A stretch of 49,966 nucleotides of DNA from Candidatus Altimarinota bacterium (GTDB taxonomy: Bacteria > Patescibacteriota > Gracilibacteria > BD1-5 > UBA2023). Every line of letters starts with the position of its first letter. Position 1 is the stretch's first letter. Below, one piece after another: positions 1 to 49,966 of this stretch. Where the stretch lies: the NCBI GenBank assembly GCA_028689065.1, contig JAQTWX010000007.1, positions 1 to 49,966 of the forward strand, given 5' to 3'. Made by a program: the position numbers and the translations under genes. Below the pieces are notes generated by a model that saw nothing but the letters and a program-made list of their open reading frames with translations, searched no databases and was not told where the DNA came from.

Positions 1-194
1 AAAAATATAAACGAATTGCTGATGAGGGAAAGATTCTCGATCTTTTCGGAGAAGAAAATCTCGTGATTTCCGAAGATAATAAACTTCATTACATTGATAG
101 TTTTATTATCTTTGCAAGACATCCAATAGTAGTTGAAGGTTCTAATCAAAAGATAGAATATTTACAAAAAATCCTTGATGAATCACAGAAATAA
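1..194 (+). CDS. 3' end of an unrecognised protein (partial)
   Basis: The frame is open from the left edge (first full codon at base 3) to a TAA at 192-194, giving about 63 C-terminal residues. The segment is charged and hydrophilic, contains the run FIIFARHPIVVEG, and ends LQKILDESQK. It has no membrane segment and no motif I can name. It converges on alr, whose stop lies one base away, so the two 3' ends abut with no room for a separate terminator. I do not recognise the family; the missing 5' part would be needed to name it. Confidence 0.6.
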   Translation, partial: KYKRIADEGKILDLFGEENLVISEDNKLHYIDSFIIFARHPIVVEGSNQKIEYLQKILDESQK

Positions 195-195
195 T

Positions 196-1362
196 TTACC
201 AAACAATCCTCCGTATACTTTCTGAAATTCCTGTTAAACATTCATATGGAATTGTTTTTGCAGCGTGTGCCATTGTAGATACTGAATTTGGGTTATTTGT
301 ATTGTCAGAAATAATTGTAATCTTTTCACCAACTTTGATTGAACTTTCTCCGAGATCAATAATAGTCATATTCATACAAACTCGTCCAAGGATAGGAAAG
401 TATTCATCTTTCCAAGTATATCCAAACTTTTCATTACCAAGTATTCGTGGAATCCCCTCATAATATCCAACAGGAATAATTCCGATAGTCATATTTTTCG
501 GAGCTATAAAGGTTCCATTGTAGCTAACTTTTTCACCTTTCTGAAGTATTTTTTTTAGAACCAGAGTTGATTCCATGCGGAGTGCTGGACGAAGTTTAGA
601 AAGTTTCCCGTATGAAGAATCTGAAGAGTCGAGCGGATTAATTCCATAAAGTCCGATTCCAAGTCTCATAGCATTGAAAATGCTGGGAAATTCTTTTGCT
701 CCTCAGGCACTGTTGGCAGCGTGAATATATCAAAGCTTAAATCAAGCCGATGTTATTTGAGTAATTGCTTCCTGAAACTTTTTAATTTGTACGGAAGTAT
801 ACGAATCATCAGAGTTATCTGCATCGGCAAGATGTGTGCATACGCCTTCCAATATGATATTTGAATATGTCTGAAGTGTTGATAAAAATCTCGAAATTTC
901 TTCAAGATATATTCCTTGTCGGTGCATACCCGTATCTATTTTTAAATGAATTCGTATCTTCTTTCATATTTTTCCAAGCGTTCAGAGAGTTTCAAAATCA
1001 GAAACCACGAGTGTTATAAATGAAAAATCCATGTATTTGAAATTTTCAGGAAGTGTATATCCCATAAGAAGAACACGAGTTTTATTTACTTTATGAACTT
1101 CCAACGCCTCATAGTAACTATCGACGACAATATAATCGATTTTACTTTCCTGAAGAATAGTGGCTACTTCTCGAATTCCATGTCCATAAGCATTGGATTT
1201 AAGGACAGGAAAGATGGAATGCTCAGGGGAAAGTGATTTATAAGTACTGAGATTTTCGAGAATTGCTTTTCGAGAAATTATAATAGTATTGAGCGTTTGA
1301 AAAGATTTTTGAAAATATTTTTTTAGGAAATGAAACATATATGCTTTGTTTTGAAAATACAT
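196..1362 (-). CDS. alr: Alanine racemase
   Basis: PLP-dependent enzyme that interconverts L- and D-alanine in the cytoplasm for peptidoglycan. The 388-aa product is normal for the family once TGA is read as glycine. Visible motifs are VLKSNAYGHG with the Schiff-base lysine at about residue 55, KIDTGMHRQGI, HAANSAG, RLGIGLYGINP and GYYEGIPR, which holds the catalytic tyrosine. In-frame TGAs lie at 703-705, 730-732, 742-744, 964-966 and 982-984. The one in HAANSA(TGA) falls on a residue that is small in the family. The stop is TAA. The start at 1362 is the outermost ATG; a second ATG eight codons in is possible. It is the last gene of the minus-strand cluster beginning at 7839, so D-alanine supply may be tied to the ligases upstream, which is inference. 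Confidence 0.93.
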
Positions 1363-1393
1363 AAAAACTATATAGATTTAATAGATGAATGCA

Positions 1394-1442
1394 AAAATAA
1401 AAAATCCTTATAAGAAACTTTTGGTATTCTTATAAGGGATTG
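1394..1442 (-). terminator. Rho-independent terminator
   Basis: Inverted repeat 1403-1416 / 1427-1442 (AATCCTTATAAGAA paired with its near-complement, one bulged base). On the minus strand a T-rich tract follows (1394-1402). It sits directly after the stop of the 1457-1672 gene, before alr. Confidence 0.7.
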
Positions 1443-1456
1443 AATTACTTGCGAAT

Positions 1457-1672
1457 TTATCTTCCTCTATTTGCAGCCCTTCCTGGACGTTGACGGTTGT
1501 TTATATTATTTCCACGTGATCCATGGAATTGGTGAGCGATTGGAAAAGCTGGACCAGAGCGGGAAATAGGAGGTTTCGGAGGAACTACTTTTTGCTTCTC
1601 TTCTGTAGTTTTTACTTCTTCGAGAGCATCTTCTGCAGGAAGTTTCTCATCTTTTTTGACAGTGTCTGACAT
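1457..1672 (-). CDS. Small basic/proline-rich hypothetical protein
   Basis: A 71-aa protein with an acidic N-terminal half (KKDEKLPAEDALEEVKTTEE) and a basic C-terminal half ending in NNRQRPGRAANRGR. There is no membrane segment, and low complexity suggests a disordered, possibly nucleic-acid-binding tail. It ends in TAA and is followed by a terminator. No family is recognised. The clean ATG, TAA stop and position between PhnA and alr on the same strand support a real gene. Confidence 0.55.
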   Translation of the reverse strand: MSDTVKKDEKLPAEDALEEVKTTEEKQKVVPPKPPISRSGPAFPIAHQFHGSRGNNINNRQRPGRAANRGR

Positions 1673-1700
1673 AAAATGAATGTAAAGAACTATTAAAGAT

Positions 1701-1913
1701 TTACTTCTTTTTCTTTATGAAACAAGTCTTGAGGACGAGTCCGCCCGGAGCATCAACGAATTCTGCATCGTCAGTGAGTCGAATCTTGTAGACAGTTCCT
1801 TGTTTAAGGGTTGTTTTAGAGCCTTTTACTGGAAGGTCTTTTATGAGGAAAACTTGATCTCCATCCGCGAGGATATTTCCATGTGCATCTTTAGTTTCTA
1901 CTGTTGAATCCAT
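1701..1913 (-). CDS. PhnA/YjdM-domain protein
   Basis: A 70-aa protein made only of the C-terminal PhnA (YjdM) domain. The pattern KDAHGNILADGDQVFLIKDL, then VKGS..TLKQGT, IRLTDD and a final FIKKKK follows the family closely. The N-terminal zinc ribbon of full-length YjdM is absent. Despite the old name, a role in alkylphosphonate use is not established for this domain, and the biochemical function is unknown. It lies in the minus-strand cluster between the ATP-grasp genes and alr. It contains no TGA codon. Confidence 0.8.
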   Translation of the reverse strand: MDSTVETKDAHGNILADGDQVFLIKDLPVKGSKTTLKQGTVYKIRLTDDAEFVDAPGGLVLKTCFIKKKK

Positions 1914-2002
1914 AATATTTGAGCTAAATAATAAATGTTCGGGAATTGTATGGGAAAATAATGGAAATGCAAGAAAAATTATATTATTTCATCGCGGTTT
2001 TT

Positions 2003-2983
2003 CTATATCTTAAATATCCTCTTTAATATCTCACGACCAGTATTTACAGAGGTAAGTTCCCTATCTCCACCAAGTCCAGGAGTTGCATTGAATTCAAGTA
2101 TAACACCTCCCGTTTCAGAAAGCGGTTTGGAAAAATCAGAAGAAAGCATGTCTATTCCACATATTCCTAATCCCATTTTCTCCGCGGCTTGAATACAGAT
2201 ATTTTTTGTATCTTTATGAATGAGATTTGTTATATCCTCAATAGTTCCACCTGTTCCGAGATTGGAATTTCCACGGAGTTGTACTATGATTCCTTGAGGA
2301 ACAATACTATCGGGCTTGTAGTCTTGTTTCTCTATAAAGCTAATAAGTTCATCGTCCTCTCGGATAAGAGAGAGTGGTGCTGAATAATTTTGTTGCCTCA
2401 AAGGATTGTTCGCATTCTCCTGATCTATGAGCTCATGAATCGTAGATTTTCCATCACCGATAACTCGTGGTGGGACTCTTTTGAGTGCAACAAGAGCTTC
2501 TCATAAGACAACCAATACTCGGCATTCATCACCCGAAATTTGTTCTTGGATAATCATCTTTGTGTAATCGATAAATGCGGATTGTAATTTTGTTTGAAGC
2601 TCAGGAAGGGAAGTGATGTTCATACAGACTCCATTTCCATGATCTTCATCGGTTGGTTTAATAACAATAGGAAAGTGAAAATCTTTCAAAGCTGTCCAAT
2701 CAAAAGTGTCAAATTCATTCTCATGAATATAGAGAGTTTTTGCTATGGGGAGATTATATCTCTGGAGGAGATTATAGGTGAGTTCTTTATCATTTGCAAT
2801 CTTGAGTCATAAGGAATTATTAACTCCGAAGTCTGTACTCTTAAAAAGCACTTCCTTCCCGTTTCATTTTACCAGAAAGAGATTTTTCTCGGGAACGAGA
2901 ATTTCTACTTCGAGTCCCAGTATTTCTGCCTCTTCTTTGAGAACTTGGGAAGATACGGACCAATAGGTCATGGGTTTTGACAT
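2003..2983 (-). CDS. Cyanophycin synthetase-like ATP-grasp ligase
   Basis: A 326-aa ATP-grasp enzyme, expected to join a carboxylate to an amine through an acyl-phosphate. Visible in order are FPIVIKPTDEDHGNGV (ATP-binding lysine and glycine-rich loop), RVPPRVIGDGKSTI, LRGNSNLGTGGTI and ILEFNATPG (Mg-binding). The RVPP.VIGDG and NL.TGGT.. signatures resemble the ATP-grasp part of cyanophycin synthetase, but the Mur-ligase half of CphA is missing. In-frame TGAs include 2501-2503 (after CRVLVVL) and 2864-2866. The start MSKPMTYW at 2983 is preferred because an ATG at 3070 would overlap the upstream gene, whose TAA is at 3013. The substrate cannot be read from the sequence. Confidence 0.82.
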
Positions 2984-3012
2984 AATTGCGAGTATGATAA
3001 GATAAGGATTGC

Positions 3013-3969
3013 TTATAGAGTTTCCAAAAAATAGTTGGCGATATTTACGAAATATGTGTTTAGCGGTCAATTTTTATTATTGACTTCATTTCAAACAGAT
3101 ACTCAGGGTGTATCATTTATCTCAAATACATACCATCTCTTTTCATCTAGGACATATCAAAAATCGATAGAGAGAATATTGTTATTATCGATTCAAAGAT
3201 TTTTTATGACCCCCATAGATAGTTCCAATAATTCTTTGGGAAGTTGTTCTTTTCATAAATATGCTTGACTTCCACCGCTTCAGACATTGCTTTTTAGGCT
3301 TCAAACAGCAGGACTTCTGAGAGTGGCATGAGAGAATTTTCATCCAATATAGACAAGTCGAACATCATGCATTCATGTAACAAGTCCAGGAAATCCCTTG
3401 CTAAAATCTTTGAATTCCTGAACAATATACAGACTTCCGAGTCCTTCGAATCTTTCCTTATTGGCAATGAGTTCATCTTTTGTAAAAAATTCGATTCCTT
3501 TCCCGGAGTTTGATCGTATCGGTTTTATAGCGAGTTGTTCTGGAAAGTTTTTACGAAGAGATTCACTAGAAAAAAACATCTTTAGGAGAGTTGTTTCTGG
3601 TTGATAGTTTTTTAAAAAAAGATACATCTCATATTTGTCATTTGCAATTGTAACAAGTTTTCTTGAAGGAAAAACAGGCATGTGAAATTTTTCAAAGATA
3701 TCATAAGCATAAAATAATCCATCTTCTGATCGATTCCATATTATGTCTGGCTTATAAGGCTCTTGAAATATTTCAAATTGTCCATCTTTATTAAAGTCGG
3801 CATAATCACAAAATTCTCATTTTATAGCATCAAAGGAATAAATACTTACTCGAACAAGTTCTATTTCATGTTCTTTAAAGACACGTGTGAGTTCCGTATA
3901 GGAAAATAATCTTCCTGAGGGGAGATCGAAAGAATCAATATAATTACTGAGAATGGCAACTTTTTTCAT
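3013..3969 (-). CDS. RimK/glutathione synthetase-like ATP-grasp ligase
   Basis: A 318-aa protein with several in-frame TGAs (for example 3373-3375, 3301-3303, 3280-3282, 3157-3159). The N-terminus MKKVAILSNYIDSFDLPSG is a Rossmann-like pre-ATP-grasp domain. It is followed by DIIWNRSEDG, LAIKPIRSNSGKGIEFF (ATP lysine and loop), NVGSGGSQ and, near the end, DFGYVLDEKRWYVFEINDTPG with the Mg-binding E and N. This order is typical of RimK/GshB-type amino-acid ligases. It starts 27 bases after the stop of the membrane protein upstream, so the two are probably co-transcribed. The stop is TAA at 3013. The substrate is unknown; a glutamate- or peptide-ligating role is inference from the family. Confidence 0.8.
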
Positions 3970-3996
3970 AAAATGAATATTACGGAGTATAATGTA

Positions 3997-5502
3997 TTAT
4001 TCTTCTTCATCCAATTTTTTAAGAAGTGGCGCAAATCGGAAATATTCAAACACTTGTAGTCACATATATCGCCCGACAAGAATGTTTAAAAGCATTACAA
4101 GTACAATGACATCGGGATAGGAAATCAGAAAATATTGAAGCGTCTTATATTCAAAGAGAGAATATATAATGAAAGTAATAATTCCATATTGAAGTGCATC
4201 AAATACTCCTGATTTTCCAAATATATTTATGTTTTCCTGAAATATCTTGTCTGCGATAACGATAGTAGTAAAAAGTGGAAAGATAATAAGGGAATTATCA
4301 AAGATGGAATAATTTATAAGCGAAAGCTCAAAGAAATTATCGATTCCGAGAACAAAAAGAAAAAGCATAATATAGAGACTGATAAGAAGCGATCTTTTTG
4401 CATGAATAAGCAAGTGAACCTTCTTACTGAAGATATTTACTATAAGAATAGATACGAAACCAATGGCAATAAACATAAGAGCTCCAGAAAATCCGAGAGA
4501 AACGATAGTGATAGCCAAAAGAACAGGATAATATATTCCAAATACATCGAACCCGATGACTTGTTTCAAGAAATTGAGCGTGAGAACTACAAAAGTGATA
4601 GAGAGAAGAAAAGCGAGTAATTGATAGGAAAATCCCGAATAGGCAAGAAATTCGATAAAACCACTGAGACTATATACGGTATTTCATTTCTCATAAGATA
4701 ATTCTTGTCCAATAGAAACATCTTCTTTTCCACCAGTAGAAAGTTGTGTGATGATGCTATAAAATTGATTCTCTGAGATTAGAAAAACACGGGTTGCACC
4801 AATCTGGGAAAGAGAGGAAGCGATAATTTTTGAGAGAAATGAGCGAGAAAAATCAGAGATGATATAGATTTTCTTTTTTGCAAAATTGACGGGTTTTATC
4901 TTCTGGAGTTTTATAATATTGGAAAAAAATCCGAGAATATCCTTGCTTCCTATGACAAAAATATCACTTTGATCGATAGAGTTCCATGTAGCCTGAGATG
5001 CCTCATTTTGAGGAAGTACCGATTTGTCTATAGCACTTTCTAATAGAATATTATTTTTTTCCAAGATATCTGACATTCCTGTTTTGAGCAATGAGAGATC
5101 GTCTCCAATATACATAAGCTCGCTCCCATATACTCGAATCTTTTTCTGTATACTTCCAGTACATGAAACAGGAATACCGGCAATATTTGCTTCGATGATA
5201 ACTTCGCCAGGAGTGGTAAAGTAACGGATATATTTTTCTCTTCCGGTTGTTGTTTCGATAATAACATTATCTCGCTTAAGAACATATGTTGTATTCCCAG
5301 AAAAATCTCATCCATCCGACGTAGAAATAATATATTCGTGCAGAGTTCCTGTTTTTATTTGCGAGGCTCACTGAATCTGGTACAGATCTTTACAAGATTC
5401 CATATGCTGAGAAGTGGTATTTCCACTTTGAGTTATAGTGGCTGTTTCCGCAAAGACAGAGACTGGAATGAGAAATAGAAGAAAGAATATATATTTTCGC
5501 AT
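3997..5502 (-). CDS. Secreted-domain plus multi-pass membrane protein (7TM_transglut-like)
   Basis: A 501-aa protein. Residues 1-18 (MRKYIFFLLFLIPVSVFA) form a signal peptide. A beta-rich extracytoplasmic region with an Ig/PKD-like stretch (YVLKRDNVIIETTTG) follows, then a mixed region to about residue 272. From about 280 to 480 there are roughly seven hydrophobic helices ending in ILVGRYMGLQVFEYFRF. That final motif, with its membrane topology, resembles the seven-helix region attached to inactive transglutaminases in ATP-grasp (amidoligase) neighbourhoods; the family match is by eye. TGA codons lie inside QIQ(TGA)ASQ and SDG(TGA)DF. It lies 12 bases downstream of the ATP-grasp/DUF1704 gene and 27 upstream of the RimK-like gene, consistent with one operon. 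Confidence 0.7.
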
Positions 5503-5514
5503 AAGATATAATAA

Positions 5515-7839
5515 TTAGAGTTGATTGATAATTTCTAGATCTTTTATTTTTATTTTCCCGTAAAATAATTGTTCCTGATCACCTCATTTTTCTATCCATT
5601 GTTTTACTCGCATATATCCATCGAGATATATTTTATCTTTTTGATAGGTAATTCCATGAATTCCTTTTATTCAAGAATGGGTAATCCCACGTTTCAGTCT
5701 GACGGCATCTGAGAAAATGGATTCCAGTGATTTTTCAGGATAGAGGGAAATTAATAGTCCTACGGTATCAGAAAATGAAAGTACATCGACCGTGGAGAGG
5801 AGGTAATATTTTACGTACATAGCATTTTTCTCATATCCTTCTGGAAGATGCGAAAATGAGCGATAAATAGCAAGACCTTCTTCATCGGAAAGATAATACC
5901 CGGTACCATATTGAAATAGTTTGAGACCCGTTTCATAACCTGCAAGATATCTCCGAAAATGCGTATCGATTTCATGTGCAAGAATAGCATTGATTTCATT
6001 TTCACGAATTACAGCATTTTTCGATATATGGATTTTTACTTCTTTTCCATAAGAAACCGACATACGAGATAGGTTTCAGCTTTGTATCGTAATAGGGATT
6101 TTCTTGATATTATGTGACTCGAAATAGGTATGTATATGTTTTACTATCTCATCGAGAGAAAGAACCTTTCCGAGAATAATTTCATCGTTTTTATTGTTTC
6201 ATTGCATCTCCAATACTTTTTCTTTGGCAATCTTTAGAAAGTTTGCATGGGTTTTTCCAAATAGCAGAGTATTGAAATGTTGAATCTTTTCAAAATCCTC
6301 ATTTTTATACGCTTCTACGAGTCCGAGTTTTGACTCGATTTCAGAAAGTTTTTCTCTGTAGAGAGAGGCAATAGGAAGTCATTGCTGTTCTAATGAAATA
6401 CTTTTTTCAGCAAGTACTTTTAAAGTACTTCTTATAGATTCGATTCTTTCACTGCTAGGGAAATGGTATTTGAAAACAGGATTAAATCCATGAGGATTTC
6501 GAATAAATGCATCAAGGAGAGAAAAATAATTATCAGGTTTGAGAAGTGAAGAGAGATTGATTTTCTTTCCAATCCTATATACCTCATCATCAAAGTTTAT
6601 GAGTTCTTTTGACCATCTTTTAGAAGCATTTTTTAATTCTGGCAATACGTACGATGTCGGATTGATGAGATAGTTTTGCAGTACATCCATTCAGAGAATA
6701 ATCTTTTCCTTATAAGAAGGGGAGACTTCATATTTCTTAAGAAGAAGTGAGATATTTGAATCGGTTGATACTTGGATATCGGAAGATTCTACAGAATCTA
6801 TAATATCTTTTGATACCAGCGTTCATTTTCTGTGCATATCCACAGAAACTGTTATTTCTTTTTCTCCGACTGTTCCTCTTTGTTCAAGATAGAGGATTTT
6901 TTTACTAATAGGAGAAGAAAATATCTCTGTTTGAAACAAAGTTTTTGCTATTTCAACACCTTTTTCAGGAGTGGTTATCTTTATGTCTTCGATTTTTTTC
7001 AATCGTGAAGCGAGTGGTACGAGATTTACATTTTGTATCTCGAGTCCCGCACGAGCATTGATTTCTAGGAGTTTTGGTCCATCTTTTGTTATGACCCAAT
7101 CGAGTGCGAGATATCCGAGCTTCGTATACATCTGAACTTGTGAAGAAAAGAGGAGAATATCATCCCAGAATGGAAGTATTCTATCTTTGAGTCATTCGTA
7201 TCAAACAGGAAAAGAGTAGGTATGAATCTCTCGGTTTTGAAACAAACTTATAATCTGTCCATTGGCAATATTGATACCCAATCAGATTCATCATTGAGCG
7301 AGATTTGCCTTGCTTTGGGAATGAATCGTCGGCATACGAATCATTGCCGTGATAGGAACATAGTTATAAACGATAATTCGTATATCAGCGAGACCATATT
7401 TACAATAATGTTTAAAATCGGATCACGGAGCAAGAAGTTCTTCTATGACGACTGTATCAGAAGAGCCATGTAGAGAAAAGGATCCATGAAGGATATCGGT
7501 CATATGAAGTTTTATCTCGTCTTCACTCCATATTTCATCCTGAATTTCATAGGCATCTTTATTTCTTTTTACGATGAGTATTCCATTTCATTGACTTCCT
7601 TTGTTCGGCTTGATGACAAAATGATTCGACTTGATGGATTTGAATGAAAAATCCATAAGTTCCTGCTGACTTCAGAGTGTTCTGTATGTTTCTGCAAAAG
7701 GGATTCACCGACTTGAGAGAAAGTTTTTTGTTTTTAATTTACTGTCTGCAAGAGACATGGATTCAGTAGAGTTTTTAGTTCGTATGTATCGTAAATTTCG
7801 CGCGTTCATGCCGAGAATACCATGGGAAAAAATTTTCAT
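5515..7839 (-). CDS. ATP-grasp ligase fused to a DUF1704 (QEGLA-type) metallopeptidase-like domain
   Basis: A single 774-aa frame interrupted only by TGA codons. Residues 1 to about 340 match the sugar-transfer/alpha-glutamate-ligase-like ATP-grasp family: GILGMNARNLRYI near the N-terminus, HFVIKPNKGSQ(TGA)NGILIV, and LALDWV....LLEINARAGLEIQ with E259 and N261 as likely Mg ligands. After a linker, residues about 390-774 resemble DUF1704. They contain AHEIDTH (H622, E623, H627), an HExxxH zinc-site pattern as in MATCAP-type carboxypeptidases, followed by DEEGLAIY, the QEGLA-like element. No TAA or TAG separates the halves; TGA at 6823-6825 and at the linker reads through as glycine. The first ATG of the frame after an AT-rich leader was taken as the start. 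Combining ligation and hydrolysis in one chain suggests making and trimming of a peptide tag, which is inference. Confidence 0.8.
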
Positions 7840-8021
7840 GATTTTTTGATGATTTTAGTAAAGAAACAAAAAAATTTTTGCAATGGACTGCAAATAATTT
7901 TTATTTCAAAATCTAGAAAATATCTTCTAAATTACGAGAAAATATCGGAGGGGAGTATATGTCTTTTTTCAAAAATTACAAGAAAATAACAGGAAGGGAA
8001 GTATTATTTTTATTTCTTTTT

Positions 8022-8336
8022 TTACAATAAAAATATAATGACAGAAATGATGGCAGCCATCCACCCAACAGGAAGAGAAAAAAGCATTCCACCAAGAAAT
8101 CCAAGATCGTACATAAAGCCACTATTAGGAATGGCATACATTTGTATATCGATAAAATATCGAGCAATGAGAGTATAAGGAGCAACGAGACCATGCCATA
8201 TCCCCATAAATAATCATGGAGTGGAAGTTACTATTTTATGGCTATCTCCGACAAAAGTACAACCAGAAAGTATGAATACGGATGATAGAAGGAGGAGTAT
8301 AAGTATAAATTTTCTTATAAAAGATGCTGCATTCAT
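8022..8336 (-). CDS. Small putative lipoprotein, membrane protein
   Basis: A 104-aa protein. The N-terminus MNAASFIRKFILILLLLSS is followed by VFILSGC, a lipobox with the acylated cysteine, so it is probably an anchored lipoprotein. The rest has two hydrophobic stretches: GLFMGIWHGLVAPYTLIARY, whose first Gly is a TGA codon near 8215, and FLGGMLFSLPVGWMAAIISV. The GxWHGLxAP....YxxxNxGxxYDxGFxxG pattern recurs in small uncharacterised bacterial membrane proteins; I do not know its function. The stop is TAA at 8022. Confidence 0.65.
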
Positions 8337-8368
8337 AGCAAGAAAAATAAGTGAATAAATATTATGTA

Positions 8369-8872
8369 TTATTGGTTCAGGTTTTCTTGTGTAAGTTTTT
8401 TTGCTTCTTTTTGTGCTTTTTTTAGGGCTGTTGAATGTGAAAAATCTAGCGAGAGATATTTATCTACTATAGATTTATAATGAGCAGGGAGTTGTTCAAT
8501 AACCAGGTGAACTTGTACTTCATTCCATGCTTTTGTCTTAAATGCTCCTTCCGACAGATATTTCTCTGCGATAGCCTTGAGTTCAGGAGGGAGATTATTG
8601 ATATCCTCCTGAACAAGGGCTTCTCTGAGGGATTTTTGATAACTTTCATTTTCTAGGAGATATCTCTCTGCAATGGCTTTGAGTTCCGGAGAGAGATTAT
8701 CGATATCTCCATATATGAGAGCTTCTTTGAGGGCACTTTCTTGAGTACATCCCTCCTTTGCTATACATGTATCGAAAATGGCTCTGAGGTTGTCAGGGAG
8801 ACTGTTGATATCTTTTTGGATATGTAGAGCTTTCCTGATATGTATTTCTTCGATGGAAGTTTGGGTATTCAT
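8369..8872 (-). CDS. Repeat-containing hypothetical protein
   Basis: About 167 aa from the ATG at 8872 (MNTQTSIEE). It contains tandem units of about 34 residues: ALKEALIYGDIDNLSPELKA and LREALVQEDINNLPPELKA, each followed by IAE+YL, with weaker copies on either side. Helix-rich and soluble, with no signal peptide. A start at 8938 is open in frame, but a likely -10 (TATAAT) lies downstream of it at 8917-8912, which favours 8872. Family not recognised. Confidence 0.6.
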   Translation of the reverse strand: MNTQTSIEEIHIRKALHIQKDINSLPDNLRAIFDTCIAKEGCTQESALKEALIYGDIDNLSPELKAIAERYLLENESYQKSLREALVQEDINNLPPELKAIAEKYLSEGAFKTKAWNEVQVHLVIEQLPAHYKSIVDKYLSLDFSHSTALKKAQKEAKKLTQENLNQ

Positions 8873-8911
8873 ATTGTTAAAATAGTATGTACTTAATATA
8901 TTGACATATGG

Positions 8912-8938
8912 ATTATAATAGTAATTATGAATATGCAA
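8912..8938 (-). promoter_or_regulatory. Putative sigma70-type promoter
   Basis: On the minus strand TTGCAT (8938-8933) and TATAAT (8917-8912) are separated by 15 bp. The predicted start of transcription, about 8905, lies between the two candidate start codons of the repeat protein and decides for the inner one. The spacing is short, so confidence is moderate. Confidence 0.45.
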
Positions 8939-9018
8939 ATATTATTTATATTATCTTTCCGAAAATTTTTTGAATAGGTTTGGTTTTTGTTCTTTATCTA
9001 AAAATGAATGTATATTTC

Positions 9019-9516
9019 TTATCTCTGCCACTCATAATCTTTTGTCCAAGTGTAGATGATAGGAAAATCTTTTTGTGTATCGGTTCATTCGATAGTAATC
9101 CATTCTTCTTCTTTTTGCTTTTCTAGTATCGCTAACGGCGTGCAACTTATAATACTGTTCTCGTAACTGCACTCAAGTAATGCTCGAAAGAGAAAGTGTC
9201 CGTCTTCAAAATCCACATAGACATGATTTGCAGAAGTGAATCCGAAGCCATCGGCAAACCATTTTCCATTAACAGCTTTTTTGGAAGAATATGCACCGAT
9301 AATCTCTGTGATATGCTCGTCTATAAATCCGATAATCCCCTCGTATGATGGATTTTTGAGATTGCTTTTCTCCAGATTATTTCCGATATCTTCGGTAGAA
9401 ACCTGCTTGGTAGCTTTCTCTGGTTTCTGTTCAGGCAAGAAGGAAAATGTCAAAAATGCGATACTCATAAGGATACCTATCGTTATGATACCGAGAATAA
9501 GCTGATTTGTTTTCAT
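9019..9516 (-). CDS. Single-pass membrane-anchored hypothetical protein
   Basis: A 165-aa protein with an N-terminal helix (NQLILGIITIGILMSIAFLTF) that anchors it. A short acidic linker and a globular extracytoplasmic domain follow, containing GKWFADGFGFTSANHVYVDF and two cysteines (LECSYENSIISCTP) that could form a disulphide. A TGA at 9085-9087 reads as glycine and extends the protein by 22 residues to TAA at 9019 (ending YTWTKDYEWQR). No family is recognised; a role outside the cytoplasm is inferred from topology only. Confidence 0.6.
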
Positions 9517-9582
9517 ACGAGAGAGGGTTATGAATATGAACCAGATATTATTTTAGGAGAACTTACTTTTATAAGGAGATTT

Positions 9583-9951
9583 TTATATAATCTTCCCGAA
9601 ATCTCCATTGATTACTCTTGGTTTCATCCCAAGGATTTCTTCCTTGTAACTTATTTCTGGAATCTCATTCAGGATGTAAATAGGTTTCCTGAGATAGAAG
9701 GCGAGTCCCATCTCGAGGAGTGTATTCGCTCCGATATAGTTTGGGATTCCGTTCTTATCATAGTTGAGCACAAGCACCGCATCTGACCACTCGATTTTCT
9801 CGAAGTGTATCCGAATCGCTTGTTCTTTTCCGTCGATGCTTTTGTTCTCGATTTGCGGGAATTTCACCTCGTGCCCGATAGATTCAAGCACTTTGGCAAC
9901 TTCCGTCATTTCCGGGTAAAATGCGATACTTCCACAAATGGTAATTTTCAT
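9583..9951 (-). CDS. Nucleoside 2-deoxyribosyltransferase-like protein
   Basis: A 122-aa protein with the fold signature of the nucleoside deoxyribosyltransferase/DUF4406-like group: KITICGSIAFYPEM at the N-terminus, IEWSDAVLVLNYDKNG in the middle and TLLEMGLAFYLRKPIYIL, where the E of LEMG is the usual nucleophile position. These enzymes cleave or transfer the N-glycosidic bond of nucleosides. Small stand-alone members are common in reduced bacterial genomes, usually with unknown substrates. It ends in TAA and has no TGA codon. A short GC-rich stretch lies just upstream of the start. Confidence 0.7.
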   Translation of the reverse strand: MKITICGSIAFYPEMTEVAKVLESIGHEVKFPQIENKSIDGKEQAIRIHFEKIEWSDAVLVLNYDKNGIPNYIGANTLLEMGLAFYLRKPIYILNEIPEISYKEEILGMKPRVINGDFGKII

Positions 9952-9954
9952 AAT

Positions 9955-10035
9955 TTAAAATAGGTAAAAAGAATAGAATGTGAGCCGGTCGGCAATCGCG
10001 GAGGCTTCGGGGTCGAAGAGGGTGGAGAGGTGCAT
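9955..10035 (-). other. GC-rich mini-ORF of unclear status
   Basis: Reading the minus strand from an ATG at about 10035 gives a 26-codon frame (MHLSTLFDPEASAIADRLTF...), ending in TAA just before the deoxyribosyltransferase start. Its first 60 bases are strikingly GC-rich inside AT-rich flanks. It could be a leader peptide, the remnant of a gene start, or part of a structured 5' leader. I see no basis for a function. Confidence 0.25.
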
Positions 10036-10045
10036 ATTAGTTTAA

Positions 10046-11017
10046 TTAAATTGAAAATACTTTATCAACCAAAAGAAGATGCTCTCTTAATTCATCAAGA
10101 CTCTTAGACATTGCTTCCGTGTATATTTCTAAATCATAGTCATTTCAATTAGTGATATTATTTAATATGTCTTCTATTTTCTTGAAAATATGGTCTAATT
10201 TTTTTATTACAATAGCAGTTCCTGGTATGCTCAATGTAGTTTCTATTTCTCAATAACGTTTCACAAGTCATGCTCGAATTTTTTTATATCAATCATAGTA
10301 ATGGTTGAATGCAGACTTTACAAGGCGATCGTTCTTGTTTATCATTTCTTTTGTATAGACCCCATCAATAAGAGGATTTAATAGATCTACCAATTTTTCC
10401 CCCTTGAAATTTTCTTTGTGCTCTTTTTCTTCTTGTTCTAGTTTTTTCATAATTGATTTTAATTCGATGCTAAAAAGCTCATCTTGTCTGTCTATTGTTT
10501 CTGAAAATACCATCCCTTTCTCTTCTATTCCAGAATGTCTCCAAAGTATATATCTAAATCAATCTTTATGCAAAGATGAGCGATCTATCGTGCAAGAAGT
10601 AGTGTTGTTATTTGAATATTTATCTCATGTTTTTCCTGTTCTAACCGGATGTCCAATAGTCTCATTGCGTATTCTTCTAATCTCATTTAGTTCGGCATTC
10701 TTCGGGTTTTTCCAGTCTATATGGCAAGCACTTCCAAATAAGGATTGTTTTAAATGATTTACGGCATCTTGTTGAATATAAAGTGCTTGTAATAGTCAAT
10801 AGGTTAAGAGGTAAGGATTTTCATTAAATCAATCATCAGTTTCTTTGGTAAAATTTTCAATTGCTAAACAGGTATCACCAATAACATCGAGTGCTGTAAA
10901 TAATTGATTCCAATCACCATTTTGTTTTTTAAAATGAAGATCATTTTTTTTCCGAATCGAATTATTTAAAAAATCCCGTATCTCTTGCTCTAGTGTTCCT
11001 ATTTTTAGTTTTAACAT
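10046..11017 (-). CDS. Possible HEPN-domain protein
   Basis: A 323-aa soluble, helix-rich protein read through several TGA codons (10145-10147, 10268-10270, 10289-10291, 10559-10561, 10625-10627, 10796-10798). One lies in LTY(TGA)LLQALY, others in KT(TGA)DKY and HKD(TGA)FRY. The segment EIRRIRNETIGHP contains R-N-x4-H, the R-polar-x-H pattern used as the active site by HEPN ribonucleases, placed after long helices as in that fold. The middle is highly charged (MKKLEQEEKEHKENFKGEK). No partner nucleotidyltransferase (MNT) gene is adjacent, so a toxin role is not indicated. The start MLKLKIG at 11017 is preferred; the stop is TAA at 10046. The family assignment is tentative. Confidence 0.5.
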
Positions 11018-11056
11018 ACAATTAAGATTAACTATAATTATCTCCTTGTAATTCCC

Positions 11057-11084
11057 TTGATTTTTCCCTTCTTTTCCATATGAT
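11057..11084 (+). promoter_or_regulatory. Putative lepA promoter
   Basis: TTGATT (11057-11062), a 16-bp spacer, then TATGAT (11079-11084), with the lepA start codon about 50 bases downstream. It lies between divergent genes, and the 16-bp spacing recurs at other promoters in this window. Confidence 0.5.
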
Positions 11085-11135
11085 GCGCGGGTTCTTGGAA
11101 TGATATGCAAATACCCGATAATTACAAACATTTTT

Positions 11136-13013
11136 ATGACTCAAAAAATCCGCAACTTCTGTATCATCGCTCACATCGACCATGGGAAATCGACTTTGGC
11201 TGACCGTATGCTCGAGATTACTGGGACTATGGAGAAGCGAAGTATGCATGCACAGACCCTCGATACCATGGATATCGAGCAGGAGCGGGGGATTACTATC
11301 AAGCTCACACCCGTTCGTATGGCATGGAAGGGAGTGGAACTCAATCTCATCGATACTCCAGGGCACGTGGATTTCCAGTACGAGGTTTCGCGGTCGCTTG
11401 CTTCGGTCGAGGGAGCAATATTGGTCGTGGATGCAACTCAGGGGATCGAGGCTCAGACACTCTCTAATGTGTATTTGGCTCTGGAAAATGATCTGACTAT
11501 CATCCCGGTTCTCAATAAAATCGACCTCCCATCTGCAGATGTGGAGCGGGTGAGTGCGGAAGTTATTTCCCTTCTCGGATGTAAAAAAGAAGACATTATT
11601 CCCGTGTCAGCAAAGACGGGAGTGAATGTCGAGCTCGTGCTCGATGCAGTGGTGGAATACGTGCCAGAACCAAAGAAACTCGATGTTAATGCAAATCTTG
11701 TCGCACATGACAATCCGTCTGCAACCACTGACGTAACCAAAGCACTTATCTTCGATAGTCAGTACGATACATACAAAGGAGTTGTGGTATATACCAAGCT
11801 CTTTTCTGGACAGATTAAGAAAGGGGACAAGCTCGAGTTTCTCAATACCGGAGCAAAAATCGAAGCCCTTGAAGTGGGGTGTTTTTCGCCGAAATACAAT
11901 CCCATCGGAGTCATAAACGAAGGGGAAATCGGGTATGTGGTTACTGGACTCAAATCTCTGACCGATGCGCGTGTCGGAGATACAGTATTTGCTGGAAATC
12001 AAAATCTCAAAGCTCCGATTAAAGGATTCAAACGCATCACTCCCTACATCTTCGCGGGAATTTATCCAGTCGACACGGACGAGTACCCTCGTCTCAAAGA
12101 CAGTATCGATAAACTCACCCTCAATGATTCCTCTCTCGTAACCGAGAATGAAGTAAGTCCTGCACTCGGACACGGATTCCGATGTGGATTCCTCGGACTC
12201 CTCCACCTCGATATCGTCAAGGAGCGTCTCTGGCGAGATTTCCAGATGGACGTGATTATGACGAGCCCACAGGTGACCTACCGACTCCTGCTTCCTGGAA
12301 ATAAAGAACAAGAATATGGACGACTTCATCCAGAAGTTATTGACTATCAGGGGCAGACGTGTACCTATATCTCTGTAAGTAATCCAGAAGATCTTCCAAA
12401 GCCAGGAACCTACAAGTTTATGGAGGAGCCAATTGCAAAAGTCGAGATGATTACCCCATCGGAATTTATCGGAAACTGTATGCAGCTCGCACAAGAACGA
12501 CGTGGAACATTTGTCGGACAGACATTTCTTGATGCAAATCGGGTTATTCTCAGTTATGAGATTCCTATGTCGGAACTTATCGGAGATTTCTATGATGACC
12601 TAAAATCGCTTACATCCGGGTATGCGAGTCTCTCGTATGAATTCCTCCGATATCAGGAAGATGATCTCCAACGGCTCGATATCCTCGTCGCTGGAGAACG
12701 GGTTGATGCTTTTTCTATGATAGTTCACACATCTCGTGCTCGTTATCTCGGAGGACGGATATGCGCAAAACTCAAGGAACATATTCCAAAAGCACAGTTT
12801 GCTATTTCTATCCAAGCGGCTCTCGGAGCAAATATTATCGCCCGAGAGGATATCTCTGCGATGCGAAAGGATGTAACTGCCAAGCTCTACGGAGGAGATA
12901 TCACTCGAAAACGAAAACTCCTCGAGAAGCAGAAGGAAGGAAAAAAGAAGATGAAACAGTTTGGAAAAGTAAGTATTCCAAGCGAGACATTTGTGAATAT
13001 ACTGAAGAAATAG
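11136..13013 (+). CDS. lepA: Elongation factor 4 (LepA) GTPase
   Basis: A translational GTPase of 625 aa that back-translocates or remodels stalled ribosomes; family lengths are near 600. Visible are G1 AHIDHGKST (residues about 12-20), the switch region with ERGITIK, DTPGHVDF (G3), NKIDLP (G4), and the LepA-specific C-terminal tail with YGGDITRKRKLLEKQKEGKK. The start MTQKIRNF is chosen over an ATG 12 codons upstream because the N-terminus then matches the family (K-IRNF-IIAHIDHGKST). No Shine-Dalgarno sequence precedes it. The stop is TAG. No TGA codon occurs in 625 codons, unlike many neighbours. Confidence 0.97.
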   Translation: MTQKIRNFCIIAHIDHGKSTLADRMLEITGTMEKRSMHAQTLDTMDIEQERGITIKLTPVRMAWKGVELNLIDTPGHVDFQYEVSRSLASVEGAILVVDATQGIEAQTLSNVYLALENDLTIIPVLNKIDLPSADVERVSAEVISLLGCKKEDIIPVSAKTGVNVELVLDAVVEYVPEPKKLDVNANLVAHDNPSATTDVTKALIFDSQYDTYKGVVVYTKLFSGQIKKGDKLEFLNTGAKIEALEVGCFSPKYNPIGVINEGEIGYVVTGLKSLTDARVGDTVFAGNQNLKAPIKGFKRITPYIFAGIYPVDTDEYPRLKDSIDKLTLNDSSLVTENEVSPALGHGFRCGFLGLLHLDIVKERLWRDFQMDVIMTSPQVTYRLLLPGNKEQEYGRLHPEVIDYQGQTCTYISVSNPEDLPKPGTYKFMEEPIAKVEMITPSEFIGNCMQLAQERRGTFVGQTFLDANRVILSYEIPMSELIGDFYDDLKSLTSGYASLSYEFLRYQEDDLQRLDILVAGERVDAFSMIVHTSRARYLGGRICAKLKEHIPKAQFAISIQAALGANIIAREDISAMRKDVTAKLYGGDITRKRKLLEKQKEGKKKMKQFGKVSIPSETFVNILKK

Positions 13014-13044
13014 AAAAAATAGCTCCGCGAGGAGCTATTTTTTA
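13014..13044. terminator. Bidirectional terminator between lepA and the 13042 gene
   Basis: Stem AAAAATAGCTCC / GGAGCTATTTTT with a 4-base loop (GCGA), followed by T residues on both strands. It lies between convergent genes and overlaps the stop of the minus-strand gene by a few bases. Confidence 0.85.
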
Positions 13045-13533
13045 ATACCAACAAATTCGGATGAATGTATCTTCTGCAAGTAGACTATCAAATGGTTTTT
13101 TCTCTCCATTTCTGGCATAGTCACAAGAATAATAGAAGATGACACGAAATTTTCTTCAAAGATAATTTCCTTGGTATTGATAAAAAGAAATATCATCCCC
13201 GTTTGACCAGCGTGTTACTTTTTCATTATTGTATAACTCTCTAAAGAAATCAGGCTTATTATAAGGAATGAAATCATGAATATCAGATATTTTCATGCAC
13301 CATTCATCTTGGGCATGTGAACACCTTTGAAAAAATTTCATTTTATTTTCATCGTTTGTTTGAGAAAATTTTCATGTGTATATCATGAAGAGAAGTATTT
13401 CCTCAGGCGAATTAAGAGGAGTATCTAGTACTTCTTGAAGAGATTTATCCATCTCTCAAAAGAGTCGTGAAAATATGTTTTCTCATGAAGAAACCATAGG
13501 AGTACTCGGAGTTCATAATAGTATTTCAGTCAT
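13042..13533 (-). CDS. Hypothetical protein
   Basis: A 163-aa protein read through five TGA codons (one at 13156-13158 in YQGNYL(TGA)RKF; others in the N-terminal third). It is soluble and rich in aromatic residues and cysteines (FQRCSHAQDEWCMKI, YYSCDYARNGEKKPFDSLL), with no signal peptide. It ends FIRICWY-TAA. It is probably the third gene of a small operon with 13565-13744 and 13765-14187, with gaps of about 20-30 bases. No family is recognised. Confidence 0.6.
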
Positions 13534-13564
13534 AAAAGTGATAAACTATTTAAATAAAGTAATT

Positions 13565-13744
13565 TTAAGTAGTTAAAGATTTGTCATTGCATTCACAATC
13601 TTTGAGAGTGTTGTCGCAATCAGGACAATGTCCACTTATAATCACCTCCATTCGTCCCTTTGTCCCTATATCTATCAGTGCAAGACAAGGATTCTCTGGT
13701 CATCCTACAGTAGTTGTATATATTTCCTGAAAGTTATTATCCAT
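13565..13744 (-). CDS. Small cysteine-rich (zinc-ribbon-like) protein
   Basis: A 59-aa protein visible only if the TGA in TTTVG(TGA)PENPC is glycine. The C-terminal part SGHCPDCDNTLKDCECND carries CxxC plus CxC, a plausible zinc site. It ends in TAA and sits 20 bases after the upstream gene. The length and metal site suggest a small nucleic-acid- or protein-binding factor; nothing firmer can be said. Confidence 0.5.
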
Positions 13745-13764
13745 GGAATCAAAGTTAATGATAT

Positions 13765-14187
13765 CTATTGACTGAGATTGTGTCTCTTTTGAAGTATGGT
13801 TTTTACACCTTCATGAAGATGAGGAAATTTCTCATCAAAATCTTGTGTCCCGATGAGATTTTTTATCTCTTTTAGGGAGGGAAGTGAATTGCTTATCGTA
13901 TAAGGTAATTCATCGGTACGTGCTGGCCAGAGTCATTGATTTACGAGACTATTCATAGATCTTGCAAGATAAGCCAAAAATACCTCATCGTGAATATTGT
14001 ATCCATTGGGATTGAAGAGTACTTTTATAATCTCCATTAGCTCTTTATTTTCTGCTAATTCTTTCTGAGTTTTTTCTGTATCTAGAGAAGACTCAGTTCT
14101 CTCTCTTGTTCATTCGATAATTTCCGGTAAAGAAGAAGTAATCGGAGTAGTAATTTTCGGTACATCTTGTTGTAATATTTCTTGCAT
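13765..14187 (-). CDS. Hypothetical protein
   Basis: A 140-aa protein starting MQEILQQDVPKITTPITS and ending in TAG at 13765. It has two TGA codons read as glycine (EIIE(TGA)TRER and LVNQ(TGA)LWPA). The N-terminal 50 residues are low-complexity and charged; the remainder (YNIHDEVFLAYLARSMNSL, LPSLKEIKNLIGTQDF) looks helical and soluble. It is probably first gene of the three-gene unit ending at 13042. No family is recognised. Confidence 0.55.
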
Positions 14188-14264
14188 AGGAATCTAATAA
14201 AATAGTAGAGATATATTCTATATATCTAAAAAAAATGTTTTGTCAAATAAAAACCAATAGAAAC

Positions 14265-14294
14265 AAAAAGACCCCGTCTCTGCGGAGTCTTTGA
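14265..14294 (-). terminator. Rho-independent terminator
   Basis: Minus-strand hairpin AAAGACTCCG / CGGGGTCTTT (one G-T pair, loop CAGAGA) followed by TTTTTGTTT, directly after the TAA of the gene at 14299-14676. Confidence 0.8.
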
Positions 14295-14298
14295 TTTT

Positions 14299-14676
14299 TT
14301 AAATATCATCAAGCATTTTTAAGATATTGTCAGTATTTTGTTCATCTTTATCGTTTGCTTCTGCTTTTTTGATTTTATCTCGGCTTTCTTTTGATTGAAA
14401 TTCTTGCCATTCGATGAGATGTCTTTCATTGAGAGTCTTAATCTCCTCTTGATATTTTACTTCTAATTCCTCAAGTTTCTTGCGTTCTGTTTCGAGGATA
14501 TCAAAGAGACGATCTACTTGTTCATCAGTCATGGATGGAAGTATATCGAACCAGTATTGTTTCTCGGTATTATCCATCGACTCAGTATTGAGAACAAGCT
14601 TTATAAGTTCTCCGTACTGTGCCTGAATCTCGTCCAGTATTGTGAAAACATATCCATCCTTTGTTATCTGTGCCAT
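14299..14676 (-). CDS. Small helical hypothetical protein (paralogue of 33389-33775)
   Basis: A 125-aa protein with the segment WFDILPSMTDEQVDRLFDIL followed by a long charged coiled coil (ETERKKLEELEVKYQEEIKT). The layout of a helical N-terminus, a LPxMTxxQxxxLxxIxxxE hinge and a coiled coil matches the protein at 33389-33775, so the two look like distant paralogues. It is soluble, has no TGA codon, and ends in TAA with its own terminator. Function unknown. Confidence 0.7.
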   Translation of the reverse strand: MAQITKDGYVFTILDEIQAQYGELIKLVLNTESMDNTEKQYWFDILPSMTDEQVDRLFDILETERKKLEELEVKYQEEIKTLNERHLIEWQEFQSKESRDKIKKAEANDKDEQNTDNILKMLDDI

Positions 14677-14777
14677 ATCTAGCTGGTAATTTATATAGTA
14701 TAATTTCTGCTCATTATAGAGTTTTTTTTAATTTATCAAATTTTTATTTTCAAGATATTGAATAATAGAAGACATAT

Positions 14778-16034
14778 CTATGATATCTTTTCTGTATTTG
14801 ATGTTTTCCCATTACGAAGACTTTTTAGTATATTTTCGATTTCGAGAAGGAAAGCTCGAAAATTTGTAATATCTGTATGGAGATTTATTCCTATAAGAAG
14901 AGAAGTGATCCCAATGATAATTCCTGCTATCTGCCAAAGAACAAGATGAATACCAAAAAAGAATAAGAGTGAGAGAATATAAATACTAATTATAGCAATA
15001 TAAATACCAATATATCCGATACAAAAGAGTGATAAGATCATAGGTCCTGGGAGAATATTTCGAGATATAAGTATATCTACAGATGCGAATATATAGCGTG
15101 TTGAGAACTTATATATGACATAGTTATAAATCGAAAATATGATACGGAAAAATATTTTGAAGATATGCCCGACAACTCTAAAAGTTTTTGACATAAAAGA
15201 ATTGACAAAAAGATTCGTAAAACCAGTACGGAGTGATTGAAATATCACTACAAGAAGGGCAACAATGAGAACATTTTGCATATCGAGTCCTTGTAATGCA
15301 TCTGTGAGAGGTCCGAGCATAAGAGTTCCAAGGGCAATTTTTTCAATCATACCATTATTTGCTATGTTTGTACTTTGCACAGTAGCACTTATGTCTGCTC
15401 GGAGATTGGAAGCAAGTGGAACATATTTCCAAGAAATAATACTTACACTAAGAAGAGAAAGAAATACTCCACCAAGAAGTATCGATCGAAGTGAAGGGAG
15501 TCGATATTTCGTTCTCAAGTGTTGAAAGCTATTTGTAATAAGCTCTCATACAGGACGAAGGTTTTTTTTGTCAATCTTGAGTATATGTGTTCGTGTAGAT
15601 ATATCGAGACGGTTACGATAAGTGATGATGAGAAAATAAAGATAGATAATCTTAAAAATAATTTTCCCTTGAAGGTGTTGATGATTTTTGAGATAAAAAT
15701 AAAAAAGAAACACAGAGAGAAGATTATTTCGCTTTTTTGGAATCTCATAAATTTCAAGAAGAAGACTATTTATCTCCATAGTATCTTGTTTTCCAAGATT
15801 TTTTATATCTGAAAGATGGGTTTTAAAATCATCGAGATATGTAACATATTTGAGTCGATTTTGTTCAAAAATTTCATCGTTTCATTTTTGGAGAAAACGT
15901 TTAAATTGTGTAATAAGGTCATCAATAAGGCTTTCATCTTGACGTGATTTCTCAAGAAGAGCATCGACAAGATGTATAAGTTTATTATTCCGTATAACTG
16001 AGTGAATAAATCTGGTAATTTGGTAGGTAATCAT
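14778..16034 (-). CDS. Multi-pass membrane protein, unknown function
   Basis: A 418-aa protein. Residues 1 to about 85 are soluble and charged (MITYQITRFIHSVIRNNK.., FLQKGNDEIFEQNRL with a TGA-encoded G). At least six hydrophobic segments follow (for example NVLIVALLVVIFQSL, ILPGPMILSLFCIGYIGIYI, LVLWQIAGIIIGITSLLIGI). A TGA at 15546-15548 is read as glycine (LRPV(TGA)ELI). The stop is TAG at 14778. The segment between the first and second helix (LASNLRADISATVQSTNIAN) is probably extracytoplasmic. No transporter or enzyme motif is seen. Confidence 0.6.
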
Positions 16035-16115
16035 AAGATGGTTTCAAGAAGTATTTCCTTGAGTGTAGCATATATAGGGAAATTAGGCAAATTCTTGGAG
16101 CCTATTTTTACAAAT

Positions 16116-16476
16116 GAAAAAACTCCCGACAAGCGGGAGTTTTTGCCCGATTATCGGGACTGGGTTCTTGATGGAAAGCTTCACAGATTATCTCTCTGGA
16201 TTACTTTCTCATCCTAGGTGTCAGGAATGACGCCGTGGTATTTCTTCGCTTTCATGGTATTCTCCTTGGAATCACCGCGGGCCTTGTCGTTAGATGGACT
16301 TGTCGTCAGTCATGGCGAGTGTCATGATCATATTCCTTATTGTTAATGGATTGGTTTTGGTTTGCGTCCTCGGTGGATTCGGTGTGAGTGACGTGAACGA
16401 GGGAGACATGTGCGAGCCCGCTCCTCTAGATACACATATTCAGATCACACGGTACTACTCTGTCGCACCGAAGACA
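16116..16476 (-). ncRNA. Candidate structured non-coding RNA of about 360 nt
   Basis: A consensus-like minus-strand promoter (16510-16483) and a strong terminator (16146-16117) enclose a stretch that is visibly more GC-rich than its flanks and has no long frame on that strand. Several local stems are visible, including GGCGTCATTCCTGACACC (self-complementary ends), CCCGATAATCGGG, CCTCG...CGAGG and ATGTG...CACAT. A 13-codon frame preceded by AAGGAG also lies inside. I searched by eye for tmRNA, RNase P and SRP RNA consensus elements without a match. The 16035-16708 gap otherwise holds only the murF promoter region and a weak plus-strand frame. Confidence 0.45.
16117..16146 (-). terminator. Strong terminator ending the candidate RNA
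   Basis: Stem AAAAACTCCCG / CGGGAGTTTTT with a 5-base loop; on the minus strand it ends in a run of six T. It is nearly symmetrical and could also stop plus-strand transcripts. Confidence 0.8.
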
Positions 16477-16482
16477 AGATTG

Positions 16483-16510
16483 TTTATATACAAAAAATAA
16501 ACTTTGTCAA
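16483..16510 (-). promoter_or_regulatory. Consensus-like sigma70 promoter, minus strand
   Basis: TTGACA (16510-16505), a 16-bp spacer, TATAAA (16488-16483). It is one of the best promoter matches in the window and points away from murF, into the stretch that lacks a coding frame. Confidence 0.6.
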
Positions 16511-16591
16511 AACTTTGTTTAAGATTTTTTTTGAAAGAAAGTATTTTTTTCTTTTGTAGAGCCAAAAAATAGGATTATAGAGGAAAATTTT

Positions 16592-16619
16592 TTGCAACTT
16601 TTTGATTCTTGGATATAGT
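16592..16619 (+). promoter_or_regulatory. Putative promoter of the murF-like gene
   Basis: TTGCAA (16592-16597), 16 bp, TATAGT (16614-16619), about 90 bases before the start codon. The leader contains a small hairpin (CTTTACTAGTAAAG) of unknown role. Confidence 0.45.
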
Positions 16620-16708
16620 ACGGAAACTATTTGAAGAGAGTTTTCAAATATCTGTACCGCTTTATTCTTTACTAGTAAAGAGCTACAGTCTATTCTTTAT
16701 GTACCCAC

Positions 16709-18064
16709 ATGAAACGAATCATCCTTACACTTCTTTGAAAACTTACAAAACAGATTATTAGAAAACACCATCCTTTTATCATAGGGATAACTTGAACAGT
16801 CGGGAAGACAACCGCAACCAACTTTGTCTATGACTTTCTCCGAACACTTCATGGAGAGCGAGTGTATATGTCACCATACAATTATAACGGGGAGTATGGT
16901 ATCCCTATGACTATTCTCCAAACGAAGTCACCATACAGTAATCCATTTCGTTGGATTTGGGTTTTTATCAAAGGTATTTACCTTCTTCTTTTTAAGAAAT
17001 CATATCCAAGATATCTTGTTCTTGAATATGGAATTGATCGTCCAGGAGAGATGGATTTTCTCGTCGATATAGCTCCTCCAGATATTGCTATTATTCTCAA
17101 TATATCAAAAAATCACGTTGTAAAATTTCCAGTATTTCGCAACTATATAGAAGAGAAGATGAAGCTTGCAAGTGCTGCAAAGCAGGTTATTTATAACAGA
17201 GATGACAAATTTATTCCTACTGGTATTGAAAAACTTTCTTCAAAGGAATTTATAAGCTATGGTATCAAAAATAAAGAAGGGGATATTTATGCGAATAATA
17301 TAAAAGCACAACTAGAAGAACTTTCTTTTTCTCTCGTAAAAGGTGAAGAATCATGTGAGATGCGTTATCCACTTATAGGAGAATTTCAAGTTTATAATAT
17401 CCTTCCGGTTTTTGCTCTCGGTATGAGCCTTGGAATGGATGTACAAAGCATTCGGGAACGACTTACAGATATTCATCCACAAAAAGGACGTGGTTCTATC
17501 TTGAAGGGAATTCATGAATCAGTAATTATCGACGGAAGTTATAATGGTGGATTTAATTCTATTTCCGGAGGTATTGAGTATCTTGATGGACTTAGTGCCG
17601 AATATAATAAAATGCTTTTTCTCGGTGATATGAGAGAACTGGGAGAAGATTCCAAAGAACTTCATACAGAAATAGCAGAGAAAATCATAGCATCTTCTGT
17701 ACAAACCGTCGTGCTTGTTGGAGAAGAAATGCAACGATTTGTTTACCCACTTCTTATGGAAGCTTGGGGTACTATTCCAGAAGATATTCCAGAGGGAACT
17801 TCTCAAGAACGTACAAGCGATCGAGTATTTTCTTTTCTTCACTCTCGTCTTGCTGGAAAAAAGATTCGAGATATACTTATGAATACTGCAGATGAAACAA
17901 AAACAGTAATATTTACTAAAGGAAGTCAAAATAGTATTTATTTAGAAGAAGGTGTTAAAGAGTTTCTTTATGACCTTCGTGATGTAGATAAACTCTGTCG
18001 TCAATCTGATTACTGGATGGATATCAAGAATCATTTTTTTGAAAGTGTGATAGCAGAGATATAA
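16709..18064 (+). CDS. Mur ligase (MurF-like), lacking the usual N-terminal domain
   Basis: A 451-aa ATP-dependent ligase of the Mur family. The P-loop reads GIT(TGA)TVGKTTAT, so the glycine of GTxGKTT is encoded by TGA; another TGA lies at 16736-16738. Further on are LVLEYGIDRPGEMDFL, ILNISKNHV, YNRDDKF and, in the C-terminal domain, GRGSILKG, IIDGSYNGG and LGDMRELG, which are typical of MurF. The P-loop lies only about 25 residues from the N-terminus, so the substrate-binding domain that precedes it in standard MurF is missing. MurF joins D-Ala-D-Ala to the UDP-muramyl tripeptide; with mraY, alr and a murG-like gene nearby that role is likely, but another Mur-type ligase is possible. Confidence 0.8.
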
Positions 18065-18110
18065 GTAATGCTTTCAAATCCTTCATCCTTAATTCCTTAT
18101 TTTTATTAGT

Positions 18111-18356
18111 ATGTTCTGGCTTGGTTTTGGAGTTTATACTATATTTATGGTTCTTATCTTTGGTTTCTTTATTATAACCAAGATTCATGTTTATAAGTTT
18201 CGTTATTATAATACGAATATAGAGCTCGTTACAAAGATTCTTGCCACAGTACTTCTCGCTCTCGCCCTCGTTGGATATTATCTTCTTTTTTCTGAAGGAA
18301 TAGAAAATACAACAACCCAGACAGTAGGAGAGTCGACGAGTATAGAAATATATTAA
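18111..18356 (+). CDS. Small two-helix membrane protein
   Basis: An 81-aa protein with two hydrophobic helices (FGVYTIFMVLIFGFFIITKI and ILATVLLALALVGYYLLF) and a short polar tail. It follows the murF-like gene by 46 bases and precedes a terminator, so it is probably the last gene of that transcript. No family is recognised. Confidence 0.55.
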   Translation: MFWLGFGVYTIFMVLIFGFFIITKIHVYKFRYYNTNIELVTKILATVLLALALVGYYLLFSEGIENTTTQTVGESTSIEIY

Positions 18357-18368
18357 AATATCTTTTTC

Positions 18369-18404
18369 AAAAGAATCTCTTAAGAAAGAGGTTCTTTTAT
18401 TTTC
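18369..18404 (+). terminator. Rho-independent terminator
   Basis: 13-bp stem AAAAGAATCTCTT / AAGAGGTTCTTTT (one wobble pair) with a 4-base loop, followed by a T-rich tract. It closes the murF-like transcript. Confidence 0.75.
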
Positions 18405-18414
18405 TATAAAATAA

Positions 18415-18443
18415 TTTCCATTTTTTCTATACTTCCATATAAT
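18415..18443 (+). promoter_or_regulatory. Putative jag promoter
   Basis: A perfect -10 TATAAT (18438-18443) with a weak -35 (TTTCCA, 18415-18420) and a 17-bp spacer, 37 bases before the jag start codon. Confidence 0.5.
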
Positions 18444-18480
18444 ACCCCGGGAAAAGTTTATCTCATATACTTCGTATGAT

Positions 18481-19023
18481 ATGCAACAACAAATCACGGA
18501 AATTGCTCGTAATTTTTTTACTCTCATGGGACTCACTCTCGAAGATGTAGTAGTGGAATGCCAGGATGAAAAAAAAGGAATATATCTTATACAGGTTAAG
18601 ACTCCTGATTCCAAGATACTTATCGGTGTTCATGGACAGACTCTTGAGATGACAAAGCACCTCCTAACCCGAATACTTGAAAAAAAACTTGATGTATCCC
18701 TTCTTATTCATCTTGAGGTAAATGATTATCTTCAAGCAAAAGATGAGAAGTTCTACCGGTATCTTGAGAGTCGTATCGCTTATGCAATGCGTTCAGGAGA
18801 AGAAATCTCACTTCCAAATCTCACTTCCTACGATCGTAAGAAAGCACACGGATATATATCGGATAAAAAAATAGAAGGATTCAAAAGCTTCAGTGTTGGA
18901 GAAGGAAAAGACCGTGAACTTCACCTTGTCTATACTGGACCGAAACTTGCTATGACTCACTCATCTTCTTCTGTAGAGAAAAAGCCAACTGAGATGATTG
19001 ATGATGATGGAGTAGGTATTTAA
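18481..19023 (+). CDS. jag: Jag/KhpB-type KH-R3H RNA-binding protein
   Basis: A 180-aa protein with a KH-like domain (residues about 15-75, ILIGVHGQTLEMTKHLLTRI in the GxxG position) and an R3H domain (LTSYDRKKAHGYISDKKI, the R and H of the motif, then SFSVGEGKDRELHL). Jag/KhpB proteins bind RNA and affect cell elongation or division, and are often found near yidC. The N-terminal Jag domain is absent, as in short family members. It has an acidic C-terminal tail and no TGA codon. The start ATG follows CTTCGTATGAT with no Shine-Dalgarno sequence. Confidence 0.85.
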   Translation: MQQQITEIARNFFTLMGLTLEDVVVECQDEKKGIYLIQVKTPDSKILIGVHGQTLEMTKHLLTRILEKKLDVSLLIHLEVNDYLQAKDEKFYRYLESRIAYAMRSGEEISLPNLTSYDRKKAHGYISDKKIEGFKSFSVGEGKDRELHLVYTGPKLAMTHSSSSVEKKPTEMIDDDGVGI

Positions 19024-19038
19024 AAAATAATTTTCAAT

Positions 19039-20190
19039 ATGTTTTCCAAGCTCTTTATTTTTCTTCTTGTTATATTTTCTCTTGCCGTATTTACTTATGG
19101 TTCTGGAATAAATTATAAGCAACATACGGATATAAAACGAGCACTTGTAAATCATCCGGAGTTTATTCCCACTTCTGAAATGGCAAATCTTTCAGCTGGA
19201 GGGTTTCAGAATATTATTGCTGATTCTTATTGGCTCTCTGCTGTTCAATACATCGGTTCGAATGCAATCGGCTCAGAATATAAGGCATATCTTTATTCTA
19301 TGCTCGATCTTATAACGGATCTGAATCCATATTTTACTTACCCGTACCAGATTGGTGAACTTCTGCTACCATCGTATAATGAACGATATGAGAATCTTTC
19401 AGAAGAAGAAATACAGAAAAATACCGATCAAGCAATCAAAATCGGTCTCAAAGGAATAGAAAAAAATTGTGATGCAACCAAAGTAGAAAAAGCAAAAAAA
19501 GAATATGACTTGAAAAAACTTTGGATGGATGAGAGTTATCAGAATGCCTGCCGTGATCCGATGATTCCGTACTATCTCGCATATATCTATTATTGGAACC
19601 TTCATGATGGAGCGAAGTCGTCCGAGTACTACCGTATTGCTTCAACCAATAGCGATGCTCCGACCGGAGCTCGAACCATGGCAGCTATTATGCAAGGGAA
19701 GTCCGGAGATCGTGAAAAAGCGATTATTATGCTTCTCTCTATTGCAGAGAGCATCGGTGGAGAGAAAGAATCTCTTTGTCAGCAACTTTCAAAAGAACTT
19801 GGAGAGAGTCTTCTTGGGGCTTTTTCTGCTCATGCGACCTTAACTGGGAATGGACTTCGGATGATAGAATTTGTCAGACAAGATATGGTGCAAAAACTCG
19901 AAGAACAGTGAGTCGATCCAACAAATGGACAGAATGTAGACAATTTCTGTTCAACATACCTCAATAAAGCGGTTCGTGAGATGAACCTGAGTTACCTCGA
20001 ACAAGCGGATATTAGATATCTTCAGGATAAAAAAGAACATGCCACAGTTCCTACGATTCTTCTTCATGACAAGTACATCGACTACAATCCGATAGATTTT
20101 CAGCAGGATGCGAAAAACAATCAGGGGATTGAGTACTACTATAATATCGATACTGGAAATTGGGATTATCGGATGGGAGAAATGAAATAA
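19039..20190 (+). CDS. Exported or membrane-anchored helical-repeat protein
   Basis: A 383-aa protein. The N-terminal helix LFIFLLVIFSLAVFTYGSG is a signal or anchor. The rest is helix-rich with TPR-like pairs (PYYLAYIYYWNLHDGAKSSEYY, GDREKAIIMLLSIAESIGGE). The TGA at 19909-19911 (KLEEQ(TGA)VDPTNG) is read as glycine, adding 92 residues to the TAA at 20190. The C-terminal part includes YNIDTGNWDYRMGEMK. It follows jag by 15 bases and is probably co-transcribed. The function is not recognised; protein-protein interaction at the cell surface is inferred. Confidence 0.7.
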
Positions 20191-20200
20191 TTTTCATTTT

Positions 20201-20229
20201 TTGCCTTTTCCTTACTTTTCTGCTATAAT
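20201..20229 (+). promoter_or_regulatory. Good sigma70-type promoter with extended -10
   Basis: TTGCCT (20201-20206), a 17-bp spacer, and TATAAT (20224-20229) preceded by TGC, an extended -10. It drives the heptad-repeat gene pair starting 31 bases downstream. Confidence 0.7.
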
Positions 20230-20259
20230 ACCCACGTATTATCACTTTTCACTCGCTCT

Positions 20260-21084
20260 ATGACTACTCATCCGTCAAAGAATCAACTTATAGAACAGGC
20301 TTCCGCGGAAATGGAAATAACAGAACAGACTCCTGTCATTTCCCCAAAGGATAAAACACTTGCCCAGACTCGCCAGACGGTTAATCGTTTCGTAGGAGTT
20401 TTTGCTCTCGGTAGTACGCTTACTATTTGATCTCCTGCCATGGCGACCGAATCTCCTTATGAACCGCTCGCTGATGCAAGTGGAAAGACTGTATTGGTGT
20501 TGAAAGAAGATGTGCAAGGGAAAGAGGAGCTTTTCGCAGCGTTTGATCGTGTTATTAAATCTGAACAGACGAAAGAGAGAAAAAAGAATGAATTTAATCA
20601 ACTTTCCCCAGAATACCAAAAAAAAGCTCTTTCTTACTTTCAGACCGGGAAGACTGAGCAACCGAATGAAAAAATTCTCTTAAAAGGTGTGAATAGTCTC
20701 ATGTCGCTCTATGAAAATATCGAAGTAGCAAAACAAGGGATTGCGGAATTCAGTGTAGGAAAAGAACCATCGAAAGACCCGTTGGCATTTGAGCCGATGG
20801 TAAAGACTATCACAGGAGCATTTCCATCATGAAAAAATTTCATAGATATGGTTGCTATCCAAAAGATAGATACAATGGTTGGATCTGTATATGTACAGAT
20901 CAAAGAGCAGGCAAAACAAGAGAAAGAGCAGGCAAAACAAGAGAAAGAGCAGGCAAAACAAGAGAAAGAGCAGGCAAAACAAAGCATAGTAAAAAAAGAA
21001 CAGGAACTCGAATTAATAAAACAAAGGACGAAACAACTAGAGGAAAATATTAAGCAACTAAAAACTCTTCTACAAGTTCTCTAA
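20260..21084 (+). CDS. Coiled-coil protein with EQAKQEK heptad repeats
   Basis: A 274-aa protein, read through TGA codons in LTI(TGA)SPAMA and AFPS(TGA)KNF. A hydrophobic segment (FVGVFALGSTLTIGSPAMA, residues about 47-65) may be an uncleaved signal or internal membrane helix. The middle is helical and charged. Residues about 216-241 are tandem EQAKQEK heptads from an exact 21-nt repeat, and the C-terminus continues as a coiled coil (LIKQRTKQLEENIKQLKTLL). It is followed 10 bases later by a second protein with a different heptad repeat. No known family; an elongated structural or partner-binding role is inferred. Confidence 0.65.
20905..20982 (+). repeat. 21-nt tandem repeat (EQAKQEK heptad)
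   Basis: GAGCAGGCAAAACAAGAGAAA repeated three full times plus a 15-base partial copy, without mismatches. The unit is a multiple of three, so copy-number change keeps the frame and lengthens the coiled coil by whole heptads. Confidence 0.9.
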
Positions 21085-21094
21085 TTTTATTTTT

Positions 21095-22783
21095 ATGGCA
21101 GAAGGATTGCAGGAAAAACAACCTCAACAAACAAAACAAATCTGAGAATTGAAACTTCCTCAGTGAGTATTATCGAATCCGAAATATCAGGCAGAGAAGG
21201 GGCAGGTGGATATGAAAAAAAGTGCCATTACTGCTCTTGCTTATATTCCCTGTACCTCCGAAGATGTTGCAGACCGAGATAGATTTATCCAATATATCGA
21301 AGCTCATAAACAAGCGACTCAAATATATGCAGTTATAAATCTTCTTCCAAAAGAAGAACTTCTGGATTGTTTTGATGCAACTTTCGGAACTTCTTTTGCT
21401 GATGCCTGCACTCCCGAATTTATCGATGCTTTTTGTAAAAAAGCAAAACAAGAAGTGACCGAAGCAAAACAAGAAGTGACCGAAGCAAAACAAGAAGTGA
21501 CCGAAGCAAAACAAGAAGTGACCGAAGCAGAAATAAAAAAAAATGAAGATAGACAAAAAACAATTGATATTAAAAAAGAAAAAGAAAATGAACAAAAATT
21601 ATCTGTAGAACAAAAACAAGTTCTCTTAAATATCCGAAAAAAACTCAAATCTCACCATGAATTGAATCAGAAAGATATTGATGTTATTAATAATGACAAG
21701 ATATTACCTTCTTCTCTCAAATTTCAACAAGCCACTAAAAACATCCTCGCAGAACTCAAAACCCAAGCTCAGAAATCTGGGGATTTCCAAGAATATCGTT
21801 CATTTCTCGATAATTTCCACTCGATTGGAGCTATATCGAATCAAGAGTTTCTTTATTTCAAGAAGGAGCTTGATGGATTTAAACCATCTTCAGGGAATGA
21901 AAAGGACGGTAAATCAGGTACTTCTGAGACTCTCGGAAAAGACCTCCGAAATCATGAGTATGAAAAAGTCGGGGATTCCTACATCCGTTTCGGACGGCTC
22001 GGAGAGCAAACCGATGAGATTGTGCGTATTGATGAGAAGAGCGGAGAGGCGAGCAAACGGATAGTATCGAGTAAGAGTGGATATGCTCGTGAAATCGTGT
22101 TTCCAAAAACTCCAGCTCTTGAGAGAGATGTAAAAATCGGAGCAATTAATGAAAAACTCAGCAGTATAGAGAATAAACTTACGAAAATTGCAGAGTATAA
22201 AAAAGAACAGAAAACTCTAGAAAACACACCGAATCGTACTGAAAAAGAAGAGAGCCGTCTCAAAGAATTGAAATCTCTTAATATGGATCCAGAGAGTGTT
22301 ATGGAAATAAAACTCAAAGAAGAGAAAGTAAGACTGGAAGTGGAAAAACGAGAACTTCCACAGGTTGATATGAGCTCACAAGAACTACAAGCAAAACAAG
22401 AGAAAGACGCTCGTGATACTATCAAGTTCGTCGATGATATGGGACTCTATATGCTCGGAGTGGAGAATGTGGATACATTCTTCCAATTTGCCAATTCTCG
22501 AATGATGAACGGGGATAAAATTAATTCAGCAGATGGACTCGATGGAGTGGAAAAAGATGCACTCAAAAAAGTATTTATCGAATTTCTCTGAGGAACTGAT
22601 GCAAACTCTTTGTTTAGTGGATATGGTCTCAGTGAAGGGAAAACTACTGAGGATATCAAGAAACTTCTCATAACAAAGGGAATATATGAAGTTGGAAAAG
22701 TTCCACCAATAAAGAAAATGACCACGGAAGAGCTTAAAATAGTGATGAATACAGGAAAATCCGAAGTAAAAAATACTCTCTAA
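21095..22783 (+). CDS. Large coiled-coil protein with KQEVTEA heptad repeats
   Basis: A 562-aa protein, strongly charged and without a signal peptide. TGA codons in the N-terminal region (KQI(TGA)ELKLPQ(TGA)VLS) and at 22589-22591 (IEFL(TGA)GTDA) are read as glycine. Residues about 117-144 are four KQEVTEA heptads from an exact 21-nt repeat. Long lysine/glutamate-rich helices follow, then a more compact segment with YIRFGRLGEQTDEIVRIDEK, and a C-terminal part with NADGLDGVEKDALKKV-like spacing. It starts 10 bases after the preceding heptad-repeat gene, and a strong terminator follows. No known family; it probably works with its neighbour. Confidence 0.65.
21443..21526 (+). repeat. 21-nt tandem repeat (KQEVTEA heptad)
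   Basis: GCAAAACAAGAAGTGACCGAA repeated four times without mismatch, encoding one heptad per unit. It differs in sequence from the 21-nt repeat of the neighbouring gene but shares the AAACAAGA core and the unit length. Confidence 0.9.
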
Positions 22784-22801
22784 TTAGAGAGTATTTTTTT
22801 G
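22770..22801 (+). terminator. Strong Rho-independent terminator
   Basis: AATACTCTCT / AGAGAGTATT with a 4-base loop, followed by seven T. It overlaps the stop codon of the heptad-repeat gene and isolates it from the glyS promoter. Confidence 0.9.
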
Positions 22802-22808
22802 AAAAAAT

Positions 22809-22836
22809 TTGCATTTCTCCGTTTCCTCTCTATACT
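22809..22836 (+). promoter_or_regulatory. Promoter of the T-box-glyS transcript
   Basis: TTGCAT (22809-22814), 16 bp, TATACT (22831-22836). The predicted transcript start, about 22843, lies just before the first stem of the T-box, as expected. Confidence 0.65.
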
Positions 22837-22842
22837 ACCCGT

Positions 22843-23015
22843 GTACTTAGAGAGAAACCAGAGGCTCATAGGAAGGGATGGAATCCTTCTTCTCTTGGCA
22901 CTACTCTCTCGAGCAAGCGTCGTGACTCGCATCACGGAATTTGGGTGGAACCGCCGGTAAAAGAATTCAACTGGTCCCGAAATCTCTTTTTAACAGAGGT
23001 TTTGGGATTTTTTAT
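22843..23015 (+). promoter_or_regulatory. Glycine T-box riboswitch upstream of glyS
   Basis: A leader that senses uncharged tRNA and controls termination before the synthetase gene. Stem I closes with AGAGAG (22849-22854) and CTCTCT (22904-22909), with an inner hairpin GAAGGGAT/ATCCTTC. A GGC glycine specifier followed by A sits at 22897-22899, on the 3' side of stem I, where the specifier belongs. The conserved T-box motif GGGTGGAACCGCC is at 22943-22955. Its TGGA bulge would pair with a tRNA 3' end UCCA, consistent with the U73 discriminator usual for bacterial tRNA-Gly. A terminator hairpin follows at 22975-23013. The stem I assignment is by eye. Confidence 0.82.
22975..23015 (+). terminator. 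T-box terminator hairpin
   Basis: TCCCGAAATCTCT (22975-22987) pairs with AGAGGTTTTGGGA (22995-23007) with G-T pairs, followed by TTTTTT. It lies between the T-box motif and the glyS start codon, as a transcriptional T-box requires. Confidence 0.85.
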
Positions 23016-23034
23016 TTGTGTAATTTTTAAATAT

Positions 23035-24432
23035 ATGTCAAACGTAGAAATGAAAGATCTCGTGGAACTTTCGAAAGTTCGTGGGTTTGTGTACCAAGGA
23101 TCCGAGATTTATGGAGGACTTGCGAATAGCTGGGATTACGGACCATATGGGTCTATACTCAAGGAAAATATCAAAAATGCGTGGATTCGTGAATTCGTTC
23201 AGAAGCGTCCAGATATGACCCTTCTCGATGCGGCGATTCTTATGAATCCACAGGTTTGGGTGGCTTCCGGACACGTTGGTGGTTTTTCTGATCCACTTAT
23301 GGAATGTAAGGATTGTCATACTCGTCACCGAGCGGATAAACTTGTAGAAGAAGGACTCGAAAAAGACGCGAATTTTCCAGTTCCTGCCAACTGGGCAGGG
23401 GATAAAACTCCAACTCCTGATTTCGATGCGTATATCGTGAAAGGACATATCGCTTGTCCGAATTGTGGAGCGAAGAATTGGTCAGGAATTCAACGATTTA
23501 ATCTTATGCTTCAAACACATCAGGGAGTAACGGAGGATTCTACGAGTCTCGTATACCTTCGTCCAGAAACCGCTCAGGGAATATTCGTAAACTTTGCGAA
23601 TATCGCTCGAACCAGTCGAAAGAAAGTTCCATTCGGAGTGGCACAGTGTGGAAAAGCTTTCCGAAATGAGATTACCCCAAAGAACTTTATTTTTCGTACT
23701 CGTGAATTCGAACAAATCGAGATTGAATTCTTCTGTAAACCTGGAACCGATGAAGCATTCTTTGAGGAGTGGCTTGGAGAAGAACAGAGATTCTTTACAG
23801 AAGTACTTGGACTTGATGCTGATAAAGTTCGATTCGTTGAGATTCCAAAAGATGGACTTCCTCACTATTCACGACGTGCCGGAGATTTCGAATATCTTTT
23901 CCCATTTGGTTGGGGGGAGATTTCCACACTTGCGAACCGCACAGACTATGATCTCAATGCTCATATGAAGGAATCTAAAGCAGATCTTTCCTATTTTGAT
24001 CCATTTACGAACGAGAAATATATACCATACGTTATCGAACCATCTATCGGTCTTTCTCGACTCACTCTCGCAGCCCTTGCGAATGCCTATACTCGGGTAG
24101 AAACCGAAGAGGGAAGTCGAATTATCATGAAATTCAAACCATCTATCGCTCCAATCAAGGTGGCAATTCTCCCGGTAGTAAAGAAGCTCGGGACGGAAGC
24201 AATGGAAGTCTTTACGCTCCTCTCTCCACACTTTACGTGTGAATACGACGAAGCGGGAGCTATCGGAAAACGATACTACCGCATGGATGAGATCGGAGTT
24301 CCATTTTCCATCGCCATCGATAGCGATAACTACAATCAGGGACAGGTAACGGTTCGTGATCGTGACACTGGACTTCAAGAGACGGTGAAGATTGAAAATC
24401 TTGTAGAATATTTCCGAGGAAAAGGATGTTAA
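23035..24432 (+). CDS. glyS: Glycyl-tRNA synthetase (dimeric, class II)
   Basis: A 465-aa enzyme that charges tRNA-Gly, of the single-chain alpha2 type (GRS1-like). Visible are the N-terminal SKVRGFVYQGSEIYGGLANS, a zinc-like pair of CxxC motifs (MECKDCHTRH, IACPNCGAKNW), motif 2 FRNEITPKNFIFRTREFEQ, the YSRRAGDFEYLFPFGWGE block and motif 3 IEPSIGLSRLTLA, then an anticodon-binding domain. The start MSNVEMKDL at 23035 is chosen because earlier in-frame ATGs lie inside the T-box terminator. In this organism it must charge both normal tRNA-Gly and the UGA-reading tRNA-Gly. It contains no TGA codon in its own frame. Confidence 0.97.
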   Translation: MSNVEMKDLVELSKVRGFVYQGSEIYGGLANSWDYGPYGSILKENIKNAWIREFVQKRPDMTLLDAAILMNPQVWVASGHVGGFSDPLMECKDCHTRHRADKLVEEGLEKDANFPVPANWAGDKTPTPDFDAYIVKGHIACPNCGAKNWSGIQRFNLMLQTHQGVTEDSTSLVYLRPETAQGIFVNFANIARTSRKKVPFGVAQCGKAFRNEITPKNFIFRTREFEQIEIEFFCKPGTDEAFFEEWLGEEQRFFTEVLGLDADKVRFVEIPKDGLPHYSRRAGDFEYLFPFGWGEISTLANRTDYDLNAHMKESKADLSYFDPFTNEKYIPYVIEPSIGLSRLTLAALANAYTRVETEEGSRIIMKFKPSIAPIKVAILPVVKKLGTEAMEVFTLLSPHFTCEYDEAGAIGKRYYRMDEIGVPFSIAIDSDNYNQGQVTVRDRDTGLQETVKIENLVEYFRGKGC

Positions 24433-24443
24433 TAAAGTATAAC

Positions 24444-24471
24444 AAAAAATCCGGCATTTGCCGGATTTTTT
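24444..24471. terminator. Bidirectional terminator between glyS and mraY
   Basis: AAAAAATCCGGC / GCCGGATTTTTT with a 4-base loop; A and T tracts on both sides serve both convergent genes. Confidence 0.92.
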
Positions 24472-24489
24472 GTATTAAGATTTTTGAAG

Positions 24490-25548
24490 TTATTTCATCA
24501 CGAAACTCACAATGAGTCCGATACTGGAGAGAATCATTCCCACAAGCCAGAAACGCATAACAACAGTTTCTTCCGACCATCCGATGGCTTCAAGATGATG
24601 GTGAAATGGAGCGATTTTAAAAACCTTTTTTCCGTTTCGGAGCTTCTTGGAAGTGAGCTGGATAATAACGGAACAAATCTCGAGGATATAGACTCCAGAG
24701 ATGATAATGAGCACTGCGAGCGTATCAGTCATCATTGCCATAATTCCGAGGTTGGCTCCGAGTGCGAGCGAACCGACATCACCCATGTAGAATTGGGCGG
24801 GTTTTATATTGAACCAGAGAAATGCAATAAGCGCCCCAACAATGAGCATACAGATAGCCGAGAGGATAAAGAGACTGTGGAGATAAGTTACGAAAGCATA
24901 TACAACGTAATTGAAGAGGAGAAGTCCTCCAGCGAGCCCATCAAGTCCATCGGTCACATTGACTGCATTTGCCATCGCAATGATGATAAAAACAAAGAGG
25001 GGGATATAGAGTATACCAAGACTCACTTCACCGAAGAATGGAAAGTGAAGTCCGGTATGTCCGAGTTTCACGTAGAACCAGTAGGCTCCGAGTCCAGCAA
25101 ATATAGTGAGGAGTATCATTTTTACTCGTGCGGAAAGTCCTTTTGTTCGTCCAATTCCACGGACATTTAGATAGTCGTCCACGAGTCCTATAATTCCGAC
25201 GGTTGCGAGCGTGAAGAGCGCGAGATAGGTCTCATTTCGATTCCAGAGACTGTATTTTATATTAACACCGAACAAGCTTTGGATATCTGTCGAAAAGTAT
25301 TGCAAGATGATAGAAACCGCCACAAGCGAGAATATGGAAAGGAGGATAATTCCTGCTCACATCGAAGGAGTTCCGGTTTTATTCTTATGAAGCTTGGCAA
25401 ACTCGGTAGCCTTTCCCATAAGTGCTTCCTCACGAATTTGTTTTCCGAGTTTGTACTTATGAAGAAATCGGATATATGGAGGAATGAGGAGAAAAGTTAA
25501 GAGGAATGAGAGGAGAAGGTAGACGAGAAGAAAGGAGAGATTTCACAT
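24490..25548 (-). CDS. mraY: Phospho-N-acetylmuramoyl-pentapeptide transferase
   Basis: A 352-aa integral membrane enzyme that makes lipid I by transferring phospho-MurNAc-pentapeptide to undecaprenyl phosphate. Visible motifs are LGKQIREE..., TPSM(TGA)AGI near the N-terminus (the TGA glycine matches the family MGG/MGG-like turn), GLVDDYLNVRG with the catalytic DD, NAVNVTDGLDGLAGG, FYMGDVGSLALGA and KIAPFHHHLEAIGW, with about ten hydrophobic segments. The frame opens ATG-TGA-AAT, so glycine is residue 2. The stop is TAA. Confidence 0.96.
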
Positions 25549-25577
25549 ATTTTTAAATAGGGGTTATCTATTAATGA

Positions 25578-26630
25578 TTATTTTTGTAATAAAATATAAA
25601 GTTCTCGTACTTCCTGCTTTGTTTCAGAGTCTCCTTTTTGGAAGATATCTTGAATCATAACATCATTATTTTTTATAAATTCTCGAAGTTTTTGTTTATT
25701 TTCTAAGGAATCGATATTCGGAATACCTATTTGAAGACTAAGTTTTTTGAGGAGAATATTGACATTTTTCTCCATACTTTCAAAGTCTTTTTCGAGAACT
25801 CGTTGTATTTCTTTGACAGTTCCCATTGGATCTCATACATAATCCATATGCATTTGTCCATTTCCTCCCTGATCCCCCTCAGTGAGGATGATAATATTTC
25901 CATAATTAATAAAAGAACTAAAGAGTCATGGATGTGTAGCATTGATAGTTTTGATTTTATCAGCATTCATAGTCTGACTATCTCCGAATACTCCTCGTTG
26001 ATTGTAAAAAAGTATTTGCCCAGGCACCACTACTTTGAAGTCCATTTCTTGATTAATCATAGCATTGAGATATCCATAAAAGAGACCGAGTTGAATAATG
26101 AGAAGAAAAGCATTGATGATTCCAAAAGAAAAACTAGAACTTCCAGAAATAAGAACCCCTCCAATACTTGTAAAGAGGGTAAAAATCGTTATTCCAAAAA
26201 GAAATACAAGGAGAAGAACAGTCTGATTAAAAAAATTTACAAATGCCTCATCTGAGTGTTCACTTTTTTCGATTGCAAAGTAAATATCCTCTATATAAGG
26301 TTTATTTCCTTGGATTTTATAAAAACGTCGAATATATACTACAACAATAATGAACCACCATATAACATTAAGAATCAAGAGAATGGCAATAGATACAGTG
26401 ATTGTATCGGGATTGGTTTTTGAAAATATAAGGAGATAGACATTGATGCAGGCAATGATAAAAACAAAAAATGCTCGCCAAGATATAAGAATGGAATAGA
26501 TCCAATGTTTTTTGATAATCATAAGGAAACGTGTTCCGTTTTTCTCGAGTTTTTTAAGGAGTTTCGTATCCCCACTGATATCGAACGATTTGAACATCCA
26601 AGATACGATACCTGAGAAATTAATAAACAT
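25578..26630 (-). CDS. Membrane protein with PH-like domain
   Basis: A 350-aa protein. Residues about 40-100 hold two hydrophobic helices (SILISWRAFFVFIIACINVY, ILLILNVIWWFIIVVVY), with two more near 150-205 (VLLLVFLFGITIFTLF, IINAFLLIIQLGLFYGYL). The C-terminal domain (VFGDSQTMNADKIKTI, NYGNIIILTEGDQGG) has the strand pattern of bacterial PH-like domains, and a coiled coil follows. The two fragments seen under the standard code join through TGA codons (for example 25926-25928). It ends in TAA. Function unknown. Confidence 0.6.
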
Positions 26631-26729
26631 AAAAAATAAGATGAAAAAATATGAAAGGAGTATAGTTTTTCTCGAGAGAAAAGCAAGGGGTTTGTTTGGA
26701 AAAATATTGATATTATTATAATCTTTGAT

Positions 26730-28241
26730 TTATTTCTGGAGTTTCTTTTTACTTAAAAACCACACCCCTCCAATACCTCCGAGATAGAGAATAGAAAATA
26801 CCCCGGTGCAGACAAGAAGAGAGAGAAAAACCCCTGTGTGAAGACTCTGGAGGATATACCAGTTCGTTCCGCTCGCAATAATAGCAAAAAAAAGTGTAGA
26901 AAGAGTGAAACCTGGGAGGAAATGAAAATGTACGAGATGGCGTGTCGCATGATAGGTAAAGACAAGGAGAAGAATCTGACAGATGAGTGTCACCCAAGCA
27001 GACCCGACAAAAGAGTAGAATGGGATGAGTGTAAGATTTCCGATGAGATTCGCAAGAGTGATGATGAGATTGATTCGGAGGAGCTTCTTCTGCTCGTCGT
27101 GGGCGATGAGGAGATAGGTGAAGAGGGAAGAAAGGAAATAGAAGAGGAAAATAAAAACCACGATTTTCATCGCATCGAGCGAAGTGTAGAGGTGCTTGCT
27201 GTGTTCTATATACTCTTTTGTCGCGATGAAACTTATGACATTTACATCATTTATAAAAAGAAATGAAGCAATCCCGACCCCGAAAACAAGAAGAATTTTA
27301 TAAGCCTTTGCAACGTATTCAAAAAGTTTTTCTTTGTCTATTTTCTGAATTGCTTCTGTAAAGAGTGGAAGCATAGAATTGAGGAAGAGTGTTCCAAACA
27401 TCATCCCGACTTCGACAATCTTCATGGGAACGGAGTAAAGTGCAATCGAGGTGTCAGCGATTATCTGTGGTTCGAGGACAGAGAGAAGAACAATGTCTAC
27501 TTTGAAATAGATAACATTGAGAAAAAGAGCCACTCCATACGGAAGGGAAATCCAGAGAATATGTTTTATATACACGGAGTCGAACCGGAATCGGATAGGC
27601 TCTATACGACGAGCATAAAAATAAAGAAGACCCGTCATAACAATATTTCAGAGGAGTCCTGCAAGAAGTATGGAAACAAATCCCCAGAACTGCATGGTCG
27701 GATTATCGGACATAAGTCCCTTTGGGAGGAGGACGAAGACGATCAAAAGTACCGCAAGAAAATTGATAACTTTCCCGGTGGTTGTCGATATGAATGAGAA
27801 TTCAGTCCTAAGGTGAGCTTGAAGGAGGGACATAACAGAACTATTCATGAGCCCGAAGAGCGTGAATACTCCGGTTATGAGAATCCCTGCCATTGCTATT
27901 CAGGAATTATATCAGGGGAGGAAGAATCCTATCACGAGCGAGAGAAAAATAATCACTCCTCAGAAAAATGTTCGAAGTGTTAATATATTTCCTACGATAT
28001 TCTGGACTTTTTCATGATCGTTTTTGTGCGTGGAAATCTCTCGGACAGTGATGGTATAGAGTCCGAGATCAGCAATGACCGAGAAGATGGAAAGGTAGTT
28101 ATAAACTTTGGAATAGAGTCCGTATCCCGCGACATCGAGGTAGTTGGTGAGTATCTTTATGAGGAATATCGAGATGAGTGCAGTCGCCACCTTTCCGGCG
28201 ATTTGCGCGAGAGTATTGGAATAGACTTTTTTGGTGGACAA
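26730..28241 (-). CDS. MOP-superfamily (Wzx-type) polysaccharide flippase
   Basis: A 503-aa protein with about 12-14 hydrophobic helices throughout, starting STKKVYSNTLAQIAGKVATALISI and with YLDVAGYGLYSKVYNYLS after the first helix, the classic layout of polysaccharide or lipid-linked oligosaccharide exporters. It joins three segments through TGA codons (27960-27962, 27900-27902, 27648-27650). It probably moves a lipid-linked sugar across the membrane. It belongs to the same superfamily as MurJ; Wzx is preferred by pattern, not proven. A glycosylphosphotransferase is encoded at 36051-37472. Confidence 0.8.
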
Positions 28242-28269
28242 GAGAAAAACAAAGAAGAAATAATTTGAA

Positions 28270-29463
28270 TTATTTTAGGGAATGTTTCTGTGATGTTGTT
28301 ATGGCAGAAGTTCCGATTCAGAAAGTCATACTCTTTTCGAGACCGTAGGCATTTTTTGGAAAATATCGATGCCAAGCAATATCTCGACTAATTCCACCAC
28401 TGGTGATTGTGAAGGAATCTTCATAATGACCAGTTTTATATCCTTCCAAGAATTTCTTTTCAATGTTAGCAAGAACCTCGGGAGTATAAAGTTCTGCTGG
28501 TCTAATTCCTATAGATGATCGTCCAATTAAATCGGCATAATTTTGGTTTCCAAGAATAAGACCATTGCTCCAGATATTCATAAAATATGGTCCATGTTCC
28601 CAGAACATATCTACGGCACTTGCACAGGTAGAAAGTGCGAGCAATCGACGTTCCATGCCTGTTTTTTCAAAAGATTCTGGCATTTTTTCTATAATGGATC
28701 TTGTTTTTTCTAAAAAAATATCCATAGATTTTCCCGCATCTAAAACAAAACTCTTAAATTCACTAGTCGGAATAGTAGGATGTTCTCCGAGAGTAATATC
28801 TTTCCCAATACGGATAGATCCACTTCATTCATTTCCTGATGAATTCCAAGAGATAGTTTTTTTGGTTCTTTCTGGATGAAGAATCTCATTCTTATATCAT
28901 TTTCCTTGGGAAAGTATAAAGGTTAATTCTTGAAGTTTTTGAGCATCTTCCTTTTTTAAAAGTTCTGCTGTTCGACCTTCTCGAAGCAGTACCTCAAACT
29001 CTTCAGAAGTTGTTCCCATAGCTCGGTAGTATGCTTCGTTTATAAGCAGTATATCTTTTGCTTTTGAATAGAGAGCAATAATTGGTGACCATGTTTGAAT
29101 CTGACTTTCGTCGATAAGTTGCCCATTTAGATCTATCAAAGGACGAAATATATATCTCGAATCACTTCCGCATCTTGCTTCAAATCCTTGTTCGTTCGTG
29201 ATTTTCTTCACTCCGGTATTTCCAAATTCCCAAGGGCCATTAATAAGTCGGTCAAAAATCCAGAAACTCATCTTTAGTCGCATGACGAATGATTTATTTT
29301 CTCAAAGAAATTCTTTATTGGAAACAATATCTTCCACTTGTTTTCGGATTTTCTCGAAAACACTATAACTATTAATGAGCTTTCATTCTGGAAAAAGAGT
29401 TCTCATTTCTAAAGGAGTAGCGATTTTTAGTGTTTCGGAAGCTGAAATAATCTTAGATTGCAT
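28270..29463 (-). CDS. PAS-domain protein
   Basis: A 397-aa soluble protein with one clear PAS-like domain and probably a second. The first (residues about 120-190) has ALYSKAKDILLINEAYYRAMG and TSEEFEVLLREGRTAELL; the second (about 265-370) has LILGNQNYADLIGRSSIGIRP and EDSFTITSGGISRDIAWHRYF. TGA codons join the pieces (28318-28320 and in FPE(TGA)KLI, EFL(TGA)ENK). No kinase, cyclase or helix-turn-helix output domain is visible, so it may signal by protein contact. Its upstream region carries the same palindrome as the C1q-like gene. The stop is TAA at 28270. Confidence 0.7.
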
Positions 29464-29510
29464 AGCAAATAATAACAATAAAGAAATTAAATTCACTTTA
29501 TTATTGTGAT

Positions 29511-29556
29511 ATTTCTTCGTAAAGCAAATTTGCTTTTAAAAAATGTATAAAAATTA
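29511..29556 (-). repeat. Shared 46-nt upstream element, copy 1 (palindrome)
   Basis: Matches 30377-30423 except for one extra A there. The core AAAGCAAATTTGCTTT (29521-29536) is a perfect 16-bp palindrome. On the minus strand TATACA lies just upstream. It precedes the PAS gene by about 50 bases and is a candidate operator. The rest of 29464-29622 shows no gene. Confidence 0.7.
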
Positions 29557-29622
29557 ATAGTGTTTTTTAAGTACTGACTTTTATATTATTCTCATAACCC
29601 ATAAAGGGTTGTTGATTTCATA

Positions 29623-30336
29623 TTAGTTTCCGAGATAATTCATATACCAATGCATTCCATATTCTGAATCTCCACCAGTTAATACTGAGGTAATCGCTGA
29701 GAACATATATAATTCTATATAATCGGTTGTACCATTAAGATATACTATTGAAATACAAGGAGCAAAAGGAGTATCGCCACTAGTATATGTTCCTCCACTT
29801 ATTTGTACACCAATACCATTTTTTAAAACACTAAATCCATATCTAGGTGTTCCTGTTGCTGATGTTGCTGAATATCATGCCATACTTATTTGATAATATC
29901 CGGCCCGTGATGCAGTGAAACGATTATTGGTTGTATCGAATATTCCCTGGAGTGCATTATAGGCAATTGTATCGAATGGGAGTTTTTCCCAATTTGCTGC
30001 TTTTGAAAAATTTGTGGACATATATGCTTTAAAAACTTGTGCATTTCCAATAATATCTCCAGTAACTGATAATTTCGCACTTGGATTTGTATTTCCAATT
30101 CCTATATTTCCTCCTGAAAATGAAAAATTTAATAATCTTGAATCAAGATTATTAAAGTTTGAAAGAAGGCTATTCCATGTATTTGCAGTCAAACCTGACC
30201 CCGTACCTACTTCGAGTGTTGAGGGTGATATCCATGTATTTCCGATCGTTGCATACCCTATAGATAAAATAAGAACCGTCATAAAAAATGTAAGCCCGGA
30301 ATATACAGATCTCTTTAAATAAGAGAAGTCTTTCAT
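29623..30336 (-). CDS. Exported C1q-like surface protein
   Basis: A 237-aa protein with an N-terminal hydrophobic anchor (VYSGLTFFMTVLILSIGYATIG). A spacer containing GGNIGIGNTNPSAKLSVTGD, typical of tail-fibre and other surface proteins, leads to a C-terminal domain. That domain (NRFTASRAGYYQISMA(TGA)YSA, YGFSVLKNGIGVQISGG, YIELYMFS) has the jelly-roll pattern of C1q/TNF-like proteins and would trimerise at the cell surface. The TGA at 29875-29877 is read as glycine; the stop is TAA at 29623. Its promoter region shares a palindrome with the PAS gene. Confidence 0.7.
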
Positions 30337-30376
30337 AGAAAAGAAATAAGAAACTAAATTTCATTCATTATTACAT

Positions 30377-30423
30377 TATTTCTTCGTAAAGCAAATTTGC
30401 TTTTAAAAAATGTATAAAAAATT
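30377..30423 (-). repeat. Shared 46-nt upstream element, copy 2 (palindrome)
   Basis: Second copy of the element at 29511-29556, with the palindrome AAAGCAAATTTGCTTT at 30388-30403, about 50 bases upstream of the C1q-like gene. Same orientation and similar distance to the start codon as copy 1. Confidence 0.7.
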
Positions 30424-30494
30424 AAGGTTATCTTGTTTTCTATCATATTTTCCATATTATCTTAATAAATTGTAACTTGTAACTTACAAATTTC

Positions 30495-32483
30495 TTGACT
30501 CTCCTTACTAAAGCTCTCCTTCATACGACTGATTCGTATATAAAACGCCTCCAGAAAGGCGGGATTTCGACGGTGGAGGACCTGATCGGGCACTATCCGC
30601 GGACGTACAAGGATAAGTCGGATGTCTTAGAGCTTTTTAGTTATGTGAATATAAAAGAACCAAATACTCTCAGAGTTAAAATAGAATCTATCACCACCGA
30701 ACGAACGAGAAATGGAAAAGAGCTAAGTAAAGCGGTTCTCGCAGATAAAAGTGGATTTCTTTCCGAAGCTGTGTGGTTTAATCGGAAGTTTATGCTCCAA
30801 AAATTCCATTCGGGCGACACAGTGAAAATCTATGGAAAACCGAAGTACGAATACGGAAGACTTTCATTTCAGAGTCCCGATATAGAATTTGCTAAAGACG
30901 AATGATCCTCGATTGTACCTATATATCCGGAGTGTAGCTATATCCCGTCGGCATGGTTTGAAGGGAAAATGACATGTATCCGAGAATATATCCGAACAAT
31001 TCCCGAAGTACTTCCGGAAGATATTCGTTCCCAAAAAGGATTTCGTACCAAAGCGGTGAATATTACTGCAATTCATTTTCCGACTTCGAAAGCAGATTTC
31101 GAGCGAGCAAGAACCGAACTCGCGTATGAGGAACTTTTTTCTCTTCAGTACGAGGGGATTTTGCGAAAGAAAAATGGAGAAGAAATAAGTAAAGGGCGAG
31201 CAAACTCGATTCCTTTAAATCCAGAAATGGTAAAAGAGATTATTTCCAAACTCCCATTTCCGCTCACGAACGGACAGAAAGTCGTACTTTTCCAGATCCT
31301 CAAAGATATGGAAAAAACACACTCAATGCAACGGCTCCTCCAATGAGATGTGGGAACCGGGAAGACTATCGTGGTAATGATAGCAGCAATCCATGCAATA
31401 CTAGAAAGCCGAAAAAATGGAAATGAAATACAAGTTGTTATCCTTGCTCCGACGGAGATTCTTGCGAGACAGCACTTTGCTAGTTCTATGAACCTTCTTG
31501 CAAACTTCGGAATCACTTCCGATTTCTTAGTTGGAGGATTGACCCCGAAGCAGAAAACCGATGTAAAATTCCGTCTCAAAAACGGGGATATTTCGGTGGT
31601 AATTGGAACACACGCCCTTCTTGAGGAAGATGTCCACTTTCATAATCTCGGTCTTACAATTATTGATGAACAGCATCGATTTGGAGTGGAACAACGAAAA
31701 GTTTTGGAACAATACAGTTCTTATAAAACAGGTGCGTTACCTCATGTGCTTAATATGACTGCAACACCGATTCCTCGAACACTTTCCTTGACTATCTATG
31801 GAGACCAAGATATTTCGGTTCTCTCGGAGTACCCGGTCGGTCGCAAACCGATTCATACGAAAGTGCTTGCGGAAACAGAACGAAATGAGGCGTACAATTT
31901 TATCGCAACCGAGGTACAAGCAGGAAGACAAGTGTACTGGATATCTCCGCTTGTCGAGGAATCCGAATCACTTGATATCGCGAGTGCGGTCAATATGCAA
32001 GAAATTCTCCAGAGTGTATTTCCTACTTTCCGCATAGGACTTATTCATGGAAAGATGAAGGCAAAAGAAAAAGATGCAATTATGCAGGCTTTTTACGAAC
32101 GAAAAATCGATATACTTTCCTCGACTTCGGTCGTGGAAGTTGGAGTCGATAATCCAAATGCAACAGTTATCTGTATTGAGGCTGCCGAACGATTTGGACT
32201 TTCGCAACTTCACCAGTTCCGTTGACGTGTCGGACGAGGAGAAGATCAATCATACTGTTACCTATTTACGACGAAATCTTATACTGGAGAGCGTTTGAAG
32301 GCCATGGAACGGACGAATGATGGATTTGAACTTTCGGAAATCGACCTCGAGCTTCGGGGTCCCGGAGAAGTCTATGGAGTTCGTCAAAGCGGAGTTCCAG
32401 AGTTCAAAATCGCAGATCTTAAAGACCTCGAACTAGTGAGCGAGATACGAACAGATATAGAAGAATGGATGAAATTGAAGTAG
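30495..32483 (+). CDS. recG: ATP-dependent DNA helicase RecG
   Basis: A 662-aa helicase that remodels stalled replication forks and branched DNA. N-terminal wedge/OB-like region (GISTVEDLIGHYPRTYKD), then the helicase core: RLLQ(TGA)DVGTGKT, where TGA at 31344-31346 is the first Gly of the Walker A block (residue 284), APTEILARQH (Ia), DEQHRFG (II), TATPIPRTL (III) and QLHQFR(TGA)RVGRGE with TGA at 32223-32225 as the glycine of motif VI (residue 577). A further TGA is at 30903-30905. The start is TTG at 30495, since no ATG precedes the conserved N-terminus. The stop is TAG. Length is normal for the family. Confidence 0.94.
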
Positions 32484-32485
32484 AT

Positions 32486-32513
32486 TTGATTTTTCTTTTT
32501 CTCTCTATATACT
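32486..32513 (+). promoter_or_regulatory. Putative yebC promoter
   Basis: TTGATT (32486-32491), 16 bp, TATACT (32508-32513), starting just after the recG stop and ending 30 bases before the yebC start. Confidence 0.5.
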
Positions 32514-32543
32514 GCATACCTTATTATTCTGTTTTTTCAAATT

Positions 32544-33323
32544 ATGTGACGATGACCAGTAGTGGGTGCCAAAAAAGCTGTGAGTGATAAGGCTCGTGGA
32601 AAGGCATTTGCCATACATGCGAAACTTATAGCTCTTGCTGCCCGAAACGGAGGAGATCCGGCTATGAATCCGGCACTTTATGATGCACTTGAGAAAGCCC
32701 GCAAGGCGAATGTTCCAGCTGACAATATCGAGCGTGCTATCAAAAAAGGAACTGGAGCAGACAAAGATTCTGCAGAAATTGATGAGATTATCTATGAAGG
32801 ATACTCTCCAGGTGGGATTGCTATTGTGACAAAAACTCTCACAGACAACAAGAATCGTACTGCTAAAAACATGCGACATACCTTTTCTCAGTACGGAGGA
32901 AGTCTCGGGGAGACGGGTTCTGTATCATCTTTTGCCTTTAAATATCAGGGATATATAGAAGTTCCTGTCGGATCTCATAGTATTGATGAATGGGAAGAAT
33001 GGATTATCGAGTCCTGAGCGAGTGATTACGAATTCTTGGAAGATGGCACAAAAGTCCGTATCGCAACGGAACGAACTGACCTCATGGGGGTAGTAAAATT
33101 CCTCAAAGGAAAGGGAATAGATGTGGAAAGCTACGGTTTTGAATACTATGCTACGAATCTTGTAAATCTGGACGATCCAGAAAAGATTCTCAAGCTCTAC
33201 GCACTTCTTGCGGATTTTGAGGACGATGATGATGTAGAAGAAGTCTGGCATAATGCTGAAATTGATCCAGTTCTCTGGCAACAGGCGGAAGAGGCTATGA
33301 GCAAGAGGCGATTCCGAACATAA
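32544..33323 (+). CDS. yebC: YebC/PmpR family protein
   Basis: A 259-aa member of the YebC/TACO1 family, implicated in transcription regulation and in translation of difficult peptide stretches. The frame begins ATG-TGA-CGA-TGA, giving MGRGPVVGAKKAVSDKARGK. It continues with the family core GGDPAMNPALYDALEKARKA..PADNIERAIKKGTG, YEGYSPGGIAIVTKTLTDNKNRT and ANMRHTFSQYGGSLGETGSVSF-like residues. A third TGA at 33015-33017 (IIES(TGA)ASDYE) is read as glycine, where the family has a G/A-rich turn. The stop is TAA. Confidence 0.93.
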
Positions 33324-33332
33324 AAGGGTTTT

Positions 33333-33360
33333 TTGACAAAGACCCCAAAATCTATACACT
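33333..33360 (+). promoter_or_regulatory. Good sigma70-type promoter
   Basis: Perfect -35 TTGACA (33333-33338), 16 bp, TACACT (33355-33360), 28 bases before the start of the 33389 gene. Confidence 0.6.
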
Positions 33361-33388
33361 CTCAATATAATTTTTAATCACTTCTCAC

Positions 33389-33775
33389 ATGTCTACTCCT
33401 ACTCCTGATACAGTTCTCCTTTTCGCGGAACTCGCGTCTATTCACCCACTTTCTACGTTTGACGAGAAGGTGTTTCTTGATCTTCTTGAACATTCTCTTT
33501 CTCTTTCTGTAAGCGAGAAGAAACGGGTGATTGATGCAATTCCAACTCTTTCACAGTTCCAGATTGATGAGCTTACCAAGGTGTTTGTCGATGAACGGGA
33601 AGAATTCAAAAAACTCCTTTCCAAGGAAGGGGATACTATCAAGGAACTTGTCGTAAAGGCACGTGATGGATGGAAACAACTTGGAGAGATTTATACTCAG
33701 GAACGAGCACAAAAAGAGAAACAAAACGAGGATCAGGCAAAAATCGATGAGATGAAAAAGAATCTTGGGATTTAA
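33389..33775 (+). CDS. Small helical hypothetical protein (paralogue of 14299-14676)
   Basis: A 128-aa soluble, helical protein: FDEKVFLDLLEHSLSLSVSE, then VIDAIPTLSQFQIDELTKVF and a charged coiled-coil tail (ERAQKEKQNEDQAKIDEMKK). It has the same hinge-plus-coil layout as the protein at 14299-14676. It has its own promoter, ends in TAA and contains no TGA codon. Function unknown. Confidence 0.7.
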   Translation: MSTPTPDTVLLFAELASIHPLSTFDEKVFLDLLEHSLSLSVSEKKRVIDAIPTLSQFQIDELTKVFVDEREEFKKLLSKEGDTIKELVVKARDGWKQLGEIYTQERAQKEKQNEDQAKIDEMKKNLGI

Positions 33776-33789
33776 TAAATTAAGAATTT

Positions 33790-33912
33790 AAAAATGTCAT
33801 TCTGAGTATAATGAAGAATCTACCGCTGTAATTTCTTTATCCACAAGAGATTTATAAAGGGGGATCCTTCGAAACGACCTCCCTCGTCGGTCGACTCAGG
33901 ATGACTTTATTT
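33790..33912. repeat. Possible dispersed intergenic repeat
   Basis: Begins AATGTCATTCTGAGT and ends CTCAGGATGACTTTA, so the ends are near-inverted (GTCATTCTGAG / CTCAGGATGAC). The interior GAAGAATCT...GGATCCTTCG is also roughly self-complementary. This layout is seen in intergenic repeats of many bacterial genomes. Only one copy is visible here, so status is provisional. Confidence 0.4.
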
Positions 33913-33931
33913 ATAAAATTAAAGATAAATT

Positions 33932-35389
33932 ATGTCTCTTCAACTCCAAAATACCTTTACTCAAACCAAAGAACGTTTCAAACCAATTCGACAAGAGCTT
34001 GTGAAAGTATACTACTGTGGACCGACTCCATATAATTTCGCACATATTGGAAATCTTCGCGCATATCTTTTCTCTGATTCAGTTGTTCGAACTCTTCGGT
34101 ATCTCGGGTACAAAGTCCAGACAGTTATGAATGTGACGGACATCGATGACAAAACTATTAGGGATAGCCAAAAAGAAGGAGTGTCACTTCAGGAATTTAC
34201 CGAGAAATACACGGGGTTTTTTCTCGAAGATATTAAACATCTCGGAATCGTTCCTGCAGATACGATTGTGCCAATTTCGACTGCTATTGATACCATGGTG
34301 GAGATTATCCAGAAGCTTTTGGATAGAGGATATGCTTATCTTGCGGACGATGGAAGTATTTATTTTTCTATCAAAAAATTCCCGAAATACGGGCAACTTG
34401 CTCACCTCGATGTAAAGGGGATGAAATCGAGTGTACGAATCAATAACGACGAGTACGAGAAAGAAAGTGTTGCAGACTTCGCTCTCTGGAAAGCTTATGA
34501 TGCCGAAAAAGATGGACCGAATAGTTGGGATGCAACGCTAGTGATAGATGAAAAAGAGATTATTATAAAAGGAAGACCAGGTTGGCATATCGAGTGCTCC
34601 GCCTGTAATCTTAAACACTTCGGTCCTGAGATTGATATACATATGGGAGGAATCGATAATATCTTTCCACACCATGAAAATGAAATCGCTCAAAGTGAAG
34701 CATATAGCGGAAAGAAATTTTCCCGATATTGGATGCACTCAGGACATTTGCTCGTAGATAATAAGAAAATGGCAAAATCGGCAGGGAATTTCTATACCCT
34801 TGCGGATATTGTTGCTAAAATGCCGAATGAAAATTCAGAGATGGTATATCGAGGATTTCGACTTATGAACCTCCAGACTCGATATCGGGAGAACTTCAAC
34901 TTTACCTTTGATCGACTCCAGTCAGCTATACAGACAGTAAAAAATTTCGATGAAGTTTTGAAACGATTAAAACACTACAATCCTGCTTCTGGAAAAATAT
35001 TCCGAGATTTTCGGGAGATGATGCAACAATATGTCCAAGCCTATATCGAGAAGCTCGAGGATGATATAGGAACTCCGGAAGCCCTGACGATAGTTTTTGA
35101 TTGTTTTGGATTTATTAATAGCGGAATAGATTCAGGCGCTTTTTCTCTTGAAGAAAAAAATGCCATTCTTGATCTCCTTCATTCTTTTGATGAAGTACTC
35201 GGACTTTTTGATTTCTCACTTCTGGAATCAACTGAGATTCCAGCTGAGATAGAACTATTACTTATGAAGAGAAATGAGGCAAAAGCACAAAAAAACTATC
35301 CTTTGGCGGATAGTCTCAGAGATCAGATAGCGGAGAGTGGATATAAAATTGTGGATGATAAAGGGGGAAGTTATGTAGAGAAAATCTAA
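33932..35389 (+). CDS. cysS: Cysteinyl-tRNA synthetase
   Basis: A 485-aa class I synthetase that charges tRNA-Cys. Visible are YYCGPTPYNFAHIGNLRAY (zinc cysteine and HIGH-type HIGN), NVTDIDDKTI, GRPGWHIECSACNLKHFG, DIHMGGIDNIFPHHENEIAQSEA (zinc histidines and glutamate) and KKMAKSAGNF (KMSKS). The C-terminal helical domain is complete. Length is normal. It contains no TGA codon and ends in TAA, overlapping the convergent LemA-like gene by a few bases. Confidence 0.97.
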   Translation: MSLQLQNTFTQTKERFKPIRQELVKVYYCGPTPYNFAHIGNLRAYLFSDSVVRTLRYLGYKVQTVMNVTDIDDKTIRDSQKEGVSLQEFTEKYTGFFLEDIKHLGIVPADTIVPISTAIDTMVEIIQKLLDRGYAYLADDGSIYFSIKKFPKYGQLAHLDVKGMKSSVRINNDEYEKESVADFALWKAYDAEKDGPNSWDATLVIDEKEIIIKGRPGWHIECSACNLKHFGPEIDIHMGGIDNIFPHHENEIAQSEAYSGKKFSRYWMHSGHLLVDNKKMAKSAGNFYTLADIVAKMPNENSEMVYRGFRLMNLQTRYRENFNFTFDRLQSAIQTVKNFDEVLKRLKHYNPASGKIFRDFREMMQQYVQAYIEKLEDDIGTPEALTIVFDCFGFINSGIDSGAFSLEEKNAILDLLHSFDEVLGLFDFSLLESTEIPAEIELLLMKRNEAKAQKNYPLADSLRDQIAESGYKIVDDKGGSYVEKI

Positions 35390-35907
35390 GACGCAATCCT
35401 CATATATTTTTTAAACGGAAAGAAGAGGCCTACGATTGTGAGGTCTTTTTTTCGTAAAAGCTCCGTATATTTTTCTATATCACTATTTAAAAAGAGCATC
35501 TCTTTAGAAATAGTATTTTCATAGAACATAATAAAATCTCGAATATAGAGAAAATTTCCATTTTTCTGGAGATCTTGTATATGAGCAGAAACTTTCATAA
35601 GAAAGACAAATTCACGATGAATACGACTGTTTGTTTCTAATATATCATAGATACTTCCAATATTCGATATAATTGCCACTTTATGGAGATGGATGATTTC
35701 GAGAAATATATCTGTGTGGGTTGTTTTTTTAGAGATTATTTCTATAAAGGCAGGAATTTTATCGATTTTTTCTTTGTAGAGGGATATTATTCTCTGTTCT
35801 CTCAGGAGAATAGTTTTTCTCAGAGAAAGAATCTGAAGCAAGAACATAGCAAAAACTATGAATACAACACCAGTCAGAATGAGAGTGAGAACGAGGTAGA
35901 AAGACAT
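35386..35907 (-). CDS. LemA-like membrane protein
   Basis: A 173-aa protein with one N-terminal membrane helix (FYLVLTLILTGVVFIVFAMFLLQIL). Long helices follow (REQRIISLYKEKIDKIPAFIEIISKK), the layout of LemA-type proteins, though LemA sequence signatures are weak. It ends in TAG at 35386 and overlaps the 3' end of cysS on the other strand. Function unknown. Confidence 0.5.
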   Translation of the reverse strand: MSFYLVLTLILTGVVFIVFAMFLLQILSLRKTILLREQRIISLYKEKIDKIPAFIEIISKKTTHTDIFLEIIHLHKVAIISNIGSIYDILETNSRIHREFVFLMKVSAHIQDLQKNGNFLYIRDFIMFYENTISKEMLFLNSDIEKYTELLRKKDLTIVGLFFPFKKYMRIAS

Positions 35908-36050
35908 ATGGAAAAGATAATTATATTCCAGAAATTGGAGTATATGGAAAAAAGGAGATTTTGGAAATTTTTATAAAATCTTATTGTATTTTTTCTTTTT
36001 TGGATATTTTGAATATACTCATTTTATATATTTTTTATATAAAGCTTTTT

Positions 36051-37472
36051 ATGAAACGGCATGAACTTTTTTTTGGTATGATTAAAGTGCCTATGGAGGC
36101 ATGTATAGTCTTTCTTGCCTTTTTTCTTGCTCGTGACATTCGTCTCGTAACAGATCTTATTCCCGATGTACATTTGCCTATTCAAACTATAAGTACAGAA
36201 AGTTTATTATATTTTGCGCTTGTGGGTTCTCTTGTATATATTCTTCTCTCGGCATTCTTTGGACTCTACAAGATGCGAATATATCAGTCTCGTATTCAAG
36301 AATTTCAAGATATTCTCTTCGTTTCACTCTATTGGTTTTTTATTTATATTGCTATCTTATATCTCTCTTTTGGTTTTGTTTACACGGAGCAAATTCCTCG
36401 TCTTATTGTGCTTTTTTCAGTGATAATAAGTACTTTTTTCATTATACTTGAACGCGGTATTTTAAGTAAGATTGAGACATATCTTATTCGAAAGTGAGTG
36501 CTTGAAAAAACAAAAATTCTTATTCTTCTTCGAGCAAATGAAGAAGATATTATAGAAACTGTACAGGAGTTTAAAACATACGAGATTTTTGGATATACCT
36601 CTCCGGAAGAGATTATAGGAGTAACTATTTCCTATATTTGATGAATAGAAAAGGTGAAATCTGTTCTACAAAAACATATGGTTGATGAGATATTGGTCGT
36701 TCAAAGTGATTTTTCTCGAGAAGAAATCCAACAGATATTTGAGTATGCTCGAATATATGGAATACGGTATCGTTATGTAGCAAATTCTTTTGAAACAACG
36801 AAGATAAATACAGAGATTTCTTTTCTCGGAAAACTTCCTGTTATCGAGATTAAAAATATAGGACTTACACCTTGGGGGCGTATTTGGAAGAGAACTTTCG
36901 ATATTATATTTTCCATTACAGCCCTTGTTATATTGTCTCCAATTTTTTTGTTTGTATCTCTCCTTATATATTTGCAAGATAAACATAATCCTATCTACAA
37001 GAGTCAGAGGGTTGGGAAGAATGGGAAGTTGTTTCAAATGTATAAATTTCGTTCTATGGTGATGAATGCAGAAAAAGAAAAGAAAAAACTGCTCGATAAG
37101 AATGAAAGGAAAGATGGTCCACTATTTAAAATGGAAAATGATCCAAGAATTACTGTTTTTGGAAAATGGATGCGAAAATTTGATATAGATGAGCTTCCAC
37201 AACTCTACAATGTACTGATTGGAAATATGAGTCTCATAGGTCCGAGACCACACCTGCCAGATGAAGTAAAGCTCTACAAAGAATATCAAAAACGAGTACT
37301 GACATTGAAACCAGGTATTACTGGTATGGCACAGTCACATGGACGGCATGAAAATACATTTGACAATGAAGTTCGACTTGATACCTTTTATATAGAAAAT
37401 TGGAGTCTTCTTCTAGATATAAAAATACTCTTTAAAACCATAGGAGTATTACTTGGAAGAAAGGGGAGATAA
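36051..37472 (+). CDS. Polyprenyl glycosylphosphotransferase (sugar transferase)
   Basis: A 473-aa protein of the WbaP/WcaJ type, which transfers a sugar phosphate from a nucleotide sugar to undecaprenyl phosphate and starts exopolysaccharide or glycan synthesis. N-terminal helices span residues about 10-145. A CoA-binding-like middle domain follows, and from about residue 270 the catalytic core: GRIWKRTFDIIFSITALVIL, SQRVGKNGKLFQMYKFRSM, DPRITVFGKWMRKFDIDELP and LIGNMSLIGPRPHLPDEV. TGA codons at 36495-36497 and a nearby pair (TISYI(TGA)(TGA)IEKV) are read as glycine. The start ATG at 36051 follows a T-rich leader. It may feed the flippase at 26730-28241. Confidence 0.9.
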
Positions 37473-37506
37473 GATGATTAATATTTTATTTTTTAATCTT
37501 TATCTT

Positions 37507-37695
37507 ATGTGAGCTTGAGATTATACTCCATCTGCATCCGGTCGAGCAAAACCAGTAACAAAAGCACAACTTCGTCGTATGCGAGAAGATTATGCTCGTG
37601 CTGAGGAACTTTCTAAAGAAGCTTTGGAATTAGAAAAAAAGGAACAAGAAAAAGCAAGTCGTGAAATGAATGACTTGCTCGGAGACGTATTTTAA
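37507..37695 (+). CDS. Small charged protein, UGA-initiated second codon
   Basis: A 62-aa protein visible only with TGA as glycine: ATG-TGA-GCT-TGA gives MGAGDYTPSASGRAKPVTK. A single charged helix follows (ARAEELSKEALELEKKEQEK) and the end is SREMNDLLGDVF-TAA. It lies 34 bases after the glycosylphosphotransferase and ends at the 3' end of the convergent TPR gene. Function unknown. Confidence 0.5.
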
Positions 37696-38502
37696 TTACC
37701 AGTCTTTTTTTTCATCATTATTTGATATAATATCTTGAAAAAAAGAATCATTTCCAAAGAAGTTACGTATCTGTTCAGGAATACTTTCTATATTTCCTCA
37801 TTGTTCAGGATTTAATAGTTTTCCATTTTGTTTTGCGAATTTTTTGAGAGAATCCATATAATTTTGTATTTCTTGTTTATCGGCATCAGATAGTGGAGTT
37901 TTGAGAGAATCTATAGTCTGTTCTCCACCGACAGGATTATAGGATCATTGATTCGACCAATTTTGTCAGGATGGTGTTTCATTTTTTTTAGTTTCAGTTC
38001 CACTTCCCGTTTCTGTATTTTCTTCTCAAGTTCCCGTTTTTCCCTCTGTTTGTTCGGAAGGAGTTTCTCATCCTGAACCAGTTTTATTCTCTTCTTTTTT
38101 CTGTTCTTCTCTTCTTTTTTGTTCTTGTTCTTTTTCTTCTGCTTGAAGTTTTTCTTCTACGAAAGTCAAATTTTTCTCGGTTTCTTTATCAGTTCGGATT
38201 GAAAGCGATTTTTTATAACTCTCAATCGCTTTCTTCCAGAACTGTATTCTTTCGTTTTCTTTCGTTTTCTCACCGAGTCTATAGAGTGTATTTCCGAGAT
38301 TATAAAATATATCAGCCGGAAGAAGAGTGTTGCCCAGATTATTTCCCAAAATATCTGTATATTGTTTTTCTGCATCGAGAAAATCGGTATTTTTATAGGA
38401 TATATCACCAAGATGCCCGTAGAAAGCATCTCGAATGATGGAAAAATTATAAATCCCACCGAGAGTAACAAGAATGGAGAGAAATATTATAAAGTATTTC
38501 AT
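37696..38502 (-). CDS. TPR protein, BatE-like
   Basis: A 268-aa protein with an N-terminal helix (FIIFLSILVTLGGIYNFSII), then TPR units including DAEKQYTDILGNNLGNTLLPADIFYNLGNTLYRLGE and WKKAIESYKKSLSI. A long low-complexity tail rich in E, K, T and TGA-encoded G follows (GSG(TGA)ETPSEQ). This is the layout of Bat-operon TPR proteins, and the upstream gene encodes the VWA partner. Its start overlaps that gene by 16 bases. Several TGAs are read as glycine; the stop is TAA at 37696. Confidence 0.75.
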
Positions 38503-39497
38503 TTTTTTGAAAAAAAGAAAGGAAATAGATGAAAAATAAGAAAAAATCAGAAACTAAGTAATATAAAAAACTGCACTGTTGCATCTTGATTCTCACCTTT
38601 AGTTTCCAGAAGAGTAGTATATCAAACAACATCCAAAGCTTTCTCGAGTTCTTTTTTAGAAGTAGATTCTTCTAGATAACTTCATTTTCCTATATCTGCG
38701 AGTTGTTTAAGATTTTTTTTATTTAGACCAGAAAGTACAATTTCTCCTTGAAATTGTTTGAAGATAGGTTCTCAAAAAGGATTTCTCCCTATGAGAATAG
38801 GTGATGGTTTTGCTTGTCCAACCCCGATAGTTATGAGATTTATATACTTTCCTCGTAATATATCTTGAATGGATTTTGTATCGATAGATTCGTCCATGTC
38901 TCCACCGTCACTGAGGAGTATTATCGCATGAGGGGTATTTTCTTTGGTTTCAAATCTCTCTACGGTCGTTGTTAAAGCTTCTCTGAAATCGGTTCCTCCT
39001 TCCCTGATACTCTTAGAATCTATACTAGCAAGAAAGTTCAGAAGAGAAGAATGTTCCATTGTCAAAGGAGAAACAAGTCTTGATTTTCCTGAAAAAATAA
39101 CGAGACCATATTGATTTTCTGGATGGGATATTATATAACTTTCAATTATAGATTTTGCTCTTGCAAGTCGAGAGAGCGGGGATGTTTCCTCGATGCTTTC
39201 TTCTACATCCATGCTTGTAGAAACATCAAGAAGCCATATACAATCAATTCACTGAGTTGCTATAGCGGATTTTTTTATGAGTCCTACAGGACCAAGAAAG
39301 GCAATACTGAGAAAAATCAAAGAAAGGATGAGACTTACGAATCGAATTATAAGAGATTTTTTACTAACATGGTAATTGATAGCTTTTTCTTTTAGAAAAA
39401 AATATTTTTTGTATCGAAAAAATAAGATTCATGAAACAACCAAAAGAAAAATTGCAATAGAGATTATATGAGGAAAATCCAGAAGAGAAAGATACAT
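38487..39497 (-). CDS. VWA-domain membrane protein, BatA/BatB-like
   Basis: A 336-aa protein with N-terminal helices (HIISIAIFLLVVSGILFF, IIRFVSLILSLIFLSIAFLG). A von Willebrand A domain with a metal site follows: WLLDVSTSMDVEE (DxSxS), REGGTDFREALTT (the T) and ILLSDGGDMDES (the D). A C-terminal hydrophobic helix (ATVQFFILLSF(TGA)FFLIF) and a TAA stop inside the downstream gene end it. TGA codons (38772-38774, 38547-38549) are read as glycine. Bat-type proteins are linked to MoxR ATPases and stress or envelope functions; no moxR gene is in the window. Confidence 0.8.
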
Positions 39498-39610
39498 AAA
39501 AAAATTACAGTCGAATAAACATACTCATATATTTTATTTTTAGATTTTATTGTATCGATTTTACAGGAGATGCAAGAGAAAAAAATGAGCATAATAAAGA
39601 AAAATTTTCT

Positions 39611-40219
39611 TTATCCGAGTATTTTTCTGCTTTTTGTTTTTAATTTCTGATAGTAATCTACCCAGCTCGTGAGAGAAAAGAAAGCACTACCCCCAAGCAT
39701 CCACCGTCCAAATTCTTGCATTACTGGAAATACTTCTGGTGTCGTAATCAATATCGATATTGCAGCCATCTGAACTCAGGTCTTTACTTTTCAGAGCATG
39801 GAAACATCGAAGAGTTCTCCTTGTTTCTCAAGTCGAAGAGATCTTCTAAAAAGATCAGCATCCCGAAGAGCTATAAGTCCAGATGAAGCGAGATATATCA
39901 TCTGATGAGTATTATCACTTGTTTGATATGCGAGCGCCCAAAGAGGAATATGAAATGACATTGAATCAACAATAGGATCGAGTCGTTTCCCAAAACGAGT
40001 TTGCATATTCCAAGTGCGAGCAATTTTTCCATCGAGCCAATCAGTAGCCATTCCGGCAGCGTAGATTGCACCAGTTTCAAAACTTGGACCGTCGGTTGCA
40101 AGAATACAACTTACATAGACGACTACTCCTGCACGAAGAATCGTTAAAGTATTGGGAATATTTGCTATTTCCCGGAGAGTTTCTGTTTTCTGTTCAGAAA
40201 TAGGAGGAATTTTATTCAT
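39611..40219 (-). CDS. CDP-alcohol phosphatidyltransferase
   Basis: A 202-aa membrane enzyme with the full family motif TDWLDGKIARTWNMQTRFGK then RLDPIVD (D-x2-D-G-x2-A-R-x8-G-x3-D-x3-D). NIPNTLTILRAGVVV before it is typical of the first helix, and three or four more helices follow. It forms a phosphodiester bond between a CDP-lipid and an alcohol (PgsA-like or related). TGA at 39791-39793 and 39776-39778 are read as glycine, adding about 55 C-terminal residues to the TAA at 39611. The substrate is not resolved. Confidence 0.85.
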
Positions 40220-40238
40220 AGTTTTATTTTTTAATATA

Positions 40239-40282
40239 TTTATTTTATATTGACTATATTATATAAGTCAATATAAAATAAA
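40239..40282. promoter_or_regulatory. 17-bp palindrome between divergent genes
   Basis: A perfect inverted repeat 40239-40255 / 40266-40282 around a 10-base AT-only centre. It lies between the divergent CDP-alcohol transferase and ligA. Each arm holds TTGACT and, on the opposite side, TATAAA at 16-bp spacing (for example TTGACT 40250-40255, TATAAA 40272-40277), so the same site could be a promoter in both directions, or an operator. No T-tract beyond the stem indicates termination. Confidence 0.55.
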
Positions 40283-40299
40283 GAAAGAGATAAGAATTC

Positions 40300-40327
40300 T
40301 TGCTTTCCGTACCCTTTTCTGTATTAT
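40300..40327 (+). promoter_or_regulatory. Putative second ligA promoter
   Basis: TTGCTT (40300-40305), 16 bp, TATTAT (40322-40327), 33 bases before the ligA start codon. Confidence 0.4.
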
Positions 40328-40360
40328 CCTTTGGTAATTTATCTGTTCGAATAGTATTCC

Positions 40361-42472
<2,112 letters not shown>

Positions 42473-42490
42473 TTTCTTTTAAGATATTTT

Positions 42491-44233
42491 ATGAATTCAA
42501 TTGATTTACAAAATTCTCAAAAAGAATGAGATATTAATAAAAACTATCCCTTATCTGTTTTGGATTTTCCTGAGATAGAGAAAGATACAAAAGAGAAAGT
42601 AGGTATTATTGTTGAGTGAGATTTTTCCACAATACATAAACCAGAACCACGAAAAGCAACTCTTAGAGATGTTCGATACTGGTTTTTTTCTCTCGATGGG
42701 AAAGAATTTCTTCGCAGTATACTTTTACTCCCATCAGGAAAACGACATAGTAATTATCGTAGTTTCATACAATGATGGAATAATCAACATAAAAAAGAAT
42801 TTTTCCTTCCTGAAACACCAGATGAACTTTATGAAATAGTGACAGGAAAACCATGAATAGGACTCAGACGAAAATTCGGAGAGATATATGATATTCTTTC
42901 GGGGAAAACATTAAATGATTGGTATATGAGTCCTAACGAACTTCATGAATGGTATAAGACTCCCGATGAGAATGGAAAAACTGGAAGAGATTACATATTT
43001 GAAGGAATACGATGTAGTTTTTATTCTTCCTGGTATGTTATCGCAAAAAATATAAATAAAAGAAGAAGAATCCAGAATCTTTGATTAATACAAGAAACTC
43101 CACTGGGACTCATTCGCTGTATGTCCGAGAAAGGGGATGTTATTTCACATATGCTTATCGCATTTGGTGAAGATCCAGATCAGGTAGATGTTCTCATAGC
43201 AGAAGCAAAAAATTCGAAAGGAAAAGAAGCAACACGAGAAGATATAAAAATATGGTTTCATGAAAAATGAGGAAAGGATTTTTTGAAAAATCTTCTTGAA
43301 ATTTCAGTGGAAAATAGACCTTTCAAATATAAAACATATCGTTATGCTTTAAATAAAAAAGGTATCAAAGGTTTGGAGGAATTATCTTATGATTTTCCCG
43401 AGAAAATTACGGATCTTTTCAGAGTGGTTATCTGAAGAGAATGGAAAAAATGATGGAAAAATAATCCACTTCAGGAAGTGTATGATTTTCTTCTTACTGG
43501 TTCAGAATCATGGAGATGTATGACGTCGGAAGAATTAAAGGAATGGTATATAGGAAAAGATGTGGAAATGAGAAATGGAAGAGGAGTTATTATTGAAGCA
43601 ATAGGGAGAGGATTTAAATCTTCATGGAAGACGATTGCTGAAAAAGAAAATATAAAAAGAAAACAACGATGACTCCCTCTTATACACATAAGTTCAAGTG
43701 GTATTATGAAAGCCATGGTACCGACGGAAAAAATGCAACTTTTACCGTTTCTTATGGCATTTGGTGAAACTGAATCAAAAGCAATCGAACTTCTCAAGGA
43801 ATTGAAAAAGTGAACAGGAAAATTTGCATCAAAAACCCCTATTCAAAAAGAACTGACTTCCATTCAAAAAGAACCAACACTATTAAAAAAAAGAAAAAAG
43901 AAAAAAATACAAGAATCCTCGTCGGTAATACCAGGAACAGAATTATTCTTAGAGAATGTTTCTCCGGTTTCTCGTATTTATTTTGCTCTATTTATTAGAG
44001 CAATAGAGTCTTATGGTATTCCAAAAAAATGGCTCACTTCAGAAAATATACAGTTTCTTAGTGGTGAAAAAGAAGGAGAGATTCTTGTGAGTAGTAAGAT
44101 AATAAAATTGATTCAGAAAGAAGTTCTTGTTGATTTGGCTGAAAAATCAAGTGAAAGTGGTCATAAAATTACATCAAACTTATCCTGAGGTTGTGAAATG
44201 TATTTATCCATAAAAGAGATGGAAATCACATAA
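42491..44233 (+). CDS. 580-aa hypothetical protein with an internal duplication
   Basis: A frame from ATG 42491 to TAA 44233 carries eleven in-frame TGA codons and no other stop; under the standard code it shatters into pieces too short to notice. The product is soluble, charged and rich in tryptophan. Residues about 150-235 and 335-435 look like diverged copies: each has a (D)EW(Y) segment after a helix, a basic stretch (KNINKRRRIQN; KENIKRKQR), then LIxxxxxGxxxxM and (L)MAFGE(D/T)xxxxxxLLxE. A lysine cluster (LLKKRKKKKIQE) lies near residue 465. It follows ligA by 18 bases, so probably shares its transcript. No known family is recognised; nucleic-acid binding is a guess from charge. Confidence 0.6.
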
Positions 44234-44245
44234 AAACAAAATACA

Positions 44246-44273
44246 TTGACTCTAAAAAAAAGTAATGTACACT
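44246..44273 (+). promoter_or_regulatory. Putative promoter of the pilin-like gene
   Basis: TTGACT (44246-44251), 16 bp, TACACT (44268-44273), about 40 bases before the start. An alternative -10 TATATT begins at 44273 but the spacing is then long. Confidence 0.4.
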
Positions 44274-44304
44274 ATATTATATAGATATATTACTTTTTTA
44301 TTTT

Positions 44305-45411
44305 ATTTTTTTATATGAAAACAAAAAACAACCCTTCTATTCAAGCATTTCATACAAATACAAAAAAACCAAAACTCAACACTAAATTCCACGGTTTCAC
44401 TCTCGTCGAGCTTATCGTCGTTATCACTATTCTCGTCATTCTCGGAACTATTGCTTTTTTGAATCTCTGAGGATATTCTGGAAATGCGAGAGATAGTTCT
44501 CGAGTGTCCGATCTTACCAACCTTTCTAAAAGTTTAGATGTTGTTTCTATTAAATCTGGTTCATATCCAACACCCGATAATTCTTTTCTTGTAACATATT
44601 CGGGAGGAACTATCTGGACTCAAGGAACCATAGGTTCTTCTGTTATGAATACTATTGGAGCAATTGGACTGAATATGAACAAGAAACCCACCGATCCTCT
44701 TATTCCTTCTAAAGAATATACCTATTCCAAACTTGTATTTGGAAAAGCCTATCAAATCAAATCAGACTGGGAATGAGATACTCTTGCTCATACTCCTCTT
44801 TTTATTAATCAAGCTCATGCTGATTCTGGTAATCCTACTCTCACATATATTAAAGGAAATTATAACTGAATGGTTGCTGAGACTCAGACAGGAAATATAC
44901 ATTATTTCCTTGCTGCACCAAGTATTATTACGAGTGAATCTGGAACTACAGATATTACGCTTATTTCTAGTAAATTTCTTGTAAATGGACAAACTAATTC
45001 CGGGGGATTAGCAAATGCGGTCAATCCATCAAAACTTCTTGTTTATTCTTCTAGTTCTCTTCCATCTACTATCACAGATCAACGACTCTTTGCAAGCGGA
45101 ATAGCGAATGCATACTCATGAACTGCTCTTGCAACTACTTCTCAAATTCAACCATATACTGCAGCTCTCGCTTCCTGAGATACTGCAGCTCTCGAAAATC
45201 TCGGAGGACAAGTAATGACTACAAGTTTTGGATGACAAGTTGCAACTTCTGATCCTCCTATTAACGGTGCCTGTGGTACTGAAAATGAACAAACTCTTAT
45301 AGATAATTCTACAATCGTTGGAGGCGGAGCTTGTTCTCTGGGAACCTTCTCTGGTTCTGTCACTGGAGCTGGACCTTGGACATGGCAATGTGCATGAAAT
45401 TTCGGAGGAAC
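44305..45411 (+). repeat. 1.1-kb direct duplication, copy 1
   Basis: Bases 44305-45411 are identical to 46273-47379 (offset 1968). The match starts a few bases before the start codon and stops abruptly at residue about 366 of the product. Beyond that point the copies are only loosely similar, even though both encode glycine-rich tails. Confidence 0.95.
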
Positions 45412-46252
45412 GACAGCTGATTGTAGTGCTCTAAAATGAGCTGCTTTTGCAGCAATTGGTGGTACAATAACTACAAGTGGTATTTATACTATTCATACAT
45501 TTACCACTTCTGGAACTTTTCAATTAACAGGAAGTAGTACGAATATCGAATATCTCGTAGTTGCTGGTGGATGAGGAGGAGCAAGTGGAAGTTCTGGTGG
45601 ATGAGGAGCGGGAGGGTTCCGTACTGGAACATTGACAGCTGTCGGTGCAGGTACATATGCTGTGACAGTCGGTGCTGGCGGTGCTGGTTCCACTTCTACG
45701 ACTGCTGCCGTAGGAGCTAAAGGAGGAGACAGTACATTTATCACCATAACTTCAGCAGGATGAGGAGCAGGATGAGGAAGTCTTGCAGGTGCTGCCGGTA
45801 ACGGAGGGTCCGGTTGAGGTGGAGGTCTTGCTAATAATGGTGCTGGCGGAACAGCCACACCCGCAGGACAATGATTTGCTGGTTGAGGAGGTAATGGTGC
45901 TATTTATCCTGGAGCTGGTTGATGAGGAGCTGGTGCAGTTGGTGGATATCATTGGACTAACTATGGTACAGACCATCCAGGTAACGGAGGAGTTGGAAAA
46001 TCTTCATCTATTTCAGGAACCCTAAAATGGTATGCCGGCTGAGGAGGTTGAGGTTGTTTTTCTGCTAGTACTTGTTCGCCTAGTGTCGGAGGAACTGGTT
46101 GAGGAGGTAATGGAGGAGCTGGTTCAGGATGAGTAGGTGCTAACGGAACTGTAAATACTGGATGAGGTGGAGGTTGAGGAGGTTATGGTGCTACTGGATT
46201 CGGTGGTAATGGAGGTTCTGGTATTGTTATTATTCGATATGTAACTCCATAA
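44315..46252 (+). CDS. Pilin-like surface protein with glycine-rich C-terminal domain (copy 1)
   Basis: A 645-aa protein. A basic leader ends in KFHG, followed by FTLVELIVVITILVILGTIAFLNL, the type IV prepilin/pseudopilin site (cleavage before F, E at +5) and helix. A globular region follows (residues about 60-375). The C-terminal third is a glycine-rich domain with EYLVVAGGGGGA, YAVTVGAGGAG and a final GGSGIVIIRYVTP, as in glycine-rich adhesin-like tips. Around 20 or more glycines in it are TGA codons, for example GCTGGTGGATGAGGAGGAGC. The stop is TAA. It is probably assembled at or near a pilus, with the glycine-rich part as the exposed tip; this is inferred. No pilus-assembly genes are in the window. 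Confidence 0.85.
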
Positions 46253-46272
46253 ATTAATACATTTATTTCTTC

Positions 46273-47379
46273 ATTTTTTTATATGAAAACAAAAAACAAC
46301 CCTTCTATTCAAGCATTTCATACAAATACAAAAAAACCAAAACTCAACACTAAATTCCACGGTTTCACTCTCGTCGAGCTTATCGTCGTTATCACTATTC
46401 TCGTCATTCTCGGAACTATTGCTTTTTTGAATCTCTGAGGATATTCTGGAAATGCGAGAGATAGTTCTCGAGTGTCCGATCTTACCAACCTTTCTAAAAG
46501 TTTAGATGTTGTTTCTATTAAATCTGGTTCATATCCAACACCCGATAATTCTTTTCTTGTAACATATTCGGGAGGAACTATCTGGACTCAAGGAACCATA
46601 GGTTCTTCTGTTATGAATACTATTGGAGCAATTGGACTGAATATGAACAAGAAACCCACCGATCCTCTTATTCCTTCTAAAGAATATACCTATTCCAAAC
46701 TTGTATTTGGAAAAGCCTATCAAATCAAATCAGACTGGGAATGAGATACTCTTGCTCATACTCCTCTTTTTATTAATCAAGCTCATGCTGATTCTGGTAA
46801 TCCTACTCTCACATATATTAAAGGAAATTATAACTGAATGGTTGCTGAGACTCAGACAGGAAATATACATTATTTCCTTGCTGCACCAAGTATTATTACG
46901 AGTGAATCTGGAACTACAGATATTACGCTTATTTCTAGTAAATTTCTTGTAAATGGACAAACTAATTCCGGGGGATTAGCAAATGCGGTCAATCCATCAA
47001 AACTTCTTGTTTATTCTTCTAGTTCTCTTCCATCTACTATCACAGATCAACGACTCTTTGCAAGCGGAATAGCGAATGCATACTCATGAACTGCTCTTGC
47101 AACTACTTCTCAAATTCAACCATATACTGCAGCTCTCGCTTCCTGAGATACTGCAGCTCTCGAAAATCTCGGAGGACAAGTAATGACTACAAGTTTTGGA
47201 TGACAAGTTGCAACTTCTGATCCTCCTATTAACGGTGCCTGTGGTACTGAAAATGAACAAACTCTTATAGATAATTCTACAATCGTTGGAGGCGGAGCTT
47301 GTTCTCTGGGAACCTTCTCTGGTTCTGTCACTGGAGCTGGACCTTGGACATGGCAATGTGCATGAAATTTCGGAGGAAC
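46273..47379 (+). repeat. 1.1-kb direct duplication, copy 2
   Basis: Second copy of 44305-45411, identical including synonymous positions, which points to recent duplication or gene conversion. The copies are separated by the divergent 3' end of copy 1 and about 20 bases. Confidence 0.95.
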
Positions 47380-48100
47380 AATAGTAAACTGTAGCGCCAC
47401 AAAATGAGCTGCTTTTGCAGCAATTGGTGGTACAGTAACTACAAGTGGTGGTTATACTATTCATAAATTTACTACTTCTGGAACATTTCAGATAACAAAT
47501 GGTACTGCAACAAATATTGAATATCTCGTAGTTGCTGGTGGATGAGGTGGAGGGAATGCTAGTTGATTTCATCCTGGAGGCTGAGGTGCTGGAGGTTTTC
47601 TTACAGGAACATTAGCATCACTCAGTGCTGGTAATTATACTGTAACTGTTGGTGCCGGATGAGCTGGAGGTGTAATGAATGGTTTAAGTTATAAAGGAAA
47701 TAATAGTAGTTTTGATACAATAATAGCAACTGGTGGAGGTGCCGGATGAGCTTATGGTAATTCTAATAGTTCTGGTGGTTCTGGTGGTTCTGGTGGTGGT
47801 GGTAATCCTACGGGTCTTTGAGGAATATCTTCTCCTATAGGACAAGGGAATAATGGTGCAGCTGGTAATGGTACTCAAGGTGGAGGTTGAGGCGGTGCAG
47901 GCGGACCAGGTATTGGAATGTCTGGAGGACCAGGATTAATTTCCTCAATTTCCGGTTCACCTGTTACATATGCAGCTGGTGGTTCTGCTGCTTCATCAGT
48001 TTCATGAGTTGCTAATACTGGTAATGGTGGTTCTGGTCGAATGGCTTATAGTTATAGTGGTGGTTCGGGTATTGTTATTATTCGATATATAACTCCATAA
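46283..48100 (+). CDS. Pilin-like surface protein with glycine-rich C-terminal domain (copy 2)
   Basis: A 605-aa protein whose first 365 residues match copy 1 exactly: prepilin site G-FTLVE, hydrophobic helix and globular part. The tail differs in sequence and length but keeps the plan: EYLVVAGGGGGG, TVTVGAGGAGG, a GGSGGSGGGG tract and a closing GSGIVIIRYITP. Many of its glycines are TGA. It starts 30 bases after the TAA of copy 1 with the same leader. Only the exposed tip differs, so the pair looks built to present alternative tips on one shaft; this is inference. Confidence 0.85.
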
Positions 48101-48105
48101 TTTCC

Positions 48106-48132
48106 TTGACTTTTTTTACTTTTCTATACAAT
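48106..48132 (+). promoter_or_regulatory. Putative promoter of the leader RNA and trhP
   Basis: TTGACT (48106-48111) and TACAAT (48127-48132) with a 15-bp spacer, immediately after the stop of the second pilin-like gene. Confidence 0.4.
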
Positions 48133-48260
48133 ACCCTCATTCAAAGTAATAGTGCACACGCTTTTGAATAATACCCAGAATGATTTCTTTTTGGGAGGTA
48201 GTGTGCATATATATCTTCAGATACAGATGCAAATCTACCACTCATCATGGTAGATTTTTT
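48133..48260 (+). ncRNA. Candidate structured leader or small RNA before trhP
   Basis: About 125 bases between promoter and terminator without a convincing frame. Two mutually exclusive stems are visible: ATTCAAAG (48139-48146) with CTTTTGAAT (48161-48169), or TGCACAC (48153-48159) with GTGTGCA (48201-48207), the latter enclosing CCCAGAA/TTTTTGGG. Alternative pairing followed by a terminator is the layout of an attenuator, but a stand-alone small RNA is equally possible. No known riboswitch class was recognised. Confidence 0.4.
48231..48260 (+). terminator. Terminator/attenuator before trhP
   Basis: AAATCTACCA (48231-48240) pairs with TGGTAGATTT (48248-48257), loop of 7, followed by T residues; it lies only 21 bases before the trhP start codon. 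Confidence 0.8.
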
Positions 48261-48280
48261 ATTTCTCATTTTTTATTTTT

Positions 48281-49591
48281 ATGTCCAAGAAACTTGAACT
48301 TCTTTTTCCAGCAGGAAATCTCGAAAAACTTAAATATGCGATTGCTTACGGGGCTGATGCTGTTTATGCTGGAGTTCCTATGTTCTCACTCCGAGCCCGT
48401 GAAAACCAATTTACTTGGGAAGACCTTGCAGAAGCAGTGGAGTACTGTCATAGTCGTGGAAAGAAAATTTATTTCACGGCAAATATTTATGCACATAATA
48501 TGAAACTCAAGCCATTTATGGCATCTTTTGCGAAAATGCAGGCAATGAAACCAGATGCGTATATTATGAGTGATCCAGGACTTATAGACCTTGTTCGGAC
48601 AGAGTATCCAGAAGCTGAAATTCATCTTTCTGTTCAGGCAAATAATACCAACTGGGCACAAGTAAAATTCTGGCAGAAAATGGGAATTAAGCGTATTATT
48701 CTTTCTCGAGAACTTTCTCTCAAAGAAGTTCAGGAAATTCACAAAGAATGTCCTACGATGGAGATAGAATTTTTCGTTCATGGAGCTATTTGTATGGCAT
48801 ACTCTGGGCGATGTCTCCTCTCAAATTATTTTTCTCATCGAGATCCAAATCAGGGAACTTGTTCTCATTCTTGTCGATGGGAGTACAAAGTCTTTAAGCG
48901 AGATGTTTCCGACGAGGATTTATATGATAGTACGGGACGACCCGAGGAATATATACCGCTCAAAGGGGAATTCTACCTCGAAGAACGGGAACGGCCAGGT
49001 GATATTATGGCAATCGATGAGGATGAATACGGAACGTACATTATGAACTCACGTGATATCTGTCTTCTTTCCTATGTTCAGGAGCTTGCGGATGCAGGAG
49101 TAGTTTCATTTAAGGTAGAAGGACGAAGCAAGACTCTTAATTACCTTGCAGGAGTTGGACGAGCCTATAGACCAGCACTTGATGCAGTTGAAAGAGGTGA
49201 AAAATATAATGCAGATGAACTCGGAAAAGAAGTATTTGCTATATCCAATCGTGGATATACACCTGGATTTCTTGTGGGAAACCCTGGAGAAAAAGGAATC
49301 TGGTTCGAGAAAAACGGGGAGATTAAAGAGGAAGAATATCTGGGAATTGTTCGTGAATATGATGTAGAACGTAAGATGTGTCGAGTAGAGGTAAAAAATC
49401 GATACAATCTTCATGATCTTGTAAAGATTGTCGGACCAGACCGAGCATTTGAATTTACAGTAGAAAAAATTCTCGATCCAAAAGGTGAAGAAAAAGAAGC
49501 AGCACATGGTGGAAACTTCGATATCTGGATGAACTGTCCAGAAAATCCAGGAGAGTGGGCGCTTTTGAGAAAGAAATATACCTCAGTTTAA
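48281..49591 (+). CDS. trhP: U32 family peptidase, tRNA hydroxylation protein TrhP-like
   Basis: A 436-aa member of the U32/YegQ family. TrhP-type members act with Fe-S chemistry in forming 5-hydroxyuridine at tRNA position 34. Visible are LLFPAGNLEKLKYAIAYGAD, MSDPGLIDLVR, HLSVQANNTNW, RIILSRELSLKEV, FFVHGAICMAYSGRCLLSNY, the cysteine set RDPNQGTCSHSCRWEYKVF, and later FKVEGRSKTLNYLAGVGRAYR. A C-terminal beta domain ends near VEVKNRYNLHDLV. There is no TGA codon; the stop is TAA. Another U32 role, such as a collagenase-like protease, cannot be excluded. Confidence 0.9.
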   Translation: MSKKLELLFPAGNLEKLKYAIAYGADAVYAGVPMFSLRARENQFTWEDLAEAVEYCHSRGKKIYFTANIYAHNMKLKPFMASFAKMQAMKPDAYIMSDPGLIDLVRTEYPEAEIHLSVQANNTNWAQVKFWQKMGIKRIILSRELSLKEVQEIHKECPTMEIEFFVHGAICMAYSGRCLLSNYFSHRDPNQGTCSHSCRWEYKVFKRDVSDEDLYDSTGRPEEYIPLKGEFYLEERERPGDIMAIDEDEYGTYIMNSRDICLLSYVQELADAGVVSFKVEGRSKTLNYLAGVGRAYRPALDAVERGEKYNADELGKEVFAISNRGYTPGFLVGNPGEKGIWFEKNGEIKEEEYLGIVREYDVERKMCRVEVKNRYNLHDLVKIVGPDRAFEFTVEKILDPKGEEKEAAHGGNFDIWMNCPENPGEWALLRKKYTSV

Positions 49592-49593
49592 TA

Positions 49594-49630
49594 AAAAATA
49601 CCATTCGTAATAACGGATGGTATTTTTATA
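49594..49630. terminator. Bidirectional terminator between trhP and the murG-like gene
   Basis: AAAAATACCATTCG / CGGATGGTATTTTT with a short loop and one wobble pair, with A and T tracts on both sides; it serves both convergent genes. Confidence 0.88.
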
Positions 49631-49652
49631 AGGGAGAATTCGAGAGTTTTAT

Positions 49653-49966
49653 TTACTTCTGAAAAATCTTTAGAAGCGGAGCAATTTGATTTTTTGTAGT
49701 GTGTTTCTCTATAAGATTAGGTACATCAAGTAATTTTCCGATATGTATTTGTTCTAAATACTGTTCATATATCACTGTATGTTTTTCTCGTTCATACATT
49801 CGAGCATTATAGACTTGATGATTCCCTGCAGAGATGGCAAGCGGGATGATTATGAGATGAATTGGACGAGTTGTGAGTTCGGCAAGCGTTGTAGCACTTG
49901 CTCGAGTGATTGCGATATCTGCTCCATCGAGGATGTGCGGGAGGTCATCTTGAGAAATCCAATCGA
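49653..49966 (-). CDS. murG: 3' part of a MurG-like glycosyltransferase (partial)
   Basis: About 104 C-terminal residues on the minus strand, cut by the right edge. DIAITRASATTLAELTTRP followed by LIIIPLAISAGNHQVYNARM matches the UDP-GlcNAc-binding C-terminal half of MurG (RAGAxTxxEL...P.....NHQxxNA). MurG adds GlcNAc to lipid I to make lipid II at the membrane. The second glycine of the usual RAGA motif is replaced by serine (TRASATT). The frame ends FQK-TAA at 49653. It fits with mraY, the murF-like gene and alr in the same window. Confidence 0.8.
   Translation of the reverse strand, partial: DWISQDDLPHILDGADIAITRASATTLAELTTRPIHLIIIPLAISAGNHQVYNARMYEREKHTVIYEQYLEQIHIGKLLDVPNLIEKHTTKNQIAPLLKIFQK

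Follow-up and report, generated by a model that had tools for sequence, protein, structure and literature searches.

The four adjacent genes at 2003-7839 on the minus strand of the window (the whole stretch of 49,966 nucleotides analyzed here, from a Candidatus Altimarinota bacterium) are, by their family matches and gene order, a divergent RloB-RloC system and not an arbitrary cluster of ATP-grasp genes. The RloABC system of Pseudomonas was described in 2025 as acting in osmotic stress, biofilm, and cell shape, as largely proteobacterial, with 96% of the RloB matches, and as of unknown chemistry (PMC12239564). In the window, the first gene encodes a protein of 774 aa composed of three domains, namely an RloC/RimK-like ATP-grasp ligase, a retropepsin-like domain, and a MATCAP (DUF1704) domain. 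We consider it rather likely that this protein is a single-chain enzyme that both builds and trims a polyamino acid, that it is tied to the surface via RloB, and that its MATCAP domain has replaced the retropepsin. An initial annotation, made from the letters of the sequence, had proposed a system composed of an ATP-grasp ligase, a 7TM protein, and a peptidase, and the family matches (PF14397, PF14402, PF08014) bear this out. Both domains of its ATP-grasp/DUF1704 fusion are present as well, but the two-domain view missed the degenerate retropepsin between them, and what was taken for an unusual combination belongs, as a divergent form, to the RloABC type (PMC12239564) and does not stand alone as an oddity.

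The four genes are open under genetic code 25, in which TGA encodes glycine, and they are real and adjacent: those for the 774-aa (7839-5515), 501-aa (5502-3997), 318-aa (3013-3969), and 326-aa (2003-2983) proteins are separated by gaps of 12, 27, and 29 bases, which confirms the arrangement first reported. For the 326-aa gene, the longest open frame starts with TTG at 3070, and the ATG start is preferred because the orthologues are 326-329 aa long. TGA codes for the glycines G84 and G183 of the 774-aa protein, both invariant in 50 relatives, and therefore the recoding is real. It had been counted among the unusual features of the combination but is irrelevant to it, since the same ligase-MATCAP fusion occurs in many Peregrinibacteria, Peribacteria, and Magasanikbacteria that use the standard code. 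The genome assembly of the window is 1.04 Mb and 96% complete, and the host is a tiny, episymbiont-type bacterium; the nearest named relatives of the 774-aa protein, with 68-77% identity, are from Candidatus Gracilibacteria.

Conservation of the neighborhood, on which the initial annotation had staked its proposal, is found in relatives. The four genes recur in unchanged order at locus L116 and, with one extra ORF inserted, at L110, and their proteins are 57-79% identical to those of the window operon; L117 lacks the 318-aa gene. Since this gene order is repeated in L110 and L116, and since RloB and RloC are found together in 87 of 87 genomes (287 Patescibacteria genomes were sampled), the operon is not a chance assembly. 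The flanking genes, encoding an alanine racemase (640 bases downstream of the operon), PhnA/YjdM, a 104-aa lipoprotein-like ORF, and a 189-aa ORF, were rejected as operon parts, as none of them adjoins the operon in relatives. Rfam and tRNA scans of the window gave no match.

The ligase domain of the 774-aa protein (residues 1-307; 6919-7839, minus strand) is of the RloC type, a component of RloABC. It matches TIGR02291 at 3.9e-59 with 200 bits, which is below the curated equivalog cut-off of 314, and PF14397 (ATPgrasp_ST) at 1.5e-54. RimK is among its best fold matches (Z 17.1, a score shared with CphA and ArgX). Residues K77, E133, D152, R154, D247, E259, and N261 are invariant in 50 relatives. 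The opposite end of the chain is a MATCAP (DUF1704/QEGLA) metallocarboxypeptidase domain (residues 417-774; 5518-6591, minus strand), which matches PF08014 (1.4e-19, 70.7 bits, cut-off 27) and the fold of human MATCAP, 7z5g (Z 24.9 over 275 residues, rmsd 2.5). It contains both the HExxxH metal motif (H622 E623 I D T H627; 5959-5976, minus strand), also present in KIAA0895L/MATCAP (PMC10499314), and an EEG motif (E653 E654 G655; 5875-5883, minus strand) with the putative third metal ligand; H622, E623, H627, E654, and G655 are invariant in the 50 relatives. The domain thus looks like a working one, and we regard it as a putative metallocarboxypeptidase.

The stretch of about 100 residues between the ligase and MATCAP is not named by Pfam or NCBIfam. 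We assign residues 308-405 (6625-6918, minus strand) to a degenerate retropepsin-like domain because of profile alignment, PF05618 (the RloA/RimB family), matches to RloA structures, and the order of strands in a structural model. Many RloC proteins of the Patescibacteria end after this region, which there carries DTGA...SID...LIGRRDLKGFLVDP. The regions with an intact DTG match PF05618 in 29 of 29 cases, and their profile finds 9G59 (1.1e-10) and 9G58 (8.5e-10), the crystal structures of RloA (PMC12239564); the profile of the DTG-less domains, in turn, aligns with the DTG-intact domains (hhalign 98.9%, E 3.6e-17). In the AlphaFold2 model, with pLDDT mostly of 80-88, the region has strands and a late short helix in a retropepsin-like order, as judged by eye against general knowledge of the fold. 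In the window protein D338 is kept, but the T-G-A of the DTGA motif reads M-H-R, so that the catalytic D-T/S-G motif is absent (D338-M-H) and the domain is presumably inactive. The genome, 96% complete, has no PF05618 match anywhere. Besides trimming polyglutamate, RimB stimulates RimK (PMC11957791), and this dual role could explain why a ligase would retain a dead retropepsin as its fusion partner.

The proposed exchange of one peptidase for the other was followed across the Patescibacteria, where a survey with domain-limited HMMs gave 94 RloC proteins with a readable retropepsin region, 42 fused to MATCAP and 52 unfused. DTG is kept in 50 of the 52 unfused proteins and missing in 40 of the 42 fused ones, the other two keeping DTG or DSG. 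These two, like the D338 retained in the window protein, count against the proposed exchange. The two losses without fusion, in L064 and L067 (NTG), both adjoin a separate MATCAP gene, and DTG is kept in all 35 loci that have no MATCAP of any kind; none of the 94 loci lacks both peptidases. At the genome level, in the phylum sample, all 26 genomes whose protein lacks DTG have MATCAP, and all 29 that have no MATCAP keep DTG. A locus-level Fisher test of fusion against DTG loss returns p = 1e-21, but this value is overstated and is not taken here as a measure of significance: a ligase-domain tree has no more than two fusions and a single further (NTG) loss, i.e., about three independent events. 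All three go in the expected direction, which is suggestive and not significant alone.

The rate of change of the retropepsin adds to this picture. At equal ligase divergence it is more diverged in fused than in unfused proteins in every bin (at 40-50% ligase identity, 0.17 identity for the DTG-less domains vs 0.30), and between the window and L110 the identity is 52% for the retropepsin, 83% for the ligase, and 84% for MATCAP. This faster divergence fits a relaxed constraint after the loss of catalysis, and the pattern as a whole suggests that one trimming protease, MATCAP, replaced another, the retropepsin, within a single protein.

The 501-aa membrane protein has the 7TM part of RloB, matching PF14402 (7TM_transglut) at 1.2e-10 with 41.7 bits (cut-off 25), with the helices of the model within residues 293-489 (4036-4626, minus strand); against the RloB exception model NF052267 it scores 19.9, below the cut-off of 900. 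It begins with a signal peptide, read by eye from the sequence (residues 1-18, MRKYIFFLLFLIPVSVFA; 5449-5502, minus strand), followed by two predicted extracytoplasmic domains. One has a PKD fold (residues 35-126; 5125-5400, minus strand), whose model matches the PKD of collagenase ColG at Z 10.4 and for which 32 of 48 relatives have Pfam matches; the other is alpha/beta and flavodoxin-like (residues 127-260; 4723-5124, minus strand), and its AlphaFold2 model matches SsuE 6dqi (Z 9.3, 131 residues, rmsd 3.4). The seven-helix protein with a secreted domain that had been annotated is therefore correct in outline, its secreted part being PKD plus alpha/beta. The inactive transglutaminase that had been associated with such 7TM proteins was not recovered, as no transglutaminase family is among the Pfam matches of the window protein or the 25 families listed for the 48 relatives; in the models, PKD and alpha/beta stand in its place. 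We also considered the 7TM domain as a homologue of CapC/PgsC, the membrane subunit of poly-gamma-glutamate synthase, and rejected it at the level of Pfam matches: no such family appears for five RloB proteins, with E values allowed up to 10, nor among the same 25 listed families. The 7TM part has no informative PDB match, which says nothing on the novelty of its fold.

Three different ATP-grasp ligases, all with the usual catalytic residues, are present as first annotated; two of them lie outside the core. One is the 318-aa protein, a divergent RimK/GshB-like ligase (minus strand), with MptN as its best NCBIfam match (9.5e-8), PF08443 just below the cut-off, and orthologues of 59% (L110) and 57% (L116) identity. 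The 326-aa protein (minus strand) is of the CphA type, with orthologues of 66-74% identity; it matches TIGR02068 with 228 bits over 289 of 862 positions, where the family cut-off is 850, and cyanophycin synthetase 7lg5 at 2.9e-41 over the ATP-grasp domain of the latter. Among 59 other Patescibacteria loci, 33 have at least one extra ATP-grasp gene within 8 kb of RloB, and among 21 loci of the host's class, 2 do. This patchy presence makes the extra ligases recurrent but not core, and the 318-aa and 326-aa proteins are best read from it as a lineage-specific add-on.

Among known systems, RloABC of Pseudomonas aeruginosa is the closest, as it shares a ligase of the RloC lineage, a 7TM protein of the RloB lineage, and a linked peptidase domain of the RloA family. 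The workings of the operon resemble those of RloABC, but the published definition, which includes a transglutaminase domain and a secreted, active retropepsin, does not cover it. In Pseudomonas RloA is separate, secreted, and active, whereas in the window its relative follows the ligase in one fused chain, is cytoplasmic by position, lacks DTG, and is followed by MATCAP; the window RloB has PKD and alpha/beta domains instead of the inactive transglutaminase, and two more ligases are present. The RimBK hybrid of Desulfotalea psychrophila (PMC11957791) also fuses a RimK-like ATP-grasp domain to a retropepsin of the RimB/RloA family, but there the retropepsin is N-terminal and active, while here the order is ligase-retropepsin, the motif is lost, MATCAP follows, and the gene is linked to RloB. 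The MATCAP/TMCP tubulin carboxypeptidases (PMC10499314) share the fold, HExxxH, and EEG with the window domain, which differs in being bacterial, fused to its presumed opposing ligase, and without tubulin. Cyanophycin synthetase CphA1 (7lg5, 7wac) resembles the 326-aa ligase in its ATP-grasp domain only, since the latter has neither the Mur-ligase nor the N-terminal CphA domain. Iyer and colleagues reportedly predicted, in 2009, clusters of ATP-grasp amidoligases with DUF1704 and inactive transglutaminase-7TM proteins, a likeness at the level of general gene types. Neither the ligase-retropepsin-MATCAP fusion nor the exchange was found described in the openly accessible papers searched.

The suggestion in the initial annotation that the operon may make and trim a peptide fits this domain content. 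In the mechanism we propose, the ATP-grasp domain would extend a carboxyl end by single amino acids, most likely glutamates, and the MATCAP domain would remove them from the same end; the dead retropepsin may have no role left but to support or activate the ligase, in the way that RimB acts on RimK. The 7TM protein would link the cytoplasmic enzyme to the cell surface, whether as its anchor or as a conduit or sensor for the chain, and would display its PKD and alpha/beta domains outside. The two further ligases would probably contribute other residues or a primer for the chain, and they may take other amino acids as substrates. Because the fusions join a ligase, a retropepsin, and a peptidase of a deglutamylase family in one chain, they lead to a specific prediction of the product: a polyamino acid that is trimmed and is probably polyglutamate. 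Tyrosine is another residue that human MATCAP removes, which counts against the polyglutamate reading. The product is probably poly-α-glutamate by analogy with RimK, a poly-alpha-glutamate synthetase, with RloA, and with human TMCP1/2 of the MATCAP family, which shorten polyglutamate chains on tubulin (PMC10499314), and not from the 774-aa protein itself. No target protein or polymer was found for the window system.

Other uses of the same enzymes have to be weighed against this surface-linked reading. Tubulin polyglutamylation offers a precedent for reversible tagging, its writers, the TTLL enzymes, being ATP-grasp proteins. These chains are trimmed by TMCPs (PMC10499314), and together with the RimK-like fold of the ligase and the RimK/RimB precedent (PMC11957791), they would favor a system that tags the C-terminus of a cytoplasmic protein, as RimK does on ribosomal protein S6, with MATCAP as the eraser and RloB as only a membrane sensor. 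We judge this unlikely, since no conserved target gene was found in the operon neighborhood of relatives and the strict linkage with RloB, whose extracytoplasmic domains are large, argues for an outward-facing role. The similarity of the 326-aa ligase to the ATP-grasp domain of cyanophycin synthetase would suit a cytoplasmic storage polymer, a cyanophycin-like or poly-acidic reserve made by the CphA-type and other ligases and mobilized by MATCAP, with RloB incidental. However, cyanophycin synthetase combines ATP-grasp and Mur-ligase domains and the 326-aa protein is ATP-grasp only, the extra ligases are absent from most related loci, and RloB and RloC are always in the same genomes of the phylum sample; we therefore find this reading quite improbable.

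Even less credence is given to an editing of cell-wall peptides, in which the ligases would act on peptidoglycan stem peptides or their precursors. The nearby alanine racemase and the altered shape and antibiotic sensitivity of P. aeruginosa rlo mutants (PMC12239564) speak for it, but the racemase is not beside the operon in L110, L116, L117, L113, or L119, and the best family matches place none of the ligases with Ddl or Mur enzymes; the probability of this reading is very small. Returning to the preferred reading, of a build-and-trim enzyme tied to the surface, a bolder form of it is tentative and in our view more doubtful than not: a one-protein writer and eraser of polyglutamate in the CPR, in which a metallocarboxypeptidase displaced an aspartic retropepsin whose dead copy was kept as a ligase activator, and which would be a bacterial counterpart, perhaps a forerunner, of the eukaryotic pair for tubulin polyglutamylation. 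The exchange would illustrate, in a natural protein, how one class of protease can give way to another along a single polypeptide, the pseudo-retropepsin being its relic.

The distribution also widens the earlier, largely proteobacterial picture (PMC12239564), as the complete RloB/RloC pair is present in 30% of the sampled Patescibacteria genomes. Of the 44 genomes with RloB in the host's order, 43 also have RloC. In one family of this order RloB is often apart from RloC, at 17 loci beside a sugar transferase, and in these genomes RloC and MATCAP are located elsewhere, at spacings that suggest the same fusion.

Among the proteins in which the retropepsin domain behind the RloC ligase is followed by a fused MATCAP metallocarboxypeptidase, a DTG-K or DSG-K form of the catalytic motif is kept despite the fusion at two loci, L034 (11252-11647, counted within the locus) and L042 (11210-11620), and these motifs possibly represent intermediate states of DTG loss. 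The related locus L035 already reads DTS, though its ligase domain is near-identical to that of L034.

At L104 (6908-9673), a single 921-aa protein combines an RloC ligase with a DTG-intact retropepsin (PF05618 match, 7.6e-12) and another ATP-grasp domain; a MATCAP gene lies nearby on the opposite strand. In family f26 (L087-L100), RloB is a bare 7TM protein of 220 aa, RloC carries a DTG-intact retropepsin, three ATP-grasp genes lie nearby, and MATCAP is a separate gene on the opposite strand. In one family of the window's order (L124-L148), RloB has no adjoining RloC, and is often neighbored by a bacterial sugar transferase (PF02397), with YmdB and M23 peptidase genes also close; RloC and MATCAP are present in these genomes, but at other places.

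In the window itself, a 189-aa ORF (8369-8938) is built from roughly four imperfect repeats, each 30-35 residues long and including LPPELKAIAEKYL in the stretch, and gave no family match. Finally, a single gene run in the Gracilibacteria genome S5_H10 (L166, 5911-14417) includes an RloC-MATCAP fusion, RloB, three stand-alone ATP-grasp genes, and another MATCAP-like protein, 562 aa long.
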